Origin: Thermodesulfovibrio sp.
GTDB lineage: Bacteria > Nitrospirota > Thermodesulfovibrionia > Thermodesulfovibrionales > Thermodesulfovibrionaceae
Length of the DNA: 64,000 nt
NCBI GenBank assembly: GCA_025057595.1
Contig: JANXBK010000002.1
Span: 32,855-96,854, forward strand
Reading direction: 5' to 3'
Shown here: piece by piece, positions 1 through 64,000 of the stretch
Numbering within the stretch: position 1 is the first letter of the stretch
Layout: each line of letters begins with the position of its first letter
Notes under the pieces: model-generated
What the model was told of the DNA's origin: nothing
The model's database searches: none
Seen by the model: only the letters and a program-made list of their open reading frames with translations
Program-made: the position numbers and the translations under genes

Positions 1-1186
1 GTGGAAGCTCTACAGGATTTGCTTCATCGCAAAGTGTGTGTCCTGTTAAAGTGTCTTTTAATTTAACTGTAGCAACTATCTCACCTGCTACTGCTTTCTG
101 ACAAGGTATCTGTTGCTTACCTAAAATGTAGTAAATCTGACCTAATCTCTCCTTTGTTCCAGTATTAGCATTTAGAACAGTTGAGTCAGCCTTGAGTATA
201 CCTGAGAAAACCCTAATATAAGAGATCTTTCCTGCAAAAGGATCAATTATTGTTTTGAAAACATAAGCTGCTAAAGACTCATCAATTTTTGGCTTTTTTA
301 TTAGTTCTGAGCCATCCTTAGGATTAATTCCCTTTATCGGATAAATATTTGCTCTCTCAATCGGATTAGGTAGGCAAATAATAATACTGTCAAGTAGTGT
401 CTCTACACCCACTCCCAAAAGAGCTGAGCCTGCAAGAACAGGTATAAATCTACGAGCTAAAGATGCATCATGAAGTCCCCTTTTTAGTTCTTCCTCTGAA
501 AGTTCTCCACCTTCAAGATATTTTTCAAGAAGGCTATCATCAAGCTCAGCAATCTTTTCAACGAATTTTTTTCTGTACTCCTCTACCTTAGGCATAAGCT
601 CTGAGGGAATGGGAATCTCTTTCTGAGTTTTACCTTCCTGTACATATGCCTTGAAAGATATAAGATCTACAACTCCTTTGATTCCCGGACCTTCACCAAT
701 TGGTAAAGTAAGAGGAATCGCCTCTTGAGTGAAAACTTTCTCTATCTCTGCAACTGCTCTCTCAAAGGATGCATTTTCCTTGTCAAGTTTATTAACAAAT
801 ACAACTCTTGGGAGATCATATTCATCACAGTAATTCCATATTCTTTCAGTTTCAGCCTTAACTCCTGACAGAGCACTTACAATAACTACAGCTCCATCAA
901 CAACTCTTAATGCACCTCTTGTATCCTCAAGAAAATTAACAAAACCAGGCGTATCTATAATGTTTATTCTATGTTCTTTGTAATCACAAAAAACAACCTT
1001 TGAGCTAAGAGTCATGTTTCTCATCAGCTCCTCAGGCTCGTAGTCAATAACTTTACCTACAGTTTCACCAGTGGTGATTCTGTCAATTTGTCCTGTTTTA
1101 AAAAGTATCTGTTCTGCAAGTTTTGTATTTCCTGCACCTGCATGGGCTACAATTGCGATATTTCTAATTTTAGTAATATCTCTCAT
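1..1186 (-). CDS. Elongation factor G-like GTPase (EF-G paralogue), 3' end cut by window edge
   Basis: The first 395 codons of a translational GTPase are visible; the rest lies beyond base 1. G3 is DTPGF (residues 78-82) and G4 is NKLD (132-135), and domain II follows, as in EF-G. It differs from canonical EF-G at key places. The P-loop reads AHAGAGNTKLAE (14-25), with Asn20 in place of the Walker A lysine. Phe82 replaces the catalytic His of DTPGH. This resembles the EF-G2 or EF-G-like group rather than the main translocase. The ATG at 1186 is preceded by a strong AGGAGGAGG. It is the last visible gene of a long minus-strand run after purB and the methyltransferase fragment. Family is certain; its role and GTPase activity are not. 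Confidence 0.9.
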   Translation of the reverse strand, partial: MRDITKIRNIAIVAHAGAGNTKLAEQILFKTGQIDRITTGETVGKVIDYEPEELMRNMTLSSKVVFCDYKEHRINIIDTPGFVNFLEDTRGALRVVDGAVVIVSALSGVKAETERIWNYCDEYDLPRVVFVNKLDKENASFERAVAEIEKVFTQEAIPLTLPIGEGPGIKGVVDLISFKAYVQEGKTQKEIPIPSELMPKVEEYRKKFVEKIAELDDSLLEKYLEGGELSEEELKRGLHDASLARRFIPVLAGSALLGVGVETLLDSIIICLPNPIERANIYPIKGINPKDGSELIKKPKIDESLAAYVFKTIIDPFAGKISYIRVFSGILKADSTVLNANTGTKERLGQIYYILGKQQIPCQKAVAGEIVATVKLKDTLTGHTLCDEANPVELP

Positions 1187-1204
1187 GCCCTCCTCCTATT
1201 TTAA

Positions 1205-1834
1205 TTATTTTTTCCCTTTTGGTCTGATATCTAAATTTGCTTTTAGTAAAGCCTCAACCGGATGCGTGTCATTTGCAATATCACAAAGTAATGCAATGGC
1301 GAGTTGACTTCCTAACCTTCCTTCTGGTGTCGTGATATTCTGTTTTTTACATATCTCATCCAACTCTTTTTGTTTTTTCTCTGATCCACTCTTAAAATTT
1401 ATATCCTCTTGCTCTAAAATCCACTTTAAAGCAAAAAGAATATATTCTAAAGAATAACCAGAAGTAGTACCCGCTCCACAAAAGTAATCTAACACTAAAT
1501 CACCAGGTTCAGAATACTTTAGAATCAAGTTACGAGGAATATAGGGAGACCAGTTTCCTCTGTACTCTCCACTATGAGTTGCCCAATTGCCCCTTTGAGG
1601 AAAACTCCATATTGTAGTGGTCTCTTCTTTAAAATCTTTAGGATGCAGTGTTTTTATTTTTTTATGGAATTTAAAAGAACTTACACTTAATCCTTGAGTT
1701 TTAGTGATTATCTTCTCTAATAATTTAAAAGAAATTCCATATTTTCTACCAATTTCATGGTCAGGAATGCCTTTTAATTTTTCTTCAATTATAACCTCTT
1801 CAAGTTTTTCTTTACTTTGTCTTTCAACCTTCAT
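1205..1834 (-). CDS. DNA methyltransferase fragment, probably chimeric or degenerate
   Basis: About 209 residues from the ATG at 1834; an in-frame TTG at 1864 is an alternative start. The middle part matches N4/N6-adenine or cytosine DNA methylases: WSFPQRGNW, then RGNWSPYIPRN, then motif I as VLDYFCGAGTT, which binds SAM. No catalytic motif IV (S/DPPY/W) is present anywhere, and the expected sequence after motif I is missing. Instead the protein continues into an unrelated-looking tail (ALKWILEQEDINF to the C-terminus). I infer an internal deletion that fused a methylase to a neighbouring restriction-modification ORF. It overlaps the purB 3' end by 11 bases. Methylation activity is unlikely from this protein alone. 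Confidence 0.6.
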   Translation of the reverse strand: MKVERQSKEKLEEVIIEEKLKGIPDHEIGRKYGISFKLLEKIITKTQGLSVSSFKFHKKIKTLHPKDFKEETTTIWSFPQRGNWATHSGEYRGNWSPYIPRNLILKYSEPGDLVLDYFCGAGTTSGYSLEYILFALKWILEQEDINFKSGSEKKQKELDEICKKQNITTPEGRLGSQLAIALLCDIANDTHPVEALLKANLDIRPKGKK

Positions 1835-3149
1835 CTCCAAAAACTCTCCTATAAATATGCTCAATATGTCTTGTGTAATAGTTTAAATCAAAAATACTCT
1901 TTATTTCATCTTCTGTAAGATACTTCATTACTTCTTCATCTGAAAGTAATAGTTCCATAAATGGTTTGCCTTCATTCCAGCTTTGCATTGCCTTTGATTG
2001 AACAATACTGTAAGCTTCCTCACGAGTAAGACCTTTTTCAACTAATGCAAGAAGTATCCTCTGAGAGTTATAGAGCCCGTAGCTAAGTTCAATATTTTTA
2101 ATCATTCTTTCAGGATAAACCTTTAAATCCTTAATTATTCCATAAAGTCTGTTAAGCATATAATCAACAAGAATACAGTTGTCAGGAATTATTACTCGCT
2201 CAACAGAGGAGTGGGATATGTCTCTGTCATGCCAAAGAGCAATATTTTCATAAGCTGCTATAGTATTACTGCGAACAAGCCTTGCAAGCCCACTTAAATT
2301 CTCACATCCAACAGGATTTCTTTTGTGTGGCATTGCAGATGAACCTTTTTGACCAGCTGTAAAAGGCTCTTCTGCCTCTAAAACTTCTGTTCTTTGAAGA
2401 TGTCTTATCTCAACTGCAATCTTTTCCACCATAGCAGCAATCAAGGCAAGCACACTTAAAAACTCAGCATGTCTGTCTCTTTGAACAACCTGAGTAGAAA
2501 TTGGCTCAGGTTTAAGTCCAAGTTTTTTGAGAGCAATTTCTTCGAGCTCTGGTGGTATATTTGAAAAGGTTCCAACTGCTCCTGAGATCTTTCCAACAGA
2601 GATTCTTTCAATCGCTGAGGCGAGTCTCTCTATATTTCTTTTTGCTTCCTCATACCATAAAGCAAATCTTAAACCAAAAGAAGTTGGCTCAGCATGAACT
2701 CCGTGAGTCCTTCCCATGCATATTGTATCTTTGTACTGAAAAGCCTTCTCACGGAATAACTCTTTTAGCTTTACTAAATCCTTCATTATAAGCTCAGCTG
2801 CTTCTTTCATTTGTAAAGCAAGTGCTGTATCTACCACATCATAAGAGGTAAGCCCCATGTGAATATAGCGAGAAACAGGACCAACCTTTTCTGCTACAGC
2901 AGTTAAAAAGGCAACTACATCGTGTTTTACAATGGCTTCAATCTCTTCAATCCTTTTTATATCCTCATCAGTTGTAAACCACTTTAATGGATCTGCTTTC
3001 TCTTTAATCTCCAATAAAGCATCCTTAGGAATTTTTCCAAGCTCTGCCCATGCTTCACAGACAGCTATCTCTACAAGAAGCCATTTTCTGAACTTGTTTT
3101 CTATACTCCATATATCACCCATTTCTTTTCTTGTATATCTTGGTATCAT
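1824..3149 (-). CDS. purB: Adenylosuccinate lyase
   Basis: 441 residues, the usual family length. It catalyses two fumarate-releasing steps of purine synthesis: SAICAR to AICAR, and adenylosuccinate to AMP. The fumarase/aspartase superfamily signature GSSAMPHKRNP lies at residues 269-279. TSYDVVDT (101-108) and the histidine-bearing GRTHGVHAEP (146-155) form the other active-site regions. The start overlaps the truB stop as ATGA, so translation is probably coupled. Cytoplasmic tetramer by family. Clear assignment. Confidence 0.97.
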   Translation of the reverse strand: MIPRYTRKEMGDIWSIENKFRKWLLVEIAVCEAWAELGKIPKDALLEIKEKADPLKWFTTDEDIKRIEEIEAIVKHDVVAFLTAVAEKVGPVSRYIHMGLTSYDVVDTALALQMKEAAELIMKDLVKLKELFREKAFQYKDTICMGRTHGVHAEPTSFGLRFALWYEEAKRNIERLASAIERISVGKISGAVGTFSNIPPELEEIALKKLGLKPEPISTQVVQRDRHAEFLSVLALIAAMVEKIAVEIRHLQRTEVLEAEEPFTAGQKGSSAMPHKRNPVGCENLSGLARLVRSNTIAAYENIALWHDRDISHSSVERVIIPDNCILVDYMLNRLYGIIKDLKVYPERMIKNIELSYGLYNSQRILLALVEKGLTREEAYSIVQSKAMQSWNEGKPFMELLLSDEEVMKYLTEDEIKSIFDLNYYTRHIEHIYRRVFGDEG

Positions 3150-4027
3150 AATTTATCCTCCCATATTATTCTTTCTGGTTTTACTATCATACCATTTCCA
3201 TATCCTACACCAAGAAGTCTTCCAGTATTGTCTTTTACTTTTACCACACCAGAGGGAACAACTCCGAAAGGAATTTTAACAGGGTTTCCGTTCAAAAATC
3301 TCTGCTTAAGTTGTTCAGGAACTACTACTGAAGGTAAAAAATACAATGCATTATCTATTGTTAAGATACTGCCTTTAGAAGAATTAAAATCATCTTTTAA
3401 AGATTCTAACTTAACAGCTTCTTCAACTGTAAATTTCCCCACTTTTGTCCTTACAAGCTCAACAATATGAGCACCAACTCCGAGATCCTCACCTATATCA
3501 TGACAAAGAGTTCTTATATATGTGCCTTTACTACATGAAACCTTAAAAGTGACAAAAGGTGGAACAAACTCTTCAATTTCTATTGAATAGACAGTAACCT
3601 TTTTTGGTTTCCTTTCTACTTCTACACCTTTTCTTGCAAGTTTATAAAGTGGGGTTCCATCAATTTTGACTGCTGAATACATTGGAGGCAGTTGCATTAT
3701 TTCTCCTATGTATTTTTTAACTATCTGTTCAACTTTAACTCTTTCAATTTCAAAGTTCTCAACCACTTTAGTTATTTTGCCTTCTGCGTCATAGCTGTCT
3801 GTAGATACTCCAAATCTTGCTTTAAAAACATACTCTTTATCAAGCTCAATAAGAAAAGGTGTAATCTTTGTTGCCTCATTGAGACAAACAAGTAAAACAC
3901 CGGTTGCCATAGGATCAAGAGCTCCAGCATGGCCTGCTTTCTTTACTTTAAAAATTCTTTTTATTTTTGTTACAGCCTCTTGACTTGTAAGTCCTTTAGG
4001 TTTATTAAGAACTATAACCCAATTCAT
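3146..4027 (-). CDS. truB: tRNA pseudouridine(55) synthase
   Basis: 293 residues. It isomerises U55 in the T-loop of tRNAs to pseudouridine. The TruB catalytic block GHAGALDPMATGVL lies at residues 32-45, with Asp38 as nucleophile. Further family motifs are the KPKGLTSQ start (9-16), the YSAVKIDGTPLYKLAR segment, and CSKGTYIRTLCHDIG. A C-terminal PUA-like region follows. It overlaps lptD and purB by four bases each (ATGA junctions). In many bacteria truB sits near rbfA and infB; here it is in a mixed envelope and metabolism operon. Confidence 0.97.
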   Translation of the reverse strand: MNWVIVLNKPKGLTSQEAVTKIKRIFKVKKAGHAGALDPMATGVLLVCLNEATKITPFLIELDKEYVFKARFGVSTDSYDAEGKITKVVENFEIERVKVEQIVKKYIGEIMQLPPMYSAVKIDGTPLYKLARKGVEVERKPKKVTVYSIEIEEFVPPFVTFKVSCSKGTYIRTLCHDIGEDLGVGAHIVELVRTKVGKFTVEEAVKLESLKDDFNSSKGSILTIDNALYFLPSVVVPEQLKQRFLNGNPVKIPFGVVPSGVVKVKDNTGRLLGVGYGNGMIVKPERIIWEDKL

Positions 4028-6072
4028 AAAAGTTTTATTGCTCCCACACCCTTCAGTTCAAATAATACTGTAAAACTAAACTCTGATGTCTCTTTACCTT
4101 CCCTTAATATAGGACGCCTTGCAACAGAAACATTAGTTGCCCAACACTTCTCAGAGTATCTTACATTAAAAGAGCTGTCTCTTAATCCCTCACCATTAGC
4201 ATTGTAGTTTATGTTAGTGCTTAAAGACCATCTCTGAGAGATATTTTTTACGACTGTTACAGAATAAGTTTTTATTCCTCTTTCTTGCTTGAAACTGTAC
4301 TGGTTTCTTAAGGTTGGTGACCATATGTAAGAAGGAGAAATAGCATTATCTGTTGTGTATCTCTGACTTAAATAGATTGATGTATTTTCATCGGGAGTAA
4401 AACTTATCCAGCTATTAAATCTTTCAATTTTCCCTTTTGATATGTTTTGATAGGTATCAAAGCCCACTCTGATTTTCCAAAAAGTTAATATCCCTTCTAT
4501 TAGGAGTGGATATAATCTACTCCACTCACCTTTTGCCCTGAAATCATAAATTTGAGCAACTCTTCCCTCAATATCTATATTTTTCAATTTAAGTTTATTG
4601 TAAAAACCAGCTCTTATAAGAGCCGTGCTGTCAACCAACTCTATACTACTTAAAACAGGAGGCTTTCCACTGACACCGATCCATAATCCTTCAAAAAAAG
4701 GCTCTAATAAATGAAAAATACTTTCTGTGTTTTTATAAAGCCTTGAGAAAACCTTTGCATTGTAAAGAATCATTTCTCTATGAGAAATATCCTCATAGGG
4801 AGATGTCTCTTTAAGATTATAAATTATTCCTTTTAATGACAAACTCTGACTAATTTTTATGATATCTCCAAAACTGTAAGTTAACTCTGGAGAAAGCTCA
4901 AATCTCAAGCCTTTGAGTCCATCTTCTTTATAATACTCTGCTAGATTAGTATTAAAATTTATATTCAAAAGACCGAATTTGTATGGATATACGACATATC
5001 CTAACTCTATTTTCCCTGGCGGGCTTACTCCATCGTATCTTAAATCTTTCCAGCTTTGAGTTAGCAAGTAAAATCTTGAGCCAACTAAAGATAAAGAAAC
5101 CTCAGCAGAGGATTGAAGAAAACTACTGTATCTTCCTTGTAAATCTTTACCATATTGTCTAAAAAGATAAGTATTGGAAATTGATCTTGTGTCTCCATAC
5201 TCTTTATAAAAATCATTTTTGTTTACATAGTTTATATCAAGAATAATATCTAATCCTTTAGTCTTCCGAAGATGAACTGCCCTCAACTCCAAATAGCTTC
5301 TGTCAAGTTGTCGGTCATCTATCTGGTAGGCATACCACATCCCCTTTGTATTAAAATCTATATATCTGTACTCTATACCCTTTCCAATCCCTGTTTTTGA
5401 CAGGTAGTCTATGTAAGCAGTTAAATCTTTACTGCTGTCAATGACATGATAGTAGGCAGCAGAAAGTTGGACTCCCCTGGTATTAGAGCTCCCCACTCTA
5501 AAAGGTAAAAAACCCGATTTTCTATTAGTGCCTCCAGGTCCCCAAAACACTGGAGTAAATACTAGAGGAATATCCTTTACTTTAAAGGTGGTCATCCTTG
5601 AAATAAATATGTCATCCAAAACTAAATCAACTGCTTCTGCTGAAAAACACCAAGGCTGCGATTTTTCCCTTTGTATTTCGCAGGTGGAAAATGTAGCCCT
5701 TTTTGCTCTATATTTTATTTCACTTAACCTTTCTATCTCCTCTGCAGTAATCCAGAAATCTCTTTTTTTTATATGAAGGATAGCGTTTTTTAAAACAGCG
5801 GTTTTTTTCTCTAAATTCATTTTCCCTTCTTTTGCCCAAACTATAATCTCTTCATCTTCATAATAAAAATTTTCGTATCCTTCTATATCTTTAGTTTGCT
5901 CATAGTAAACTACTTTGTCTGCTCTGAAAATAAAAGTCTCATCTTTTATGTGAACATTTCCAATAGCTTCGTATCTTTTGTCTTTTTCAAAGTATTCAAG
6001 AGTATCAGAGGTAATCTCTAAGGCGAATGTTAAAGCAGGAAAAAAAATAATGAAAATGATAAATATTTTCAC
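4024..6072 (-). CDS. lptD: LPS-assembly protein LptD (OstA)
   Basis: 682 residues, on the short side for LptD. It is the outer-membrane beta-barrel that inserts lipopolysaccharide into the outer leaflet. A hydrophobic signal peptide (about residues 1-17, ending TFA) is followed by an OstA/LptA-like periplasmic jellyroll (about 20-130) with the typical YFEKDKRYEAIGNVHI start. The conserved TFSTC segment and the FTPVFWGPGGTNRKSGFLPF block enter the barrel, and the rest alternates aromatic and polar residues. Two cysteines lie near 150-165 and one near the C-terminus, so the disulfide pattern differs from E. coli. With lpxK at 50357-51322 this supports an LPS-bearing cell. Overlaps folC and truB. 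Confidence 0.93.
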   Translation of the reverse strand: MKIFIIFIIFFPALTFALEITSDTLEYFEKDKRYEAIGNVHIKDETFIFRADKVVYYEQTKDIEGYENFYYEDEEIIVWAKEGKMNLEKKTAVLKNAILHIKKRDFWITAEEIERLSEIKYRAKRATFSTCEIQREKSQPWCFSAEAVDLVLDDIFISRMTTFKVKDIPLVFTPVFWGPGGTNRKSGFLPFRVGSSNTRGVQLSAAYYHVIDSSKDLTAYIDYLSKTGIGKGIEYRYIDFNTKGMWYAYQIDDRQLDRSYLELRAVHLRKTKGLDIILDINYVNKNDFYKEYGDTRSISNTYLFRQYGKDLQGRYSSFLQSSAEVSLSLVGSRFYLLTQSWKDLRYDGVSPPGKIELGYVVYPYKFGLLNINFNTNLAEYYKEDGLKGLRFELSPELTYSFGDIIKISQSLSLKGIIYNLKETSPYEDISHREMILYNAKVFSRLYKNTESIFHLLEPFFEGLWIGVSGKPPVLSSIELVDSTALIRAGFYNKLKLKNIDIEGRVAQIYDFRAKGEWSRLYPLLIEGILTFWKIRVGFDTYQNISKGKIERFNSWISFTPDENTSIYLSQRYTTDNAISPSYIWSPTLRNQYSFKQERGIKTYSVTVVKNISQRWSLSTNINYNANGEGLRDSSFNVRYSEKCWATNVSVARRPILREGKETSEFSFTVLFELKGVGAIKLL

Positions 6073-7367
6073 ATTAACTCTCCTAAAGTCCTATGTAAAG
6101 ACTTTTCTCCCAGAAACTCTTTTATATGACCTACAAGATAATTAGAACCTGTGCATAGTAAATACAGATTTTTATCTTTGCTCACTCTACTTAACGCCTC
6201 TTTGAATGCCTCCTCAGGCTCAGGTATATATTCAATTTTAGAGTAAAAACCGTCCATTTTTATTAATAACTCCTCATATCTAAGTGATCTATCATACCTT
6301 GGAACAGTAAATATCATTTGATAGGCATCTTCTTTAAAATATTCAATAAAACTTCGGACATCTTTATCTTTCATAACACCGAAAACTAAGACAGGTTTCT
6401 TTTCTGTAAGATATCTTAAAGACTCTAAAAGAGTTTGCCAACCTAAAGGATTATGAGCAACATCAAGAATAACAAGAGGCTCTTTACTTAAAATCTCCAG
6501 TCTACCTGAAATTTTAACTTCCTTTAATCCCTCTTTAATAAACTTTTCCTCCCAGTAGGGATAAAACTCTAAAAAGGCTTTTAATGCTAAAGAAGCATTC
6601 TCCACTTGATGAAAACCTGTCAAAGGCAGAAATAAATCATACAAATTTTTATCAAAAGAGTAAAAGTCAAAAAAGACTCCATCAAAATTCATAAATTTTA
6701 ACTTTGAGAAAAAATCTTGAGCATATAGATAAAGCTTTGATTTTTTCTCTGCTGCTACTTCCTTTAAAACTTCTTCAGCTTCTTTACACTGCTTTGCTGA
6801 CACCACAGGTACATTAAATTTAATTATGCCAGCTTTTTCTTTTGCAATTGAAACTATATCGTTACCAAGAAACTCTTGATGATCAAAACCTATAGAAGTT
6901 ATAACAGATACTAAAGGCTTTAAAACATTTGTAGCATCAAGTCTACCACCCATTCCTGTCTCAACTACTGCATACCGCACACCTTTTTCTTTAAAATAAA
7001 AAAAAGCCATCACTGTTACATACTCAAAAAAAGTAAGCTCTCTACAGTAAGGATCTATCTGTTTAATAACCTCTAAAACTTCCTCCTCTGAAATCTCTTT
7101 ATCATCTACTACTACTCTTTCAGTAAATCTGACTAAATGAGGTGATGTAAATACACCTGTCTTTTCTCCATGAGCTCTCAGTAAACTGTAGATTACCTTT
7201 GCTACAGAGCCTTTACCATTTGTTCCTGCTATATGAATTGAATTGAAGCTATGATGAGGGCTGCCAAGTCTTTCAAGAGCTAAAGTAATCTTTTCTAATC
7301 CAAACTTTACACCTTTTGTTCTTCTCTCATAAAGCTGATTAATCAAGATTTTAATGTCTTCTTTCAT
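6069..7367 (-). CDS. folC: Bifunctional folylpolyglutamate / dihydrofolate synthase
   Basis: 432 residues, a Mur-ligase-fold enzyme. It adds L-glutamate to dihydropteroate and to reduced folates with ATP. The P-loop GTNGKGS lies at 48-54. The family segment [14 protein letters not shown] binds Mg2+ and folate, and the C-terminal ligase domain carries LDVAHNPLG. The 5' end overlaps accD by 17 bases. The accD-folC order is common in bacteria. No strong RBS is visible, as expected for a coupled start inside accD. Confidence 0.96.
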
Positions 7368-8205
7368 TTTTTTCAGGCATAAAAAGATTTATAAGCTTTG
7401 ATATTGTGTTTTTTAGCTCTTTTCTTTCTACAACCAAATCAACCATTCCGTGCTTAAGAAGAAACTCAGCTCTTTGAAAACCTTCAGGAAGCTGTTGTTT
7501 TATAGTCTCCTGAATGACTCTTGGACCAGCAAAACCTATAAGACTCCGTGGCTCAGCAACTATAATATCACCCAGCATAGCAAAAGATGCGGTAACTCCT
7601 CCGAAAGTTGGATCAGCTAAAACAGATATATATAAAATTTTTTCTTCCTTCAGTTTTCCAATGGCTTGAGAAGTTTTAACCATTTGCATAAGAGAAAACA
7701 TTCCTTCTTGCATTCTTGCTCCGCCTGAAGAAGAAACTATAATTAATGGAACTTTTTTTTCTATAGCTTTTTCAATCGCTCTTGTAACCTTTTCACCAAC
7801 TACACTTCCCATGCTTCCACCCATAAAGGCAAAATCCAACACTGCTATGACAACTTCTCTTCCATTTATCTTTGCCTCTCCATATATAGCAGCCTCTTTA
7901 AGACCCGTTTTTTTCTCATTTTCTTCAAGTCTTTCTTTATAACTTATAGTATCTTTAAATCCTAAGGGATCAGGGCTTTTAAGGTCTAAATCTAGCTCAG
8001 AGAAACTACCTCCATCAGTAATAAGAGCAATTCTCTCTTTTGCCGAGATTCTAAAGTGATAGTTACATTTAGGACAGACTTTTAAATTGCTTTCAAGTTC
8101 TTTCCTATAGATTATCTCTTTACAGTTTTCACATTTAACCCATAATCCTTCTGGAATCTTAACTTTCTTTTCTATCTTTGGTTCTTTTCCTTTAAACCAT
8201 GCCAT
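7351..8205 (-). CDS. accD: Acetyl-CoA carboxylase carboxyltransferase subunit beta
   Basis: 284 residues. With AccA it transfers the carboxyl group from biotin to acetyl-CoA, forming malonyl-CoA. An N-terminal zinc ribbon uses Cys25, Cys28, Cys44 and Cys47. The crotonase-like domain contains [24 protein letters not shown] and [12 protein letters not shown], and binds CoA. The partner accA lies at 10191-11177 in the same direction, separated only by trpB-trpA. It starts one base into the trpA stop, so it is co-translated with trpA. Confidence 0.97.
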
Positions 8206-8975
8206 TATATCGCCTCTCTTAAACTTTTTATAAAATCTCTTCCATCAGAGAAGTTTTCATAAAATTTTTTAACAATTGCGCTTCCAACAATAACTCCATC
8301 AGCAAATTGAGCTACATATCTTGCCTCCTCAGGAGTACTAACACCAAAGCCAATACAAACTGGTTTGCCAAAACTTCTTACATAACCTATGTGTTTTTTA
8401 AAGTCCTTATCAAGTCTTAAAGCCGCACCTGTTATTCCTGTAATAGAAACATAGTAAACAAAACCTGTTGATGCTTTTACAATCTTGCTGACTCTCTTCG
8501 GAGTTGATGTGGGAGCAACAAGAAATATAGTGTCTATCTCGTATTTTTTAGCATACTTAACATACTGCTCTGACTCTTCAACTGTTAAGTCAGGGAAAAT
8601 AACTCCTGAAACAGAGGCATTCTTTGCATCTTTAAAGAATCTCTCTATTCCGTAACAGAACACAGGATTTAAGTAAGTCATTAAAACTATTGGAACACTT
8701 ATGTTTAGAGCCTTAAGAAAATCTAAAATTTTTTTTAAAGTTGTCCCAGATTTCAAGGCTCTGTAAGCTGCTGCCTGTATTGTTGGTCCATCTGCTAAAG
8801 GATCTGTAAAAGGAACACCAAGCTCTACTAAATCTGCTTTCTCTTCCTCAAGTAGCTTAAGCCTTTTTTCTGTCTCCTCTAAATTTGGATCTCCTGCCAT
8901 TATATAAGGGATAAAGGCTTTCTTATTTTTTCTCTTTAAAATCTCAAGAGTCTCTCTTACCCTAAAGCCTTTCAT
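8205..8975 (-). CDS. trpA: Tryptophan synthase alpha chain
   Basis: 256 residues, a TIM barrel. It cleaves indole-3-glycerol phosphate to indole, which is channelled to TrpB. The catalytic pair sits in [17 protein letters not shown], Glu51 and Asp62, corresponding to E. coli Glu49 and Asp60. The phosphate-binding end [10 protein letters not shown] and GSAIVKK is present. The start overlaps the trpB stop (ATGA). The remaining trp genes are not in this window, so trpBA is detached from them or from a larger operon. Confidence 0.97.
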
Positions 8976-10165
8976 AAAGAGATACCTCTCAGCCTTGCTA
9001 CATGCTGGACATCTTTGTCTCCTCTTCCTGAAAGATTCACAACAATTATTGAATCCTTTGACATCTTTGGTGCTATTTTTACTGCCTCTGCAACTGCATG
9101 TGCTGACTCAAGAGCTGGAGTAATTCCTTCAACTCTACTTAATAGCTCAAAAGCTTGCAGTGCCTCTTCATCAGTAGCACAGGTATATTTAACTCTACCG
9201 ATATCTCTTAAGTAGGCATGCTCTGGACCAACTGAAGCATAATCTAATCCCGCAGAGACTGAGTGAGTATCAAGAATATTACCATCTTCATTCTGAAGAA
9301 CATAGCTAAGACAACCCTGAAATATACCAAGTGAACCACCTGCAAATCTCGCTGCATGCAGTCCTGTTTCAATTCCTTTGCCTCCGGCCTCTACACCAAT
9401 CATTTGGACGTTACTATATCTTAAAAAGGCATTAAAAAGACCGATTGAGTTACTTCCTCCTCCAACACAAGCAATTAAAAGATCAGGAAGTCTACCTTCT
9501 TTCTTCAGTATCTGCCTTTTTGTTTCCACTCCGATAATAGACTGAAAAAATTTAACAAGCAGTGGATAAGGATGCGGACCAAAAACAGTACCCATTACAT
9601 AATGAGTATTTCTTACATTTGTAGTCCAATCTCTTAGAGCTTCATTAATAGCATCTTTCAATGTTTTTGAGCCTGCATCCACAGGTATCACTTGAGCACC
9701 CAAAAGAGTCATTCTAAAGACATTAAGTGCCTGTCTTTGAGTATCTTCCGTTCCCATATAAATATCACACTTCAATCCTACAAGCGCTGCTGCAGTTGCT
9801 GTAGCAACACCATGCTGACCAGCTCCTGTTTCAGCAATGACTCTTTCCTTATTCATAATCATTTTTGCTAATAAAGCCTGTCCTAAGGCATTATTTATTT
9901 TATGAGCTCCTGTATGAGCAAGATCCTCTCTTTTAAGATAAATCTTTGCTCCTCCAAGATGCTTAGTAAGTCTTTCTGCAAAATAAAGAGGTGTAGGTCT
10001 TCCTACATAGTCTTTTAAAAGAGTGTAAAAAGTATTGAGAAAATTTTTATCTCTCTTTGCTACTACAAAAGCTTTCTCCAGCTCCTCCAGAGCTGGCATT
10101 AAAGTCTCAGGAACGAATCTACCTCCATATATTCCAAAGTATCCTCTTTTATTACTTTTACCCAT
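8972..10165 (-). CDS. trpB: Tryptophan synthase beta chain
   Basis: 397 residues, the TrpB1 type. This PLP enzyme condenses indole with serine. The Schiff-base Lys89 lies in [17 protein letters not shown] (111-119) and the phosphate-binding GGGSNS (235-240) are intact. The ATG at 10165 has no Shine-Dalgarno sequence. A perfect extended -10 (TGCTATAAT) ends 7 nt before the ATG, so the message probably starts at the start codon. This gene therefore likely heads a transcript running through accD, folC, lptD, truB and purB. Confidence 0.97.
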
Positions 10166-10172
10166 GAAAAGT

Positions 10173-10181
10173 ATTATAGCA
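10173..10181 (-). promoter_or_regulatory. Extended -10 promoter for trpB, predicted leaderless
   Basis: The minus strand reads TGCTATAAT, a perfect extended -10, in the 25-base accA-trpB gap. The distance from the hexamer to the trpB ATG is 7 nt, so initiation would fall at about +1 of the coding sequence. The -35 region 18 bp upstream (CGTAAA) is poor, which an extended -10 can tolerate. No ribosome-binding site is present. Confidence 0.6.
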
Positions 10182-10190
10182 TAGTGAGAT

Positions 10191-11177
10191 TTAGGTTTTA
10201 CGAATTTTTAAGCTCCAGAAATCTCCTATTTTTCTGAATTTTTCATATCGCCTCTTAAGAAGCTCCTCAGTAGGAATTGCCATAATCTCTTCAATTGCTT
10301 CCAATAACTTGTTTTTTACTCTTTTTGCAATCTCTTGATGATCTCTATGAGCACCACCAAGTGGCTCTTGAATTACATCATCAATTATCCCGAATTCTTT
10401 TAAATCCTGTGCTGTTAGTTTAAGTTCTTCAGCGGCCTTAGCATAATCCTCGACTCCTACTTCACCGCCTTTCTTCCAAAGTATTGCAGCACAGCCTTCG
10501 GGAGAGATAACAGAGTAAATAGAGTATTCAAGCATAAAAAGTTTATCACAAACACTAAAAGCTAACGCTCCACCACTTCCACCTTCTCCTATAACAAATC
10601 CGACAATTGGTGTTTTCAGCTGTGACATCTCCATTAAACAAGTTGCGATAGCTTCTGCCTGACCTCTCTCTTCAGCTCCTATTCCGGGGTAAGCTCCTGG
10701 TGTGTCTATCATTGTTACTACGGGAATTGAAAATCTCTCAGCTAGTTTCATAACTCTTAAGCCTTTTCTATATCCTTCTGGGTGTGCTTGTCCGAAATTT
10801 CTGTAAATTCTTTCTTTTATTGTTCTGCCCTTTTGGTGTCCTACAATAGCAAAAGACTTCTCTCCTATTTTACCGACTCCTGCCACAACTGCAGGATCAT
10901 CTCCAAATCTACGATCTCCATGTAACTCTATAAAATCGTCAAAAATCAAGGAAATATAATCCATAGTATAGGGTCTTTCAGGATGTCGTGCAAGTTGGGT
11001 TTTTTGCCAAGCGGTAAGATTGGAAAATATTTCAATTTTTAACTCCTTAAGTTTTCTATTAAGTCTCTTTATCTCCTGAGATAGATCTATATCACCACCA
11101 TCAGAAAGCTTCTTTAGCTCTTCTATCTTTGTTTCAAGCTCTTGAATAGGTTTTTCAAAATCAAGATAGTAGGTCAT
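10191..11177 (-). CDS. accA: Acetyl-CoA carboxylase carboxyltransferase subunit alpha
   Basis: 328 residues, the usual length. It is the biotin-carboxyl-binding half of carboxyltransferase and partners AccD. Family landmarks are the N-terminal helical region ([17 protein letters not shown]), [53 protein letters not shown], and [12 protein letters not shown]. Its start overlaps the dnaE stop by four bases. The accA-dnaE neighbourhood is common in bacteria and links lipid and DNA synthesis transcriptionally. Confidence 0.97.
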
Positions 11178-14100
11178 ACAACTCTCACTTTACACTCTTT
11201 AATCATCTGTATCTTTGATTCAAAATCAATACAAGGCTCAAAAGGACTTAGAATTATAACATCATACTCAGGAAATTTCAAACAAATATATATGCTTCCT
11301 TGACCATCTCTTTTATCGGTAAGAAATTCTCTAACTTTCTTTAGTATCTGATAGGCTTTTTTGCTGTCTGAGCAGTCAACAGCTATCTCATATTTTACCT
11401 TAAACTCTAAATCATTTAGACTTTCTATCTCTTTAGCAACAAATTTTAATGAATCATTTGATTTAATAACAACTCCTTTAATAAGAATCAAATTTTTTTC
11501 CTGAAGTATCTCTCTATACTTCTGAAAAACCTCAGGATAGATAACAACTTCAACTCTTGCTGTTTCATCTTCAATTGTAATGTAGCCAACAACTCCCCTA
11601 TCTTTTGCCTTACTTTTTACCTCTTCTATTATTCCAGCTATCTTAACCTCCTTTAAATCTTCTTCCTCCACCTCTTCCTCTATATCAAATATATCAGCTA
11701 TTGGTAAAACAGCCTTTTTATTTAGAGCTGCCCTTAAAGGCTTCATAGGATGGCTTATCAGATAAAAACCTAATGAAGACTTCTCCTCTTTAAGTAAAGT
11801 TGCATTATCCCAAGCAGGAACACTATCATAAGCTATAAATAATCCTCTTCCAACAGCTCCCTCCTTAAAGGAGTTTAACTCCTCCATAGCAAGAGCTCTT
11901 GCTTCATTAGAGGACAAAGACGGATAAAGAGAATCAAATGCTCCGGCTTTAATAAGAGATTCTACTACTTTCTTGTTAACTTTTCTTGTGTCAACTCTTA
12001 TTAAGAAATCATGAAGAGAAGTAAACCTTTTTTTCTTTCTTTCTTTAAGAATGCTTTCAATTGCTGCTTCTCCAACACCCTTTACAGCCTCGAGTCCAAA
12101 TCTTATAGCATTATTTGTAATTGTAAACAACCTTTCACTTTCATTTATATCAGGTCCTTTTACTTCAATTGACCAAGATTTACACTCATTAATAAATTTA
12201 ACAGTCTTATTTTCATCTCCCATCTCATTTGAGAGGTTTGCTGCAAAAAACTCTAAAGGATAGTGTGCTTTTAAATAGGCTGTTACATAAGCCAAATAAG
12301 CATAGGCAGCTGAATGGGATTTATTAAAGCCATACTCACCAAAAGCAGCCATTATATTAAATAAAGCTTCTGCATCAGATGGAGAAATACCTTTCTGAGT
12401 TGCTCCCTTTATAAAATCGTCTTTCAATGATACCATAAGCTCTGGTATCTTTTTACCCATAGCTTTTCTTAGAACATCAGCCTGTCCCATTGTAAATCCA
12501 GCGATTTTGTTAGCAATTCTCATAACTTGTTCTTGATAAAGAATTACTCCGTAAGTCTCATCAAGTATCTCCTTAAGCTCTGGTAGAGAATACTCTATAG
12601 GAATTAATCCCTTTTTTCTCTTTATAAAATCTTCAACCATTCCACTTCCAAGAGGTCCGGGTCTGTATAAAGCTACAAGAGCTATAAGATCTTCAAATCT
12701 TTCTGGTTGCATCCTTTGAAGAAGATCTCTCATGCCTCTGCTTTCAAGTTGAAATATACCAGTTGTTTGACCTGATGAAAGAAGCTTATATGTGTCAGGA
12801 TCATCTAAGGGTATACTGTTTAAATCTATCTTTTTACCCTGTTCAGCTGCGTACTTAACTGTGTCATGTATTACTGTAAGTGTTTTAAGTCCAAGAAAGT
12901 CAAACTTAAGTAATCCTATATCCTCTAAAGCTTTCATATCAAATTGAGTTATTACAATGTCTTCTCCAGGATTTTTATAAAGAGGCATAAAATTTAGTAG
13001 TGGTTCAGGACTTATTACAACTCCTGCTGCATGCTGAGAAGAGTGTCTAACAAGTCCTTCAAGTCTTAATGCTATCTGTATAAGCTCTTTATAGGTTTCA
13101 TTTCTTTGTATTGTTTCTCTAAATTTTGGATCTAAATTAATAGCTTCTTCCAAAGATGAAGAAGCTAAAGGTATACTTTTTGCTAATCTGTCTACTTCAG
13201 AGTAGGGTATATTAAGAGTTCTTCCAACATCTCTTACCACAGCTCTTGCTGTAAGTCTTCCGAAAGTTATTATATTTGCAACTTTGTCATAGCCATACCT
13301 CTGCCTTACATACTCTATAACTTCTGCTCTCCTGTCTTTACAGAAATCAACATCAATATCGGGCATACTTACTCTTTCGGGATTCAGAAATCTTTCAAAT
13401 AAAAGACCATACCTAATTGGATCTATATCAGTTATCTTCAGTGCATAGGAAACAAGACTTCCAGCTGCAGAGCCTCTTCCAGGTCCAATTGGAATGTTTC
13501 TTTTTCTTGCATAGTTTATGAAATCCCAAACAATTAAAAAGTATGAGGAAAATCCTGTTCTTTTTATTACTTCCAGTTCTTTATTTAGTCTTTCAATATA
13601 TTCAGCTGGTGGCTCTCCATTAAATCTCTCTTTTAAGCCCTCTATAGCTATTCTTTCCAGAAACTCATCCTCACTATATCCCTCTGGCACATCATACTTT
13701 GGAAGTTTATAATTTCCTAAGGAAAAATTAAATTCACATCTTTCAGCTATATATAGAGTGTTTTTAATTGCCTGAGGAATTTCCTTAAATGTTAAGTACA
13801 TCTCTTGAGGAGATTTAAAGTAAAACTCATCAGTTTGAAATTTAAATCTTTTTTCATCTTTTATTGTTTTGCCAGTTTGTATACAAAGCAAAATCTCATG
13901 TGCTCTTGCATCTTCTTTGCGAAGATAGTGACAATCATTGGTTGCCACTAATGGTATATTTAGAGAATTTGAAATTTCTATAAGTTTTTGGTTAACTACC
14001 GCCTGTTCTGGAATTCCATTTGACTGAATCTCAAGAAAAAATCTTTCTCCGAATATTTCTTTAAAGTTCTTTGCTGCCAAAATTGCCTTCTCTAAATTAT

Positions 14101-14557
14101 TCTGTAAAATCCAATAGGGTATCTCTCCTTTAAGACATCCAGAAAGTGCTATTAGTCCATCGCTGTACTGAGAAAGAAGCTCTAAATCTACTCTCGGTTT
14201 ATAGTAAAATCCCTCAAAGTAGGAAAGCGTGATCAATTGATTTAAGTTTCTGTATCCTTTCTCATCTTCAACAAGAACAATCAGATGATATGAAGCCTCT
14301 TCAAGATCTTTAGTTTTTGATTTATCAAAACGGCTTTGAGGAGCTACATAAAGTTCACATCCTATTATTGGATTAATATCATATTCTTTACATTGTTTAT
14401 AAAACTCAATAACTCCAAATAGATTTCCATGATCTGTAATTGCTACAGCAGGCATTCTGTACTGCTTTGCCTGTCTAACAACCTCATTAATTCTTATTGC
14501 ACCATCTAAAAGACTATACTCAGTATGCAGATGCAAATGGACAAACTCAAAACCCAT
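11174..14557 (-). CDS. dnaE: DNA polymerase III subunit alpha
   Basis: 1127 residues; replicative DNA polymerase. Domains are PHP (about 1-275), the C-family polymerase core with PDIDVDF (399-405) and the third catalytic Asp in KFDFLGL, then tandem HhH, a beta-clamp/OB region (about 960-1040) and a short C-terminal tail. The PHP domain seems to keep a full metal-ligand set: His9, His11, Asp18, His43, Glu68, His91, Cys141, Asp208, His210. That is unlike E. coli and suggests an active PHP exonuclease. No RBS precedes the ATG; see the promoter at 14565-14594. It overlaps accA by four bases. Confidence 0.97.
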
Positions 14558-14564
14558 ATTATGA

Positions 14565-14594
14565 ATGTTAAAATTTTGTCTTTTTTATAGTCAA
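14565..14594 (-). promoter_or_regulatory. Candidate sigma-70 promoter for dnaE, predicted leaderless
   Basis: The minus strand reads TTGACT, 18 bp, TAACAT, then 7 nt and the dnaE ATG. The -35 matches 5 of 6 consensus bases and the -10 matches 4 of 6. The start codon has no Shine-Dalgarno sequence. The geometry equals that before the DUF1015 and radical-SAM genes, which raises confidence in an otherwise weak -10. Confidence 0.45.
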
Positions 14595-14597
14595 ATC

Positions 14598-15251
14598 TCA
14601 GATAAAATAAAAAAGATGAACTGAAGTAATAAGTTGTATAAACTTTATAATATTTTCAGCCAAATTCTCTTTAGAAGACTCCATATAAATTTCCTCATCT
14701 CTTATTTCCATTCCTAATTTCTTTACAGTATAAATAACCTTATCTTTTTGTCCTCTTTCATAGGGTCTAAATTTTCTTAGAGTAATGCCTTCATCATTTA
14801 AAATAAACTCTCCTGTATCCTTTTTTCTAAGAACAAAACTTAATACCTTACCAAAAACAGGTATGTTGAAAGTTAAAGTTCCATTTGGATTTAAATTAAC
14901 TTTTATTGAACTATTAAAAAATTTTATAAATTCCTGGAAAATCTCTTGAGCCTCCTGTGAGTCTATAGGCTCTGTTACTGACATTAATTCTCCAAATAAA
15001 AACTCTTTAATAAATCCTTCTGAACCCTCTTTTAATCTTTCATCTAAAGGCGTCTCATTCCATAAAATCCTGCAGGATCTAAACACCGGACTGTAGATTA
15101 TCTCCCCACTTACTTCTTCCTCTGAAGATTGAAGATCAAAGGGCATAGAGAAAGTGGTTTTATCTTTTGTAGATTTTCTCTTATCTCTATAGAATGTTAT
15201 TCTAACTTGTCCAATCTTAGGTAAAACTATACTTTTTCTTATTACATCCAT
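14598..15251 (-). CDS. Uncharacterised protein, possibly DUF1828-like
   Basis: 217 residues, not confidently recognised. The C-terminal half (about 110-215) has ILNDEGITLRKFRPY followed by a predicted alpha/beta region, which is reminiscent of DUF1828-type proteins of mobile elements and toxin-antitoxin neighbourhoods. I cannot confirm that. No signal peptide, membrane segment or cysteine motif is visible. It lies upstream of dnaE, with a 40-base gap holding the dnaE promoter, and diverges from the DUF1015 gene across 66 bases. The ATG has no clear RBS, so this gene may also be read from a leaderless message. The protein is hydrophilic with an Ile/Phe-rich end. Confidence 0.75.
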   Translation of the reverse strand: MDVIRKSIVLPKIGQVRITFYRDKRKSTKDKTTFSMPFDLQSSEEEVSGEIIYSPVFRSCRILWNETPLDERLKEGSEGFIKEFLFGELMSVTEPIDSQEAQEIFQEFIKFFNSSIKVNLNPNGTLTFNIPVFGKVLSFVLRKKDTGEFILNDEGITLRKFRPYERGQKDKVIYTVKKLGMEIRDEEIYMESSKENLAENIIKFIQLITSVHLFYFI

Positions 15252-15280
15252 TTCAAAAAGTTTAACACATTTAAACTTTA

Positions 15281-15310
15281 TTGAGCTACATAAGTTTTAA
15301 ATGTTATCAT
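15281..15310 (+). promoter_or_regulatory. Candidate promoter for the DUF1015 gene, predicted leaderless
   Basis: TTGAGC, 18 bp, TATCAT (5 of 6), then 7 nt to the ATG at 15318. No Shine-Dalgarno sequence precedes the ATG. The region between the two divergent starts is only 66 bases and very A+T-rich. Confidence 0.5.
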
Positions 15311-15317
15311 AAAACCT

Positions 15318-16541
15318 ATGGCAATTGTAAGAGCTTTTAGAGGAATACTTTATAATCCCAAAAAAGTAAACTGCTCTGATGTGATGTCTCCTCCTTATGA
15401 TATTATTTCTGATGAACTTAAAAGAATTCTTTATGAAAAAAGTCCTTACAATATTGTAAGGATTGATTGTGGAGAGAACTCTCCAAATTTTAATAAATAT
15501 GAGCTTGCAAGGAAATATCTTAGTAAATGGCTTAATGAGGATGTATTAATTCAAGATGAAACTGAAAATCTTTATGGTTATGAAATTGATTATTCCTATA
15601 AAAATAAAAAAAATGTTTTAAGAGGCTTAGTCTGTATTGTTAAACTTGAAGAGCTTGGAAAAGGTATTTATCCTCATGAACAAACCTATTCAAAACCTAA
15701 GGTAGATAGGCTCTCTCTTATGAAATACTGTATGGCAAACACTTCTCTAATTTTTTCACTTTACAGATCTAAAGAAAGAATAACATCAAAAATCCTTGAA
15801 GAGTTAAAAGAACCTTTTATTGTAGCAACTGATTTAGACAGTAACATTCATAAGTTATATAAAATCTCCGATAAAAAAATAATTGATGAGATAGTGAGAG
15901 AGCTAAAGGATAAACCGATTTTTATAGCTGACGGACACCATAGATATGAAGTTGCTTTAGAGTTTAGAGAAAAGATGAATAAACTGTATCCCAACTGTAA
16001 AGATGCGCCCTGGAACTATGTTTTAATGTTTCTTACAAACATAGAAGATAATGGATATCTTATTTTACCAACCCATAGACTTTTAATAACTCCGCTAAGA
16101 GTTGAGGAAGAAATTAAAAAAAATCAAGATATGTTTTCATTAATTGAATTTAATGGCTCAGACATAGAGGAATCACTTGAAAACAGAGGTCCTAAACATA
16201 TAGGTCTTTATCTAAAAGAAAACAAATGGTTTATACTTTATTATAAAGGGAAACCACCTAAACATCTTCCTGATGAGTTGGGTAAACTTGATGTTACATT
16301 AGTTGAAGAGATTATTTTGAAGCTTTTTCCAAAGAAAGAAGTCTGCTATGAAACTGATATAGAAAAAAGTATAAAATTTGTTAAAGAGGGAAAATGTGAT
16401 GCGGTCTTTATATTAAGATCAACAAAAGTAGAAGAGATAGAAAGAGTAGCTTTAAAGGGGTTAAGAATGCCTCCTAAATCAACTTATTTTTATCCGAAAC
16501 TTCTTACAGGCATGATAATCAACAGTTTTAATAAAACATAA
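15318..16541 (+). CDS. DUF1015 family protein
   Basis: 407 residues spanning the whole DUF1015 family. Landmarks are the N-terminal RAFRGILYNP, PPYD (25-28), HEQT (120-123) and the invariant ADGHHRYE (204-211), which looks like a metal or catalytic site. The biochemical function of the family is unknown to me; some members sit near serine or glycolytic genes. Here it precedes gap and pgk with 15 bases between stop and gap ATG, so it is probably co-transcribed with lower glycolysis. Soluble, no signal peptide. The start codon has no RBS (see promoter entry). Confidence 0.93.
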   Translation: MAIVRAFRGILYNPKKVNCSDVMSPPYDIISDELKRILYEKSPYNIVRIDCGENSPNFNKYELARKYLSKWLNEDVLIQDETENLYGYEIDYSYKNKKNVLRGLVCIVKLEELGKGIYPHEQTYSKPKVDRLSLMKYCMANTSLIFSLYRSKERITSKILEELKEPFIVATDLDSNIHKLYKISDKKIIDEIVRELKDKPIFIADGHHRYEVALEFREKMNKLYPNCKDAPWNYVLMFLTNIEDNGYLILPTHRLLITPLRVEEEIKKNQDMFSLIEFNGSDIEESLENRGPKHIGLYLKENKWFILYYKGKPPKHLPDELGKLDVTLVEEIILKLFPKKEVCYETDIEKSIKFVKEGKCDAVFILRSTKVEEIERVALKGLRMPPKSTYFYPKLLTGMIINSFNKT

Positions 16542-17555
<1,014 letters not shown>

Positions 17556-17566
17556 GGAGGACAGAA

Positions 17567-18781
17567 ATGACACCTTTTAACAATTCTTTTGATAAAATGA
17601 CAATTGAAGATTTACCAATTAAGGGTAAAAGAGTATTCATTCGTGCAGATTTTAATGTTCCCTTAGATGCTAATCTTATGATTACTGATGACAGAAGAAT
17701 ACGATCTACACTTCCTACTATAAACTATGCTATAGATGAGGGAGCAAAAGTTATTCTTGCCTCTCATCTTGGAAGACCAAAGGGAAAAGTAGATCCTAAG
17801 CTTTCATTGTCGCCTGTTGCAAGAAGACTTCAAAGACTTCTTAATAAAGAAGTTCTATTTGCTCCTGACTGTATTGGTCCTCAAGTAGAACACATGGTTT
17901 CAAAGATGAAAGAAGGAGATGTTATTCTTCTTGAAAATTTGAGATTTCATATTGAGGAGGAGCGAAATGATGAAAAGTTTGCAAAAGCTCTTGCTTCATT
18001 AGCAGATTTTTACATAAACGATGCCTTTGGAACTTGTCATAGACTGCATGCTTCAATAGTAGGGATTCCGAAGCTTATTCCAGCTGCTGCTGGTTTCCTA
18101 CTTAAAAAAGAAGTAGAGTATCTCAAAGGAGTCGTTGAGTCTCCCATAAGACCATTTGTTGTTATACTTGGCGGAGCTAAAGTTGGTGGTAAAATCGGAG
18201 TCCTTGAAAATCTTGCAGACAAGGCAGACAAAATCCTAATTGGTGGAGGGATGGCTTTTACATTTATTAAAGCCTTAGGATATGAAATAGGAGACTCTTT
18301 GGTTGAATTAGATATGGTTGATTTTGCCTTGAAGATAATGGAAAAGCTTCGCCAAAACAAAGTTAAGTTTTATTTGCCTGTTGATGTTGTAATCGCCCAA
18401 AGTATAGAACCAGGAGCTGAGACAAAAATTGTTCCAATTCAAGAGATACCATCTGGATGGCGTGGATTAGACATCGGACCTGCTACTGTAAAGCTATTTA
18501 CAGTAGCACTTCAAAATGCAAAGACAATTCTTTGGAATGGACCTATGGGTGTTTTTGAGATAGATGCCTTCTCAAGAGGAACATTTGCAATTGCTCATGC
18601 TGTAGCAGACTCCTATGCCTTTACAATTGTTGGAGGAGGAGATACTGACTATGCTGTGCATAAAGCAGGAGTAAGTGATTCAATTTCTTTTATTTCAACT
18701 GGTGGAGGAGCTGCACTTCAACTCCTTGAGGGGAAAGAGCTTCCAGGATTAGCTGTACTACCTGCAAAAAAGAAAGATTAA
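17567..18781 (+). CDS. pgk: Phosphoglycerate kinase
   Basis: 404 residues from the ATG at 17567, chosen because AAGGAGG lies 6 bases upstream; an open frame extends 19 codons further into gap but is not needed. It interconverts 1,3-bisphosphoglycerate and 3-phosphoglycerate with ADP/ATP. RADFNVPLD (26-34), SHLGRPKG, the ILGGAKVGGKIGVL hinge region and the nucleotide-binding GGGDTDYAV are present. A second in-frame ATG at 17597 is also possible. The stop overlaps the convergent speE stop by four bases. Confidence 0.97.
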   Translation: MTPFNNSFDKMTIEDLPIKGKRVFIRADFNVPLDANLMITDDRRIRSTLPTINYAIDEGAKVILASHLGRPKGKVDPKLSLSPVARRLQRLLNKEVLFAPDCIGPQVEHMVSKMKEGDVILLENLRFHIEEERNDEKFAKALASLADFYINDAFGTCHRLHASIVGIPKLIPAAAGFLLKKEVEYLKGVVESPIRPFVVILGGAKVGGKIGVLENLADKADKILIGGGMAFTFIKALGYEIGDSLVELDMVDFALKIMEKLRQNKVKFYLPVDVVIAQSIEPGAETKIVPIQEIPSGWRGLDIGPATVKLFTVALQNAKTILWNGPMGVFEIDAFSRGTFAIAHAVADSYAFTIVGGGDTDYAVHKAGVSDSISFISTGGGAALQLLEGKELPGLAVLPAKKKD

Positions 18782-19677
18782 TAAAATGATAGAGGGGAGT
18801 CATCTCTGATGACTACCCCTCCTTTTTCTATAGCATTTTTTATATGTTTTGGAAGGGAAAACATAGCTTGATGAGCATCAATATCATAAAATTTAAGAGT
18901 CTCCTCAATAGAAGAAAGCTTATTCTTAATACTCTCCTTACTAATATCTGGATCTATCTTTTTTGAAGCAAGAACAAATCCCCAAGGAGCAAAAAAAGAA
19001 GGTACAAACACAGTATAGGGTTTTACATAGGGAAAAACCTCTTTAAGAGTCCTCACTATTGATACAAAGACTCTTATATTATGTATAGCTGTTGAAGCAG
19101 ACTGAGTAACCATCATTCCCTCTTCTGTTAAAGCTTCTTTGACTTTCTCATAAAACTCTTTTGTATAAAGTAAATAAGCAGGGCCTCCTTCTGCTGGCTC
19201 AGGTAAATCTATAATAATTACATCAAAATAGTTCTTAACTTTCTCTATATAAGCCCGAGCATCATTAATCTCAAGAAGTACTCTCGGATCATCAAAAGCA
19301 CCATTGCTCCATTCTGGTAGATACTTCTTAGATACCTCAATAACTGAGCGGTCAAGATCAACCATAATAACTTCTTTCACAGGATACTTTAAAACTTCTC
19401 TAAGCGTAGCTCCTTCTCCTCCTCCTGCTATTAAAACTTTTTCTACGGTATTACTTATAAGCATAATTGGATGCACCAATGCTTCATGATAAATAAACTC
19501 ATCTGTCTCAGCAGACTGCATCTTACCATCAAGAATAAGACATCTGCCGAAGTTTCCAGACCTAATTACTTCAATTCTCTGATAGGGAGAGCTTCCTGAA
19601 TAAAGAATTTCCCTCAGAGAATGAAGAATAATCTCATTGTCTGAAGTCTGCTCAATATACCACTTCCAATTCTTCAT
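18778..19677 (-). CDS. speE: Spermidine synthase (polyamine aminopropyltransferase)
   Basis: 299 residues. It transfers the aminopropyl group from decarboxylated SAM to putrescine. The substrate-binding segment LDGKMQSAETDEFIYHE lies at 49-65 and the Rossmann glycine motif GGGEGAT at 85-91. The catalytic Asp sits in IIIDLPEPAEGGPAYLLYT. The start lies inside the speD 3' end (26-base overlap), so both enzymes of the pathway are made together. Convergent with pgk, sharing a TTAA at the stops. Confidence 0.96.
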   Translation of the reverse strand: MKNWKWYIEQTSDNEIILHSLREILYSGSSPYQRIEVIRSGNFGRCLILDGKMQSAETDEFIYHEALVHPIMLISNTVEKVLIAGGGEGATLREVLKYPVKEVIMVDLDRSVIEVSKKYLPEWSNGAFDDPRVLLEINDARAYIEKVKNYFDVIIIDLPEPAEGGPAYLLYTKEFYEKVKEALTEEGMMVTQSASTAIHNIRVFVSIVRTLKEVFPYVKPYTVFVPSFFAPWGFVLASKKIDPDISKESIKNKLSSIEETLKFYDIDAHQAMFSLPKHIKNAIEKGGVVIRDDSPLSFY

Positions 19678-20059
19678 GACATACCTTATGAGGCAGTTTT
19701 TCGTTATTGTAAGAAATTATACCCCTTTTCATCTCAACTATTGACGGATTCCTACACTCAAAGGCTTCAATAATGTATTTTGCAGCAACCTCTGGCTTTA
19801 TTGTGTCTCCACAAGTAAACACATCAACTGCTGCAAATCCATATTCAGGCCAAGTATGAATCGCCAGATGGGATTCAGCAATAACAACAACACCACTTAC
19901 ACCAAAAGGGCTAAACTCATGGAAAGTTACATTAATAATAGTTGCATTGGCTTTTCTGGCAGCATCTACCAGAATATTTTTGACGCCTTCAAGGCTCTTG
20001 AGGATCTCGGGATTACAATCCTTTAGTTCAATTAAAAGATGGGTCCCTAAAGCATACAA
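19652..20059 (-). CDS. speD: S-adenosylmethionine decarboxylase proenzyme (class 1b)
   Basis: 135 residues if started at the TTG at 20059. An ATG at 20077 lies in frame, but it is part of GGGAGGAGG, which is the ribosome-binding site 7 nt before the TTG. The TTG start puts the self-cleaving serine at Ser63 (ESH), with His68 and Cys83, the numbering known for Thermotoga AdoMetDC. Cleavage at Glu62-Ser63 makes the pyruvoyl cofactor. The enzyme supplies decarboxylated SAM to SpeE, encoded immediately downstream. Confidence 0.95.
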   Translation of the reverse strand: MYALGTHLLIELKDCNPEILKSLEGVKNILVDAARKANATIINVTFHEFSPFGVSGVVVIAESHLAIHTWPEYGFAAVDVFTCGDTIKPEVAAKYIIEAFECRNPSIVEMKRGIISYNNEKLPHKVCHEELEVVY

Positions 20060-20091
20060 TTTACTACCTCCTCCCATGAAAATTAATTAGT

Positions 20092-20108
20092 AAGGGACAA
20101 GGTCCCTT
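20092..20108 (-). promoter_or_regulatory. Hairpin in the speD 5' leader
   Basis: A perfect 7-bp stem, AAGGGAC and GTCCCTT on either strand, with a 3-nt loop. It lies between the predicted speD promoter and its ribosome-binding site. It has no U-tract, so it is more likely an RNA-stability or regulatory hairpin than a terminator. Confidence 0.4.
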
Positions 20109-20118
20109 TAAACTTTAT

Positions 20119-20148
20119 ATAATATCTCAAAAAAATTTATTTTGTCAA
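20119..20148 (-). promoter_or_regulatory. sigma-70 promoter for speD-speE
   Basis: The minus strand reads a perfect TTGACA, 18 bp, then TATTAT (5 of 6). It is about 60 bases upstream of the speD start. Its -35 lies on the same bases as the pdxJ -35 (TTGTCA) on the other strand, so the two promoters overlap back to back. Confidence 0.6.
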
Positions 20149-20171
20149 ATAAAATCATATAGTGATATAAT
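20142..20171 (+). promoter_or_regulatory. sigma-70 promoter for the pdxJ operon
   Basis: TTGTCA (5 of 6), 18 bp, then a perfect TATAAT. The ribosome-binding site GGAGG and the pdxJ ATG at 20205 follow after about 25 bases. This probably drives the ten-gene run to hslO. Confidence 0.65.
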
Positions 20172-20204
20172 TTTAAAAAAAACAATAAAATCGTGGAGGG
20201 CAAG

Positions 20205-20933
20205 ATGGTGCTGTTAGGAGTAAATGTTGACCATGTTGCAACTGTAAGACAAGCAAGAAGAACATTTGAGCCAGATCCTATAATGGCTGCAACTTTGGCT
20301 ATCTTAGGTGGAGCAGACGGAATAACTGTACATTTAAGAGAAGACAGAAGACATATACAAGATAGAGATTTAAAACTTTTGCGAGAAATTGTTCCTAATG
20401 AGCTAAATCTTGAGATGGCAGCAACAGAAGAGATGATTAATATAGCATTAAGTATAAAACCAGACATGGTAACTATTGTTCCAGAAAAAAGAGAAGAGAT
20501 CACAACTGAAGGTGGATTAAATGTGCTTGCCATTAAGGATTCTTTGAAAGATGTGATAAAAAGAATTAAAGATGGTGGAATTCCTGTAAGTCTATTCATA
20601 AATCCATCAAGAGCTGATATTGAGTGTTCAAAGGAAGTCGGAGCAGATATGGTAGAGATTCATACAGGATATTACGCTGACTCAAAGGGATTACAGCAGC
20701 TTAAAGAACTTGAGAGAATTAAAGATGCTATAGCCTACTCTGTAAGCTTAGGACTTAAAACAAATGCTGGACATGGTTTAAACTACTACAATGTAAAACC
20801 AATTGCTTCAATAAAAGGATTAAGAGCTCTTTATATTGGACATAGTATAGTTTCAAGAGCTGTTTTAGTTGGAATTAAAGAAGCAGTAAGACAGATGAAG
20901 GAGCTCATTAAAGAGGCTTGCTTAAATGTTTAA
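20205..20933 (+). CDS. pdxJ: Pyridoxine 5'-phosphate synthase
   Basis: 242 residues from the ATG at 20205, chosen because GGAGG lies 4 bases upstream; a GTG at 20193 overlaps that site. It condenses 1-deoxyxylulose-5-phosphate with 3-amino-2-oxopropyl phosphate in vitamin B6 synthesis. TIM-barrel landmarks are [33 protein letters not shown], the Glu/His-bearing [10 protein letters not shown], and [11 protein letters not shown]. It is the first gene of the plus-strand run and overlaps xseA by 8 bases. Confidence 0.97.
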
Positions 20934-22392
20934 TGTAGAAGTAACATATCAGACATTATCACAGTATTTAAATGAAGTTCGTGAGATAATACAAGAGCAT
21001 ACTGATCTTCGTTGGATTGTTGCCGAGGTAGCAAAAGTTGATATAGATAAAAATGGACATTATCGGTTTGAACTAGTAGAAAAAAAGGACAATGAAATAA
21101 TTGCTCAAGCTGATGCTGTTGTTTGGCGTAGCAACATAGGCACAGTCTATGATTTTATCAATAACACTGGTATGAATTTACAAAAAGGCATAAAAATACT
21201 CTTTCTTGGTAAAGCTATATTTCATGAAAAACATGGATTTAAGTTAAATATTCTTCAAATAGATCCATCCTATACAGTCGGAGATATGGCTTTAAAGAAA
21301 AAGGAAGTAATAGAAAGACTTACTAAAGAAGGATTAATCGATAAAAATAAGAGTATAGAAATTCCTTTAGTAATTCAAAGAATTGCTGTTGTTTCAAGTG
21401 AATATGCTGCAGGCTATGAGGATTTTTTAAAAATTTTAAGAGAAAATAGTTATGGATTTAAGTTCTATATAAAGCTCTTTGATGCCTTTGTTCAAGGTGA
21501 AAGCGCTGTATCCTCATTAGTTCAAGCCTTCCAAGACTGTAAAGCAGAAGCCAACCTTTTTGATGTAGTTGTCTTAATTCGTGGAGGAGGCTCAGTAGCA
21601 GATTTAGCATGCTTTAATGAGTATGAGCTTGCAAAGACAATAGCATTGATGCCTATTCCAATCTTTACAGGAATAGGACATACAAGAGATGAAACAGTAG
21701 CCGACTTTGTTTCATCAAAAAGCTTTAAGACACCTTCTGAAGTAGCAAAATTCATAATTGAACGGGCTGTGGAGTTTGACACAAAGATTGAAAATCTTAA
21801 AAAATCTATAATTCATAGAACAGAAACTCTTTTAAAGATTGAGCTTTCAAAAAATGAAGGTTTAATTAATAGATTTCAAATTGCAGGTAAAAACCTAAAA
21901 GAAAGATTAGCAAAAAATTTTGAGCTCCTTATTAAAACTCTTCATAATAGCACATTAAAAAAGGTTCACAGTCAAAGAGAAAAAATCTTCTCCATTAAAC
22001 ACGAGCTCCTCAGACAAACAAATCTTTGCATTAAATCAGAGGAGATAAAAATGACAAATATTGAAAATAAATTAAAAAATAAAATGGAAGAACATATAAA
22101 TAAAACAAATTTTAAGTTAAGCTCCTTTAAGGATAAAATTGTGGCAAAGATAAGCAATATTCTAACAATTAAAAATCTTCAGATTGAAGGATATGGAGAA
22201 AAACTGAATCTTTTACATCCAGAAAATATTCTTAAAAGAGGCTACAGTATTACTTATGTAAACGGAAGGGTTTTAAAAAACTCTAAGGATGTCAAAGTAG
22301 GCAGTAAAGTACAGATTCAACTTTACAGAGGAAAAATTTTAGGAAATGTTATCAAAAAGGAGGAAGAGCATGGAGAACTTAAACTATTCTAA
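20926..22392 (+). CDS. xseA: Exodeoxyribonuclease VII large subunit
   Basis: 488 residues. It degrades single-stranded DNA from both ends together with XseB. An N-terminal OB fold (about 1-105) includes [11 protein letters not shown] and [10 protein letters not shown]. The catalytic domain (about 130-300) has [41 protein letters not shown] and [16 protein letters not shown] long coiled-coil region and a C-terminal Ile/Lys-rich segment ending [12 protein letters not shown] follow. Overlaps pdxJ upstream and xseB downstream, keeping the two subunits coupled. Confidence 0.96.
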
Positions 22393-22591
22393 GGCAATAA
22401 AGGAGATTGAAGAAATATTAAGATATATAGAGTCTCAAGAAGTAGATGTGGATATTCTTGTTGAGAAAGTTAAAAGAGCTGCAGAACTTATTCGTTTCTG
22501 TAAAAATAAGCTTAAAGTAGCCCAACATGAGTTACATAAAACCCTTATAGAGCTTGAGGAAAATGCAATTTCAGATATTGAGCCTTTTTAG
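22370..22591 (+). CDS. xseB: Exodeoxyribonuclease VII small subunit
   Basis: 73 residues from the ATG at 22370, which has AAGGAGGAAG just upstream; an earlier in-frame start at 22346 is less likely. It is a short helical protein that binds XseA in several copies. Family hallmarks are [17 protein letters not shown] near the N-terminus and a CKNKLKVAQ segment. It overlaps xseA by 23 bases and is followed by trmJ after 2 bases. Confidence 0.93.
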   Translation: MENLNYSKAIKEIEEILRYIESQEVDVDILVEKVKRAAELIRFCKNKLKVAQHELHKTLIELEENAISDIEPF

Positions 22592-22593
22592 CT

Positions 22594-23316
22594 ATGTCTT
22601 GGAAACAAAATATATATTTTGTTCTTGTTGAACCAAAAGAACCCGGCAATATAGGCTCTTCTGCAAGAGCAATAAAAAATATGGGATTTACAAGGCTTGT
22701 TCTTATTAATCCCCCTCTCCTGTCAGATGAAGCCTACTGGATGGCATGGGCAAGCAAAGACATTCTTGAACAAGCAGAGATTTATAAGGGTCTTGATGAC
22801 GCCCTAATGGATAAAGCTTTAGTGGTTGGAACAACAAGAAGAAGAGGCTCAAAAAGAGGGGTAATAGTTGATGTTCGTCAAGGAGTAAAAAGAGTTTATG
22901 AGGTTTCCCAACAAAACAAAGTAGCATTGCTTTTTGGACGAGAAGATAAAGGACTTTTTAATGAAGAAATTGAAAAATGCGGGTATCTTATGACAATTCC
23001 TACATCAGAGCTACAGCCATCATTAAACTTAAGTCAAGCAGTACTTCTTGTTGCCTATGAGCTTATGAGATGTGAAGAGTTTAAAGACTATCATATGGAA
23101 AGACAGTTTTATATAGATCAAGCAGAGCTTAACAAGTTTTATGAAAGGCTTAAGTCTGTTTTAAAAAAAATTGGATATATTCCTGAAAATCCTGATATCG
23201 AAAAGAGAATAATAAATAATTTTAAACATCTTTTCGGTAGAACAGGACTTGCTTTTTGGGAGCTGAAACTTCTTCATGGATTATTAAGTCATATTGAGGA
23301 AAACTGCCTTGATTGA
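22594..23316 (+). CDS. trmJ: TrmH-family RNA methyltransferase, TrmJ-like
   Basis: 240 residues, a SPOUT-class enzyme. TrmJ methylates the 2'-OH of residue 32 in the tRNA anticodon loop with SAM. The N-terminal PGNIGSSARAIKNMGF and the C-terminal knot motifs LLFGREDKGL and LNLSQAVLLVAYE are the family signature. The C-terminal 80 residues look helical, as in TrmJ. The exact tRNA position cannot be read from sequence. It sits between xseB and acpS with overlaps, and its start has no strong RBS. Confidence 0.88.
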   Translation: MSWKQNIYFVLVEPKEPGNIGSSARAIKNMGFTRLVLINPPLLSDEAYWMAWASKDILEQAEIYKGLDDALMDKALVVGTTRRRGSKRGVIVDVRQGVKRVYEVSQQNKVALLFGREDKGLFNEEIEKCGYLMTIPTSELQPSLNLSQAVLLVAYELMRCEEFKDYHMERQFYIDQAELNKFYERLKSVLKKIGYIPENPDIEKRIINNFKHLFGRTGLAFWELKLLHGLLSHIEENCLD

Positions 23317-23659
23317 GGGAGTTGGAGTAGATATTGTTTCTGTAGAAAGAGTCAGAAAACTCTATCAAAGATTTGGAAGTAAATTTTTACGCAAAATCTT
23401 TTCTGAGGAAGAGATATCTTATAGTTTCAACCACTCAAATCCATTTCCCCATCTTGCAGCCCGTTTTGCAGTGAAAGAGGCTGTCATAAAAGCTCTAAAA
23501 AAACCTAAAGGATTAACCTTCAAAGATATTAAAGTAGTGAACAATACTGATGGCTCACCAAAAGTAGTTTTACCTGAAAATTTTAGAAAAAAAATTCTTA
23601 TAAGCATCTCCCACGAAAAAAAGTATACTGTTGCATTTGTTGTTGTAATACCCTATTAA
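23309..23659 (+). CDS. acpS: Holo-[acyl-carrier-protein] synthase
   Basis: About 116 residues from a TTG at 23309, which has TTGAGGA 8 bases upstream; a TTG at 23294 is an alternative start. It moves 4'-phosphopantetheine from CoA to acyl carrier protein. The Mg2+ ligands lie in GVGVDIV (Asp8) and in RFAVKEAVIKAL (Glu of FAVKEA). The C-terminal ISISHEKKYTVAFVV is typical. It overlaps the trmJ end by 8 bases. A 42-base gap follows before greA. Confidence 0.92.
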   Translation: MIEGVGVDIVSVERVRKLYQRFGSKFLRKIFSEEEISYSFNHSNPFPHLAARFAVKEAVIKALKKPKGLTFKDIKVVNNTDGSPKVVLPENFRKKILISISHEKKYTVAFVVVIPY

Positions 23660-23701
23660 ACTTTGATAAATTAAAATATTAAGAAAGTAGGAGGAAGGTC
23701 T

Positions 23702-24175
23702 ATGGAGAGAATACCTATGACGCCTGAGGGATATGCAAAGCTTAAAGAGGAGCTTGAAAGATTAATAAAAATTGAAAGACCAGCAATAATTCAAGCAATT
23801 GCTGAGGCGAGAGCTCATGGGGATCTTTCAGAGAATGCAGAGTATCATGCTGCAAGGGAAAAACAATCTTTTATTGAGGGAAGAATTCAAGAACTTCAAG
23901 CAAAGCTTGCCCGTGCCTATGTTATTGATCCATCAAGAATAAATCAAAACAAAGTTGCTTTTGGTGCTAAAGTAAAAGTTGTTGATGTTGATACAGGAGA
24001 AGAAAAGATATTTCATCTTGTGGGACAAGAGGAGGCTGATGTTAAAAATGGAAAAATTTCAATAACATCTCCTGTAGGAAAAGCACTAATCGGGAAAGAA
24101 GTAGGCGAGCAAGTCACAATTAAAGCTCCTGCAAGAGTAATAAACTACGAGATCTTATCAATAAGCTTTGAATAA
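23702..24175 (+). CDS. greA: Transcription elongation factor GreA
   Basis: 157 residues, the normal length. GreA enters the RNA-polymerase secondary channel and stimulates cleavage of backtracked RNA. The N-terminal coiled coil carries the acidic tip in [20 protein letters not shown], and the C-terminal FKBP-like domain ends [32 protein letters not shown] site lies before the ATG. It overlaps the pyrK start by 8 bases. Confidence 0.97.
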
Positions 24176-24908
24176 ATTTACCCTATCAACTATAGTTGAA
24201 AATAAAGCTCTAAGTAGTGATGTATATTTAATTACTGTGAAACTTCCTTTTAGAATTGATGCAAAGCCAGGACAGTTTTGTATTTTAAGAGTCAATGGTA
24301 GACTGGATCCTCTACTTGGAAGACCTTTTAGTATTTTTGATTTAGAAGGGGAAACAGTAAAGTTTCTTTATAGAATTAAAGGAAAAGGAACAAAGATTTT
24401 AAGCGAGATGAAAGAAAATGAGAAAATTTCTTTTATAGGACCCCTTGGAAAATGGTATCCCTATCCAGAAGGAAATTTCTTAGTTGTAGCTGGTGGAATA
24501 GGCATTGCATCAGTTTACTATTTAATAAAAAAGTTTCCAGAAAGGGCTATTGTTTTTTATGGTGTAAGATTAAAGAATGAGATTTTTTTCTTTGAAGAAA
24601 TAAAAAAATTTGCAAAGGAAATCTATGTATCAACTGAAGAAGGTGAGTTTGGTTATAAGGGAGTTATCACAGAGCTCTTTCAAAATAAAGCAAAAAATCT
24701 TGATCTACCCATCTATGCTTGCGGACCGATGCTAATGATAAAGGAGTTAAAGAAAATAGTTAATGATAGAAAATGCTATGTAGCAGTTGAGGAAAGAATG
24801 GCTTGTGGAGTGGGTGCTTGTCTTGGATGTGTTATAAATACAGTCAATGGATTAAAGAGAGTTTGTACAGATGGGGCAGTCTTTGAGCTAAGGGAGTTAA
24901 TACTATGA
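24168..24908 (+). CDS. pyrK: Dihydroorotate dehydrogenase electron-transfer subunit
   Basis: 246 residues from a TTG start overlapping the greA stop; the RBS is weak, so the start is less sure. PyrK carries FAD and a [2Fe-2S] cluster and passes electrons from PyrD to NAD+. The FAD site is RPFSIFD, the NAD-binding segment is [10 protein letters not shown], and the cluster cysteines are in the C-terminal [10 protein letters not shown] with a fourth Cys in RVCTDG. The partner pyrD follows with a four-base overlap, fixing the assignment. Confidence 0.94.
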
Positions 24909-25840
24909 AGCCGTCTCTTAAGGTAAAAATAGGTAGTTTGGAATTAAAAAATCCTGTTCTTACAGCTTCAGGAACCTTTGGTTATGGTTTAGAGTACTCT
25001 CAATTTATAGATTTAAATCTTTTGGGTGGAATTATTATAAAAGGACTTTCTTTAAAACCGAAAAAAGGAAATCCTCCTCCAAGGATATATGAAACTCCCT
25101 GTGGAATGCTTAACTCAATTGGCTTACAAAACATTGGATATGAAGCTTTTGTCAAAGAAAAGCTTCCATTTCTAAGAAAGTTTAACACAAAAATTGTTGT
25201 AAACTTCTTTGGAGAAAATCTTGATGAATACATTGAGATAGCTAATAAATTAAGTAAAACTGATGGAGTAGATGCTTTAGAAATGAATATCTCTTGTCCA
25301 AATAAGGAAACTAAGTGGAGAAAAATGGGTACTGAGCCTGAGCTATTAAGAAAAGCAGTCAAAGAAGTAAGAGCTGTAGTAAATAAAACCCTGATTGTGA
25401 AACTTACTCCTCAAGTTACTGATATAGCCTATATGGCAAAAATAGTAGAAGATGAAGGGGCTGATGCTGTCTCTCTAATAAATACTTTTCCAGCAATGGT
25501 AGTAGATATAAAAACCCGCAGTTCAGTTTTAGGAACACTGACAGGAGGTCTTTCAGGTCCTGCAATCAGACCGATTGCTGTAAGAGCTACATGGGAAGTC
25601 TGCAAAGCAGTTAAAATTCCTGTAATTGGAATAGGAGGTATTGTAGACTACTCTGATGCTCTCCAATTCTTAATTGTGGGTGCTAAAGCAGTTGCGGTAG
25701 GAACAGCAAACTTTATAAATCCCTATGCTACTGTTGAAATAATTGAAGGAATTGAGAGATTTCTTATTGAAGAAGGGATAAATAATATAAACGATATAAT
25801 TGGCAGTATAAATGAAAAGGCTAATAACGCTTACAACTGA
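24905..25840 (+). CDS. pyrD: Dihydroorotate dehydrogenase, NAD-linked class 1B
   Basis: 311 residues, an FMN TIM barrel. It oxidises dihydroorotate to orotate in pyrimidine synthesis, using NAD+ through PyrK. The catalytic cysteine lies in EMNISCPN. KLTPQVTD, the GLSGPAIRPIAVR segment and VIGIGGIVDY bind FMN and substrate. Adjacent pyrK identifies it as the 1B type. The 3' end overlaps the next gene by 29 bases. Confidence 0.97.
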   Translation: MKPSLKVKIGSLELKNPVLTASGTFGYGLEYSQFIDLNLLGGIIIKGLSLKPKKGNPPPRIYETPCGMLNSIGLQNIGYEAFVKEKLPFLRKFNTKIVVNFFGENLDEYIEIANKLSKTDGVDALEMNISCPNKETKWRKMGTEPELLRKAVKEVRAVVNKTLIVKLTPQVTDIAYMAKIVEDEGADAVSLINTFPAMVVDIKTRSSVLGTLTGGLSGPAIRPIAVRATWEVCKAVKIPVIGIGGIVDYSDALQFLIVGAKAVAVGTANFINPYATVEIIEGIERFLIEEGINNINDIIGSINEKANNAYN

Positions 25841-26585
25841 TTTTGGATATAAAGATCCTTTCGTAGGTCAAATGAAAGGAGTTATACTCTCAATAAATCC
25901 AAAAGCACAAATAGTTGATATCACTCATGATATTCCCTCCCATAGCATTGAAGATGCAGCTAGAGTTTTATGGCAAAGTTTTAGATACTTTCCAAAAAAG
26001 ACAATCCATATTGTAGTTGTTGACCCAGGGGTCGGCTCTCAAAGAAAGGCTTTAGCAGTTAAAGCATTAAATCACTACTTTTTCGCGCCTAACAACGGAG
26101 TTTTAACTCCTATATTTAGAAAAAGCATTTTTAAAGCCTACTCAATAGAAAATGAAAAATATATATTAAAAAAAGACAGTCCTACATTTCAGGGAAGAGA
26201 TTTGTTTTCAGCAGCTGCTGCTTGGCTTTCAAGGGGAATAAATATTGAAGAGTTAGGACCAGAAATTAAAGAGCCGCTGCTAATCAGTATTGATGAGGCT
26301 TATACATTAGGAAACAAGATCATAGGTAAGGTAGTTTATATAGACAAATTTGGTAATGCGATTACAAATATAGAAGCACCAAGAGAAAAAATAAAAGAAG
26401 TAAGATTCAGAGATTTAAGATTGCCAGTTGTAAAATGCTATGAAGAATGTAAAGACTCTCCAGCAGCCACTGTTAACAGTGATGGCTATATTGAAATCTT
26501 TGTTTATATGGGAAATGTCACAGAGCTACTAAGAATAAAAAAGAGCGAACCAGTAGAGGTGATTATTAATGGATCAGATAGTTAA
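25812..26585 (+). CDS. SAM hydroxide adenosyltransferase (DUF62 family)
   Basis: 257 residues. The family cleaves S-adenosylmethionine to adenosine and methionine with hydroxide; fluorinases and chlorinases are relatives. N-terminal LTTDFGYKDPFVGQMKG, THDIPSH, VVDPGVGS and the NNGVL loop are the family motifs, and IDKFGNAITNI lies in the C-terminal beta domain. No halogenase-specific loop is evident, so hydrolysis is the simpler reading. It overlaps pyrD by 29 bases and hslO by 17. The physiological role of these enzymes is unclear. Confidence 0.9.
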   Translation: MKRLITLTTDFGYKDPFVGQMKGVILSINPKAQIVDITHDIPSHSIEDAARVLWQSFRYFPKKTIHIVVVDPGVGSQRKALAVKALNHYFFAPNNGVLTPIFRKSIFKAYSIENEKYILKKDSPTFQGRDLFSAAAAWLSRGINIEELGPEIKEPLLISIDEAYTLGNKIIGKVVYIDKFGNAITNIEAPREKIKEVRFRDLRLPVVKCYEECKDSPAATVNSDGYIEIFVYMGNVTELLRIKKSEPVEVIINGSDS

Positions 26586-27432
26586 GGGTTTAATAAAAGA
26601 TGAAAATATTATAGTAGCAGCAGCAGTTTGCACAGAAACAGTAGAGTATGCAAGAAAAATTCACGATACATGGCCCACATCAACTGCTGCATTAGGAAGA
26701 GTTATAACGGGAGCTGTACTTTTAGCATCAAATCTAAAAGACGGACAAAAAGTAATGATACAGGTAAAAGGTAATGGCCCTCTACAGGAAGTTGTAGCTG
26801 AATGTGATTGGCTTTACAGAGTTCGTGGCTACGTAAAAAAACCACATATTTATATGGGACTTAAGGGAGAAAAGATTGATGTTGGTAGAGCTATTGGTAA
26901 AGGTTTTTTAAATGTAATAAGAGATTTAGGTTTAAGAGAGTATTATCAAAGCAGTGTATCACTTCAAACAGGAGAAATAGCAACTGATCTGGCCTACTAC
27001 TTAAATATTTCAGAACAGATTCCTTCTGCTGTCTCCTTGGGAGTCTTTATTGAAACAGACAACTCAGTAAAGGCTGCTGGAGGATTTATAATACAAACAC
27101 TTCCTGAAACAAAACCTGAAATAATCGATTTTCTTGAAAGAAAACTGTCTGAAGTTCAACCTGCCTCAACAATGATCTTAAGTGGTATGGATCCTTTAGA
27201 AATGCTTAAAGAAGCTGTAGGGCTTCCAATTGAAGTATTACAAACAAGTAAGATCATTTATTATTGTCCTTGTTCTAAAGAAAGAGCTCTCGGTGCTATT
27301 ATTACTCTTGGTAGAGATGAAATTCAAGAGATGATAAGTAAAGGACAAACTGTGGATATAGAGTGTTATTTTTGTAAGAAAAAATATCAAATTACTGTTG
27401 AAGAGCTTAAAAATTTAGTTAAAGAACTTTAA
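26569..27432 (+). CDS. hslO: Hsp33 redox-regulated chaperone
   Basis: 287 residues, a cytoplasmic holdase activated by oxidation. The C-terminal zinc-binding redox switch has Cys233 and Cys235 (CPC) and Cys266 and Cys269 (CYFC). In the N-terminal domain VKGNGPLQEVVAECD and VSLQTGEIATDLAYYL are typical. It is the last gene of the plus-strand run and its stop overlaps the pckG stop by four bases. Hsp33 fits an anaerobe facing occasional oxidative stress. Confidence 0.96.
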   Translation: MDQIVKGLIKDENIIVAAAVCTETVEYARKIHDTWPTSTAALGRVITGAVLLASNLKDGQKVMIQVKGNGPLQEVVAECDWLYRVRGYVKKPHIYMGLKGEKIDVGRAIGKGFLNVIRDLGLREYYQSSVSLQTGEIATDLAYYLNISEQIPSAVSLGVFIETDNSVKAAGGFIIQTLPETKPEIIDFLERKLSEVQPASTMILSGMDPLEMLKEAVGLPIEVLQTSKIIYYCPCSKERALGAIITLGRDEIQEMISKGQTVDIECYFCKKKYQITVEELKNLVKEL

Positions 27433-29330
27433 TTAAAACTTTTTTTAGTTCCTTGAAACACATTTATTTCGTATAATTCAAAGGGTGAAATATAATCTCC
27501 TTTTTTTCTTTGAAGTTTTAAAAGTCTTCTTCTTTGTCTTTGAAGAACATCAAAAAGAACTTCAGGAGTATCTTTAATTTCTTTGTAAATTTCCATCATT
27601 CTTTCTATCTTCCTAAGTTGTTCAGGAATTCTTATGGTAAATTGCTTTACATAGTCCTCTTCCTTGTAGTCTTTGTTAAGAACTTTTTTGAAAAGTCTTT
27701 TTAAATCCTCATATTTGGGAATATAACCTGTTGGTGTTTTAATTGCATCTACTTCATTATTAACTCTTAACTCCATCCATTTATACCATACCTTTTTATC
27801 AACTTTTTCGTTTAAAAATTTCCCATCTTTATCTCTTAAGAAGTAATTGACTGAAAAAATTTTTGGTTTTTTCCTCAGTTTTTTACCGAAATCTAAATAC
27901 ATTTTGATATATCTTCCTATTGTAACTGAGAGAAAATCCAGATTCGACATCGGATTAAACTCTCTCTGTGAGGTTGCCTCTAGCACCGCTGCCGTTGGCT
28001 CTGATTCAAGACAAGCACCTTTTGTTATTATACCATGAACCCAATTGAAAGCCTCCTCAACAGGAACCCAAGTATCAGAGTCTCTGCCTCCATAAACAAT
28101 ACCTTCAATAGGCACTCCATTAGGATCTTCGAATTTTGGATCGAGATTTTCAAAAGCCCTCAGCGAAATTGTGAATCTCGCATTTGGATGGGAAGGAGGA
28201 ATATCCTTACCTTTTTCATCTTTCTTCCCTTTATACCATTCACCCGAATAATTTATCCCTTTTTCAGGACAATCTCTTCCGCTTCCAACCCAATAGACTT
28301 CGCCATCTTCACTCATCAAAACATTCGAAAATATCACATCTCCCGGTGTAGTAAGTCCTTTATGGATTAATGGATCATCTGAGGGATTTATCCCTTCAAT
28401 TATTCCAAACATTCCTTTTTCAATATTAACTGCATAGATTTTCCCTTTTTTACTTCTTAGATAAGCAATATCATCACCTATAAGCCTTTCATCTGGCATC
28501 ATAGCAGTGGATGTCTTTCCGCAAAGTGAAGGAAAGGCACCTGTAAAATATGTAACTCTTTTCTTAGGTCCATTAATTCCAATAATCAACATGTGCTCTG
28601 CAAGCCATCCTTCCTTAGAGGCTTTATAAATCGCAAGTCTTAAAGAGAGTTTTTTAAGACCTATTGAATTTCCTCCATACTGAGTATTTATGGAGTAAAC
28701 AGTATTGTCTAAAAGATCTATATAGACTCTTCTCTTGTCAATATTTTTAGAAGTCTTTCTTTCATCTAATTCTCCTGCGCTATGAATAAATTTAAAAAAA
28801 GTAAACTTTTTTCTTTCTTTTAAAAACTCCTCATATCCTTGCCTGTACAGAATATTTTCAGAGTGAACAACGTAGGCAGAATCTGTTAATTGAATACATG
28901 GTATACTAAACTCTGAATTGGCAGGACCAAGCATATAAAAACAGACATAAAGGATTTTGTCTTTCATTATATCCTTCATAAGTTCGTGAATTTCTATAAG
29001 CCCCTCATCTCTTTCTATCCATTCAATATATTTCCCATAATCAACTCCTGCAGGTAGAAGAAACTTTGTATTCTTTCTGTCTCTTGCTTGATCATAATAT
29101 CCATCAAAATGAACTGTATGTCCTTCCATTTTAAGCTTTATCTCTTCACCATCTTCTATAGCTTTTTTTCTTATATATTCGATGTCTTCTGGAGTACCTA
29201 TATTTACATAAATATTTCGGGGATTACATAATTCAGCATATTTTTCTATAAATTTACAAACATCTGCACTTCTTATTTTCATCAATCTTTCATAACTGTT
29301 CTCTAAAAACTTTTCTCTTAGATGTTTCAT
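27429..29330 (-). CDS. pckG: Phosphoenolpyruvate carboxykinase (GTP)
   Basis: 633 residues, the GTP-dependent type. It converts oxaloacetate and GTP to PEP and CO2, the entry to gluconeogenesis, and can run anaplerotically. The P-loop with its mobile-loop cysteine is FPSLCGKTS (266-274, Cys270), followed by the Mg2+/Mn2+ site DERLIGDD (280-287). YGGNSIG (218-224) binds PEP. An AGGAGGAAG site precedes the ATG. It is the last gene of the run from DUF3842 to pckG. Together with gap-pgk it indicates growth on organic acids. Confidence 0.97.
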   Translation of the reverse strand: MKHLREKFLENSYERLMKIRSADVCKFIEKYAELCNPRNIYVNIGTPEDIEYIRKKAIEDGEEIKLKMEGHTVHFDGYYDQARDRKNTKFLLPAGVDYGKYIEWIERDEGLIEIHELMKDIMKDKILYVCFYMLGPANSEFSIPCIQLTDSAYVVHSENILYRQGYEEFLKERKKFTFFKFIHSAGELDERKTSKNIDKRRVYIDLLDNTVYSINTQYGGNSIGLKKLSLRLAIYKASKEGWLAEHMLIIGINGPKKRVTYFTGAFPSLCGKTSTAMMPDERLIGDDIAYLRSKKGKIYAVNIEKGMFGIIEGINPSDDPLIHKGLTTPGDVIFSNVLMSEDGEVYWVGSGRDCPEKGINYSGEWYKGKKDEKGKDIPPSHPNARFTISLRAFENLDPKFEDPNGVPIEGIVYGGRDSDTWVPVEEAFNWVHGIITKGACLESEPTAAVLEATSQREFNPMSNLDFLSVTIGRYIKMYLDFGKKLRKKPKIFSVNYFLRDKDGKFLNEKVDKKVWYKWMELRVNNEVDAIKTPTGYIPKYEDLKRLFKKVLNKDYKEEDYVKQFTIRIPEQLRKIERMMEIYKEIKDTPEVLFDVLQRQRRRLLKLQRKKGDYISPFELYEINVFQGTKKSFN

Positions 29331-29365
29331 TGACTTCCTCCTGCTAAGCTTATATTCTAAACTAG

Positions 29366-29794
29366 TTAAGAAGAGTTGAAATAAGCTTTAAGATTTATAC
29401 GAAAACTGTAGTTGGCAAACTCGTCTTTTTTCTTTATAAAAAGCCATTGATTTGGCTTATCCTTGAGTTTAAGTAAAACAAAATTTCCTTTCAGTATTTT
29501 CCCCTTCATAAATATTTCCCATTTACCCTCTTCAAGAGAGCCTTTTACAGTTTCATACTCTCCATTGTCCCATATATAAACCTCTCCAGCACCGTATTGT
29601 CCTTCAGGTATAATGCCCTCAAAATACCCATACTCAAGAGAGTGGTCTTCTACTTGTATTGCAAGCCTTTTTTCCTCTGGATTCATAGATGGTCCCTTTG
29701 GAATAGCCCACGACTTTAGGACACCATCTTTTTCAAGCCTTAAATCAAAATGAAGATGTGAAGCATGATGTTCATGTACTACAAAATAAGGCAT
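29366..29794 (-). CDS. Stand-alone LigD-type 3'-phosphoesterase domain protein
   Basis: 142 residues, essentially one phosphoesterase domain. In Mycobacterium and Pseudomonas LigD this Mn2+-dependent domain trims 3' ribonucleotides and phosphates during non-homologous end joining. The metal-site motifs HEHHASHLHFDLRLEKDG, KSWAIPKGPS, VEDHSLEYGYFEG, GQYGAGEVYIWD and the C-terminal WLFIKKKDE are all present. No ligase, primase or Ku gene is in the window. It lies between aarF and pckG with a good AAGGAAG site. Free-standing PE proteins are known in archaea and other bacteria. Confidence 0.9.
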   Translation of the reverse strand: MPYFVVHEHHASHLHFDLRLEKDGVLKSWAIPKGPSMNPEEKRLAIQVEDHSLEYGYFEGIIPEGQYGAGEVYIWDNGEYETVKGSLEEGKWEIFMKGKILKGNFVLLKLKDKPNQWLFIKKKDEFANYSFRINLKAYFNSS

Positions 29795-29815
29795 TTAAAA
29801 CTTCCTTATGAATCA

Positions 29816-31510
29816 TTATAGTTTACCAGATTTTATAATGGAAATAATTAGCCACAACCCAAGAAAAAAAGCAACTATACCAGTAATTAAAGCAAAAAAT
29901 GAAACCCCATAAACGAGAGGCTTTACCTGAGCAGCATGCATTATTGCTGAGCTAAGTATCATTGCACTTACAAAAAGGCTAAAGGCAATTTTATTGCTTG
30001 CCTTATCTATATCTCTCAAAAACTCTGGTAAATTAACATGATACATCTTTACAGTTATATCATCTCTTACTGCTTTCTTAAGTAATGTTTGAAGTTGTAA
30101 AGGCACATTTTCTATTGCTTCCTTTAGTTCTCTTATTAATTTTATCGTTTTAGTAAGATACATTTTAGGATAAAGCTTTTCTGAAAGAGTCTTTAAAGCA
30201 TAAGGTTTTATAAGTTCAATAATTGATTTTTTAGGAGAAAGCTCCCTTGTCAATCCTTCAAGCATTATAAGAACTTTATTAATTAATAGAAGTTCAGGCA
30301 AAAATCTAAGCTTATGTTTATAAGCTGCTTTCATTACAGCTTCAATAATCTCTGAGATTTTTATCTCTTCAACTCTAAATGAATAAATAGGATAAAGAAT
30401 ATCTTCTATGTCCTCTTTAAGCTCTTTTTTTACTCTGTCTATATCTAACTCTTTTGAAATAATTCCAAGTTTTAGATACTCTTTTATTAACTGTTCAATA
30501 TTTTGGTTTATAATTGCCAAAGCCACATTTGCATAGGCTTCACGAAAATCTTCGTCAATCTTTCCTACGATTCCAAAATCCACCAGTGCAATCTTTCCAT
30601 TATCTAATACAAGAATATTTCCTGGATGTGGATCTCCATGAAAAAAACCATCTTCAAAAATTTGCTTGAAATACATATCTATTACTGTATTTATTAACTC
30701 TTCTGTATCGAAATTTTTTTCTTTGAGAGCTTCAATATCATCAATTCTGATGCCTTCAACTTTTTCCATCACTAGTATCCTTTCAGTTGTAAGCTCAACA
30801 AAAACTTGAGGAATATAGATCTTTCTGTAGTTTTCAAAATTTTTTCTAAAAATCATAGCGTTTCTTGCTTCCCTTCTAAAATCCAGCTCCTTGAGGATTG
30901 CTTTTGAGAACTCTTCAACAACTCCTGTTGGGTCAATTATTCTACTTTCAGGAACATATTTTTCAATAAGTTTAGCAAGACTCTGCATTATTGAAATATC
31001 AAGTAGTATCTGATCCTTTATTCCAGGTCTTCTTATCTTTACTATGACTTTTTTATTATTCTTCAATGCTGCTTCATGAACTTGAGCTATTGAAGCAGAT
31101 CCAATAGGTTCGGGATTGAAATAGGCAAAAATCTCATCTACAGGCTTGCCAAGCTCACTTTCTACGGTCTTATATACAATCTCTACACTGAAGGATGGCA
31201 CATTGTCCTGAAGTTTTTTAAACTCCTTTGCATACTGATGCCCTACAATATCTGGACGTGAAGACAGTAACTGTCCAAGCTTTATGAAAGTACAGCCAAC
31301 TTCCTCAAAAGCCATTCTTAATCTTTCTTGAGATGAAAAAGTAGGTACTTCCCACCTTCCAAAAACCTTTAGCCTTCTTTTTAGAGGAATGAATTTACTC
31401 AAATGAATTTGATCAATAAGTTGTCCAAATCCGTATTTTAAAAAAATATTAAGTATCTCTTGAAGTCTTTTTGCAGACTGATAAGTCCTTTTAATCTTTA
31501 AAAGATCCAT
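29816..31510 (-). CDS. ABC1/AarF/UbiB-family atypical kinase
   Basis: 564 residues. The family has a protein-kinase-like fold with ATPase activity linked to isoprenoid-quinone metabolism. The N-terminal KxGQ motif is KLGQLLSSRPDIV, the alanine-rich nucleotide loop is GSASIAQVHEA, then VKIRRPGI, the HGDPHPGNILV catalytic loop and DFG in ALVDFGIVG. Two membrane helices close the protein (about 510-560), anchoring it in the inner membrane. A menaquinone role here is inference. Its start overlaps the lipoate-ligase 3' end by 20 bases. Confidence 0.93.
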   Translation of the reverse strand: MDLLKIKRTYQSAKRLQEILNIFLKYGFGQLIDQIHLSKFIPLKRRLKVFGRWEVPTFSSQERLRMAFEEVGCTFIKLGQLLSSRPDIVGHQYAKEFKKLQDNVPSFSVEIVYKTVESELGKPVDEIFAYFNPEPIGSASIAQVHEAALKNNKKVIVKIRRPGIKDQILLDISIMQSLAKLIEKYVPESRIIDPTGVVEEFSKAILKELDFRREARNAMIFRKNFENYRKIYIPQVFVELTTERILVMEKVEGIRIDDIEALKEKNFDTEELINTVIDMYFKQIFEDGFFHGDPHPGNILVLDNGKIALVDFGIVGKIDEDFREAYANVALAIINQNIEQLIKEYLKLGIISKELDIDRVKKELKEDIEDILYPIYSFRVEEIKISEIIEAVMKAAYKHKLRFLPELLLINKVLIMLEGLTRELSPKKSIIELIKPYALKTLSEKLYPKMYLTKTIKLIRELKEAIENVPLQLQTLLKKAVRDDITVKMYHVNLPEFLRDIDKASNKIAFSLFVSAMILSSAIMHAAQVKPLVYGVSFFALITGIVAFFLGLWLIISIIKSGKL

Positions 31511-32276
31511 TTTGTTTGTATGTCCAATAGGAATTTTTATATTTCTCTAAAAGAAGTTTCTTAGCAATCAATAGCTCATCTTGCCTGAGAGAGTCCTCTA
31601 CTATATCAAAACCTTCTTTAATAAGACTTAATTTGAAGGAATTTTTAAATCCCATAATATCAAAATCTGGAAAAATTTCTTTAATTCCAAAGACAGAAGA
31701 GAGTTCCTCATCCTTTAGGAGGAATACTTCTTTCAGTAAAGCTTTATTAACGAAAATAGGCATTGTTCCTTGTTGTAAGAAACCCTCTTTCCATCTTTTT
31801 TGAGCTGAGCCTAAAATTTTTATATCCCTGTAACAGATCTCTCCAAAAGAGGATCTGGCAAAGCATAAAGAAGTTCTGTTGACTATTCTCTTTTCTTTTT
31901 TTATTTCTGTAGTAATTCCTTGAAGATTAAAGGCATTTACAAAAATTTTAGCTATTATCTCATATGTTCTGAATAGATTACCACTGAAGACTCCTTCTTT
32001 TCTTGAAGATATACTGTAAGTAAGATCTTCCAGATGTAAAATACCTTTACCTCCTGTAGGTCTTCTTACTATATGAATACCTTGTAAATTACAAAAATTG
32101 ATATTAATCTCCTCAATCCTTTGAAACTCACCAACTGTTAGAGCTGGACCATCCCATTCATAGAATCTAATAGTAGGAGGCGATTTCCCCTCTCTTACAA
32201 ATATACTTATTGCTTCGTCTATAGCCATATTTAAAAAAGGGTCTATTTTACCAGAATCAATGAATCTAAATACCAT
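31491..32276 (-). CDS. Lipoate-protein ligase A family protein
   Basis: 261 residues of the biotin/lipoate A/B ligase fold. The lipoyl-binding segment is RRPTGGKGILHLEDLTYSI, and the N-terminal NMAIDEAI and the FYEWDGPALTVG segment are typical of LplA/LipM. It may attach scavenged lipoate or act as an octanoyltransferase; sequence alone does not decide. The conserved lysine is probably in ILGSAQKRWKEG. No clear RBS precedes the ATG, which lies 12 bases after cooT. Confidence 0.88.
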   Translation of the reverse strand: MVFRFIDSGKIDPFLNMAIDEAISIFVREGKSPPTIRFYEWDGPALTVGEFQRIEEININFCNLQGIHIVRRPTGGKGILHLEDLTYSISSRKEGVFSGNLFRTYEIIAKIFVNAFNLQGITTEIKKEKRIVNRTSLCFARSSFGEICYRDIKILGSAQKRWKEGFLQQGTMPIFVNKALLKEVFLLKDEELSSVFGIKEIFPDFDIMGFKNSFKLSLIKEGFDIVEDSLRQDELLIAKKLLLEKYKNSYWTYKQNGSFKD

Positions 32277-32288
32277 GAAGTTTTTTAC

Positions 32289-32483
32289 TTAGTCTTTTTC
32301 TTCTTCCAAAACTATCTTATGGTTCAGTAGAGACATCTCCCTAATTTTTCCTTTAAAAATTTTTTGCTCACCAAAAATACTACGTAAATAGATTTCATTT
32401 CCTTCAGGTCTAAGTATATCAACAGCCTCTAAATATAACTCTTCCTTTCCATCTTTAAATACATATGCATTTGCCTCACACAT
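32289..32483 (-). CDS. cooT: CooT-family nickel-binding protein
   Basis: 64 residues. The N-terminal MCEANAYV and the small beta-barrel pattern through VDILRPEGNEIYLRSIFGEQ match the CooT family, in which Cys2 binds nickel for carbon-monoxide dehydrogenase maturation. Cys2 is kept here. No cooS, cooC or cooJ is visible in the window, so the CODH link is inference. It overlaps the DUF3842 gene by 8 bases, and the two form a tight pair. Confidence 0.85.
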   Translation of the reverse strand: MCEANAYVFKDGKEELYLEAVDILRPEGNEIYLRSIFGEQKIFKGKIREMSLLNHKIVLEEEKD

Positions 32484-32892
32484 GGAATTCCTCCTTTATG
32501 CGAAGGATTAGTTTTTCTACAAGATGTGGTAAAGGCTCTTTTTCAAAACCTATAATTTCAACATCTTCTTGTGTTATAGGAAGTAGAAATTTTTTAGCCT
32601 CTGAGCTTCCTATAGCCTCTGCCATTTTAGGTGTTAGTTCTCCCATCATTGAATTAGCAATTATTATGCTAATTGGTCCTACAATTAAATCAACTTTCTT
32701 AACACAACAAAGTATAGCATTTTCTCCGGAAGCTCCTTTATTTGCCTTACATTTCATCATATTTGCTGTTGCAGCTGCATTTGTTCCTAAGGCAATTATC
32801 TCAATTTTGTCTCCAAAAGCTTCTCTTAATGATTTTATAATATAACTTCCTATACCTCCGCCCTGTCCATCAACTATAGCAACTTTCAACAT
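32476..32892 (-). CDS. DUF3842 family protein
   Basis: 138 residues. The N-terminus VAIVDGQGGGIGSYIIKSL is a dinucleotide-binding-like glycine motif. ALGTNAAATANMMKCKANKGASGENAI follows, with Cys residues in MKCKAN and ILCCVKK, and then VGPISIIIANSMMGELTPKMAEAIG. This matches the DUF3842 family as I remember it; its function is unknown. It heads the minus-strand run with cooT and has no visible RBS at its ATG, so it may be leaderless. It diverges from the radical-SAM gene across 98 bases. Confidence 0.85.
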   Translation of the reverse strand: MLKVAIVDGQGGGIGSYIIKSLREAFGDKIEIIALGTNAAATANMMKCKANKGASGENAILCCVKKVDLIVGPISIIIANSMMGELTPKMAEAIGSSEAKKFLLPITQEDVEIIGFEKEPLPHLVEKLILRIKEEFHV

Positions 32893-32953
32893 AAATGATA
32901 CTATCTTTTTTAGAAGATAAAAGTCAAATATTCAAACTCTTTAAAAAGCTTGA

Positions 32954-32983
32954 TTGAATAAAAAAGTTTATCTCTGTTTTAAT
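32954..32983 (+). promoter_or_regulatory. Candidate promoter for the radical-SAM/rng operon, predicted leaderless
   Basis: TTGAAT (4 of 6), 18 bp, TTTAAT (5 of 6), then 7 nt to the ATG at 32991. No Shine-Dalgarno sequence precedes the start codon. Geometry is identical to the dnaE and DUF1015 upstream regions. Confidence 0.45.
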
Positions 32984-32990
32984 TAAAATT

Positions 32991-35411
32991 ATGAATCTTC
33001 TTTATTTTGAAAAACCGACAAGATATATAAATAGAGAGATTAATTCAGTTGTGAAGGAAGGCAAAAATCTGATAAAATTTGCACTTTGTTTCCCTGATAT
33101 CTATGAGATAGGCATGTCCCATTTAGGATTGAAAATTCTTTATCATATTCTTAATAGGATTCCTGATGTTCATGCAGAAAGAGTCTTTTCTCCATGGATT
33201 GACTTACAGGAGTATATAAAAAATAAAGGGCTGCCTCTTTGTTCACTAGAAACCAAAACTCCTCTTAAAGAGTTTGATATTGTAGGATTTAGCTTGCAGT
33301 ATGAGCTTTCCTATCCAGCAGTGCTTAATATGCTTGCTCTTGGAAAAATTCCTTTAGAGTGGCAAAACAGATTAGAAAATAAATATCCTCTGGTGATAGC
33401 TGGTGGTCCCTGCACAGTAAATCCTCTTCCTATGTCTCAATTCATAGATGCTTTTTTAATTGGAGAGGGGGAAGAAGCAGTAGTTGATCTTATTAATATA
33501 TATAGAGAGTGGAAAAACTCTGGTAGTCCACGAGAAAATTTACTTAATGCAATAAGTCAAATTGAAGGCTTTTACGTTCCCTTTGTAGGGAGGAAAATTG
33601 TAAAGCGAAGATATGTTAAAAGTTTAGATGAAACCGAATTCCCTGTAACACCTATAGTTCCCTATATGAAGATTGTGCATGATAGAGTTTCTATTGAAGT
33701 ATCACGTGGATGTCCGTCAGGATGTAGATTTTGTCAAGCAGGAGTAATCTATAGACCTTTAAGAATTAGAACTCCTGCAAAAGTTTTAGAAATTGCAAAA
33801 GAATCTATAAATAATACAGGTTATGAGGAAATCTCGCTTCTTTCTTTTAGCATCGGTCATTACCCTTATCTTATGGAGCTTGTTGATGCCTTAAATAAGA
33901 ATTTTTCAAGTTACGGGGTTGCGATATCTCTTCCATCTATTAGAGCTGATAAAGTTACAAGAGAACTTCTTCAAAAAATAAAGTTTACAAGGAAGACAGG
34001 ATTTACAATCGCACCAGAAGCAGCAACAGAAAGACTCAGATGCACAATAAATAAAAATATATCAAATGAAGACATTGAAAAAGCCTGCGCTCTTTTATTT
34101 GAAGAAGGATGGCTTAGTATTAAACTTTATTTTATGATAGGACTGCCTACTGAAACTGAAGAGGATGTTGAAGAAATTATTGCTCTTTCAAGAAAAATCA
34201 TAAAAATTGCAAAACTCTACACAAAAAAGTTTGTTGACATAAATGTTACAGTTTCACCTTTTGTCCCAAAGCCTCACACACCCTTTCAATGGCTTGGACA
34301 AATAGGTTTTGATGAAATTAAACAAAAACTTGATTTCATAAAAAATGCCCTTCAACGAAGTAGAATTCATTATAAAGGACATAACCCCCAGATGAGTCTT
34401 CTTGAAGCAGCAATTTCAAGAGGAGATGAAAAAGTAGGAGAAGTCATATATAAAGCATGGCTTAAAGGAGAAAACCTTTCAGCTTGGACAGAGCTTTTCG
34501 ATTTTCAAAGATGGCTTTCTGCTATGGAGACTGCAGGAGTTGATTTATTTTTTTATGCAGAAAAACGGTACTCCACTGATGAGACACTTCCGTGGGAGTT
34601 TATAGATTCGGGAGTAAAAAAGGAGTTTCTTAAGAAAGAGCTTGAAAGAGCCTTAAATCTAAAAAAAACAGATGAATGCACTGTAAAATGTCAAAACTGT
34701 GGTATTAAAAGCTGTGATTTTAAGGATAACAAAAACTTTATTAAAAAGGAGACTCTAAAATTTAACTCTTATGAACTTACTAAAAATTATCCAGAAAAAG
34801 TAACTGTTGTCAGATTCTGTCATACTAAAAAAGGAGCTATGAAATATCTTTCTCAACTTGAGTTAGGAAGTTTAATTACAAGAGTTATAAGAATGGCAAA
34901 ACTTCCCTTTGTTTTATCAAAGGGTTTTCATCCGAAGCCTGAGATATCTTTCGGACCTTCTCTTCCTGTAGGAGTTGAAAGTGAGGCAGAGTATTTTGAT
35001 TTAAAGATTTATGGAGATTTCAAATCAGACTGTATTGATAAAATAAATGCTATTTTACCTAATGAAGTCAAAATAAAATTCGCTAAAGTAATTGATCCAA
35101 AAACTCCCTCTCTTAACTCTTTTATAGAAAGATATAAGTATGTGATTAAACTAGATCAAGCTTTATCCTCCTTTAACATAGATAATATAGAGGAAATAAA
35201 AATAAGAAGAAATGGTAAAATTTACTCGCTTAAAGATTTTATTGAGAGTATTCAGATTTATAAAAATGAACTATGTATAATAGTTAAAGATATCGAAGTT
35301 AAGGCAAGAATAATTGAAATTGTTGAGGCTCTCTTGGGTATTTCCGCAAAGGAGCTCAATATTAAAAGGATTCAGATGTATGGATACAAAGAAGGCTTAG
35401 TAGAACCATGA
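32991..35411 (+). CDS. TIGR03960-type radical SAM protein fused to a TIGR03936 (DUF2344) domain
   Basis: 806 residues. An N-terminal B12-binding-like region (about 1-200, with ALCFPDIYEIGMSHLG) precedes the radical-SAM core with the [4Fe-4S] ligands Cys241, Cys245 and Cys248 (RGCPSGCRFC). A linker cluster Cys563, Cys567, Cys570, Cys575 looks like a second metal site. The C-terminal part (from about 599) has RFCHTKKGAMKYLSQLEL and SKGFHPKPEISFGPSLPVGVESEAEYFDL, the TIGR03936 family. Fused versions next to rng occur across bacteria; the reaction is unknown, though an RNA-related role is suspected. Overlaps rng by four bases. Confidence 0.92.
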   Translation: MNLLYFEKPTRYINREINSVVKEGKNLIKFALCFPDIYEIGMSHLGLKILYHILNRIPDVHAERVFSPWIDLQEYIKNKGLPLCSLETKTPLKEFDIVGFSLQYELSYPAVLNMLALGKIPLEWQNRLENKYPLVIAGGPCTVNPLPMSQFIDAFLIGEGEEAVVDLINIYREWKNSGSPRENLLNAISQIEGFYVPFVGRKIVKRRYVKSLDETEFPVTPIVPYMKIVHDRVSIEVSRGCPSGCRFCQAGVIYRPLRIRTPAKVLEIAKESINNTGYEEISLLSFSIGHYPYLMELVDALNKNFSSYGVAISLPSIRADKVTRELLQKIKFTRKTGFTIAPEAATERLRCTINKNISNEDIEKACALLFEEGWLSIKLYFMIGLPTETEEDVEEIIALSRKIIKIAKLYTKKFVDINVTVSPFVPKPHTPFQWLGQIGFDEIKQKLDFIKNALQRSRIHYKGHNPQMSLLEAAISRGDEKVGEVIYKAWLKGENLSAWTELFDFQRWLSAMETAGVDLFFYAEKRYSTDETLPWEFIDSGVKKEFLKKELERALNLKKTDECTVKCQNCGIKSCDFKDNKNFIKKETLKFNSYELTKNYPEKVTVVRFCHTKKGAMKYLSQLELGSLITRVIRMAKLPFVLSKGFHPKPEISFGPSLPVGVESEAEYFDLKIYGDFKSDCIDKINAILPNEVKIKFAKVIDPKTPSLNSFIERYKYVIKLDQALSSFNIDNIEEIKIRRNGKIYSLKDFIESIQIYKNELCIIVKDIEVKARIIEIVEALLGISAKELNIKRIQMYGYKEGLVEP

Positions 35412-36910
35412 GTAACGAGCTTTTAGTTAATGTAACAAGGCAAGAGTGTCGTGTTGCCCTTGTTGAAGGTGGGCAGGTTGTTGAGTTTTATATTGAAAGA
35501 AAGGGAGAGTCAAGCTTTGTAGGCAATATTTATAAAGGAAGAGTGGTTAAGGTTCTCAGAGGAATGCAGGCGTGTTTTGTTGACATAGGACTTGATAAAG
35601 CAGCTTTTCTTTACATAGATGATATAAAAGGAGGGTTATTGGAGCTTTATCCTTTTTTAGAAGCCGAAGAAAAAACAGAGATTATCCCAAAACTTGATTT
35701 AAAGGATGCTTCAATTGAGGAGCTTATTCAAGAAGGACAAGAAATTCTCGTTCAAGTTGCAAAAGATCCTATAGGAACAAAAGGAGCAAGAGTTACATCA
35801 AGAATAACTCTTCCAGGAAGATACGTAGTATTAATGCCAGGAATGGAGCATATAGGAGTATCAAGAAAAATTGAAAATGAAGAAAAGAGAAAAAAACTAA
35901 AAGAGCTTGCAGCTCATATTAAACCTCAAGGATTTGGAATTATTATGAGAACAGTTAGTGAGGATGCTTCAGAGGAAGAGATTGAGAGAGATTTAAACTT
36001 TCTTCTTTCATTATGGAATAATATTCAGAAAAAGAAAGACAAACTTCCAGCTCCACATCTTATTCATAGTGAGTTTGATCTTGTTCTGAGAAGTCTCCGT
36101 GACTTTATGAATCAAAATGTAGACCGTTTAATAATTGATAATCCTACAGAATGGCAGAGAGTTAAAGAATTTGCTCAGCTTTACTTTCCTAAAATTGCTG
36201 ACAAAATTGAGCTTTATGAAGGAGACGAACCTCTATTTGATGCTTTCGGTGTTGAAGTAGATCTTCAAAGAGCACTTGAAAGAAAGATATGGCTCAAATC
36301 AGGTGGATACATAGTTATTGATCAAACAGAAGCAATGACAGTAATTGATGTTAATACAGGCAAATTTGTAGGAAAAGAAAATCTTGAAGATACAATTTTG
36401 AGAACAAATCTTGAAGCAGTAAAAGAGATAGCCTATCAGATAAGACTAAGAAATATAGGAGGAATCATTCTTATAGATTTTATAGATATGGAAAAAGAAG
36501 AGAATCGTCAAAGAGTGCTAAATGCTATGATAGAGGCAATTAAAAAAGATAGAGCAAAAATTAACATTTACAACATTACAGAGCTTGGTATTGTGCAGAT
36601 GACAAGAAAAAGAACAAGAGAATCTATTGAGCAAATCCTTTGTGATAGCTGTACTTACTGTGAAGGTAAAGGAAGAATAAAGAGTATTAAAACAGTTGCC
36701 TATGAGATCCTAAGAAAACTAAGATATATGCCCATTTCTCAAGGCTCTGAAATAACCGTAACTACTCATCCACAAGTTGCTGATCTGCTTACATATGAAG
36801 AGAGAGAATCAATTGAGGAAATTGAAAACTTAAAGAAAATAAGAGTTATTGTTAAAAAGGACAGTTTAATCCATCAAGAAAACTATTTCATCCATAAAAC
36901 ATCTCAATGA
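35408..36910 (+). CDS. rng: Ribonuclease G/E family endoribonuclease
   Basis: 500 residues, RNase G length without the long RNase E C-terminal scaffold. It cleaves single-stranded RNA in rRNA maturation and mRNA decay. An S1 domain (about 36-120) includes GNIYKGRVVKVLRGMQACFVDIG. The catalytic Asp residues are in VIDVNTGKFVG and IILIDFIDME. The zinc-link cysteines are CDSCTYCEGKGR near residue 415. It starts within the radical-SAM stop and ends overlapping the Fe-S protein start by four bases. Confidence 0.95.
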   Translation: MSNELLVNVTRQECRVALVEGGQVVEFYIERKGESSFVGNIYKGRVVKVLRGMQACFVDIGLDKAAFLYIDDIKGGLLELYPFLEAEEKTEIIPKLDLKDASIEELIQEGQEILVQVAKDPIGTKGARVTSRITLPGRYVVLMPGMEHIGVSRKIENEEKRKKLKELAAHIKPQGFGIIMRTVSEDASEEEIERDLNFLLSLWNNIQKKKDKLPAPHLIHSEFDLVLRSLRDFMNQNVDRLIIDNPTEWQRVKEFAQLYFPKIADKIELYEGDEPLFDAFGVEVDLQRALERKIWLKSGGYIVIDQTEAMTVIDVNTGKFVGKENLEDTILRTNLEAVKEIAYQIRLRNIGGIILIDFIDMEKEENRQRVLNAMIEAIKKDRAKINIYNITELGIVQMTRKRTRESIEQILCDSCTYCEGKGRIKSIKTVAYEILRKLRYMPISQGSEITVTTHPQVADLLTYEERESIEEIENLKKIRVIVKKDSLIHQENYFIHKTSQ

Positions 36911-38004
36911 ATAGTTTAAACATAGAGTATTGCGCAAAATGTGGAAGATGTAATGAGGTTTGTCCCAGTTATAAGGTTTTTCTTAACGAATCTTACAGTC
37001 CAAGAGGTAGAGTTAGACTGATTTCTGCTCTAAAAAATAAAGAGCTTTCTGAAACAGATCTACTAAGAAGAAGGCTTTTAAGTTGTCTTCTATGTGGTAG
37101 TTGTTTGGTCTGTCCTGTTGGAATCTCTATTCCTGAGTATATCTATGAGACAAGAGCAAATATGAACAAAGCCTTGAATCTCTATCCTTTTAAGTTTTTT
37201 TCTCTCCATCCAGATTTATTTTTCTCTGTTTTGAAAACTATCTCGCCCTTACTTAAATTTTTTAAAAGATATCAGCTAAAAAAACTTTCATACTTCAGAA
37301 TTGAAAAGGAGAAAAATTCATTAAAAATCTACTCTAAACCTTTAGCAAAAGGTAGATTTGCTATATTTTTTGGTTGTTCAACCAACTATATGCTTCCTTC
37401 ACTAAAGCAATCTTTAATCTCTCTTTTAAACAAGCTTGGATATGAAGTCTTAATACCTAAGCAGCATTGCTGTGGAGCACCGCTTTTTTCAGCTGGATTT
37501 AAAAAAGAAGCAGTAGCGCTTTTAGAAAAAAATCTTAAAATTTATAACTCCTTCAGTATTGATGGAGTACTTACACCTTGTCCCACATGTGCCCATACAA
37601 TAGGTGAACTCTATAAGAATTATGTTGGTGAAAACATAAAGGTTATGAATCTCTCAAAAGTTTTAGAAGACTCATTTGAGCTTAAATCCTCTCAAGAAGC
37701 TATATTTCATATTTCTTGTCATATGAAAAACTATGTAAAAGATGATTTAAATCTTTCAAAATTATTAAAAAACTCTGGATTTCTCATTAAATTAGAGGAT
37801 GGATGTTGCGGCTTTGCAGGGCTGTTTTCTTTTCTCTTTGAAAGGGAATCTATAGATATTCTTAATAAAAAAGTTTTAAAATATAAAAATGTAGATATGC
37901 TTATAACTTCTTGTCCAAACTGTTTACTTCAATTCAAGTTTGTCTTAAGAAAAAATGTTTTGCACTATGTAGAAATATTTAACGAAAATTTAAGAAAGGA
38001 GTAA
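36907..38004 (+). CDS. GlcF/HdrD-like (Fe-S)-binding protein
   Basis: 365 residues. Two [4Fe-4S] ferredoxin-type motifs lie at the N-terminus: Cys9, Cys12, Cys15, Cys19 and Cys60, Cys63, Cys66, Cys69. Two CCG domains follow, with HCCGAPLFSAG and GCCGFAGLF, each needed for a further cluster or substrate site. This is the layout of the glycolate-oxidase iron-sulfur subunit GlcF and of HdrB/D-like proteins. No GlcD flavin subunit is encoded nearby, so the electron partner is unknown. Soluble. It overlaps rng by four bases. Confidence 0.85.
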   Translation: MNSLNIEYCAKCGRCNEVCPSYKVFLNESYSPRGRVRLISALKNKELSETDLLRRRLLSCLLCGSCLVCPVGISIPEYIYETRANMNKALNLYPFKFFSLHPDLFFSVLKTISPLLKFFKRYQLKKLSYFRIEKEKNSLKIYSKPLAKGRFAIFFGCSTNYMLPSLKQSLISLLNKLGYEVLIPKQHCCGAPLFSAGFKKEAVALLEKNLKIYNSFSIDGVLTPCPTCAHTIGELYKNYVGENIKVMNLSKVLEDSFELKSSQEAIFHISCHMKNYVKDDLNLSKLLKNSGFLIKLEDGCCGFAGLFSFLFERESIDILNKKVLKYKNVDMLITSCPNCLLQFKFVLRKNVLHYVEIFNENLRKE

Positions 38005-38007
38005 AGA

Positions 38008-38775
38008 ATGGATGAAAAGTTTGAGATAATTTTGCCTGATGGAACCATATTTAGGTCTAAAAAAGAAAGTATAGTTCAGGGATTTGATGAGGAAGGAAAA
38101 CCTAAAAAAATGAAATTTATTCAAAAAACAGAGTGTGATAGATGTGGACAGTGTTGTCAGTTAGACACTCCCATTCTACTTAAAGAGGATTTACCAATAC
38201 TTCTTAAAGGCTATATTACTGAAAAGGATATCTATACAATTAGAGAGGGAGAGAGAATCAGATCTCGTATTGATGGAGAAATTTATGATGCCTCTATGGA
38301 GATGATAAAGATTAAGCCAATTTTTGGTACCTCTACATGTCTTTTTTATGACAATGCAGTAGGATGCACTATTTATGAGGTAAGACCTACAGTTTGTAGA
38401 GAGTTTGAGTGTTGGAGTCAAAACTATACAATTACAGGATTAGAGAAAAGAAGACTTACAAGAGCTGATTTATTTAGAGATATAGAGATCTTAATGCAAG
38501 CAATTAATACACATGAAAAGAAATGCTCTTTAAATCAATTTAGTGAGTTAGTAGAGGAGTATGCTAATGGAAAAGAAGAAAATTTTGATAAAATTGTGGA
38601 TATGTTTCTTTTTGACCAAGCAATAAGAAGTTGGGCTAAGGAAAAACTTAATATTCAGGAGAATTTACTGCCTGTTGTATTTGGAAGAACTCTATTTGAA
38701 CTTGCTTCTCTTTTTAATTTAATAATAGAGAAAGAGGGAGAAAACTTTATAATGAAAGTAAGGAGGACATCCTGA
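38008..38775 (+). CDS. YkgJ-family cysteine cluster protein
   Basis: 255 residues. The cysteine-cluster motif is CDRCGQCC (Cys43, Cys46, Cys49, Cys50), and [25 protein letters not shown] supplies the further ligands typical of the YkgJ/UPF0153 family, which probably binds zinc or an Fe-S cluster. Function unknown. It lies between the Fe-S protein (3 bases) and the transaldolase (1-base overlap), in the rng operon. A second YkgJ-like gene is at 40854-41396 on the other strand. Confidence 0.82.
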
Positions 38776-39419
38776 TGAAGTTCTTTATTGATACTGCTAA
38801 TATTGAAGAAATAAAAGAGACTTGGCAGTTAGGTTTAATTGATGGTGTTACAACAAATCCTTCATTAATAGCAAAGGAAAAAAAAGACCCTGTAGCACTT
38901 CTTAAAGAAATATGTGATATAGTTGATGGTCCAGTAAGTGCTGAAGTGCTTTCTTTAAGATATGAAGAGATGATAAAAGAAGCATTTACACTAAGTGAAA
39001 TCCATAAAAACATTGTAATAAAAATTCCAATGACAGAGGATGGAATTAAAGCTGTCAGAAAGCTTTCAGAACAGGGAATTAAAACAAATGTTACATTGAT
39101 TTTTTCAGCAAACCAAGCACTTTTAGCTGCTAAAGCTGGTGCCACCTATGTAAGTCCTTTTGTGGGAAGACTTGATGATATTAGTCATTTTGGTATAGAA
39201 CTTATAAGAGATATTCAGTTAATTTTTGAAAACTATGATTTTCCAACGGAGATAATTGTGGCAAGCATACGTAATCCTCTTCATGTTCTTGAGGCTGCAA
39301 GAGTTGGTGCTCACATTGCAACAATTCCTTATTCAGTAATAAAACAGTTAATTAAACATCCACTAACAGATATTGGTATAGATAGATTTTTAAAGGATTG
39401 GGAAAAAATAAAAAAGTAG
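38775..39419 (+). CDS. Transaldolase / fructose-6-phosphate aldolase family protein
   Basis: 214 residues, the short MipB/TalC type. The Schiff-base lysine is in [15 protein letters not shown], and [25 protein letters not shown] and SPFVGRLDD are the family signatures. Members either transfer dihydroxyacetone units (transaldolase) or cleave fructose-6-phosphate; the sequence does not separate the two with certainty, but bacterial versions of this length are usually transaldolases of the pentose phosphate pathway. An AAGGAGG-like site (GTAAGGAGGAC) precedes the ATG. Confidence 0.92.
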
Positions 39420-39431
39420 GAGGTAAGGAGA

Positions 39432-40880
39432 ATGAAAAATAAAAAATTAATATTTTTAGCTGTTGTATTACTTTTCAGTGGCATCCTAATTGGCCTTATA
39501 GTGGCCTCAAAGTTGGATATCCAGACAAAAGGATACTCTGAAGAGTATCAGATTTCTAAGGAATCTCAAGAAGTATTATCAAAGATAGGAAATGCGATGG
39601 CAGAGGTTGTTCAAGCAGTAAGACCAGCTGTTGTAAACATATATACTACAAAAAAGATAAAAAGACCAAGAATTCCTTTTCCCTTTGATGATCCTTTTTT
39701 CAGAAGATTTTTTGACGAAGAATTCAGTGAACTGTTCAGACCCAGAGAGTTTACTCAAACTTCGCTGGGCTCTGGTGTTATTGTTGATGCTTCAGGTTAT
39801 ATTTTAACAAACTATCATGTTATTAAAGGTGCTGACGAAATAAAAGTTAAACTCTTTGACAAAAGAGTCTTTGATGGAGTGGTAGTTGGAACCGATGCTA
39901 AAACAGATCTTGCAGTCCTAAAGATTAAAGCAGAAGGACTGCGTCCCATCAAATGGGGAGATTCAGATAAGTTAAAGGTAGGTGAAACAGTGATTGCCAT
40001 TGGAAATCCCTATGGTTTAGCTTTAACTGTTACATCAGGTATTGTAAGTGCTACAGGAAGAGCGAATGTTGGAATAGCAGACTATGAAGACTTTATTCAG
40101 ACAGACGCAGCTATTAATCCTGGAAACTCTGGTGGACCACTTGTAAATGTCCGTGGAGAGCTTGTTGGAATAAATACAGCTATATTTAGCACAACAGGTG
40201 GATATCAAGGAATTGGATTTGCTATACCAAGCAATATGGCACGAGTTGTTATGGAAAATCTTATAAAACATAAAAAAGTAGTTCGTGGTTGGCTTGGAGT
40301 AACAGTGCAGGATTTAGATCCTGAGATGGCAAAGGCTTTGAAGATGAAAGAGATTAAAGGAGCAGTAGTAACTGATGTTTATGAGAACAGTCCAGCTCAG
40401 AAGGCAAAGATTCAAAGAAAAGACATAATAATAAGTTTTGATGGAAAAGAAGTTGAAGATTCAGCTCATTTAAGAAATCTTGTTGTAAACACACCTCCTG
40501 GCAAAACTGTAAAAATTGAGATACTCAGAGATGGAAAAACCCATACAGTTACAGTAAACATTGAGGAACAACCTGCTAATCTAAAGGTTACAGCTGCCGA
40601 GTCACTTTTAGGCGGAATATATGTAGAGGATTTAACAAATAAATTAAGATCTCAATATAGAATACCAAATAGAATAAATGGAGTTATAGTTATGAGTGTA
40701 GATCCTAACAGCCCAGCATATGGAATATTAAATAAGGGAGATGTAATAATGGAGATAAATAACGAAAAAATAAATAGCGTTAGAGATTTCAACAGAGTAG
40801 CAAATGAAGTCAGCGAGTATGCAATTGTATGGTTTTATAGACAAGGAAAAGTGCTATACACTACACTGAAGGCTCGTTAA
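39432..40880 (+). CDS. degP: Do-family serine endoprotease (DegP/HtrA)
   Basis: 482 residues. An N-terminal membrane anchor or signal (about 7-25) takes it to the periplasm, where it degrades or refolds damaged envelope proteins. The catalytic triad is His129 (TNYHV), Asp159 (KTDLAV) and Ser233 (GNSGGPL). Two PDZ domains follow, about 275-365 and 385-480. A GTAGGAGGTAAGGAG site precedes the ATG. It is the last gene of the plus-strand run. The 3' end overlaps the convergent cysteine-cluster gene by 27 bases. Confidence 0.95.
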   Translation: MKNKKLIFLAVVLLFSGILIGLIVASKLDIQTKGYSEEYQISKESQEVLSKIGNAMAEVVQAVRPAVVNIYTTKKIKRPRIPFPFDDPFFRRFFDEEFSELFRPREFTQTSLGSGVIVDASGYILTNYHVIKGADEIKVKLFDKRVFDGVVVGTDAKTDLAVLKIKAEGLRPIKWGDSDKLKVGETVIAIGNPYGLALTVTSGIVSATGRANVGIADYEDFIQTDAAINPGNSGGPLVNVRGELVGINTAIFSTTGGYQGIGFAIPSNMARVVMENLIKHKKVVRGWLGVTVQDLDPEMAKALKMKEIKGAVVTDVYENSPAQKAKIQRKDIIISFDGKEVEDSAHLRNLVVNTPPGKTVKIEILRDGKTHTVTVNIEEQPANLKVTAAESLLGGIYVEDLTNKLRSQYRIPNRINGVIVMSVDPNSPAYGILNKGDVIMEINNEKINSVRDFNRVANEVSEYAIVWFYRQGKVLYTTLKAR

Positions 40881-41396
40881 GGCTCTGAAGAAGGACTCAC
40901 GCATCTGCTGTCTTTTATGAAGCATGAGAGTAAAAGTATTTGAAAACTCTCTGAAAGCCCGAGCAGGTGCTGACTCCATCTCTTTTAGTAGATCTTTACA
41001 GAAATACCAATTACATCTTAAGGGTCTTAAATATCTGGGAATGCTACATCCCTTCTCAGTAAGAAGATAGCAAGGCTCTCTATCTTTAAGATTTCTTTCA
41101 GGCAGAGGGAACTTTTCACCTAAAGCTAACACATAGATTAAGTCATCATACTCATATCTGCTGTTTTTATTTAAGCAACAGATATTTTCACATTTTGAAC
41201 AGACCTTTTTAGAATAAATCTCTACAAATGGATCTATTTTAATAAGTAACTCCTTAACTGTATGAGCTAAATCTTTTGTTTCAGCAAATACCTCTTTATT
41301 TGCACTAAAGAGACTCTCAAGCCTCTCTATTAAAATTTGAAGCTCCCTAATATTATCCCAAAGAAGTATTTCTCTGTTGATTTCTAAAAGTTGCAT
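40854..41396 (-). CDS. Cysteine cluster protein, YkgJ-like
   Basis: 180 residues. The N-terminal 75 residues form a helical region with no recognisable motif. Then come KVCSKCENICC, EPCYLLTEKGCSIPRYLRPLRCNWYFC, which give seven or eight metal-ligand cysteines in the order typical of YkgJ-type clusters. The C-terminus is basic. It is a lone minus-strand gene; its ATG has no RBS, and TATAAT lies nearby on both strands in the 38-base divergent gap. Function unknown. Confidence 0.75.
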   Translation of the reverse strand: MQLLEINREILLWDNIRELQILIERLESLFSANKEVFAETKDLAHTVKELLIKIDPFVEIYSKKVCSKCENICCLNKNSRYEYDDLIYVLALGEKFPLPERNLKDREPCYLLTEKGCSIPRYLRPLRCNWYFCKDLLKEMESAPARAFREFSNTFTLMLHKRQQMRESFFRALTSLQCSV

Positions 41397-41434
41397 ATAT
41401 TTATTATTATAATTTAATTCAAGAGGGGAATTTT

Positions 41435-41626
41435 GTGAGAAAGAGAGTTTTAAAAAATCTTAAGTGTAAGTATTGTAAAAATCATATTTTAGTTGTATTT
41501 TCCTGTAGATATGTCTATTTACTTTGTAATGAATGTGGAGCAGAGTTTAAAATATCAGACTATTTAGATGAAATTGATGAAGAAACATGGGATATGATAT
41601 CTCGCAGAAGTTGTGATAGAGCTTAA
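41435..41626 (+). CDS. Small dual-CxxC protein (zinc-ribbon-like)
   Basis: 63 residues from a GTG at 41435, with GAGGGG 6 bases upstream. CKYC (13-16) and CNEC (34-37) form a likely zinc ribbon, followed by FKISDYLDEIDEETWDMI, an acidic amphipathic tail. It resembles, from memory, a family of small dual-CxxC proteins that includes selenoproteins, but all four positions here are cysteine. It sits alone between the divergent cysteine-cluster gene and the convergent P-ATPase. Function unknown. Confidence 0.75.
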   Translation: MRKRVLKNLKCKYCKNHILVVFSCRYVYLLCNECGAEFKISDYLDEIDEETWDMISRRSCDRA

Positions 41627-44337
41627 CTTACTACTACTCTTTTTACTAACCACCTCCTTAAAATAACCTTAGTTAACTCTATTAAAATAAATACAAAAAT
41701 TGCAAAACTTATAATTATTGCTAAATCTGAAGCTGAAGGCTTAGTTATACCAAAAGCATCTCTAACTGCTGGAATATGAATAAGAACAGTTATAAGAATT
41801 AACTCCCATGTTACAGCTAAAAGGAGCCACTTATGTGGTGGTGCTTTAAAGATACTGTATATAAGGGAACGGCAATTTAGAGCAACAACAATCTCTACCA
41901 GTATAAATAAAAAGAATACTTCTGTTCTGGCATGAGTTATATCTGCTAACTCATGGAAAAATATAAAGTAAAAGAAAGGCACTTCAATTATTACAGCACG
42001 TAGTATAAAAGATTTTACATCCCATCCAAAAACAGTCTCCTTTGGATCTCTTGGTGGTCTTTTCATTATATCAGGGTCTGGAGGTGATACTCCAAGAGCA
42101 ATCGCAGGAAGACCATCTGTTGCAAGATTTATATAAAGTATAGCTGCTGGTAAAAGAGGAAGATATTCAGGTCCAAGGACCAATACAACTCCACCAATAA
42201 CCATTACTTCTGTTATATTGCATTGAAGCAAATAAGTAAGATATTTTTTAATATTGTCATAAATCCATCTTCCTCTCTCTATAGCTTTTACAATAGTTGC
42301 AAAGTTATCATCAGTAAGAATCATATCAGCAGACTCTTTTGTTACCTCCGTGCCTGTTATACCCATTGCTATACCAATATCTGCATGTTTAAGTGCAGGA
42401 GCATCATTAACTCCATCACCTGTCATAGCAACTACTTCACCTTTTTTCTTCCAAGCTTTAACTATCTTAAGTTTATCCAAAGGAGAAACTCTTGCATAAA
42501 CAGTTACTTTATCAACTATTTTTTCAAACTCTTCATCAGGTATCTTTTCTAACTCCTCTCCTGTAAGCACTATATCACCATCTTTATATATTCCCATCTC
42601 TTTTGCTATAGCTACTGCTGTGAGTTTATGATCTCCAGTTATCATTACTGTTTTTATGCCTACTTGTTTACATACCTTTATAGCCTCTATTGCTTCCTCT
42701 CTTGGAGGATCAATCATGCCTGCTAGTCCAAGAAATATAAGGTCTTTTTCAACTTCTTCAGAGTCAACTCTTTCGTCTTTAATATCCTTATAAGCAACTG
42801 CTAAAACTCTCAATGCATTATGAGCCATTTCTTCATTTATTTTTAATATTTCTGCTTTGTCTTCTTCTTTAATCTCTGCTATTTTGTCATTCTTCATAAT
42901 ATATCTACATCTTTCTAAAACAACCTCTGGAGCTCCCTTCATAAAGGCTACTTTTTCACCATTCTGCAACTGATGAATAGTTGTCATTCTTTTCCTTTCT
43001 GAGCTAAAGGGAATCTCTTCAATTCTTGGATTTTCAAGTCTTGTCTCATGAATATGTAATCCAGCTTTTGAAGCTAATACTACTAGGGCTGCCTCTGTTG
43101 GATCACCCTTTATAAACCATTTACCCTCTTTTTCGTGAAGATCTGAGTCATTACATAGTAAAGCAGCTTTAAGAAAGAGTTGTAAAGTTTTATCAGTTTT
43201 TACATCTACAGAACCGCTTGCTTTTAACTCTCCAACTGGAGCATAACCAACACCTGTTACATCTATTAATCTGTCAGAGACATACAGTTTTCTTACTGTC
43301 ATCTCACCTTTTGTGAGAGTTCCTGTTTTGTCTGAACAAATAACTGTAGTGCATCCTAAAGTTTCAACTGCAGGCATTTTTCTTACAAGAGCATTGTTTT
43401 TTGCCATCTGATGCATACCTATAGCAAGTGCTCCTGTAACAATTGCAGCTAATGCCTCAGGAACAGCAGCCACTGCTAAAGCAACTGCAAACATAACCAT
43501 AGTAATCATAAATTCAAAATCGACCTTCCCAGTTATAAGCTCTCTTATAGTACTTATCCCTAAAACAAGAAAACATACAGATAAAGCTATTATACCAAGC
43601 CATTTCCCTATCTCTTCTGTTCTTTTCTCAAGAGGTGTTTTCTCAACCTTAACCTCCATCGCCTTTTCAGCTATTTTGCCGAACTCTGTATTCATTCCTG
43701 TGGAAGTCACAACTGCCTTTCCTCTTCCATATATAACTGTTGTGCCTGCAAAAACCATATTTTTTCTGTCAGCTACAGCTGTTTTGTCAGGTAGAATTTT
43801 TATGTGCTTTTCAACTCCCACAGACTCTCCTGTAAGAGGAGCTTCATCACACTTTAAAGAGTAAACCTCTATTAGTCTTGCATCAGCTGGAATTCTGTCT
43901 CCAGCCTCAAGTAAAATAATATCTCCTGGAACAAGCTCTTTTGAAAGAATCTCTTTTTCTTTACCTTCCCTTAAAACAGTTATAGTAGGCGAAAGCATCT
44001 TTTTTAAAGCTTCTAACGCTCTTTCTGCTCTGTACTCTTGAATAAATCCTAACACCGCACAAAAGATAACTATAACTCCTATAATTGCTGCATCAATAAT
44101 TTCTCCTATTAACGCAGAAAGCAGAATCGCAACCAAAAGAATGATTATCAAAATATTCTTGAATTGATTGAAAAAAATAGTAAATGGTGAGACTTTTTCT
44201 TCTCTTCTTATTTCATTGTATCCGTATTTGTCAAGGCGGGTTTTAACTTCTTGCTCTGACAATCCATAATGAGGATCAGTCTTTAACTCCTTTAAGACCT
44301 TATCTACCTCTGTAGCATGCCAATTAAAATTAGACAT
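41623..44337 (-). CDS. Ca2+-type P-type ATPase (P2A family)
   Basis: 904 residues with about ten membrane helices. It uses ATP to expel cations from the cytoplasm. The phosphorylated Asp336 lies in CSDKTGTLTKG, TGES (169-172) is the actuator motif, and GDGVNDAPAL the hinge. Ion-binding candidates match SERCA/PMR1: Glu in AAVPEALAA (M4), Asn and Glu in QCNITEVM (M5), and Asn, Thr and Asp in NLATDGLPA (M6). Ca2+ or Mn2+ are therefore the likely substrates. It follows yeiH by 64 bases across a strong hairpin. Confidence 0.93.
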   Translation of the reverse strand: MSNFNWHATEVDKVLKELKTDPHYGLSEQEVKTRLDKYGYNEIRREEKVSPFTIFFNQFKNILIIILLVAILLSALIGEIIDAAIIGVIVIFCAVLGFIQEYRAERALEALKKMLSPTITVLREGKEKEILSKELVPGDIILLEAGDRIPADARLIEVYSLKCDEAPLTGESVGVEKHIKILPDKTAVADRKNMVFAGTTVIYGRGKAVVTSTGMNTEFGKIAEKAMEVKVEKTPLEKRTEEIGKWLGIIALSVCFLVLGISTIRELITGKVDFEFMITMVMFAVALAVAAVPEALAAIVTGALAIGMHQMAKNNALVRKMPAVETLGCTTVICSDKTGTLTKGEMTVRKLYVSDRLIDVTGVGYAPVGELKASGSVDVKTDKTLQLFLKAALLCNDSDLHEKEGKWFIKGDPTEAALVVLASKAGLHIHETRLENPRIEEIPFSSERKRMTTIHQLQNGEKVAFMKGAPEVVLERCRYIMKNDKIAEIKEEDKAEILKINEEMAHNALRVLAVAYKDIKDERVDSEEVEKDLIFLGLAGMIDPPREEAIEAIKVCKQVGIKTVMITGDHKLTAVAIAKEMGIYKDGDIVLTGEELEKIPDEEFEKIVDKVTVYARVSPLDKLKIVKAWKKKGEVVAMTGDGVNDAPALKHADIGIAMGITGTEVTKESADMILTDDNFATIVKAIERGRWIYDNIKKYLTYLLQCNITEVMVIGGVVLVLGPEYLPLLPAAILYINLATDGLPAIALGVSPPDPDIMKRPPRDPKETVFGWDVKSFILRAVIIEVPFFYFIFFHELADITHARTEVFFLFILVEIVVALNCRSLIYSIFKAPPHKWLLLAVTWELILITVLIHIPAVRDAFGITKPSASDLAIIISFAIFVFILIELTKVILRRWLVKRVVVS

Positions 44338-44367
44338 AGTAGTCTCCTACTCTGAAGGATTTCAGTT

Positions 44368-44392
44368 GCACCCAAGTCCTAGACTTGGGTGC
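44368..44392 (-). terminator. Strong hairpin between yeiH and the P-ATPase
   Basis: GCACCCAAGTC, a 3-nt loop, then GACTTGGGTGC: a perfect 11-bp stem. On the plus strand a T-rich stretch (TTGTTTGTTTT) follows, but no plus gene ends here. On the minus strand it lies between two genes without a U-tract. A second small palindrome, CTGAA-GGAT-TTCAG, is at 44352-44365. It may be a leaky terminator or an mRNA end-stabilising element. Strand assignment is by context. Confidence 0.5.
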
Positions 44393-44401
44393 TTGTTTGT
44401 T

Positions 44402-45943
44402 TTAAAACTTAGGTGCTGGGAAGAGAATCCCTCCAAACAGTAGATATGCTAATATTAATGTCCAAACTATATTAAATGCCTGACCAATAACGAATGCCAA
44501 AGCAGGTCTACCACCTTCCATCTTTATAAGTTCCACAAATCTTGTCTCAAGCCCGATACAGACAAATGCCATAGCAAACCACCATGTTCTAAGCTCTACA
44601 AGAATTCCTTTAGTAGCCTCAACAGTTTTTGGATCAATTATAAATGAGAAAGTAAAAGAAGCAATTAGGAAACCAAGAACAAATTTTGGAAATCTATACC
44701 AAACTTCCATTATTCCCGGCTTTTCTGCTCCAGGGGTTGGAGTTTGTTTTTTAAATGTCCATATTACAGCAAGCACGAAAGCTGCAAAACCTATAAGAAC
44801 ATTCTGTGACATCTTGACAATAACACCAACTTTCATCGCTGTCTCACTTACCAGCGCAGCTGCTGCAACAACTGAAGGTGATGTATCCAGTGTTCCACCC
44901 ATCCATGCACCAGCAACTACATCTGGCATTCCTACTGCTTTTGCAATCATAGGCTGTCCTACAAGCATTGGGAGTGCACAAAGAAGAATAATTGATGTTG
45001 TATAGCTTAATTTTTTAGGATCAGCTTTAACAGCACCTGCTGTTGCTATAGCTGCTGAAACTCCACAAATTGAAACTCCACTTGCCAGAACTGCGGCAAA
45101 CTCATCATCTACTCTCAGTTTTTTTGCTATCCAAAAAGTTAAGTACCAAACTGAGATAACAACAAGAAAGGCTTGAATTAGACCAAGAGAGCCTGCTTTA
45201 AGAATCTCTTCAAAAAGAATTGATGAACCTAAAATTACAAGACCTGATTTTATGAAAAACTCAGTCTGAATTATACTTCTAAACCACTGGGGAACTCCTA
45301 CTGTATTGCTGATAAGTAAACCTATAATCAGACACCATAAAACATACTCAATTCCCCAACTATGAATTGTATAGTTTCCTGCTATAACACGAGCAATCCA
45401 TCCCAAAGCAAACACTATTGGAAAACCAACAATAAAACCTCCTAATCTTACTCCCATTAAAGCTGCAGCAATTGTAGCTATAATCCAGTAGCCAATACAG
45501 ATTTGAAGTGATATCCATATATTTTCCCAAGAAAACACTTTGGCTGTAAGATTATCTGCTTGTCCCTTTATATCTTTTCCTAATTTTTCTGCCTTTTTCT
45601 TAATTCCCTCATCTTTAGCAGCTTTTGCAGCGTCCTGAAGTTTTTTTGCTGCATCACTAATAGCTTTTCTGTCAGCTGTGTCAATTGCTGCCTTAAGAGC
45701 TAAAGCTGCATCTTTAACAGCTGTTTCCTCTTTTTGTTCAGCTTCTGTAGCTAATTTTTCAATTTGGGGAGCTGCCATAGCAGCATAAGATTTAAACTCA
45801 GCATCTGTAGTCCATCTTAGCTTAGGAGATTTAACCTGAAGTCCTGCAAGAATTAATGCAATGATGAAGAAACCTATCCAAACTCCCCACCAATCTTCCT
45901 TCTTCCATAAACTTGACCAATCAATTTTTCTTTGATTTGCCAT
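44402..45943 (-). CDS. YeiH-family putative sulfate exporter with an extra soluble domain
   Basis: 513 residues; common YeiH proteins have about 350. One membrane helix (about 20-37) is followed by an Ala/Lys-rich, heptad-like hydrophilic stretch (about 40-138), and then about ten helices with ASGVSICGVSAAIATAGA, WMGGTLDTSPSVVAAAALVSE and the C-terminal ETRFVEL region of the family. Members near sulfite or taurine metabolism are thought to export sulfite or sulfate. A GGAGGGGGG site precedes the ATG. It precedes a cation P-ATPase in the same direction. Inner membrane. Confidence 0.88.
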   Translation of the reverse strand: MANQRKIDWSSLWKKEDWWGVWIGFFIIALILAGLQVKSPKLRWTTDAEFKSYAAMAAPQIEKLATEAEQKEETAVKDAALALKAAIDTADRKAISDAAKKLQDAAKAAKDEGIKKKAEKLGKDIKGQADNLTAKVFSWENIWISLQICIGYWIIATIAAALMGVRLGGFIVGFPIVFALGWIARVIAGNYTIHSWGIEYVLWCLIIGLLISNTVGVPQWFRSIIQTEFFIKSGLVILGSSILFEEILKAGSLGLIQAFLVVISVWYLTFWIAKKLRVDDEFAAVLASGVSICGVSAAIATAGAVKADPKKLSYTTSIILLCALPMLVGQPMIAKAVGMPDVVAGAWMGGTLDTSPSVVAAAALVSETAMKVGVIVKMSQNVLIGFAAFVLAVIWTFKKQTPTPGAEKPGIMEVWYRFPKFVLGFLIASFTFSFIIDPKTVEATKGILVELRTWWFAMAFVCIGLETRFVELIKMEGGRPALAFVIGQAFNIVWTLILAYLLFGGILFPAPKF

Positions 45944-46220
45944 AATCCCCCCTCCTTAATAGGGTTTTTTTAGATTAAAAAATAAAATGCTAAGATTTTG
46001 CTACCACCCCCTTTTTTTCAGATAGACCCTTCCTCTTAATTTTGGAGGAAAGGCATATAAGAGGCTTACATTTCATTTTTATTAAAAAAGAGAGAAAATG
46101 AGTTTCACAAAATTCTTTTCCATCAATAGCATATTTTGCTAAATATCGTTAACAAAATCTTAATTTTAAAATCAAATTTAAAATTTTAATAGATTTATAA
46201 AAATTTTTTAATAAATGGAT
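45944..46220 (-). other. 277-base intergenic region: yeiH leader and flagellar-operon end
   Basis: Very A+T-rich. The half next to yeiH is its 5' leader with a pyrimidine/purine hairpin (see 46027-46065). The other half contains an A/T palindrome (about 46190-46210) just after the FliT-like stop, perhaps a weak terminator. I see no tRNA, no obvious small protein and no strong canonical promoter; TTGTTA, 16 bp, TATGCT is the best weak candidate for yeiH. Confidence 0.5.
46027..46065 (-). promoter_or_regulatory. Leader of yeiH with two mutually exclusive pairings
   Basis: On the minus strand CCTCTT (46064-46059), CCTTTCCTC (46053-46045) and AAGAGGAAGGG (46037-46027) occur in order. The last segment can pair with either of the first two, but not both. 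This is the layout expected of a switching leader RNA. No terminator U-tract is attached, and no known riboswitch class is recognised. Confidence 0.35.
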
Positions 46221-46484
46221 TTAACTGAGGTATCTCTTAGCAGCAATGATTTTATTTAATTCATTGAGTAAGTTAGCTCTTTTTTCTTCCGCTATCTCTT
46301 TAATATAGTGAATTAATTTACCGAGTATTTGAAGCTCCTCTATTGATAAAGAAGCCATTACTCTTAAATCAATTTGGTTAAGCATCTTTAGCGCATCCTC
46401 AAGACGACTCTCTTTTAGGGCAATCTGTATTTGAATAAGTAAATGTTTTAAATCAGACAGTTGTGACTGCTTTTTTTGGCTCAT
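46221..46484 (-). CDS. FliT-like flagellar protein (hypothetical)
   Basis: 87 residues, almost entirely predicted helix with Leu/Ile heptads (LKHLLIQIQIALKESRLEDALKML). No enzyme motif. Its place directly after fliS, with a 32-base overlap, suggests a FliT-type chaperone or another small export regulator. Sequence alone is too short and variable to prove it. It lacks an RBS of its own, consistent with translational coupling to fliS. Confidence 0.65.
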   Translation of the reverse strand: MSQKKQSQLSDLKHLLIQIQIALKESRLEDALKMLNQIDLRVMASLSIEELQILGKLIHYIKEIAEEKRANLLNELNKIIAAKRYLS

Positions 46485-46872
46485 TTAAATCTTCCTTTAG
46501 TCTTTTTACATCTTCCCATGCTTCCTTAAGATTATTGAGTATCTCAATACATTTTGATATTATCTCAATATCATTAAACAGATTTGCCCTTACAAGCTCA
46601 CCAGCCAAAGTTGTATAGATAATGCTTAAACTCTCTGCAATCTGTCCTCCTCTTTGTCGGTCAAGAATATCATTTAGATAAAAGAGTATATCAGTTGCTC
46701 TACTTAACTCTATAGCTTTTCTTTTTACAAGCTCTGGGTCATCAAGACCATTTAAAATAGAGTCTTTCGCGATATTTAAAGAAACTATTGCTTTTTCATA
46801 AAGCATTGTTATAAGCTCTAAAGCATCTGCTCCCATTACCTTGCTTTGAAGATATGCATCTTGGTAGTTCAT
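46453..46872 (-). CDS. fliS: Flagellar export chaperone FliS
   Basis: 139 residues, four-helix bundle. It binds the C-terminus of flagellin in the cytoplasm and prevents premature polymerisation. The N-terminal YQDAYLQSKVMGADALELITMLYEKAI is the family signature, and LSIIYTTLAGELVRANLFND is in the third helix. It overlaps fliD by four bases (ATGA), the usual fliD-fliS order. Confidence 0.93.
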   Translation of the reverse strand: MNYQDAYLQSKVMGADALELITMLYEKAIVSLNIAKDSILNGLDDPELVKRKAIELSRATDILFYLNDILDRQRGGQIAESLSIIYTTLAGELVRANLFNDIEIISKCIEILNNLKEAWEDVKRLKEDLNEPKKAVTTV

Positions 46873-48194
46873 TTATTGCCTCCCTTTGTCATCTCAGAGA
46901 GTGTCACAATAAAGTTTTCTAATCTTGAGCTTATCTCATTCATCTGGGAGATAAACGCTTCAAGTTGAGCATACTCCCTACGAAGTCTTTCCTCATATTT
47001 TATTAACTGTAGCTGAATTGCTGTTATCCTTTGATTAATACTCATAATTTGAGAGTCTTTTATGTTTTTATAGGTATTTATTGCGCCTAACCATCCATTA
47101 AGCTGACTGCCAAAAGATTCTTTTAGTTTAGTAAATATTTCCTTAAGCTTTTTAGGATTTGATGTCTTAAGAGAGTTTAAAGCATCGTTGTTAATTGAGA
47201 TAGTTCCATCTTTTTCTGAGTAGTTGATTAATCCTGAAGAGATTAATGGATTAAGAAGTCTAACAAATCCTGTTTTTATTGTTATAAGAGTGCTGTCACC
47301 TTGAAACTGTGCTCCCTTAGCTGTCATTGTGTTTATGAGAGAGATTACACTGTTGTAGTTTGATGCAAAACTCTGAAGTGTACTGTCTATCCCAGAGTAG
47401 TCTTCAGTTATTGTTACAGAGGCTTCACCAAGCCTCTTCACTGTTATTTCAAGTCCTGGAAGAATGTTACTAAAAGTATTTGATGAAGATACTACAGGAG
47501 TTTCTGATTTTCCGATATTTAAAGAAGCATTTTGAGCGTTTTGCACAGTTTCAAGAAAACCAAGCTCTGTAGGTAGACCAGTTGCCTCTATTACAAATTT
47601 ATTCTGAGCTACAACAGTTTCTCTCTTTGATTTTGAAATATCGGCCTCTGTAAGAAGTAAACGATAATCCTCTCCTGTGTAGTATACTGATGCTTTTATA
47701 TCAGTCTGTGCTTCATTTATGCTATTTACAAGATCTTGAAGACTCTGTCCTGCTGAGTAGTTAATTTTGTAGGATAGTGAGTTTTCATCATCCCTCCAAT
47801 AGGTAAGAGTAAGCACTCCAGAGTGTGAAAATCTATCTACAGGAGAGCTTAAACCATCAGTGGTTGCTCTTATTTCTGTTTGAGCCAGTTTATTAACAGT
47901 TATGTTCATCGTTAAATTTGGTGTATTAGATGTTGCTGTAGCATTAAGAACTGATGTATCAGAAGAGACAGCTTTTTTTGTGGAAAAAGTTTTATCTACA
48001 TCAAGATTATTAAAAAAACTTTGAATACTATTTAAGGCTCCATATAGATTTAAAAGAGTTGATACTTTTCCTTGCAGCAAAGCCTTTTTCTGATTAAGAG
48101 TATTAATAGGTTGTTGCTTTATCTGAAGAAGCCTCTCTATGATTGCTCCTGTATCAACTGTTCCTGTAACTCCTGAGATATATAAATCAGCCAT
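46869..48194 (-). CDS. fliD: Flagellar hook-associated protein 2 (filament cap)
   Basis: 441 residues. FliD forms the pentameric cap that helps flagellin fold at the filament tip. The N-terminus ISGVTGTVDTGAIIERLLQIKQQPINTLNQKKALLQ is the HAP2 N-domain; GLSSPVDRFSHSGVLTLT and the central domain follow, and the C-terminus has the coiled-coil MSINQRITAIQLQLIKYEERLRREYAQLE. No signal peptide, as expected for type III export. It directly abuts flaG and overlaps fliS. Confidence 0.94.
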   Translation of the reverse strand: MADLYISGVTGTVDTGAIIERLLQIKQQPINTLNQKKALLQGKVSTLLNLYGALNSIQSFFNNLDVDKTFSTKKAVSSDTSVLNATATSNTPNLTMNITVNKLAQTEIRATTDGLSSPVDRFSHSGVLTLTYWRDDENSLSYKINYSAGQSLQDLVNSINEAQTDIKASVYYTGEDYRLLLTEADISKSKRETVVAQNKFVIEATGLPTELGFLETVQNAQNASLNIGKSETPVVSSSNTFSNILPGLEITVKRLGEASVTITEDYSGIDSTLQSFASNYNSVISLINTMTAKGAQFQGDSTLITIKTGFVRLLNPLISSGLINYSEKDGTISINNDALNSLKTSNPKKLKEIFTKLKESFGSQLNGWLGAINTYKNIKDSQIMSINQRITAIQLQLIKYEERLRREYAQLEAFISQMNEISSRLENFIVTLSEMTKGGNK

Positions 48195-48575
48195 TTATGC
48201 CTCCTTAGAATAAAAAATACCCTTTAGCTCCTCCATCCTTCTTAATATCTCTACAATCCATTCAGGAGGAATCTGACGGATGACCTCTTCTGTTCTCATA
48301 TCAATAATCTTTGATATAGGTATTTGAAGAATCTCATCAATTTGTATCTTAAGATATTTTTCAAGCATACTAAATTTATGTTTTAGTTCCTCCATAAGTC
48401 TGTTGAGATGTTCCGAAGAAATCGTTGTTTTTTTAGTATCAGATTGCTCTATAAGTGCGATCCGAATCCTTTTGAAATCACCTAATTGAAGAGTTTTATT
48501 TTGAGATATATCTGTTTTTGGGTATCTGTAAGGATTTATAATGATTGTCTCACCCTCTATACCATCCACTCTCAT
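48195..48575 (-). CDS. flaG: FlaG family flagellar protein
   Basis: 126 residues. The C-terminal KIIDMRTEEVIRQIPPEWIVEILRRMEELKGIFY matches the FlaG core, DKxTGEVIRQIPPE, with Met-Arg in place of the usual Asp-Lys. The N-terminal half is low in conserved residues. FlaG affects filament length in other bacteria. It lies between fliC (48-base gap with a hairpin) and fliD (no gap), which supports the assignment. Confidence 0.82.
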   Translation of the reverse strand: MRVDGIEGETIIINPYRYPKTDISQNKTLQLGDFKRIRIALIEQSDTKKTTISSEHLNRLMEELKHKFSMLEKYLKIQIDEILQIPISKIIDMRTEEVIRQIPPEWIVEILRRMEELKGIFYSKEA

Positions 48576-48599
48576 AGTGGAACTCCTAAAAATTTTTTA

Positions 48600-48617
48600 G
48601 GGGAGGTTACCCTCCCC
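48600..48617 (-). terminator. Hairpin after flagellin, probable leaky terminator
   Basis: GGGGAGG, a 4-nt loop, CCTCCCC: a 7-bp G+C stem in an A/T-rich gap between fliC and flaG. On the minus strand TAAAAAATTTTT follows, so the U-tract is offset; on the plus strand ATTTTTTT follows directly. The gap is too short for another promoter, so partial termination would make more flagellin than cap protein. Confidence 0.6.
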
Positions 48618-48623
48618 ATTTTT

Positions 48624-50225
48624 TTAACGGAGTAGCTGAAGTACAAGCTGTGGTAAAGCATTTGCTTGAGCAAGCATAGCCATACCAGCCTGCATTCTAA
48701 TCTGCATTGTAACAAAGCTGCTCATCTCAGCTGCAAAGTCTGTGTTACGAATAACGTTTTCAGCTTCTTTTGTGTTGTCATAGGCAGCTTTCTGTGTATC
48801 CCAAATTGCTTGTAAGTTGTTAATGACTGAACCAATCTGAGTACGGATTTTGTCAACTTTTTGTATTGCTTTATTTATAATATCCAAAGCAAGCTCAGCA
48901 TCTGCATTTGTTGTTACATTTAATGTTGTTAAATCATAAGCTGTAGCATTACCAGAGGCAGCAATTCCAAGTCCAGCTGCAGTAGTTGATATTCCTGTGA
49001 AATTATAACTATAGGCATCTATTCCAGCAATTGTTAAATCACCAACTTTAATACCAGAACCTGTATCTGAATCAGTTGTTCCTGCTGCGGTACTTGATAT
49101 CACGGAAGATGGGCCACCAAAGATTTGATTTAAATTAAAAGATGCAGTTATTGAAGTTGCTGCATCTGCAGAGGAAACACTCAGTGTTACCTGTGCTCCG
49201 ATAGTCTTTCCCTCCTCAGATCTGAGAGCCAAACTTCCGTTTTCATTATAAGCTCTTACTGAGAGTCCCTTGTTCACTGCTTGTGAGTTTATATCTGATA
49301 CAAGAGAGTCAAGATTAGAAAAGAGTGTTCCTGCCGCAGTTGTTGAAGCTGTTAAACTAATTGTCTTGGCAGGATCATTCATATTAGTATTTGATCCTTC
49401 TGTGATATATAGTGTTGCGGTAGCATTTACGGCATCAGTTTCTGAAACTACTACAGACACACCACTCCAAGCTGCTCCTGTTAATGAATTTGAAGCTCTT
49501 GCAGAGATTCCATTTAGTTGAAGATCACTGTTTGCATTAATTGCCTGGGCAATGGAGTAAGCATCAACAGCTCCTTGGGTGAGTCCACTGCTTAAATTGA
49601 TTCCATTTACAATTACAGAATCACCTGTTGCATAAGCCCAGTTTCCACTGACTATGGCTGAATAAGCTGAGGTATTAGACACTGTATATTTTCCACTTCC
49701 TTGCACTACAAATGCACCTAATGCTGTTGCTCTAACATCAGAAATACCAACAGTGATTACCTGATTTACTCTCGCACCATAGTGAATTACTTTGTCTGAA
49801 AATGTCCCATCAAGAAGTCTAATTCCGTTATACTCGGTGTCAGTTCCAATTTTCTGAATTGCGTCTACCAAACTTTTAACATCCCTCTGAAGTGCTGCTC
49901 TGGCATTTGGATCATTGATGTCATTTGCTGCAGACTGAGCCTTTGTGTAAATTGTTTGGAGTTTTTCAAAAATCTGACCAACGTTTGTTTCAGCAATCTG
50001 TAGTGCACTTATACCTGTCTGGATGTTACGATTACCCTGCTCAAGAGCTGCTGCAACAACGCTAAGCTGGTCAGCAATAAAAAGTCCTGCTGCATCATCA
50101 GCTGCTGAAAGGATTCTGTTACCTGTTGAAATTCTTAAAAGGGATTTGTTCATTGCCCTTTCGTTTCTTAGAAGGGCTGTGTGGGTTACTGTTGCCTCTG
50201 GGTTAAAATTAATTCTTAATGCCAT
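48624..50225 (-). CDS. fliC: Flagellin
   Basis: 533 residues. D0/D1 N-terminal helices (about 1-170) have LRISTGNRILSAADDAAGLFIADQL and LQKIGTDTEYNGIRLLDG, and the C-terminal helices (about 435-533) have DIINKAIQKVDKIRTQIG and the FliS-binding LAQANALPQLVLQLLR. The central 260 residues are Ser/Thr/Ala-rich, the variable surface domain. It has its own sigma-28 promoter and structured leader. A strong AAGGAGG lies 8 bases before the ATG. The D1 segment FEKLQTIYTKAQ differs from the TLR5-recognised LQRVRELAVQ. Confidence 0.95.
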   Translation of the reverse strand: MALRINFNPEATVTHTALLRNERAMNKSLLRISTGNRILSAADDAAGLFIADQLSVVAAALEQGNRNIQTGISALQIAETNVGQIFEKLQTIYTKAQSAANDINDPNARAALQRDVKSLVDAIQKIGTDTEYNGIRLLDGTFSDKVIHYGARVNQVITVGISDVRATALGAFVVQGSGKYTVSNTSAYSAIVSGNWAYATGDSVIVNGINLSSGLTQGAVDAYSIAQAINANSDLQLNGISARASNSLTGAAWSGVSVVVSETDAVNATATLYITEGSNTNMNDPAKTISLTASTTAAGTLFSNLDSLVSDINSQAVNKGLSVRAYNENGSLALRSEEGKTIGAQVTLSVSSADAATSITASFNLNQIFGGPSSVISSTAAGTTDSDTGSGIKVGDLTIAGIDAYSYNFTGISTTAAGLGIAASGNATAYDLTTLNVTTNADAELALDIINKAIQKVDKIRTQIGSVINNLQAIWDTQKAAYDNTKEAENVIRNTDFAAEMSSFVTMQIRMQAGMAMLAQANALPQLVLQLLR

Positions 50226-50232
50226 AATTTAA

Positions 50233-50242
50233 ACCTCCTTGT
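50233..50242 (-). promoter_or_regulatory. Flagellin RBS overlapping a CsrA-like site
   Basis: The minus strand reads ACAAGGAGGT, which matches the CsrA consensus ACARGGAUGU at nine of ten positions and includes the Shine-Dalgarno AAGGAGG. A second GGA lies in a hairpin loop at 50253-50269. Confidence 0.5.
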
Positions 50243-50252
50243 TTTTTCTTAG

Positions 50253-50269
50253 GGATGCCTCCTGCATCC
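50253..50269 (-). promoter_or_regulatory. Flagellin leader hairpin 2, AGGAG loop
   Basis: GGATGC, loop AGGAG, GCATCC: a perfect 6-bp stem presenting GGA in the loop, the classic CsrA-binding presentation. It lies about 11 nt upstream of the RBS site. Confidence 0.55.
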
Positions 50270-50270
50270 A

Positions 50271-50322
50271 GACAGCTTCAGGGTAAGTATTAATATCTTC
50301 ACCTCCCTTCTACCCTGCTGTC
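50271..50322 (-). promoter_or_regulatory. Flagellin leader stem-loop 1
   Basis: GACAGCAGGGTA pairs with TACCCT-GAA-GCTGTC: a 12-bp stem with a 3-nt bulge, starting a few bases after the predicted transcription start. The 25-nt loop contains GGGAGGTGAAG, another GGA sequence. Confidence 0.55.
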
Positions 50323-50332
50323 TTAATTTTTT

Positions 50333-50359
50333 ATATCGGTGAGTTTTTAAAAAAATTTA
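50333..50359 (-). promoter_or_regulatory. sigma-28 (FliA) promoter for fliC
   Basis: The minus strand reads TAAATTTT, 11 bp, ACCGATAT. The sigma-28 consensus is TAAAGTTT, 11 bp, GCCGATAA, so 7 of 8 and 6 of 8 positions match. The first three bases of the -35 are the lpxK stop codon. Confidence 0.75.
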
Positions 50360-51322
50360 AGTTAGATTTTTTATCTTTTCTAAAATTAAAATTATAGCCC
50401 TCTTAGGAATTTGAAAAGAAAAATCAATATAGTAGATATTAGATGGAGTATCTTTAAATCTTTTTATCTTTACAAAATCTTTCTTAGTAGTAACTATAAA
50501 ATCACAGCCTTCTGCAAGCCTTATAATTCTTCTTATTGTTTTTTCTGTATATTTTTTATGATCAATGAACTTCTTATAACCTAATATCTTAAAATCTTCC
50601 TTTTTTAGAAGGTCTAAAAAGCTTTCAAAACTTCCAATGCCAGCAAAGGCAAAAAGTTTTTGACTCTCTGGTATAAGCTCATCTTTGTTTTTATTAAAAA
50701 ATCCTAAAATGTTTACAGGACAAAAAAATATCTCTTTGCCAGATAAAGCTTTAAGAGTCTGAGAAAGTATCTCATTTTCTTTTTTTGTTATAAAAATCAT
50801 ATCTGCCTCTGAAATCTCACTTAAAGGAGAGCGCAGTATACCTAAAGGAATTAATCGGCTGTTTCCAACTCCTCTGTAACCATCAAAAAGAAGTATATTT
50901 AAGTCTTTTTTTAGTGACCAATGTTGGAATCCGTCATCAAGAACAAATACTGTGTTTTTCCCTAAATTTAGTCTCTCTATCGCATATGCTCCTGCTTCAT
51001 ATCTATCAATACCTTTTACAACAGTCAATCCCTCTTCAGCCATCATTAATGCTTCATCACCTACATCTTCTGGTTTATCAGACACAGTTACAATATGAGG
51101 TTTCCTAATCTTGCCTCGATATCCTCTTGTAAGCACAACTGGAAAATATCCTTCTTTTATAAGTATCTTTGAGAGCTCTACTGTAAAAGAGGTCTTCCCT
51201 GTGCCTCCAACTGTAAGATTACCTATACTTATAACTGGATAGGGAAGAGCTTTCTGGGTCTTTAATATTTTTTGTTTTTTTTTATTATAAAAAAATAAAT
51301 AAACTCTCTCTAATATATTCAT
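50357..51322 (-). CDS. lpxK: Tetraacyldisaccharide 4'-kinase
   Basis: 321 residues from the ATG at 51322, which shares one base with the upstream stop (TAATG); a TTG at 51331 is less likely. It phosphorylates the 4' position of the lipid A disaccharide at the inner membrane. The P-loop is GNLTVGGTGKTSFT, and FVLDDGFQHWSLKKD is the family signature. The stop codon is part of the fliC promoter. Last gene of the marC-cobO-cobC-lpxK run. Confidence 0.94.
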   Translation of the reverse strand: MNILERVYLFFYNKKKQKILKTQKALPYPVISIGNLTVGGTGKTSFTVELSKILIKEGYFPVVLTRGYRGKIRKPHIVTVSDKPEDVGDEALMMAEEGLTVVKGIDRYEAGAYAIERLNLGKNTVFVLDDGFQHWSLKKDLNILLFDGYRGVGNSRLIPLGILRSPLSEISEADMIFITKKENEILSQTLKALSGKEIFFCPVNILGFFNKNKDELIPESQKLFAFAGIGSFESFLDLLKKEDFKILGYKKFIDHKKYTEKTIRRIIRLAEGCDFIVTTKKDFVKIKRFKDTPSNIYYIDFSFQIPKRAIILILEKIKNLT

Positions 51323-51951
51323 TACTTCCAAAAAACTCCATTTATAAGCTTTACAACAGGATTTTGTCCATAAAACTCTATTATATTTACGCAGGCAAAC
51401 TCTTGCTCAATTCTGAAGATATTCTCAAGAGGAATCTCAAGAATATTACATATAATAACTCTATTTATTCCTCCATGAGCTACAATAAATATTTGACTGC
51501 TGTTATGAGTATCTACTATCTCCCTTAAAACTGCCTTTGCTCTTTTGCTTACATCTTCAGTGCTTTCTCCCTCTGGAGGTGAAAACTTCAAAGGATTTCT
51601 TCTCCATCTTTCAAACTCCTCTGGATATAAAGAAACTATGTCATTTATAGTAAGGCCTTCCCACTTGCCAAAGCTTCTTTCTTTAAGATTTTCTCTTATT
51701 TCTAATGGTACAGAAAGCTCCTCTGCTAATATATCTGCTGTTTTTTTAGCTCTACTTAAAGGAGAGGAGTAGACAACTTCCTTTTTTAATTCATATCTTT
51801 CTGAGTACTCCCTTAAAAATTTAGCTATTTGATATGCCTGCTTTTCACCACTCTTACTTAAGGGAATATCTATATGTCCTTTATATGCCCTTTTGTAACC
51901 CTCTGTTTCACCATGTCTTAATAAATACAAAACAATATCTGGCTTCATCAA
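51322..51951 (-). CDS. Histidine phosphatase family protein, likely alpha-ribazole phosphatase
   Basis: 209 residues. The phosphohistidine motif is LLRHGETEG, with SSPLSRAKKTADIL and a second catalytic His in IFIVAHGGINR. The superfamily includes phosphoglycerate mutase and CobC. Its position directly downstream of cobO (four-base overlap) favours CobC, which removes the phosphate from alpha-ribazole-5'-phosphate in cobalamin assembly. A general phosphatase cannot be excluded. Confidence 0.85.
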   Translation of the reverse strand: MMKPDIVLYLLRHGETEGYKRAYKGHIDIPLSKSGEKQAYQIAKFLREYSERYELKKEVVYSSPLSRAKKTADILAEELSVPLEIRENLKERSFGKWEGLTINDIVSLYPEEFERWRRNPLKFSPPEGESTEDVSKRAKAVLREIVDTHNSSQIFIVAHGGINRVIICNILEIPLENIFRIEQEFACVNIIEFYGQNPVVKLINGVFWK

Positions 51952-52460
51952 TACTCTATCCCCCTTCTTGCATTAACTCCTCTGTCAAAGTAGTGTTTTA
52001 TCTTTTTCATCTCTGTAACTAAATCTGCCTTATCAATAAGCCACTCTGGAGCATCTCTTCCTGTGATTATTAACTCTGTATGTTCAGGCTTTAGTTGAAG
52101 AATCTGCTCTGCCTCCTTTTTAGATATTAATCCTAATTTAACTGCCAGAGTAAACTCATCTAACACAACAATATCAAATCTACTACTTCTAATAAGCTCC
52201 TTTACACTTTCTAAACATTCCTTGACTGCTTGTATTTGAGCTTTTTTGGGTTTATCATATATAAAACCTGTAGTACAAATTATAACTTTAATTAAATCTG
52301 GAAATTTCTTAAGTATTTCAAGCTCCCCACTTTTTGCTTCTTTTATAAATTGAACAAATAAGACTTTTAATCCATTGCCAGCTGCTCTCACTGTAGCACC
52401 AACTGAAGCTGTTGTTTTTCCTTTACCATCACCTGTATATACCTGAATTAATCCTTTCAT
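51948..52460 (-). CDS. cobO: Cob(I)yrinic acid a,c-diamide adenosyltransferase
   Basis: 170 residues, the CobA/BtuR family. It adds the adenosyl group from ATP to cob(I)alamin or its precursors. The P-loop GDGKGKTTASVG lies at 11-22, and VVLDEFTLAVKLGLI and LIITGRDAPEWLIDKADLVTEM are the remaining motifs. It overlaps marC upstream and the phosphatase downstream, four bases each. No other cob genes are in the window. Confidence 0.95.
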   Translation of the reverse strand: MKGLIQVYTGDGKGKTTASVGATVRAAGNGLKVLFVQFIKEAKSGELEILKKFPDLIKVIICTTGFIYDKPKKAQIQAVKECLESVKELIRSSRFDIVVLDEFTLAVKLGLISKKEAEQILQLKPEHTELIITGRDAPEWLIDKADLVTEMKKIKHYFDRGVNARRGIEY

Positions 52461-53044
52461 ATGCCTAAAGTTTTTAAAAGCCCCCTTTTAATAAGACTCA
52501 CTGCAAAAGCACTTAAGATTAAAGCCATAACCTTTGCAAATGCTTTAATTCCATGGGTTCCCATTATTTTAATTAGAAACTCAGATTTTTCGAGCAATAT
52601 CCATGCAATTAAAAGATTTAAAGACAAAGACAGTATAACAATTGGATATCCATGGGTTTTTGCGAGTATTATCAAGGTGGTAAGAGTTGCTGGCCCTGAA
52701 AGAAGAGGAGTTCCAATTGGAACCGCACCAAGAGTATCAAAGGGAACTAACTCCTTAGGTTTTACCTTGAGGATTTCTGAGATTGAAATTATTAAAAGTA
52801 AAACTCCTCCAGCAATCATAAGATCCTCAAGTTTAATTCCGAGAATGGCAAATAAAAAATCTCCTAAGAAAAGAAAAGAGATAGCAACTAAAAAGGCGGT
52901 TATAACTGATTGCCTCGCCACTTTCTTTTTTTCAATTTGACTGAGAGGCTCAACCAAAGATATATAAATCGGAAGAATTCCTACAGCATCTATTGCAACA
53001 AAAAGAGGTATAAAACTCAACAGAAAACTCTTTACAATATCCAT
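52457..53044 (-). CDS. MarC family integral membrane protein
   Basis: 195 residues with about six membrane helices. The N-terminal FIPLFVAIDAVGILPIYISL, GGVLLLIISISEIL and FDTLGAVPIGTPLLSGPATLTTLI are MarC signatures. The family has no established transport substrate. The ATG has no RBS and lies 6 nt after an extended -10 (TGCTATCCT), so it may be leaderless. It diverges from polX with only 22 bases between the start codons, and heads the run to lpxK. Confidence 0.9.
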   Translation of the reverse strand: MDIVKSFLLSFIPLFVAIDAVGILPIYISLVEPLSQIEKKKVARQSVITAFLVAISFLFLGDFLFAILGIKLEDLMIAGGVLLLIISISEILKVKPKELVPFDTLGAVPIGTPLLSGPATLTTLIILAKTHGYPIVILSLSLNLLIAWILLEKSEFLIKIMGTHGIKAFAKVMALILSAFAVSLIKRGLLKTLGI

Positions 53045-53060
53045 TTATTAAGGATAGCAT
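53031..53060 (+). promoter_or_regulatory. Candidate promoter for polX overlapping the marC -10
   Basis: TTTACA (5 of 6), 18 bp, TAGCAT (4 of 6), then 6 nt to the polX ATG. On the opposite strand TGCTATCCT (53059-53051) is an extended -10 that ends 6 nt before the marC ATG. The two -10 elements overlap, so the polymerases should exclude each other. Confidence 0.45.
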
Positions 53061-53066
53061 AAAAAA

Positions 53067-54782
53067 ATGAAAAATGTTGAAATAGCTCGAATATTTAATG
53101 AGATAGCAGAGTTTCTTGAAATACTCAATGAAAACCCATTCCGTATTAGAGCATACAAAAAAGCAGCAAAAAGTATAGAGTCACTCTCAAGCTCTGTAGA
53201 TGAACTTTCAGAGGAAGATATTATTAAAATTCCAGGTATTGGTAAAGATCTTTTAGGAAAGATTAAGGAGTATCTGTCAACAGGCAAAGTAGCTCTACAT
53301 GAAGAGCTGAAAGAAAAAATTCCTTATGGAGTTATTACACTTATGGATATTCCAGGAATAGGTCCTAAAACTGCTAAGTTTTTGTATGAGACTCTAAATA
53401 TTAAGAGCATACAAGATTTAGAGAAAGCCTTAGATGAGGGAAAACTAAAGGGATTACCTGGATTTGGAGCAAAAACAGAAGAAAATATCCGCAAAGGTAT
53501 TGCCTCTTTTAAGAGAGGTATTGAAAGAAAACCACTTTTTAAGGTTTTACCAATAGCAAATGAGATTTTATCTTTAATGAAACAAAACAAATATATACTA
53601 AAGATTGAAATCGCAGGAAGTCTTCGGAGATGGAAAGATACAGTAAAAGACATAGATATAATCTGTGCAGCCTCTGAAAATGAAAAGGTAATTGAATACT
53701 TTATAAAACTTCCTCATATTAAAGAGGTGGTTGCAAAGGGCGAAACAAAAGTAAGTGCAATTCTAAAGGAGAGTATTCAAATTGATTTAAGGGTTGTGGA
53801 AGAGAAATCCTTTGGAGCAGCCTTAGCATATTTTACAGGCAGTAAAGAGCATAATATAAGAGTTAGAGAGCTTGCAAAACAGAGGGGATTAAAGATTAAT
53901 GAGTATGGAGTTTTTAGAGAGTCTGATGAAAAGTTTATTGGTGGTAGCTCTGAGGAGGAAGTTTATCAAGTAGTTGGACTTCCTTGGATTCCTCCTGAGT
54001 TAAGAGAAGACAGAGGTGAGATAGAGGCAGCCCTGAAAAACGCACTTCCTAAGATTATCTCTCTTGAAGACATAAAGGGAGATCTTCATATTCACTCTAA
54101 CTACTCCGATGGTTTTAACAGTATTGAAGAGATTGTAGCTGCAGCCTTAAAAAGAAACTACAAATATATAGCTATAACTGAGCACTCAAAGGGCCTCGGT
54201 GTTGCAAAGGGATTAACTGAAGACAGAATCTTTGAACAGAAAAAGGAGATTGAAAGATTAAGAAAGAGATATCCACAAATAGTAATTCTACAAGGAATAG
54301 AAGTAAACATTCTTCAAGACGGAAGCCTTGATTTAAAAGATGATACTCTTAAAGAGCTTGATTTAGTCATTGCCTCGGTGCATTCAGCCTTTAAGCAGGA
54401 AGAAAAGGAGATGACAAAAAGAGTTATTAAAGCTATTATGAATCCTTATGTTCATATAATCGGACATCCTACAGGAAGACTTATAGGTGAGAGAGAGCCC
54501 TACAAGATTGACATTGATGAAGTAATAAAGGCTGCAAGTGATTATGGAAAGTTTCTTGAGATTAACTCCTATCCTCTTAGGATGGACTTAAATGATATAA
54601 ATGCAAAAAAAGCTAAGGAGAAGGGAGTAAAATTAGTCGTAAACACTGATGCTCACTCAATCACTCAGCTTGACTATATTGTTTATGGAGTATCCGTTGC
54701 CAAAAGAGCATGGCTTGAAACTCATAATATCTTAAATACCTTTGAAGTAGAAGAGTTAATGAAATTAATTAGAAAAATCTAA
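53067..54782 (+). CDS. polX: DNA polymerase/3'-5' exonuclease PolX
   Basis: 571 residues. An N-terminal 8-kDa HhH domain (about 1-80, IPGIGKDLLGKIKEYL), a second HhH (DIPGIGPKTAKFLY), the polymerase-beta palm with GSLRRWKDTVKDIDII and the third Asp in IQIDLRVV, and a C-terminal PHP domain (about 330-571) with GDLHIHSNYSDG, ITEHSKG and VNTDAHS. It fills short gaps in base-excision repair, and the PHP domain gives the 3'-5' exonuclease. Single plus-strand gene; its stop overlaps the next convergent gene by four bases. Confidence 0.95.
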   Translation: MKNVEIARIFNEIAEFLEILNENPFRIRAYKKAAKSIESLSSSVDELSEEDIIKIPGIGKDLLGKIKEYLSTGKVALHEELKEKIPYGVITLMDIPGIGPKTAKFLYETLNIKSIQDLEKALDEGKLKGLPGFGAKTEENIRKGIASFKRGIERKPLFKVLPIANEILSLMKQNKYILKIEIAGSLRRWKDTVKDIDIICAASENEKVIEYFIKLPHIKEVVAKGETKVSAILKESIQIDLRVVEEKSFGAALAYFTGSKEHNIRVRELAKQRGLKINEYGVFRESDEKFIGGSSEEEVYQVVGLPWIPPELREDRGEIEAALKNALPKIISLEDIKGDLHIHSNYSDGFNSIEEIVAAALKRNYKYIAITEHSKGLGVAKGLTEDRIFEQKKEIERLRKRYPQIVILQGIEVNILQDGSLDLKDDTLKELDLVIASVHSAFKQEEKEMTKRVIKAIMNPYVHIIGHPTGRLIGEREPYKIDIDEVIKAASDYGKFLEINSYPLRMDLNDINAKKAKEKGVKLVVNTDAHSITQLDYIVYGVSVAKRAWLETHNILNTFEVEELMKLIRKI

Positions 54783-54940
54783 TCCTTTTTCTCCTTTTCC
54801 TTTTTCTCTTCCTCCTCTTCTGTTTTTATTGTTATATCCTTAACAAAATCAGGACATCTCTGTCCTGCTTTGAGAGTAAACTGCTTTTGACAAGTAGCTC
54901 TCCATGCACAAATTACACATATTGGTTTTGATTCATACAT
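54779..54940 (-). CDS. Four-cysteine 53-residue protein downstream of recO
   Basis: Starts ATG at 54940, with GGGAG 8 bases upstream, and ends TAG at 54779. CVICAWRATC (residues 8-17) and a fourth Cys at 29 (RCPDF) give Cys8, Cys11, Cys17, Cys29, a likely zinc or Fe-S ligand set. After residue 40 the tail is almost pure Glu/Lys. It lies 12 bases after the recO stop on the same strand, so it belongs to the era-recO run. I do not recognise a named family. Function unknown. Confidence 0.7.
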   Translation of the reverse strand: MYESKPICVICAWRATCQKQFTLKAGQRCPDFVKDITIKTEEEEEKKEKEKKD

Positions 54941-54952
54941 ATCTGTCTCCCT

Positions 54953-55669
54953 TTAAAGTTTTATTTTATTATAACTCAATATAGTTTGAATATGACTGTC
55001 AATAAATCTCTCTACCGCTTGAGTTAGGCTTTCAGGCAGGTGAACTCTTTTAAGATATCTTACATCCCAGTTTGAAAAGCTAGTTATTAATTGAGCTATA
55101 TTTTTTGAGAAACTCCTAAACTCTTTACCTTCTTTCTTTAAACACTCTTTACAGAGAGGAAAACCCTCTGAGTAGTAAAAAACTCCATTTAGTTTTTTAG
55201 CACATACCCCACAGTAAAGAAAATCAGGCAAATAGCCAAGACTCTTAAGGATGGCTATCTTTAGATAAAGTAGATATTTATCCGGCGTATTTGACTCTTT
55301 AATTTGAAAGAGGGTTTCAGTAAAAGTTAAAAAAAGCTTTGGATTAGCCTCTTTTTTTGGAGATATTTGTATAATAAATCTTAAGATTTCAGCAATTTTT
55401 TTAAATAGATTAAAGTTTTCTCTTATCTTGTAAAAGGACTCTATTATATCTGATTGAATTATACGTTGAAGACGATCCTCCCTTCCAATGAAGGCAACTT
55501 TTGAGTAAGTCAAAGGCTCCAGAGAGCTCCCAAATCGACTTTTTATCTTTCTTGGACTTTTTGCAAAGAGATTTAAAACTCCGTATTCCTTTGTAAAATA
55601 AACAACAATTAAATCAGCTTCTCCATAAGGATAGTTATTAAGGACTATTGCTTCAGTGGTATATAGCAC
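54953..55669 (-). CDS. recO: DNA repair protein RecO
   Basis: 238 residues from a GTG start that shares one base with the upstream stop (TAGTG). RecO anneals DNA and, with RecR, loads RecA at gaps. An N-terminal OB fold (about 1-80, TEAIVLNNYPYGEADLIVVYF) is followed by a helical domain with a zinc finger, CGVC near 152 and CKEC near 173. The nuclease-like protein and era lie upstream; era-recO linkage is common in bacteria. Confidence 0.94.
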   Translation of the reverse strand: MLYTTEAIVLNNYPYGEADLIVVYFTKEYGVLNLFAKSPRKIKSRFGSSLEPLTYSKVAFIGREDRLQRIIQSDIIESFYKIRENFNLFKKIAEILRFIIQISPKKEANPKLFLTFTETLFQIKESNTPDKYLLYLKIAILKSLGYLPDFLYCGVCAKKLNGVFYYSEGFPLCKECLKKEGKEFRSFSKNIAQLITSFSNWDVRYLKRVHLPESLTQAVERFIDSHIQTILSYNKIKL

Positions 55670-56121
55670 TACATTATGTTGCCGAAGTCCTCAGGCTTAA
55701 GATTCTTAAGCCATTCATCAAGCTCATCAGTTTTTCTAATCTCAAAGATTCCTTCTTCAACAAAGATAGGTGCTTGAACTCTAAGGGCTATTGCAACTGC
55801 ATCTGATGGGCGGGAGTCAATTGTTCTTTCTTTTACACCATCATGGGCATAAATGAGCGCATAGTAAGTATTATCAATTAAATCTGTAATCACTACTTTA
55901 GTAACTTTTACCTCAAGCTCATCAAGAATGTTTTTTATAAGATCATGTGTAAGAGGCCTTGGAGTGATGACCTTACCAAGTGCTAAGGCGATTGAGTCTG
56001 CCTCAGGCTTTCCAATCCATATAGGAAGTGTCTCATTACCATTAACCTCCTGAAGCAACAAAATATACATCCCTGTTCTGGGATCAAATAGTAAACCTTC
56101 TACTTTCATCTCAATTAACAT
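55669..56121 (-). CDS. Bifunctional nuclease family protein (DUF151)
   Basis: 150 residues, an alpha/beta single-domain protein. EGLLFDPRTGMYILLLQE, LPIWIGKPEADSIALAL and DSRPSDAVAIALRVQAPIFV are the family hallmarks. Plant members have RNase and DNase activity; the bacterial role is unsettled. The ATG at 56121 may be replaced by one at 56109. Lies between era (1-base gap) and recO (1-base overlap). Confidence 0.9.
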   Translation of the reverse strand: MLIEMKVEGLLFDPRTGMYILLLQEVNGNETLPIWIGKPEADSIALALGKVITPRPLTHDLIKNILDELEVKVTKVVITDLIDNTYYALIYAHDGVKERTIDSRPSDAVAIALRVQAPIFVEEGIFEIRKTDELDEWLKNLKPEDFGNIM

Positions 56122-56122
56122 T

Positions 56123-56992
56123 TTAATACCCCAGAGATTTTAATAGTATATCCTTTTGTCTCCAGTTTTTTCTAACCTTAACCCAAACCTCAAGAAAAAT
56201 CTTGGTGCCTAAAAAGTTTTCAATCTCTACTCTTGCTTCTGTAGCGATTCTCTTAAGTCTTTCTCCATTTTTACCTATTATAATAATTTTTTGTCCCTCT
56301 CTTTCAACATAAATATTAGCTTTAATTCTTATTAAATTTTCAGTCTCTTGCCAGCTTTCCACTTCAACTGCAACTGCGTAGGGAACTTCTTGTTTTGTAT
56401 GCTTGATTATTTTTTCACGAATAAACTCTGCTACCATAAATCTTTCAGCTTGATCAGTAAGCATTTCATCTGGATAAAGCTTTTGTCCTTCTGGAAGAAG
56501 TTTAATTAAGCCTCTGATTAATATATCTAAGCCATCAGCTTTAAGTGCTGAAAGAGGAATTATCTCAGTGAAGGGAAATAAATCCTTATAAAGGTCAATT
56601 ATAGGTAGTAAGTTAGGCTTTGACACCATATCAATTTTATTTATTACAAGAATTACAGGTTTTTTAACTTTTCTAAGTCTTTCAATGATGGCTAATTCAA
56701 TATCCTCTGGAGGCTTTGGCTCCACCATAAAGACTACAACATCAACCATATCTATAGCTTCATAGGACTGTCTTACCATAAACTGTCCTAATTTATGTTT
56801 TGGTTGATGAATTCCTGGAGTATCCACAAATATTATCTGGGCTTGAGGAGTATTTTTTATTCCAATAATTTTATTTCTTGTTGTTTGAGGCTTCTCTGTA
56901 ACAATAGCTATTTTTTCACCCAGTATCGTATTAAGTAGAGTTGATTTCCCTACATTTGGCTTGCCTATCAGAGCAACATATCCGCATTTCAT
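56123..56992 (-). CDS. era: GTPase Era
   Basis: 289 residues. Era binds the 3' end of 16S rRNA and helps 30S assembly. The G domain has GKPNVGKST (10-18), DTPGIHQP and NKIDMV. The C-terminal KH domain includes REKIIKHTKQEVPYAVAVEVESW and IIIGKNGERLKRIATEAR. It overlaps the aminotransferase stop by four bases. Cytoplasmic, membrane-associated by family. Confidence 0.97.
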   Translation of the reverse strand: MKCGYVALIGKPNVGKSTLLNTILGEKIAIVTEKPQTTRNKIIGIKNTPQAQIIFVDTPGIHQPKHKLGQFMVRQSYEAIDMVDVVVFMVEPKPPEDIELAIIERLRKVKKPVILVINKIDMVSKPNLLPIIDLYKDLFPFTEIIPLSALKADGLDILIRGLIKLLPEGQKLYPDEMLTDQAERFMVAEFIREKIIKHTKQEVPYAVAVEVESWQETENLIRIKANIYVEREGQKIIIIGKNGERLKRIATEARVEIENFLGTKIFLEVWVKVRKNWRQKDILLKSLGY

Positions 56993-58179
56993 TTAAGTTT
57001 TTCCAAAGCCATCTTAATTCTTTCAACTCCCTTTAATATATTATCTATGCTTGTTGCATAAGATATCCTTATATATCCTTCTGCACCAAAGGCAGAGCCA
57101 GCAACAACAGCAACAGAGGCCTTCTCAAGTAAATACATGCTTAAATCAATTGAGGAGTTTATCTCAAAGCCCTCAGTACTTCTGCCAAGAAATTGAGCCA
57201 CATTTGGAAAGGCGTAAAAAGCACCAGCTGGCATTCTGCAGGAAACTCCCTTTATCTTATTTAACTCACTCACAAGACAATCTCTTCTTTTTTCAAACTC
57301 TCTGCGCATTCTCTCTACGCAGTCTTGAGGTCCACGTAAAGCAGCTACAGCTGCCTTCTGAGCTACAGATGTTGGATTTGATGTGGATTGACTTTGTATG
57401 TTTGTCATAGCTTTTACTACTTCCTTTGGCCCCGCAGCATAACCAATTCTCCATCCTGTCATTGCATATGTTTTACTTAATCCATTGACAACAATTGTTT
57501 TAGCTTTAATCTCTTCATCTAAGGAAGCAATACTTATATGTTTATTGGCATCATAAATTAGTTTTTCATAAATCTCATCTGAGATTATATAAATATTATT
57601 TTTTAATGCAATCTCCGCAATCTCTTCAAGTGCTTTTCTACTGTATATAAATCCCGTAGGGTTTGAAGGCGAGTTTATTATAATTGCCTTTGTTTTAGTG
57701 GTTATTTTTTCTCTTAATACCTCTGCTTTTAAAGTAAAGTTGTCTTCTTCATAGGTTTCAACTATAACAGGAACAGCATCTTGAAGAAGAATCTGATCTG
57801 GATAGGATACCCAATAGGGAGCAGGAACTATAACTTCATCGCCGGGATTAAAAAGTGCTTGAGCAATATTATAAAGAGAGTGCTTTGCTCCACAAGAAAC
57901 AATAATATTTTCTTTACTGTATTTTAAACCATTGTCTCTCTCAAACTTTTCAATAATTGCTTCTTTAAGCTCATCGATTCCGCCAACTGGAGTATACTTT
58001 GTAAAACCCTCTTTTACTGCCTTAATAGCTGCTTCTTTAATATGCTCTGGAGTATCAAAATCTGGCTCTCCAACTCCAAAGTTTACAATATCATAACCTT
58101 TTGCCTTAAGCTCCTTAGCACGGCTGTCTACAGCAAGAGTTGGTGATGGTTTAATTTTACCGGTTCTTTCAGCTAACAT
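56989..58179 (-). CDS. Class I pyridoxal-phosphate aminotransferase, aspartate type
   Basis: 396 residues from the ATG at 58179, chosen because AAAGGAGGAAAGC precedes it; an in-frame start 14 codons earlier is unlikely. The Schiff-base Lys236 is in GLSKTYAMTGWRIGY. NSPSNPTG (169-176) and DEIYEKL are PLP-binding. This is the subgroup Ib aspartate aminotransferase type; substrate breadth, such as prephenate, is not decidable. The start lies inside alr. Confidence 0.93.
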   Translation of the reverse strand: MLAERTGKIKPSPTLAVDSRAKELKAKGYDIVNFGVGEPDFDTPEHIKEAAIKAVKEGFTKYTPVGGIDELKEAIIEKFERDNGLKYSKENIIVSCGAKHSLYNIAQALFNPGDEVIVPAPYWVSYPDQILLQDAVPVIVETYEEDNFTLKAEVLREKITTKTKAIIINSPSNPTGFIYSRKALEEIAEIALKNNIYIISDEIYEKLIYDANKHISIASLDEEIKAKTIVVNGLSKTYAMTGWRIGYAAGPKEVVKAMTNIQSQSTSNPTSVAQKAAVAALRGPQDCVERMRREFEKRRDCLVSELNKIKGVSCRMPAGAFYAFPNVAQFLGRSTEGFEINSSIDLSMYLLEKASVAVVAGSAFGAEGYIRISYATSIDNILKGVERIKMALEKLK

Positions 58180-59263
58180 GCTTTCCTCCTTTAATGTATC
58201 TTTTTTTTGCCTTTCCTCCAAGAGAAGTCAAAATCTCATAAGGAATTGTTCCAGCCCAATCTGCAATATCCTCTGCAGTAATCTTCTCTGAGCCAGAACT
58301 GCCAAGCAGTATAACTTCCTCATCAACTTTGGCTTCTGGAAGATCTGTTAAATCTATCATAGTTAAATCCATACAAATTCTACCAACTACAGGAACTTTT
58401 TTATCTCTAACTATAACATAGGCTTTATTACTAAGTGTTCTAAAATATCCGTCAGCATATCCAATTGGAATTACACCAATTAGACTGTTTCTTTTAGTGA
58501 TGAATGTTCTTCCATAACTTATGGATGAGCCTCTTGGAAGTCTTCTTATATCAAGGATCTTTGTTTTTACTTGCATGCATGGATTGACAGAGACTGGACA
58601 ATTAACATTATAACCATAAAGCATTATTCCAGGTCTTACAGCATCAAATAAAGCATCCTCATAGATAATACCAGAAGAAGCAGAAATATGAAAAAGTGGA
58701 TGCATTCCTAATCTGTTAAGCTTTTCTTTAATTTCTTTCAGTTTATTTATTTGCTCATAAGTCCACTCTTTGTCTTCAGTTTGAGACAGATGACTCATTA
58801 CTCCTTCTACTTTTAAATTAGGTAAAGCTGCTATTTCCTTAATCGTTTCTAATAGATTTCCATAAATTCCAACTCTACCCATACCTGTCTCTACTTTTAT
58901 ATGAATTGAAAGGATTTTGCTTTCTCGTACTGCCTGAAGTGACAAAGCTTTAGCTTGATCAAGACTAAAAACTACAGGAGTAAGATTGTATTTGAAGACT
59001 TTATTAACTTCTCTGTCAAATAAAACAAGAATCTTTGAGTTAATGCCTGCCTGCCTTAAAACTGCTGCCTCTTCACAGAAGGCTACAGCTAAGTAGTCAA
59101 CCTTGTTTTGAATCTCCTGGCAGACTTTTTCTGCTCCATGTCCGTAAGCATCTGCTTTAACAACAGCAATTATCTTAATTGTCTTTTTTTTGAGGAATTC
59201 TTTTATTTTTTGAAGATTTTCACTTAGTATGTCTAAATCTATTTCAGCTTCAAGAAATCTCAC
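58169..59263 (-). CDS. alr: Alanine racemase
   Basis: 364 residues. It converts L-alanine to D-alanine for peptidoglycan. The PLP lysine is Lys36 in VVKADAYGHG. The second catalytic tyrosine is in SYGRTF, with the RPGIMLYGYN segment and IPIGYADGYFR near the active site. The tail KGGKHVS contains the aminotransferase RBS. It overlaps tatA by four bases. Confidence 0.96.
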   Translation of the reverse strand: MRFLEAEIDLDILSENLQKIKEFLKKKTIKIIAVVKADAYGHGAEKVCQEIQNKVDYLAVAFCEEAAVLRQAGINSKILVLFDREVNKVFKYNLTPVVFSLDQAKALSLQAVRESKILSIHIKVETGMGRVGIYGNLLETIKEIAALPNLKVEGVMSHLSQTEDKEWTYEQINKLKEIKEKLNRLGMHPLFHISASSGIIYEDALFDAVRPGIMLYGYNVNCPVSVNPCMQVKTKILDIRRLPRGSSISYGRTFITKRNSLIGVIPIGYADGYFRTLSNKAYVIVRDKKVPVVGRICMDLTMIDLTDLPEAKVDEEVILLGSSGSEKITAEDIADWAGTIPYEILTSLGGKAKKRYIKGGKHVS

Positions 59264-59451
59264 ACTTGCTTTTTATCTTCAGATTCCTTCTTAGCAGGAA
59301 CGTCAGTTTCATCTTTTTCTGTTGTAGCTTTTTTAAAATTTCTTATTGCCTCTCCTATTCCTCTTCCAATCTGGGGAAGCCTTGTTGCACCAAACAGTAT
59401 AACAACAATTATTAAGATTATCATTAACTCTTGCATTGAAAGTCCAAACAT
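59260..59451 (-). CDS. tatA: Twin-arginine translocase subunit TatA/TatE
   Basis: 63 residues. One N-terminal membrane helix (about 7-20, LMIILIIVVILFG) is followed by the FGATRLPQIGRGIGEAIRNFKKA hinge and amphipathic helix, then a charged tail. TatA oligomers form the pore for folded, often cofactor-bearing, exported proteins. Its neighbour mobA makes the molybdenum cofactor of many Tat substrates. TatB and TatC are not in the window. Confidence 0.92.
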   Translation of the reverse strand: MFGLSMQELMIILIIVVILFGATRLPQIGRGIGEAIRNFKKATTEKDETDVPAKKESEDKKQV

Positions 59452-59452
59452 T

Positions 59453-60046
59453 TTATCCTCCTATAAAGATTTTTAAATCTTCATCTGTGTTTATATTAAC
59501 AAAAGAAACTCCTTCTTTGTCTAAATTTTCAACCTCAACTGCTTGACAGCCTATGTCATCAATAAGTTTTTTCAGACTTAGTTTTTCTTCCTTAAGAAGA
59601 TTTTCAAGTTGAAACTGAAGAGTCTTTGAGTACACTCCTGGTAAAGGATAAATCTTTCCCTTAAAAGAAGAGACTGTACAAAGATTTTTCTCTATTAAAT
59701 GTTTTTCTGATAAAGCATAAATCACTTCTTTTTTTACAAAAGGCATATCACAAGCAAAGGCAAATACATCGTATTTAGAGTTTTTTAAAGCAACATGAAT
59801 TCCTGCAATTGGTCCCCGATAAGAGTAGATATCTCCTAAAAGAGGCAGTCCAAAGGAGAAGTAAAATTGAGGAGAGTTAGTAACTATAAAAAGCTCTTCG
59901 AAACACCCTGAGAGAGTTGAGATTAGTCTCTCTATAATCTTTTCACTTCCTAAATTAAGAAGGCATTTGTCTTGTCCCATTCTTGAGGATTTTCCACCTG
60001 CCAAGACAGCTGCAGTTAAAGGTATTTTAGATGACCAAAGCACCAA
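59453..60046 (-). CDS. mobA: Molybdenum cofactor guanylyltransferase
   Basis: 197 residues from a TTG at 60046; a GTG at 60043 is equally possible. It joins GMP to molybdopterin to give MGD, used by formate dehydrogenases and DMSO-reductase-type enzymes. LAGGKSSRMGQDK is the nucleotide-binding signature, and FAFACDMPFV the Mg2+-binding site. It overlaps the Memo gene by 20 bases and precedes tatA by one base. Confidence 0.92.
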   Translation of the reverse strand: MVLWSSKIPLTAAVLAGGKSSRMGQDKCLLNLGSEKIIERLISTLSGCFEELFIVTNSPQFYFSFGLPLLGDIYSYRGPIAGIHVALKNSKYDVFAFACDMPFVKKEVIYALSEKHLIEKNLCTVSSFKGKIYPLPGVYSKTLQFQLENLLKEEKLSLKKLIDDIGCQAVEVENLDKEGVSFVNINTDEDLKIFIGG

Positions 60047-60836
60047 GATATCCTACTACTTTATCATAATCTCTGCTTACTTCAGCAGAAGTTGTATACT
60101 TTATGATTTTAACTTCCTTTGCTCCAAGAATCCTTGTGGCAAAAAGCATAGTTACAGTTGGTATAAATCCACACATTGATATGTTATTTTCTACAACTGT
60201 AGCATAAAGTCCTTGAGGATCAAACTTTTGAATTTTCTCAATAGCTAAAGTATCAACTTTTCTTGCTAAATCATCTGGAAGGTAGTGGCTCATATCTGTG
60301 CTTGCTATTACTGTTACTTTTTGTTGAAGATTCAGCTCTAATAGTGTCTCTGCCAATACTTGAGCAAACATTGAGCAGTCATTAATAGAGATGGTTTTCA
60401 GAACTACAGGAACAATTTTAGCATTAGGATTTAGTTTATAAATGAAAGGAAGTTGAACCTCTAAGGAGTGCTCATAAAGATGAGCCTTAATGTCTGAACG
60501 GACACCGCTTAATTTTTCAATTATCTTTTTCGCTACTGTCTCATCTACTCTAAATCTTCCAAGAGGAATCTCCCACTCACCCTCACTCATCAGGGAAATA
60601 TCTGCTCCATAACCTGTATGGTTTGGACCAAGAAGTACATATAAATCCTTTGGTATAAGTCTTGAATATACGGCACCAGCCGTAGCTCCAGAGTATATAT
60701 AGCCAGCATGGGGACATATCGCACCCTTGGCATCAAACTTTTCCTCATCGGTCATATACTCATTTAGCTCTGAAAGGAGTCTCTTTGAGTTTGATGGATA
60801 AAAATATCCTGCTACAACAGCTTTTCTAACTAACAT
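60027..60836 (-). CDS. MEMO1 family protein (AmmeMemoRadiSam system protein B)
   Basis: 269 residues. The N-terminal AVVAGYFYPSN, CPHAGYIYSGATAGAVY, LGPNHTGYG, EHSLEVQLPF and TDMSHYL hold the histidines and Asp of this metal-binding, non-haem-dioxygenase-like fold. In many prokaryotes it is encoded with an AMMECR1 and a radical-SAM gene, but neither is adjacent here. Function unresolved. It follows dnaB with no gap. Confidence 0.92.
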   Translation of the reverse strand: MLVRKAVVAGYFYPSNSKRLLSELNEYMTDEEKFDAKGAICPHAGYIYSGATAGAVYSRLIPKDLYVLLGPNHTGYGADISLMSEGEWEIPLGRFRVDETVAKKIIEKLSGVRSDIKAHLYEHSLEVQLPFIYKLNPNAKIVPVVLKTISINDCSMFAQVLAETLLELNLQQKVTVIASTDMSHYLPDDLARKVDTLAIEKIQKFDPQGLYATVVENNISMCGFIPTVTMLFATRILGAKEVKIIKYTTSAEVSRDYDKVVGYLGALVI

Positions 60837-62219
60837 TTACATCTCCTCTTGAACTTCTGTTCCGTCGTATTTATCGGTAAAATCAAGAAATCTTGTATAC
60901 TCTTTAAGAAATGTCAAATAAACTGTATCTGTTGGACCATTTCTTTGTTTGGCTACTATTACTTCTGCCTTTCCTTTGTTTTCAGTATTCTTTCTATTAT
61001 ATACTTCATCTCTGTAGAGAAAGATAATAACATCTGCATCCTGCTCTATTGCTCCAGACTCTCTCAAATTAGCTAAAGTTGGACGTTTATCACCAGATTT
61101 TTCTACTGAACGATTAAGCTGGCTTAAAGCAATAACAGGAACTTTAAGTTCTTTTGCTAAAGCTTTAAGAGATCTTGATATCTCTGAGATTTCTTGCTCT
61201 CTTACTTCATAGGCAGTTCTACTACGAAGTAGTTGGAGATAATCAATAATTATTAAAGCTAACTTTCCTTTTTCTAATCTTAGTCTTCTTGCTTTGGCTC
61301 TTACCTCAAGAACACTCATTTGAGAGGAGTCATCAATATAGATTGGTGCCTCACTTAGTTTAAGAGCTGCATCAGTAAGTCTTTCCCAATCTCTTTTGCT
61401 TATAAATCCTTTTCTTAAAGCAGAGGCATTTATCATCGCAAGACTACTCAGTAGTCTTACTGCTATTTGCTCTTTCGCCATCTCAAGACTGAAAAATGCA
61501 ACAGGCTCACCCAGCTCAACACCAACATGTTGAGCTATATTTAAGGCAAAGGCTGTTTTACCCATTCCTGGACGGCCACCAATAATTATGAAATCTCCTG
61601 GTTGAAATCCGCTTGTAAGCTCATCAAGATCTTTAAATCCTGAAGGCACTCCAGTAATAACTGTCTTTTTTTCATACATACTTTCAATAATTTTAAAAGC
61701 CTGTTTTATAACATCCTTCATCTGATATATATTCGTTGTTGTTCTTTTTTCAGAGATTTCAAATATTAATCTTTCAGCCTGATCAAGCATCTGTTCTGCA
61801 TCCTCAGGCTCCTCATAAGCCTTTGTAATTATCTCAGTACACGCTTTTATTAAAGACCGTAAAAGCGCTTTTTCTCTTACTAATTTTGCATGATATCTTA
61901 TGTTTGCAGATGTAGGCACAACTGTTGCAAGATGACTAATATAGCTTAATCCACCTACTTCATCAAGTTGAGCCTTATCTCTTAAATGGTCTGTAAGTGT
62001 TATAAGATCAATAGGCTCATTCTTCTCAAAAAGCTCTAACATAGCAGTATATATCTTTCTATGGGATTCTCTATAAAAATCTTCAGGTGAGACAACCTCT
62101 ATAGCCTTTGTTATTGCTTCTCCTTCAAGTAAAATTGCACCTAAAACAGCCTGTTCCGCCTCAATACTTTGAGGTGGAAGTCTATCAACTGCTGTATCTA
62201 TGTCTTTTATGTAAGGCAT
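60837..62219 (-). CDS. dnaB: Replicative DNA helicase DnaB
   Basis: 460 residues. The ring helicase unwinds the replication fork. An N-terminal primase-binding domain (about 15-120, PPQSIEAEQAVLGAILL) and the RecA-like ATPase with GRPGMGKT (215-222) and LIIIDYLQLL are present. Motif 4 includes SQLNRSVEKSGDKRP, a common intein site that is intact. The ATG overlaps the rplI stop (TAATG). The rplI-dnaB order is common. Confidence 0.97.
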   Translation of the reverse strand: MPYIKDIDTAVDRLPPQSIEAEQAVLGAILLEGEAITKAIEVVSPEDFYRESHRKIYTAMLELFEKNEPIDLITLTDHLRDKAQLDEVGGLSYISHLATVVPTSANIRYHAKLVREKALLRSLIKACTEIITKAYEEPEDAEQMLDQAERLIFEISEKRTTTNIYQMKDVIKQAFKIIESMYEKKTVITGVPSGFKDLDELTSGFQPGDFIIIGGRPGMGKTAFALNIAQHVGVELGEPVAFFSLEMAKEQIAVRLLSSLAMINASALRKGFISKRDWERLTDAALKLSEAPIYIDDSSQMSVLEVRAKARRLRLEKGKLALIIIDYLQLLRSRTAYEVREQEISEISRSLKALAKELKVPVIALSQLNRSVEKSGDKRPTLANLRESGAIEQDADVIIFLYRDEVYNRKNTENKGKAEVIVAKQRNGPTDTVYLTFLKEYTRFLDFTDKYDGTEVQEEM

Positions 62220-62662
62220 TATTCAGGTAAAACATTTATTTTTAGGTTTGCAACTACTCCTCCAACAAGTTTAATCTGAATCTCATACTCTCCAGCTCTT
62301 TTAATAGGCTCATCAATAATAATTTGTTTCTTATCTACTGAAATACCCTCCTTTTGTAAAGCCTCGGCAATATCTTTTGCAGTTATAGAACCAAAAAGCT
62401 TTTGATCCTCTCCAGCTTTTGCTTTAATTGTAAGTTGAAGCTCACTAAGTCTTTCAGCTAAGTTTTCCGCATCCTGACGCTTTCTTTTTGCCTCTTGTTC
62501 AATCTTTCTTTTCTGATATTCAACAAGCTTCAGATTCTTCTCATCTGCAATTAATGCAAGTCCCTTTGGTATTAAGTAGTTTCTTGCATAACCATCTTTA
62601 ACTGTGATAATCTGTCCTGCCTTTCCTAATCCTTGAATATCCTCCTTTAGAATTATTCTCAT
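62219..62662 (-). CDS. rplI: 50S ribosomal protein L9
   Basis: 147 residues from the ATG at 62662, which has GGAGG 6 bases upstream; an ATG at 62668 directly follows the same GGAGG and is too close. L9 binds 23S rRNA near the L1 stalk. The N-terminal IILKEDIQGLGKAGQIITVKDGYARNYLIPKGLAL is the family signature; a helical linker and C-terminal domain follow. Confidence 0.97.
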   Translation of the reverse strand: MRIILKEDIQGLGKAGQIITVKDGYARNYLIPKGLALIADEKNLKLVEYQKRKIEQEAKRKRQDAENLAERLSELQLTIKAKAGEDQKLFGSITAKDIAEALQKEGISVDKKQIIIDEPIKRAGEYEIQIKLVGGVVANLKINVLPE

Positions 62663-62685
62663 TAACATCCTCCACCGAAGTTTTA

Positions 62686-63489
62686 CTATATCATATCATA
62701 AATTTTTCGTTTTAGTCTTCCACGTAAAATTTCATAAAGAAATATTGCTGCTGAAACAGCCACGTTTAAACTTTCAGTTTTGCCTAAATGAGGTATTTTA
62801 AAACTACTGTGAGGAATTTTTCTTAAATCTTCGCTTACTCCTGTTGACTCATTTCCAAAAGCAACTGCAAGCGGTTCTCTACAGTCTATCTCAAAAGAAA
62901 GTCTCTCTGCCTGCGGATCAGTCACAATTAATTTAAGATTGTTTTTATTAATGAAAAATTTAATCTCCTCTATCTGAGCTTTAACTATCGGAAGAAAAAA
63001 TATGCTTCCAACAGAGGCTCTGAGAACCTTTGAAGATAAAGGATTACATGTCCCAGGAGTTATAAAAACTGCCTGCCCACCAAGTGCCTCCACCACTCTT
63101 ATTATTGTTCCGAGATTTCCAGGATCCTGAATTCTATCAGCTATTACTACTAAATCTGGCTTATCAATATTTAAATCCTTTAAAGTTTTCATTTTAAAGA
63201 CAGCTACTGCAAAAATACCTTGAGGTGTCACCGTATCAGAGACAAGCCTTGCTAACTTTTCAGTAATAAAAAAAATAGAAATACCTCTTTTTTTTATCAT
63301 TTCAAAAAAACCTTTATTTCTTTGAATAAACTCCTCAGTAGCTAATATTTTTTCAATAAAAATACTCTGAGACTCCAAAGCAGTCTTAACTAAATTTACT
63401 CCTTCAATAAAAACTTTTTCTTCTGATTTTTCTTTAATTCTTTTAATTTCTTTAATCAAGGGATTCTCAACGCTCTGAATTAGACGCAT
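62686..63489 (-). CDS. TrmH/SpoU-family RNA 2'-O-methyltransferase
   Basis: 267 residues. An N-terminal substrate-binding domain (about 1-105) is followed by the SPOUT knot with [28 protein letters not shown] and the C-terminal [17 protein letters not shown]. It methylates rRNA or tRNA ribose; the target is not determined by sequence. Upstream nnrD overlaps by 23 bases. RBS is weak. Confidence 0.9.
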
Positions 63490-64000
63490 CTGTTAATTCT
63501 AAAAAAGCCTTAGGTATACTTTCTATGATATCTCCAGCAACAAGTCCGTGGAACCCTTTGTCTTTTGAGGCTATGTCTCCACTTAAACCATGAAGATAAA
63601 CACCTAAAACTGCTGCATAAAAGGATTTAACACCTTGCCCAATGAGAGAACCAATAATGCCTGTAAGAACATCTCCTGAGCCAGCTGTAGCCATTCCAGG
63701 ATTGCCTGTTGTATTTATAAAAGTTAATCCTTCTGGATTTGATATAACAGTTGGAACACCTTTAAGAACAACTACTACTTTAAACTCCTCTGCAACCTGT
63801 TTAGTTATATCAACTCTATTTTTTTCAATCTCTTTTACAGAGAGATTTATCAATCTACTTAGCTCTCCTGGATGAGGAGTAAGAACAATCTCAGATTTTG
63901 CTTCTTTTAGTATGTCTCTTATTTTACTTAAGACTGTTATACCATCAGCATCTATAACTAATGGATACGGAGATTGTAAAATAATAGATTTCAAAATCTC
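63467..64000 (-). CDS. nnrD: NAD(P)H-hydrate dehydratase (C-terminal part of Nnr), 5' end outside the window
   Basis: The last 177 codons of a gene that is open to the window edge. NnrD dehydrates S-NAD(P)HX with ADP or ATP, repairing damaged NAD(P)[47 protein letters not shown] and [12 protein letters not shown] are the ribokinase-like motifs. It may be fused to an NnrE epimerase upstream, which cannot be seen. Overlaps the trmH-family gene by 23 bases. Confidence 0.95.

Follow-up and report, generated by a model that had tools for sequence, protein, structure and literature searches.

Which steps of translocation require GTP hydrolysis by elongation factor G (EF-G) is still debated, according to the accessible text of PMC12775393, and an EF-G that is under selection without the P-loop lysine and the catalytic histidine, beside a normal EF-G, is a ready natural test. 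The locus described here raises the question of whether Thermodesulfovibrio holds such a protein and, if so, what it might do. It lies at the edge of a 64,000-nucleotide stretch of DNA from this genus, analysed as a whole (the window), where a minus-strand open reading frame truncated by the window edge encodes the first 395 codons of an EF-G paralogue, with an N-terminal start reading MRDITKIRNIAIVAHAGAGNTKLAEQ. In Pfam searches this piece matched the GTPase domain of the EF-Tu/EF-G type and domain II. The C-terminal part was matched in the same reading frame on contig C22, within which the window lies, and the two parts taken together scored 710.3 bits against the NF009381 profile.

A sequence-only reading of the window had placed a disabled Walker A motif at 1123-1147. 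Locating the codons on the minus strand showed these coordinates and the residues to be correct, including the asparagine at the position of the invariant lysine and the intact DTPG and NKLD motifs (Table 1). The same reading considered Lys22 to replace the usual threonine of the motif, which is right for the second Thr/Ser of GKT[TS], the position that we take Lys22 to occupy, and wrong for what is presumably the magnesium-binding threonine, since this corresponds to Thr21 and is kept.

Table 1. Features of the EF-G paralogue located in the window.
Feature	Coordinates	Strand	Basis or conservation
EF-G paralogue, G domain and domain II	2..1186	-	Open reading frame and Pfam; 3' part beyond the window
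P-loop (G1), A14-E25, AHAGAGNTKLAE	1112..1147	-	Same residues in 11/11 distinct genus orthologues
Asn20 codon AAT, at the Walker A lysine position	1127..1129	-	N in 11/11 distinct genus orthologues
Thr21 codon	1124..1126	-	Retained Thr, directly after the Walker lysine position
Lys22, at the second Ser/Thr of GKT[ST]	1121..1123	-	K in 11/11 distinct genus orthologues
G3 DTPGF, with Phe82 (941..943) at the canonical EF-G His	941..955	-	DTPGF in 11/11 orthologues
G4 NKLD, guanine recognition, intact	782..793	-	NKLD in 11/11 distinct genus orthologues
G5 GSA, intact	422..430	-	GSA in 11/11 distinct genus orthologues

Orthologues were present in 11 of the 16 Thermodesulfovibrio genomes sampled, the window's own included (a family-level search returned the same 16), and in 10 of the 11 genus genomes of at least 90% completeness; in the remaining one, G012, only canonical EF-G was detected and the paralogue was not found. 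Three genus pairs proved to be duplicates, and the 11 orthologues are distinct sequences. The other ten orthologues were 81-86% identical to the window piece, with the P-loop, RNMTL, DTPGF, NKLDK and GSA identical in all of them and Asn20, Lys22 and Phe82 always occurring together. The sequence-only reading had proposed examining the conservation of Asn20 and Phe82 in orthologues, with a GKT at this place pointing to a sequencing or assembly error. Both residues were found in every genus orthologue, each of which reads GNTK.

An assembly error or a decaying gene might be suspected in a host genome that is a 1.17 Mb bin, 72% complete and split into 72 contigs, but the same residues recur in 11 distinct genomes, four of which are assembled in one to three contigs. 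The suspicion is also countered by the rates of change. Across 36 pairs from the nine genomes that hold both genes, compared over reading frames of 698 codons without internal stops, the dN/dS of the paralogue was 0.034, as against 0.033 in canonical fusA (0.039 and 0.036, respectively, within the G domain, with borders set by eye), ratios that are rough because dS, at about 1.5, is near saturation and a few pairs gave no value. These values bear out the earlier remark that decay is not obvious. In the same nine genomes Asn20 was encoded by AAC (five) or AAT (four) and Lys22 by AAG (five) or AAA (four). Residues that stay fixed despite codon turnover and nearly saturated synonymous sites are maintained rather than drifting, and their identity in 11 of 11 orthologues at such divergence is more than chance or error would give. 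An artefact or pseudogene thus has a negligible probability, and both were ruled out for the genus on the strength of the shared residues and of purifying selection.

Canonical EF-G, with GKTTT and DTPGH, was recovered from 12 genus genomes, all 12 with the G3 histidine, and 20 of 20 canonical EF-G sequences from order relatives likewise carried GKT and DTPGH (22 genomes searched, two without a match at the threshold). Paralogue and canonical EF-G were seen together in nine of the 11 genomes, the exceptions being the assemblies of the window genome (G000) and of a 95% complete relative (G005), in which canonical EF-G was not found. In G000 an EF-Tu-like match (C66:5-238) sits at the end of a contig, which makes an assembly break near tuf a likelier reason than a true absence of EF-G. 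The order truB, purB, EF-G paralogue, argH was shared by the window contig and five genus genomes (L140-L144), interrupted in places by a small extra open reading frame, and argH also lies 3' of the paralogue in two order relatives (L138, L139), which identifies the gene as a positional orthologue. Between purB and the paralogue the window carries a minus-strand open reading frame of 219 amino acids (1205-1864) that overlaps the purB 3' end and matches part of an N6/N4 DNA methylase profile (positions 132-197 of 221); at this site a different 202-amino-acid frame is found in G002 (L140), and none of this size in L141-L144.

Relatives outside the genus were taken from the closer matches of a phylum search (295 genomes) and from a named-genome search (best 80 of 534 confirmed stretches), and comprised paralogues from Nitrospirota, deltaproteobacterial groups, Seleniivibrio, Mucispirillum, some Bacillota and other records. 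The Walker position could be scored in 208 of these sequences (168 and 40 in two rounds of scoring), L175 being excluded for want of its N-terminus; eleven non-genus pairs were duplicates, leaving 197 distinct sequences. Among the matches listed, the Walker lysine was kept in all 208. As orthologues outside the genus carry GKT, the substitution is a lineage-specific change and not an error, and within this set of matches an EF-G paralogue under active conservation has genuinely lost the lysine, with the loss fixed in, and specific to, the genus. At least one conserved EF-G can therefore do without a lysine that all 208 of the other matches listed retain. What had been observed from the sequence is thus confirmed and strengthened, and the interpretation then attached to it is partly supported.

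Phe82 had been read as part of the same disabling. The residue is there, as stated, but it belongs to an older, family-wide loss: the G3 histidine was absent from all 209 non-genus matches listed, in which the position was occupied by F (96), Y (73), D (24), S (9), A (4), L (2) or N (1). Phe82 is therefore not special to the genus protein, and this candidate feature was ruled out among the matches listed. Thermus EF-G-2 has a tyrosine here, and distant phylum members (L125-L133, L295-L297) have serine or alanine. In the phylogenetic tree the genus paralogues were monophyletic (support 1.0) and nested in lysine-bearing relatives. Most simply, the histidine would have been absent early across the paralogue family and the lysine lost later, once, on the genus stem.

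The neighbouring position 22 was Ser or Thr in 201 of the 208 non-genus matches listed and Lys in a single one, L111 of genome G127, which keeps its Walker lysine (GKTK). L111 also has DTPGL and an altered G4 (NMMD). Position 22 bears on a different account of the genus protein, in which Lys22 would reach the phosphates in place of Lys20 and the protein would still bind and hydrolyse GTP. In WNK kinases the catalytic lysine has moved, a case comparable in principle. The co-occurrence of Asn20 and Lys22 in all 11 distinct genus orthologues favours such a relocation, L111 with both lysines could represent a kind of intermediate, and every G motif is kept save for the family-wide histidine; that histidine is nonetheless missing here too, and in the tree L111 is not part of the clade sister to the genus, so that it shows Lys22 to be tolerated and nothing more. 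We consider a relocated lysine unlikely, though by some way the most serious of the competing explanations.

The P-loop is not the only part of the G domain that changed on the genus stem. In stem-length trees built from 28 genomes (nine from the genus and 19 from the order, G210 having been dropped), and with domain borders set by eye, the genus stem measured 0.504 substitutions per site in the paralogue G domain versus 0.100 in canonical EF-G, and 0.167 versus 0.113 in domains II-V, whereas G-domain divergence within the genus was about equal (0.129 in the paralogue and 0.146 in canonical EF-G). The burst was mostly confined to the G domain on the genus stem, where it reached five times the canonical value, and was followed by a freeze, a pattern expected of a nucleotide pocket remodelled for a new use. 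Eleven positions that are at least 90% conserved in near relatives were fixed differently in the genus, and seven of these fell in the G domain, which, with borders again set by eye, holds 90 of the 279 conserved columns; they include the Walker lysine, a lysine of switch I (K58N, numbered as in the full-length orthologue L007) and the residue before the G5 GSA.

So unusual a burst, together with the removal from the P-loop of its lysine contact to the beta- and gamma-phosphates, might also have yielded a nucleotide-free pseudoGTPase held in one locked conformation, which would act by occupying the ribosome or as a hibernation-like factor. Against this, a guanine-binding pocket appears to be under selection, since NKLD, DTPG, Thr21 and GSA are invariant in all 11 orthologues despite near-saturated synonymous sites. 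Nor is the G4 motif simply unchangeable, given that its lysine was lost in 29 of the 209 non-genus matches listed, in relatives that keep the P-loop lysine. We judge the pseudoGTPase quite improbable.

The rest of the protein retains the architecture of an elongation factor. L007 contains all five EF-G domains (GTP_EFTU, D2, EFG_III, EFG_IV and EFG_C; Pfam), and its alignment with the canonical EF-G of the same genome showed both domain IV loops, GGRGQYG and DGSYH, to be conserved. We take these loops to form the tip of domain IV, with a role in translocation. An AlphaFold2 model of the genus protein (L145; 39-sequence alignment) had a mean pLDDT of 89.9, with blocks over the P-loop and helix 1 above 90, and its best structural matches included ribosome-bound EF-G in the active state (7n2v; 1.7 Å over 685 residues, Z 56.5). 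The five-domain fold and the conserved domain IV loops suggest a protein built for work on the ribosome. The regulatory or ribosome-rescue role advanced in the sequence-only reading found no support; the conserved domain IV tip and the fold point to EF-G-like translocation or recycling.

L007 scored 939.6 bits against NF009381 (PRK12740.1-5, elongation factor G subfamily; cut-off 583) and 762.3 bits against TIGR00484 EF-G (cut-off 659.4). Two other families were tried and rejected, the Bacteroides EF-G2 family NF058620 (563.6 bits, below the cut-off of 1000) and the EF-G-like protein EF-G2 NF009377 (632.4 bits, below 890). The genus protein departs from the canonical EFG I pattern at two sites, with GNT in place of the P-loop GxxxxGK[TS] and DTPGF in place of DxPGH in 11 of 11 orthologues. 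EFG II proteins, as defined in the accessible text of PMC3150367, have a leucine at the last P-loop position (Leu25, 99%) and a GKT reported to be conserved; all 11 genus orthologues share this leucine (NTKL) and depart from the G1 GhxxxGKT and G2 xxxSx of that definition (GNT and RNMTL), while the non-genus relatives do carry its GKT. Like the genus protein, EFG II members such as Thermus EF-G-2 (1WDT) are second, five-domain EF-Gs beside the canonical one, with the same last P-loop leucine and conserved DxPG, NKxD and G5; compared by consensus, they differ in having GKT instead of GNT, Ser instead of Thr in G2, and Gly16 instead of Ala (PMC3150367). Thermus EF-G-2 binds and hydrolyses GTP (PMC3150367), and by analogy loss of the histidine alone need not stop hydrolysis. 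The accessible text of that study makes no mention of Thermodesulfovibrio or Nitrospira.

Among characterised factors, Bacteroides EF-G2 (fusA2; NF058620) resembles the genus protein in being a paralogue that coexists with canonical EF-G, and is a separate family, set apart here by profile score. Han et al. reportedly ascribed its GTPase loss, in 2023, to an EF-G2-specific 26-residue region and not to a P-loop lysine, unlike the genus change. Mycobacterium smegmatis EF-G2 (9k0z), presumably of the NF009377 type, differs from the genus protein, which fails that cut-off (632.4 versus 890 bits). Yeast Ski7 is more remote, being a eukaryotic EF1alpha-type factor that has a role in mRNA decay and is not known to carry EF-G domain IV. 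The nearest precedent in function is Bacteroides EF-G2, which is described as one that 'enables GTP-independent translation' (PMC10294740) and is strongly induced by carbon limitation (PMC6989115). M. smegmatis EF-G2, whose structure on the 70S ribosome has been solved to judge by the title of 9k0z, is reported to bind nucleotide and to be devoid of ribosome-dependent GTPase activity (PMC3150367). Ski7, a translational GTPase relative, shares with the genus protein a replaced G3 histidine, and hydrolysis by its C-terminal G domain is reported as not detectable (PMC4933942). An engineered lysine-to-asparagine change at the equivalent position is used to lock the Ras-like Rsr1 in its GDP form (PMC7554666). 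Our search of the open-access literature turned up no description of an EF-G that has lost this lysine. By the curated cut-offs the genus protein scores with NF009381 and not with NF058620 or NF009377, so that it is no member of the Bacteroides EF-G2 family, though it may work like that factor.

On this basis we propose, with confidence about evenly divided, a ribosome-acting EF-G variant that recognises guanine nucleotide without running a normal GTPase cycle, similar to Bacteroides EF-G2 and outside its family. This full-length five-domain paralogue, which Thermodesulfovibrio maintains alongside canonical EF-G, would bind the ribosomal factor site and move the tRNA-mRNA complex through domain IV, or help in ribosome recycling. 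Its nucleotide pocket would have been rebuilt, first by the family-wide loss of the catalytic histidine and then, on the genus stem, by the replacement of the Walker lysine by asparagine together with the new Lys22. With NKLD, DTPG, Thr21, the switch I threonine and GSA kept, guanine nucleotide is probably still recognised and bound; with the lysine and the histidine both lost, it would be held and hydrolysed abnormally, and presumably poorly, serving as a structural or sensing ligand instead of a fuel. Weak nucleotide binding or action without hydrolysis, as first suggested from the sequence, is in this respect plausible. That the substitution is kept as strictly as ordinary EF-G suggests a factor on the ribosome that has given up the normal way of burning GTP, perhaps a slow, low-cost elongation factor for energy-poor conditions. 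The gained Lys22 may compensate for the lost Lys20, however, and the presence of all the other G motifs is what a working GTPase would show as well.

A more specific version of the proposal is hydrolysis-free EF-G translocation that arose through loss of the Walker lysine, independently of Bacteroides EF-G2, and became fixed in the genus, whose members are anaerobic thermophiles, possibly with a relocated lysine that senses GTP, GDP or ppGpp. We put it forward tentatively, as somewhat more doubtful than the general proposal; if it is true, evolution would have arrived at a low-energy translation factor by a second route.

Two paralogue matches of the phylum search (G285:C199 and G139:C48) contained one internal TGA each, attributable to a frameshift, an error or decay. 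Loss of the G4 lysine (NELD, NEMD etc.) with the P-loop lysine kept was seen in the distant phylum members L125-L133 and L295-L297 and in L109, L114 and L116, and reads as a different route of G-domain change within the same family.
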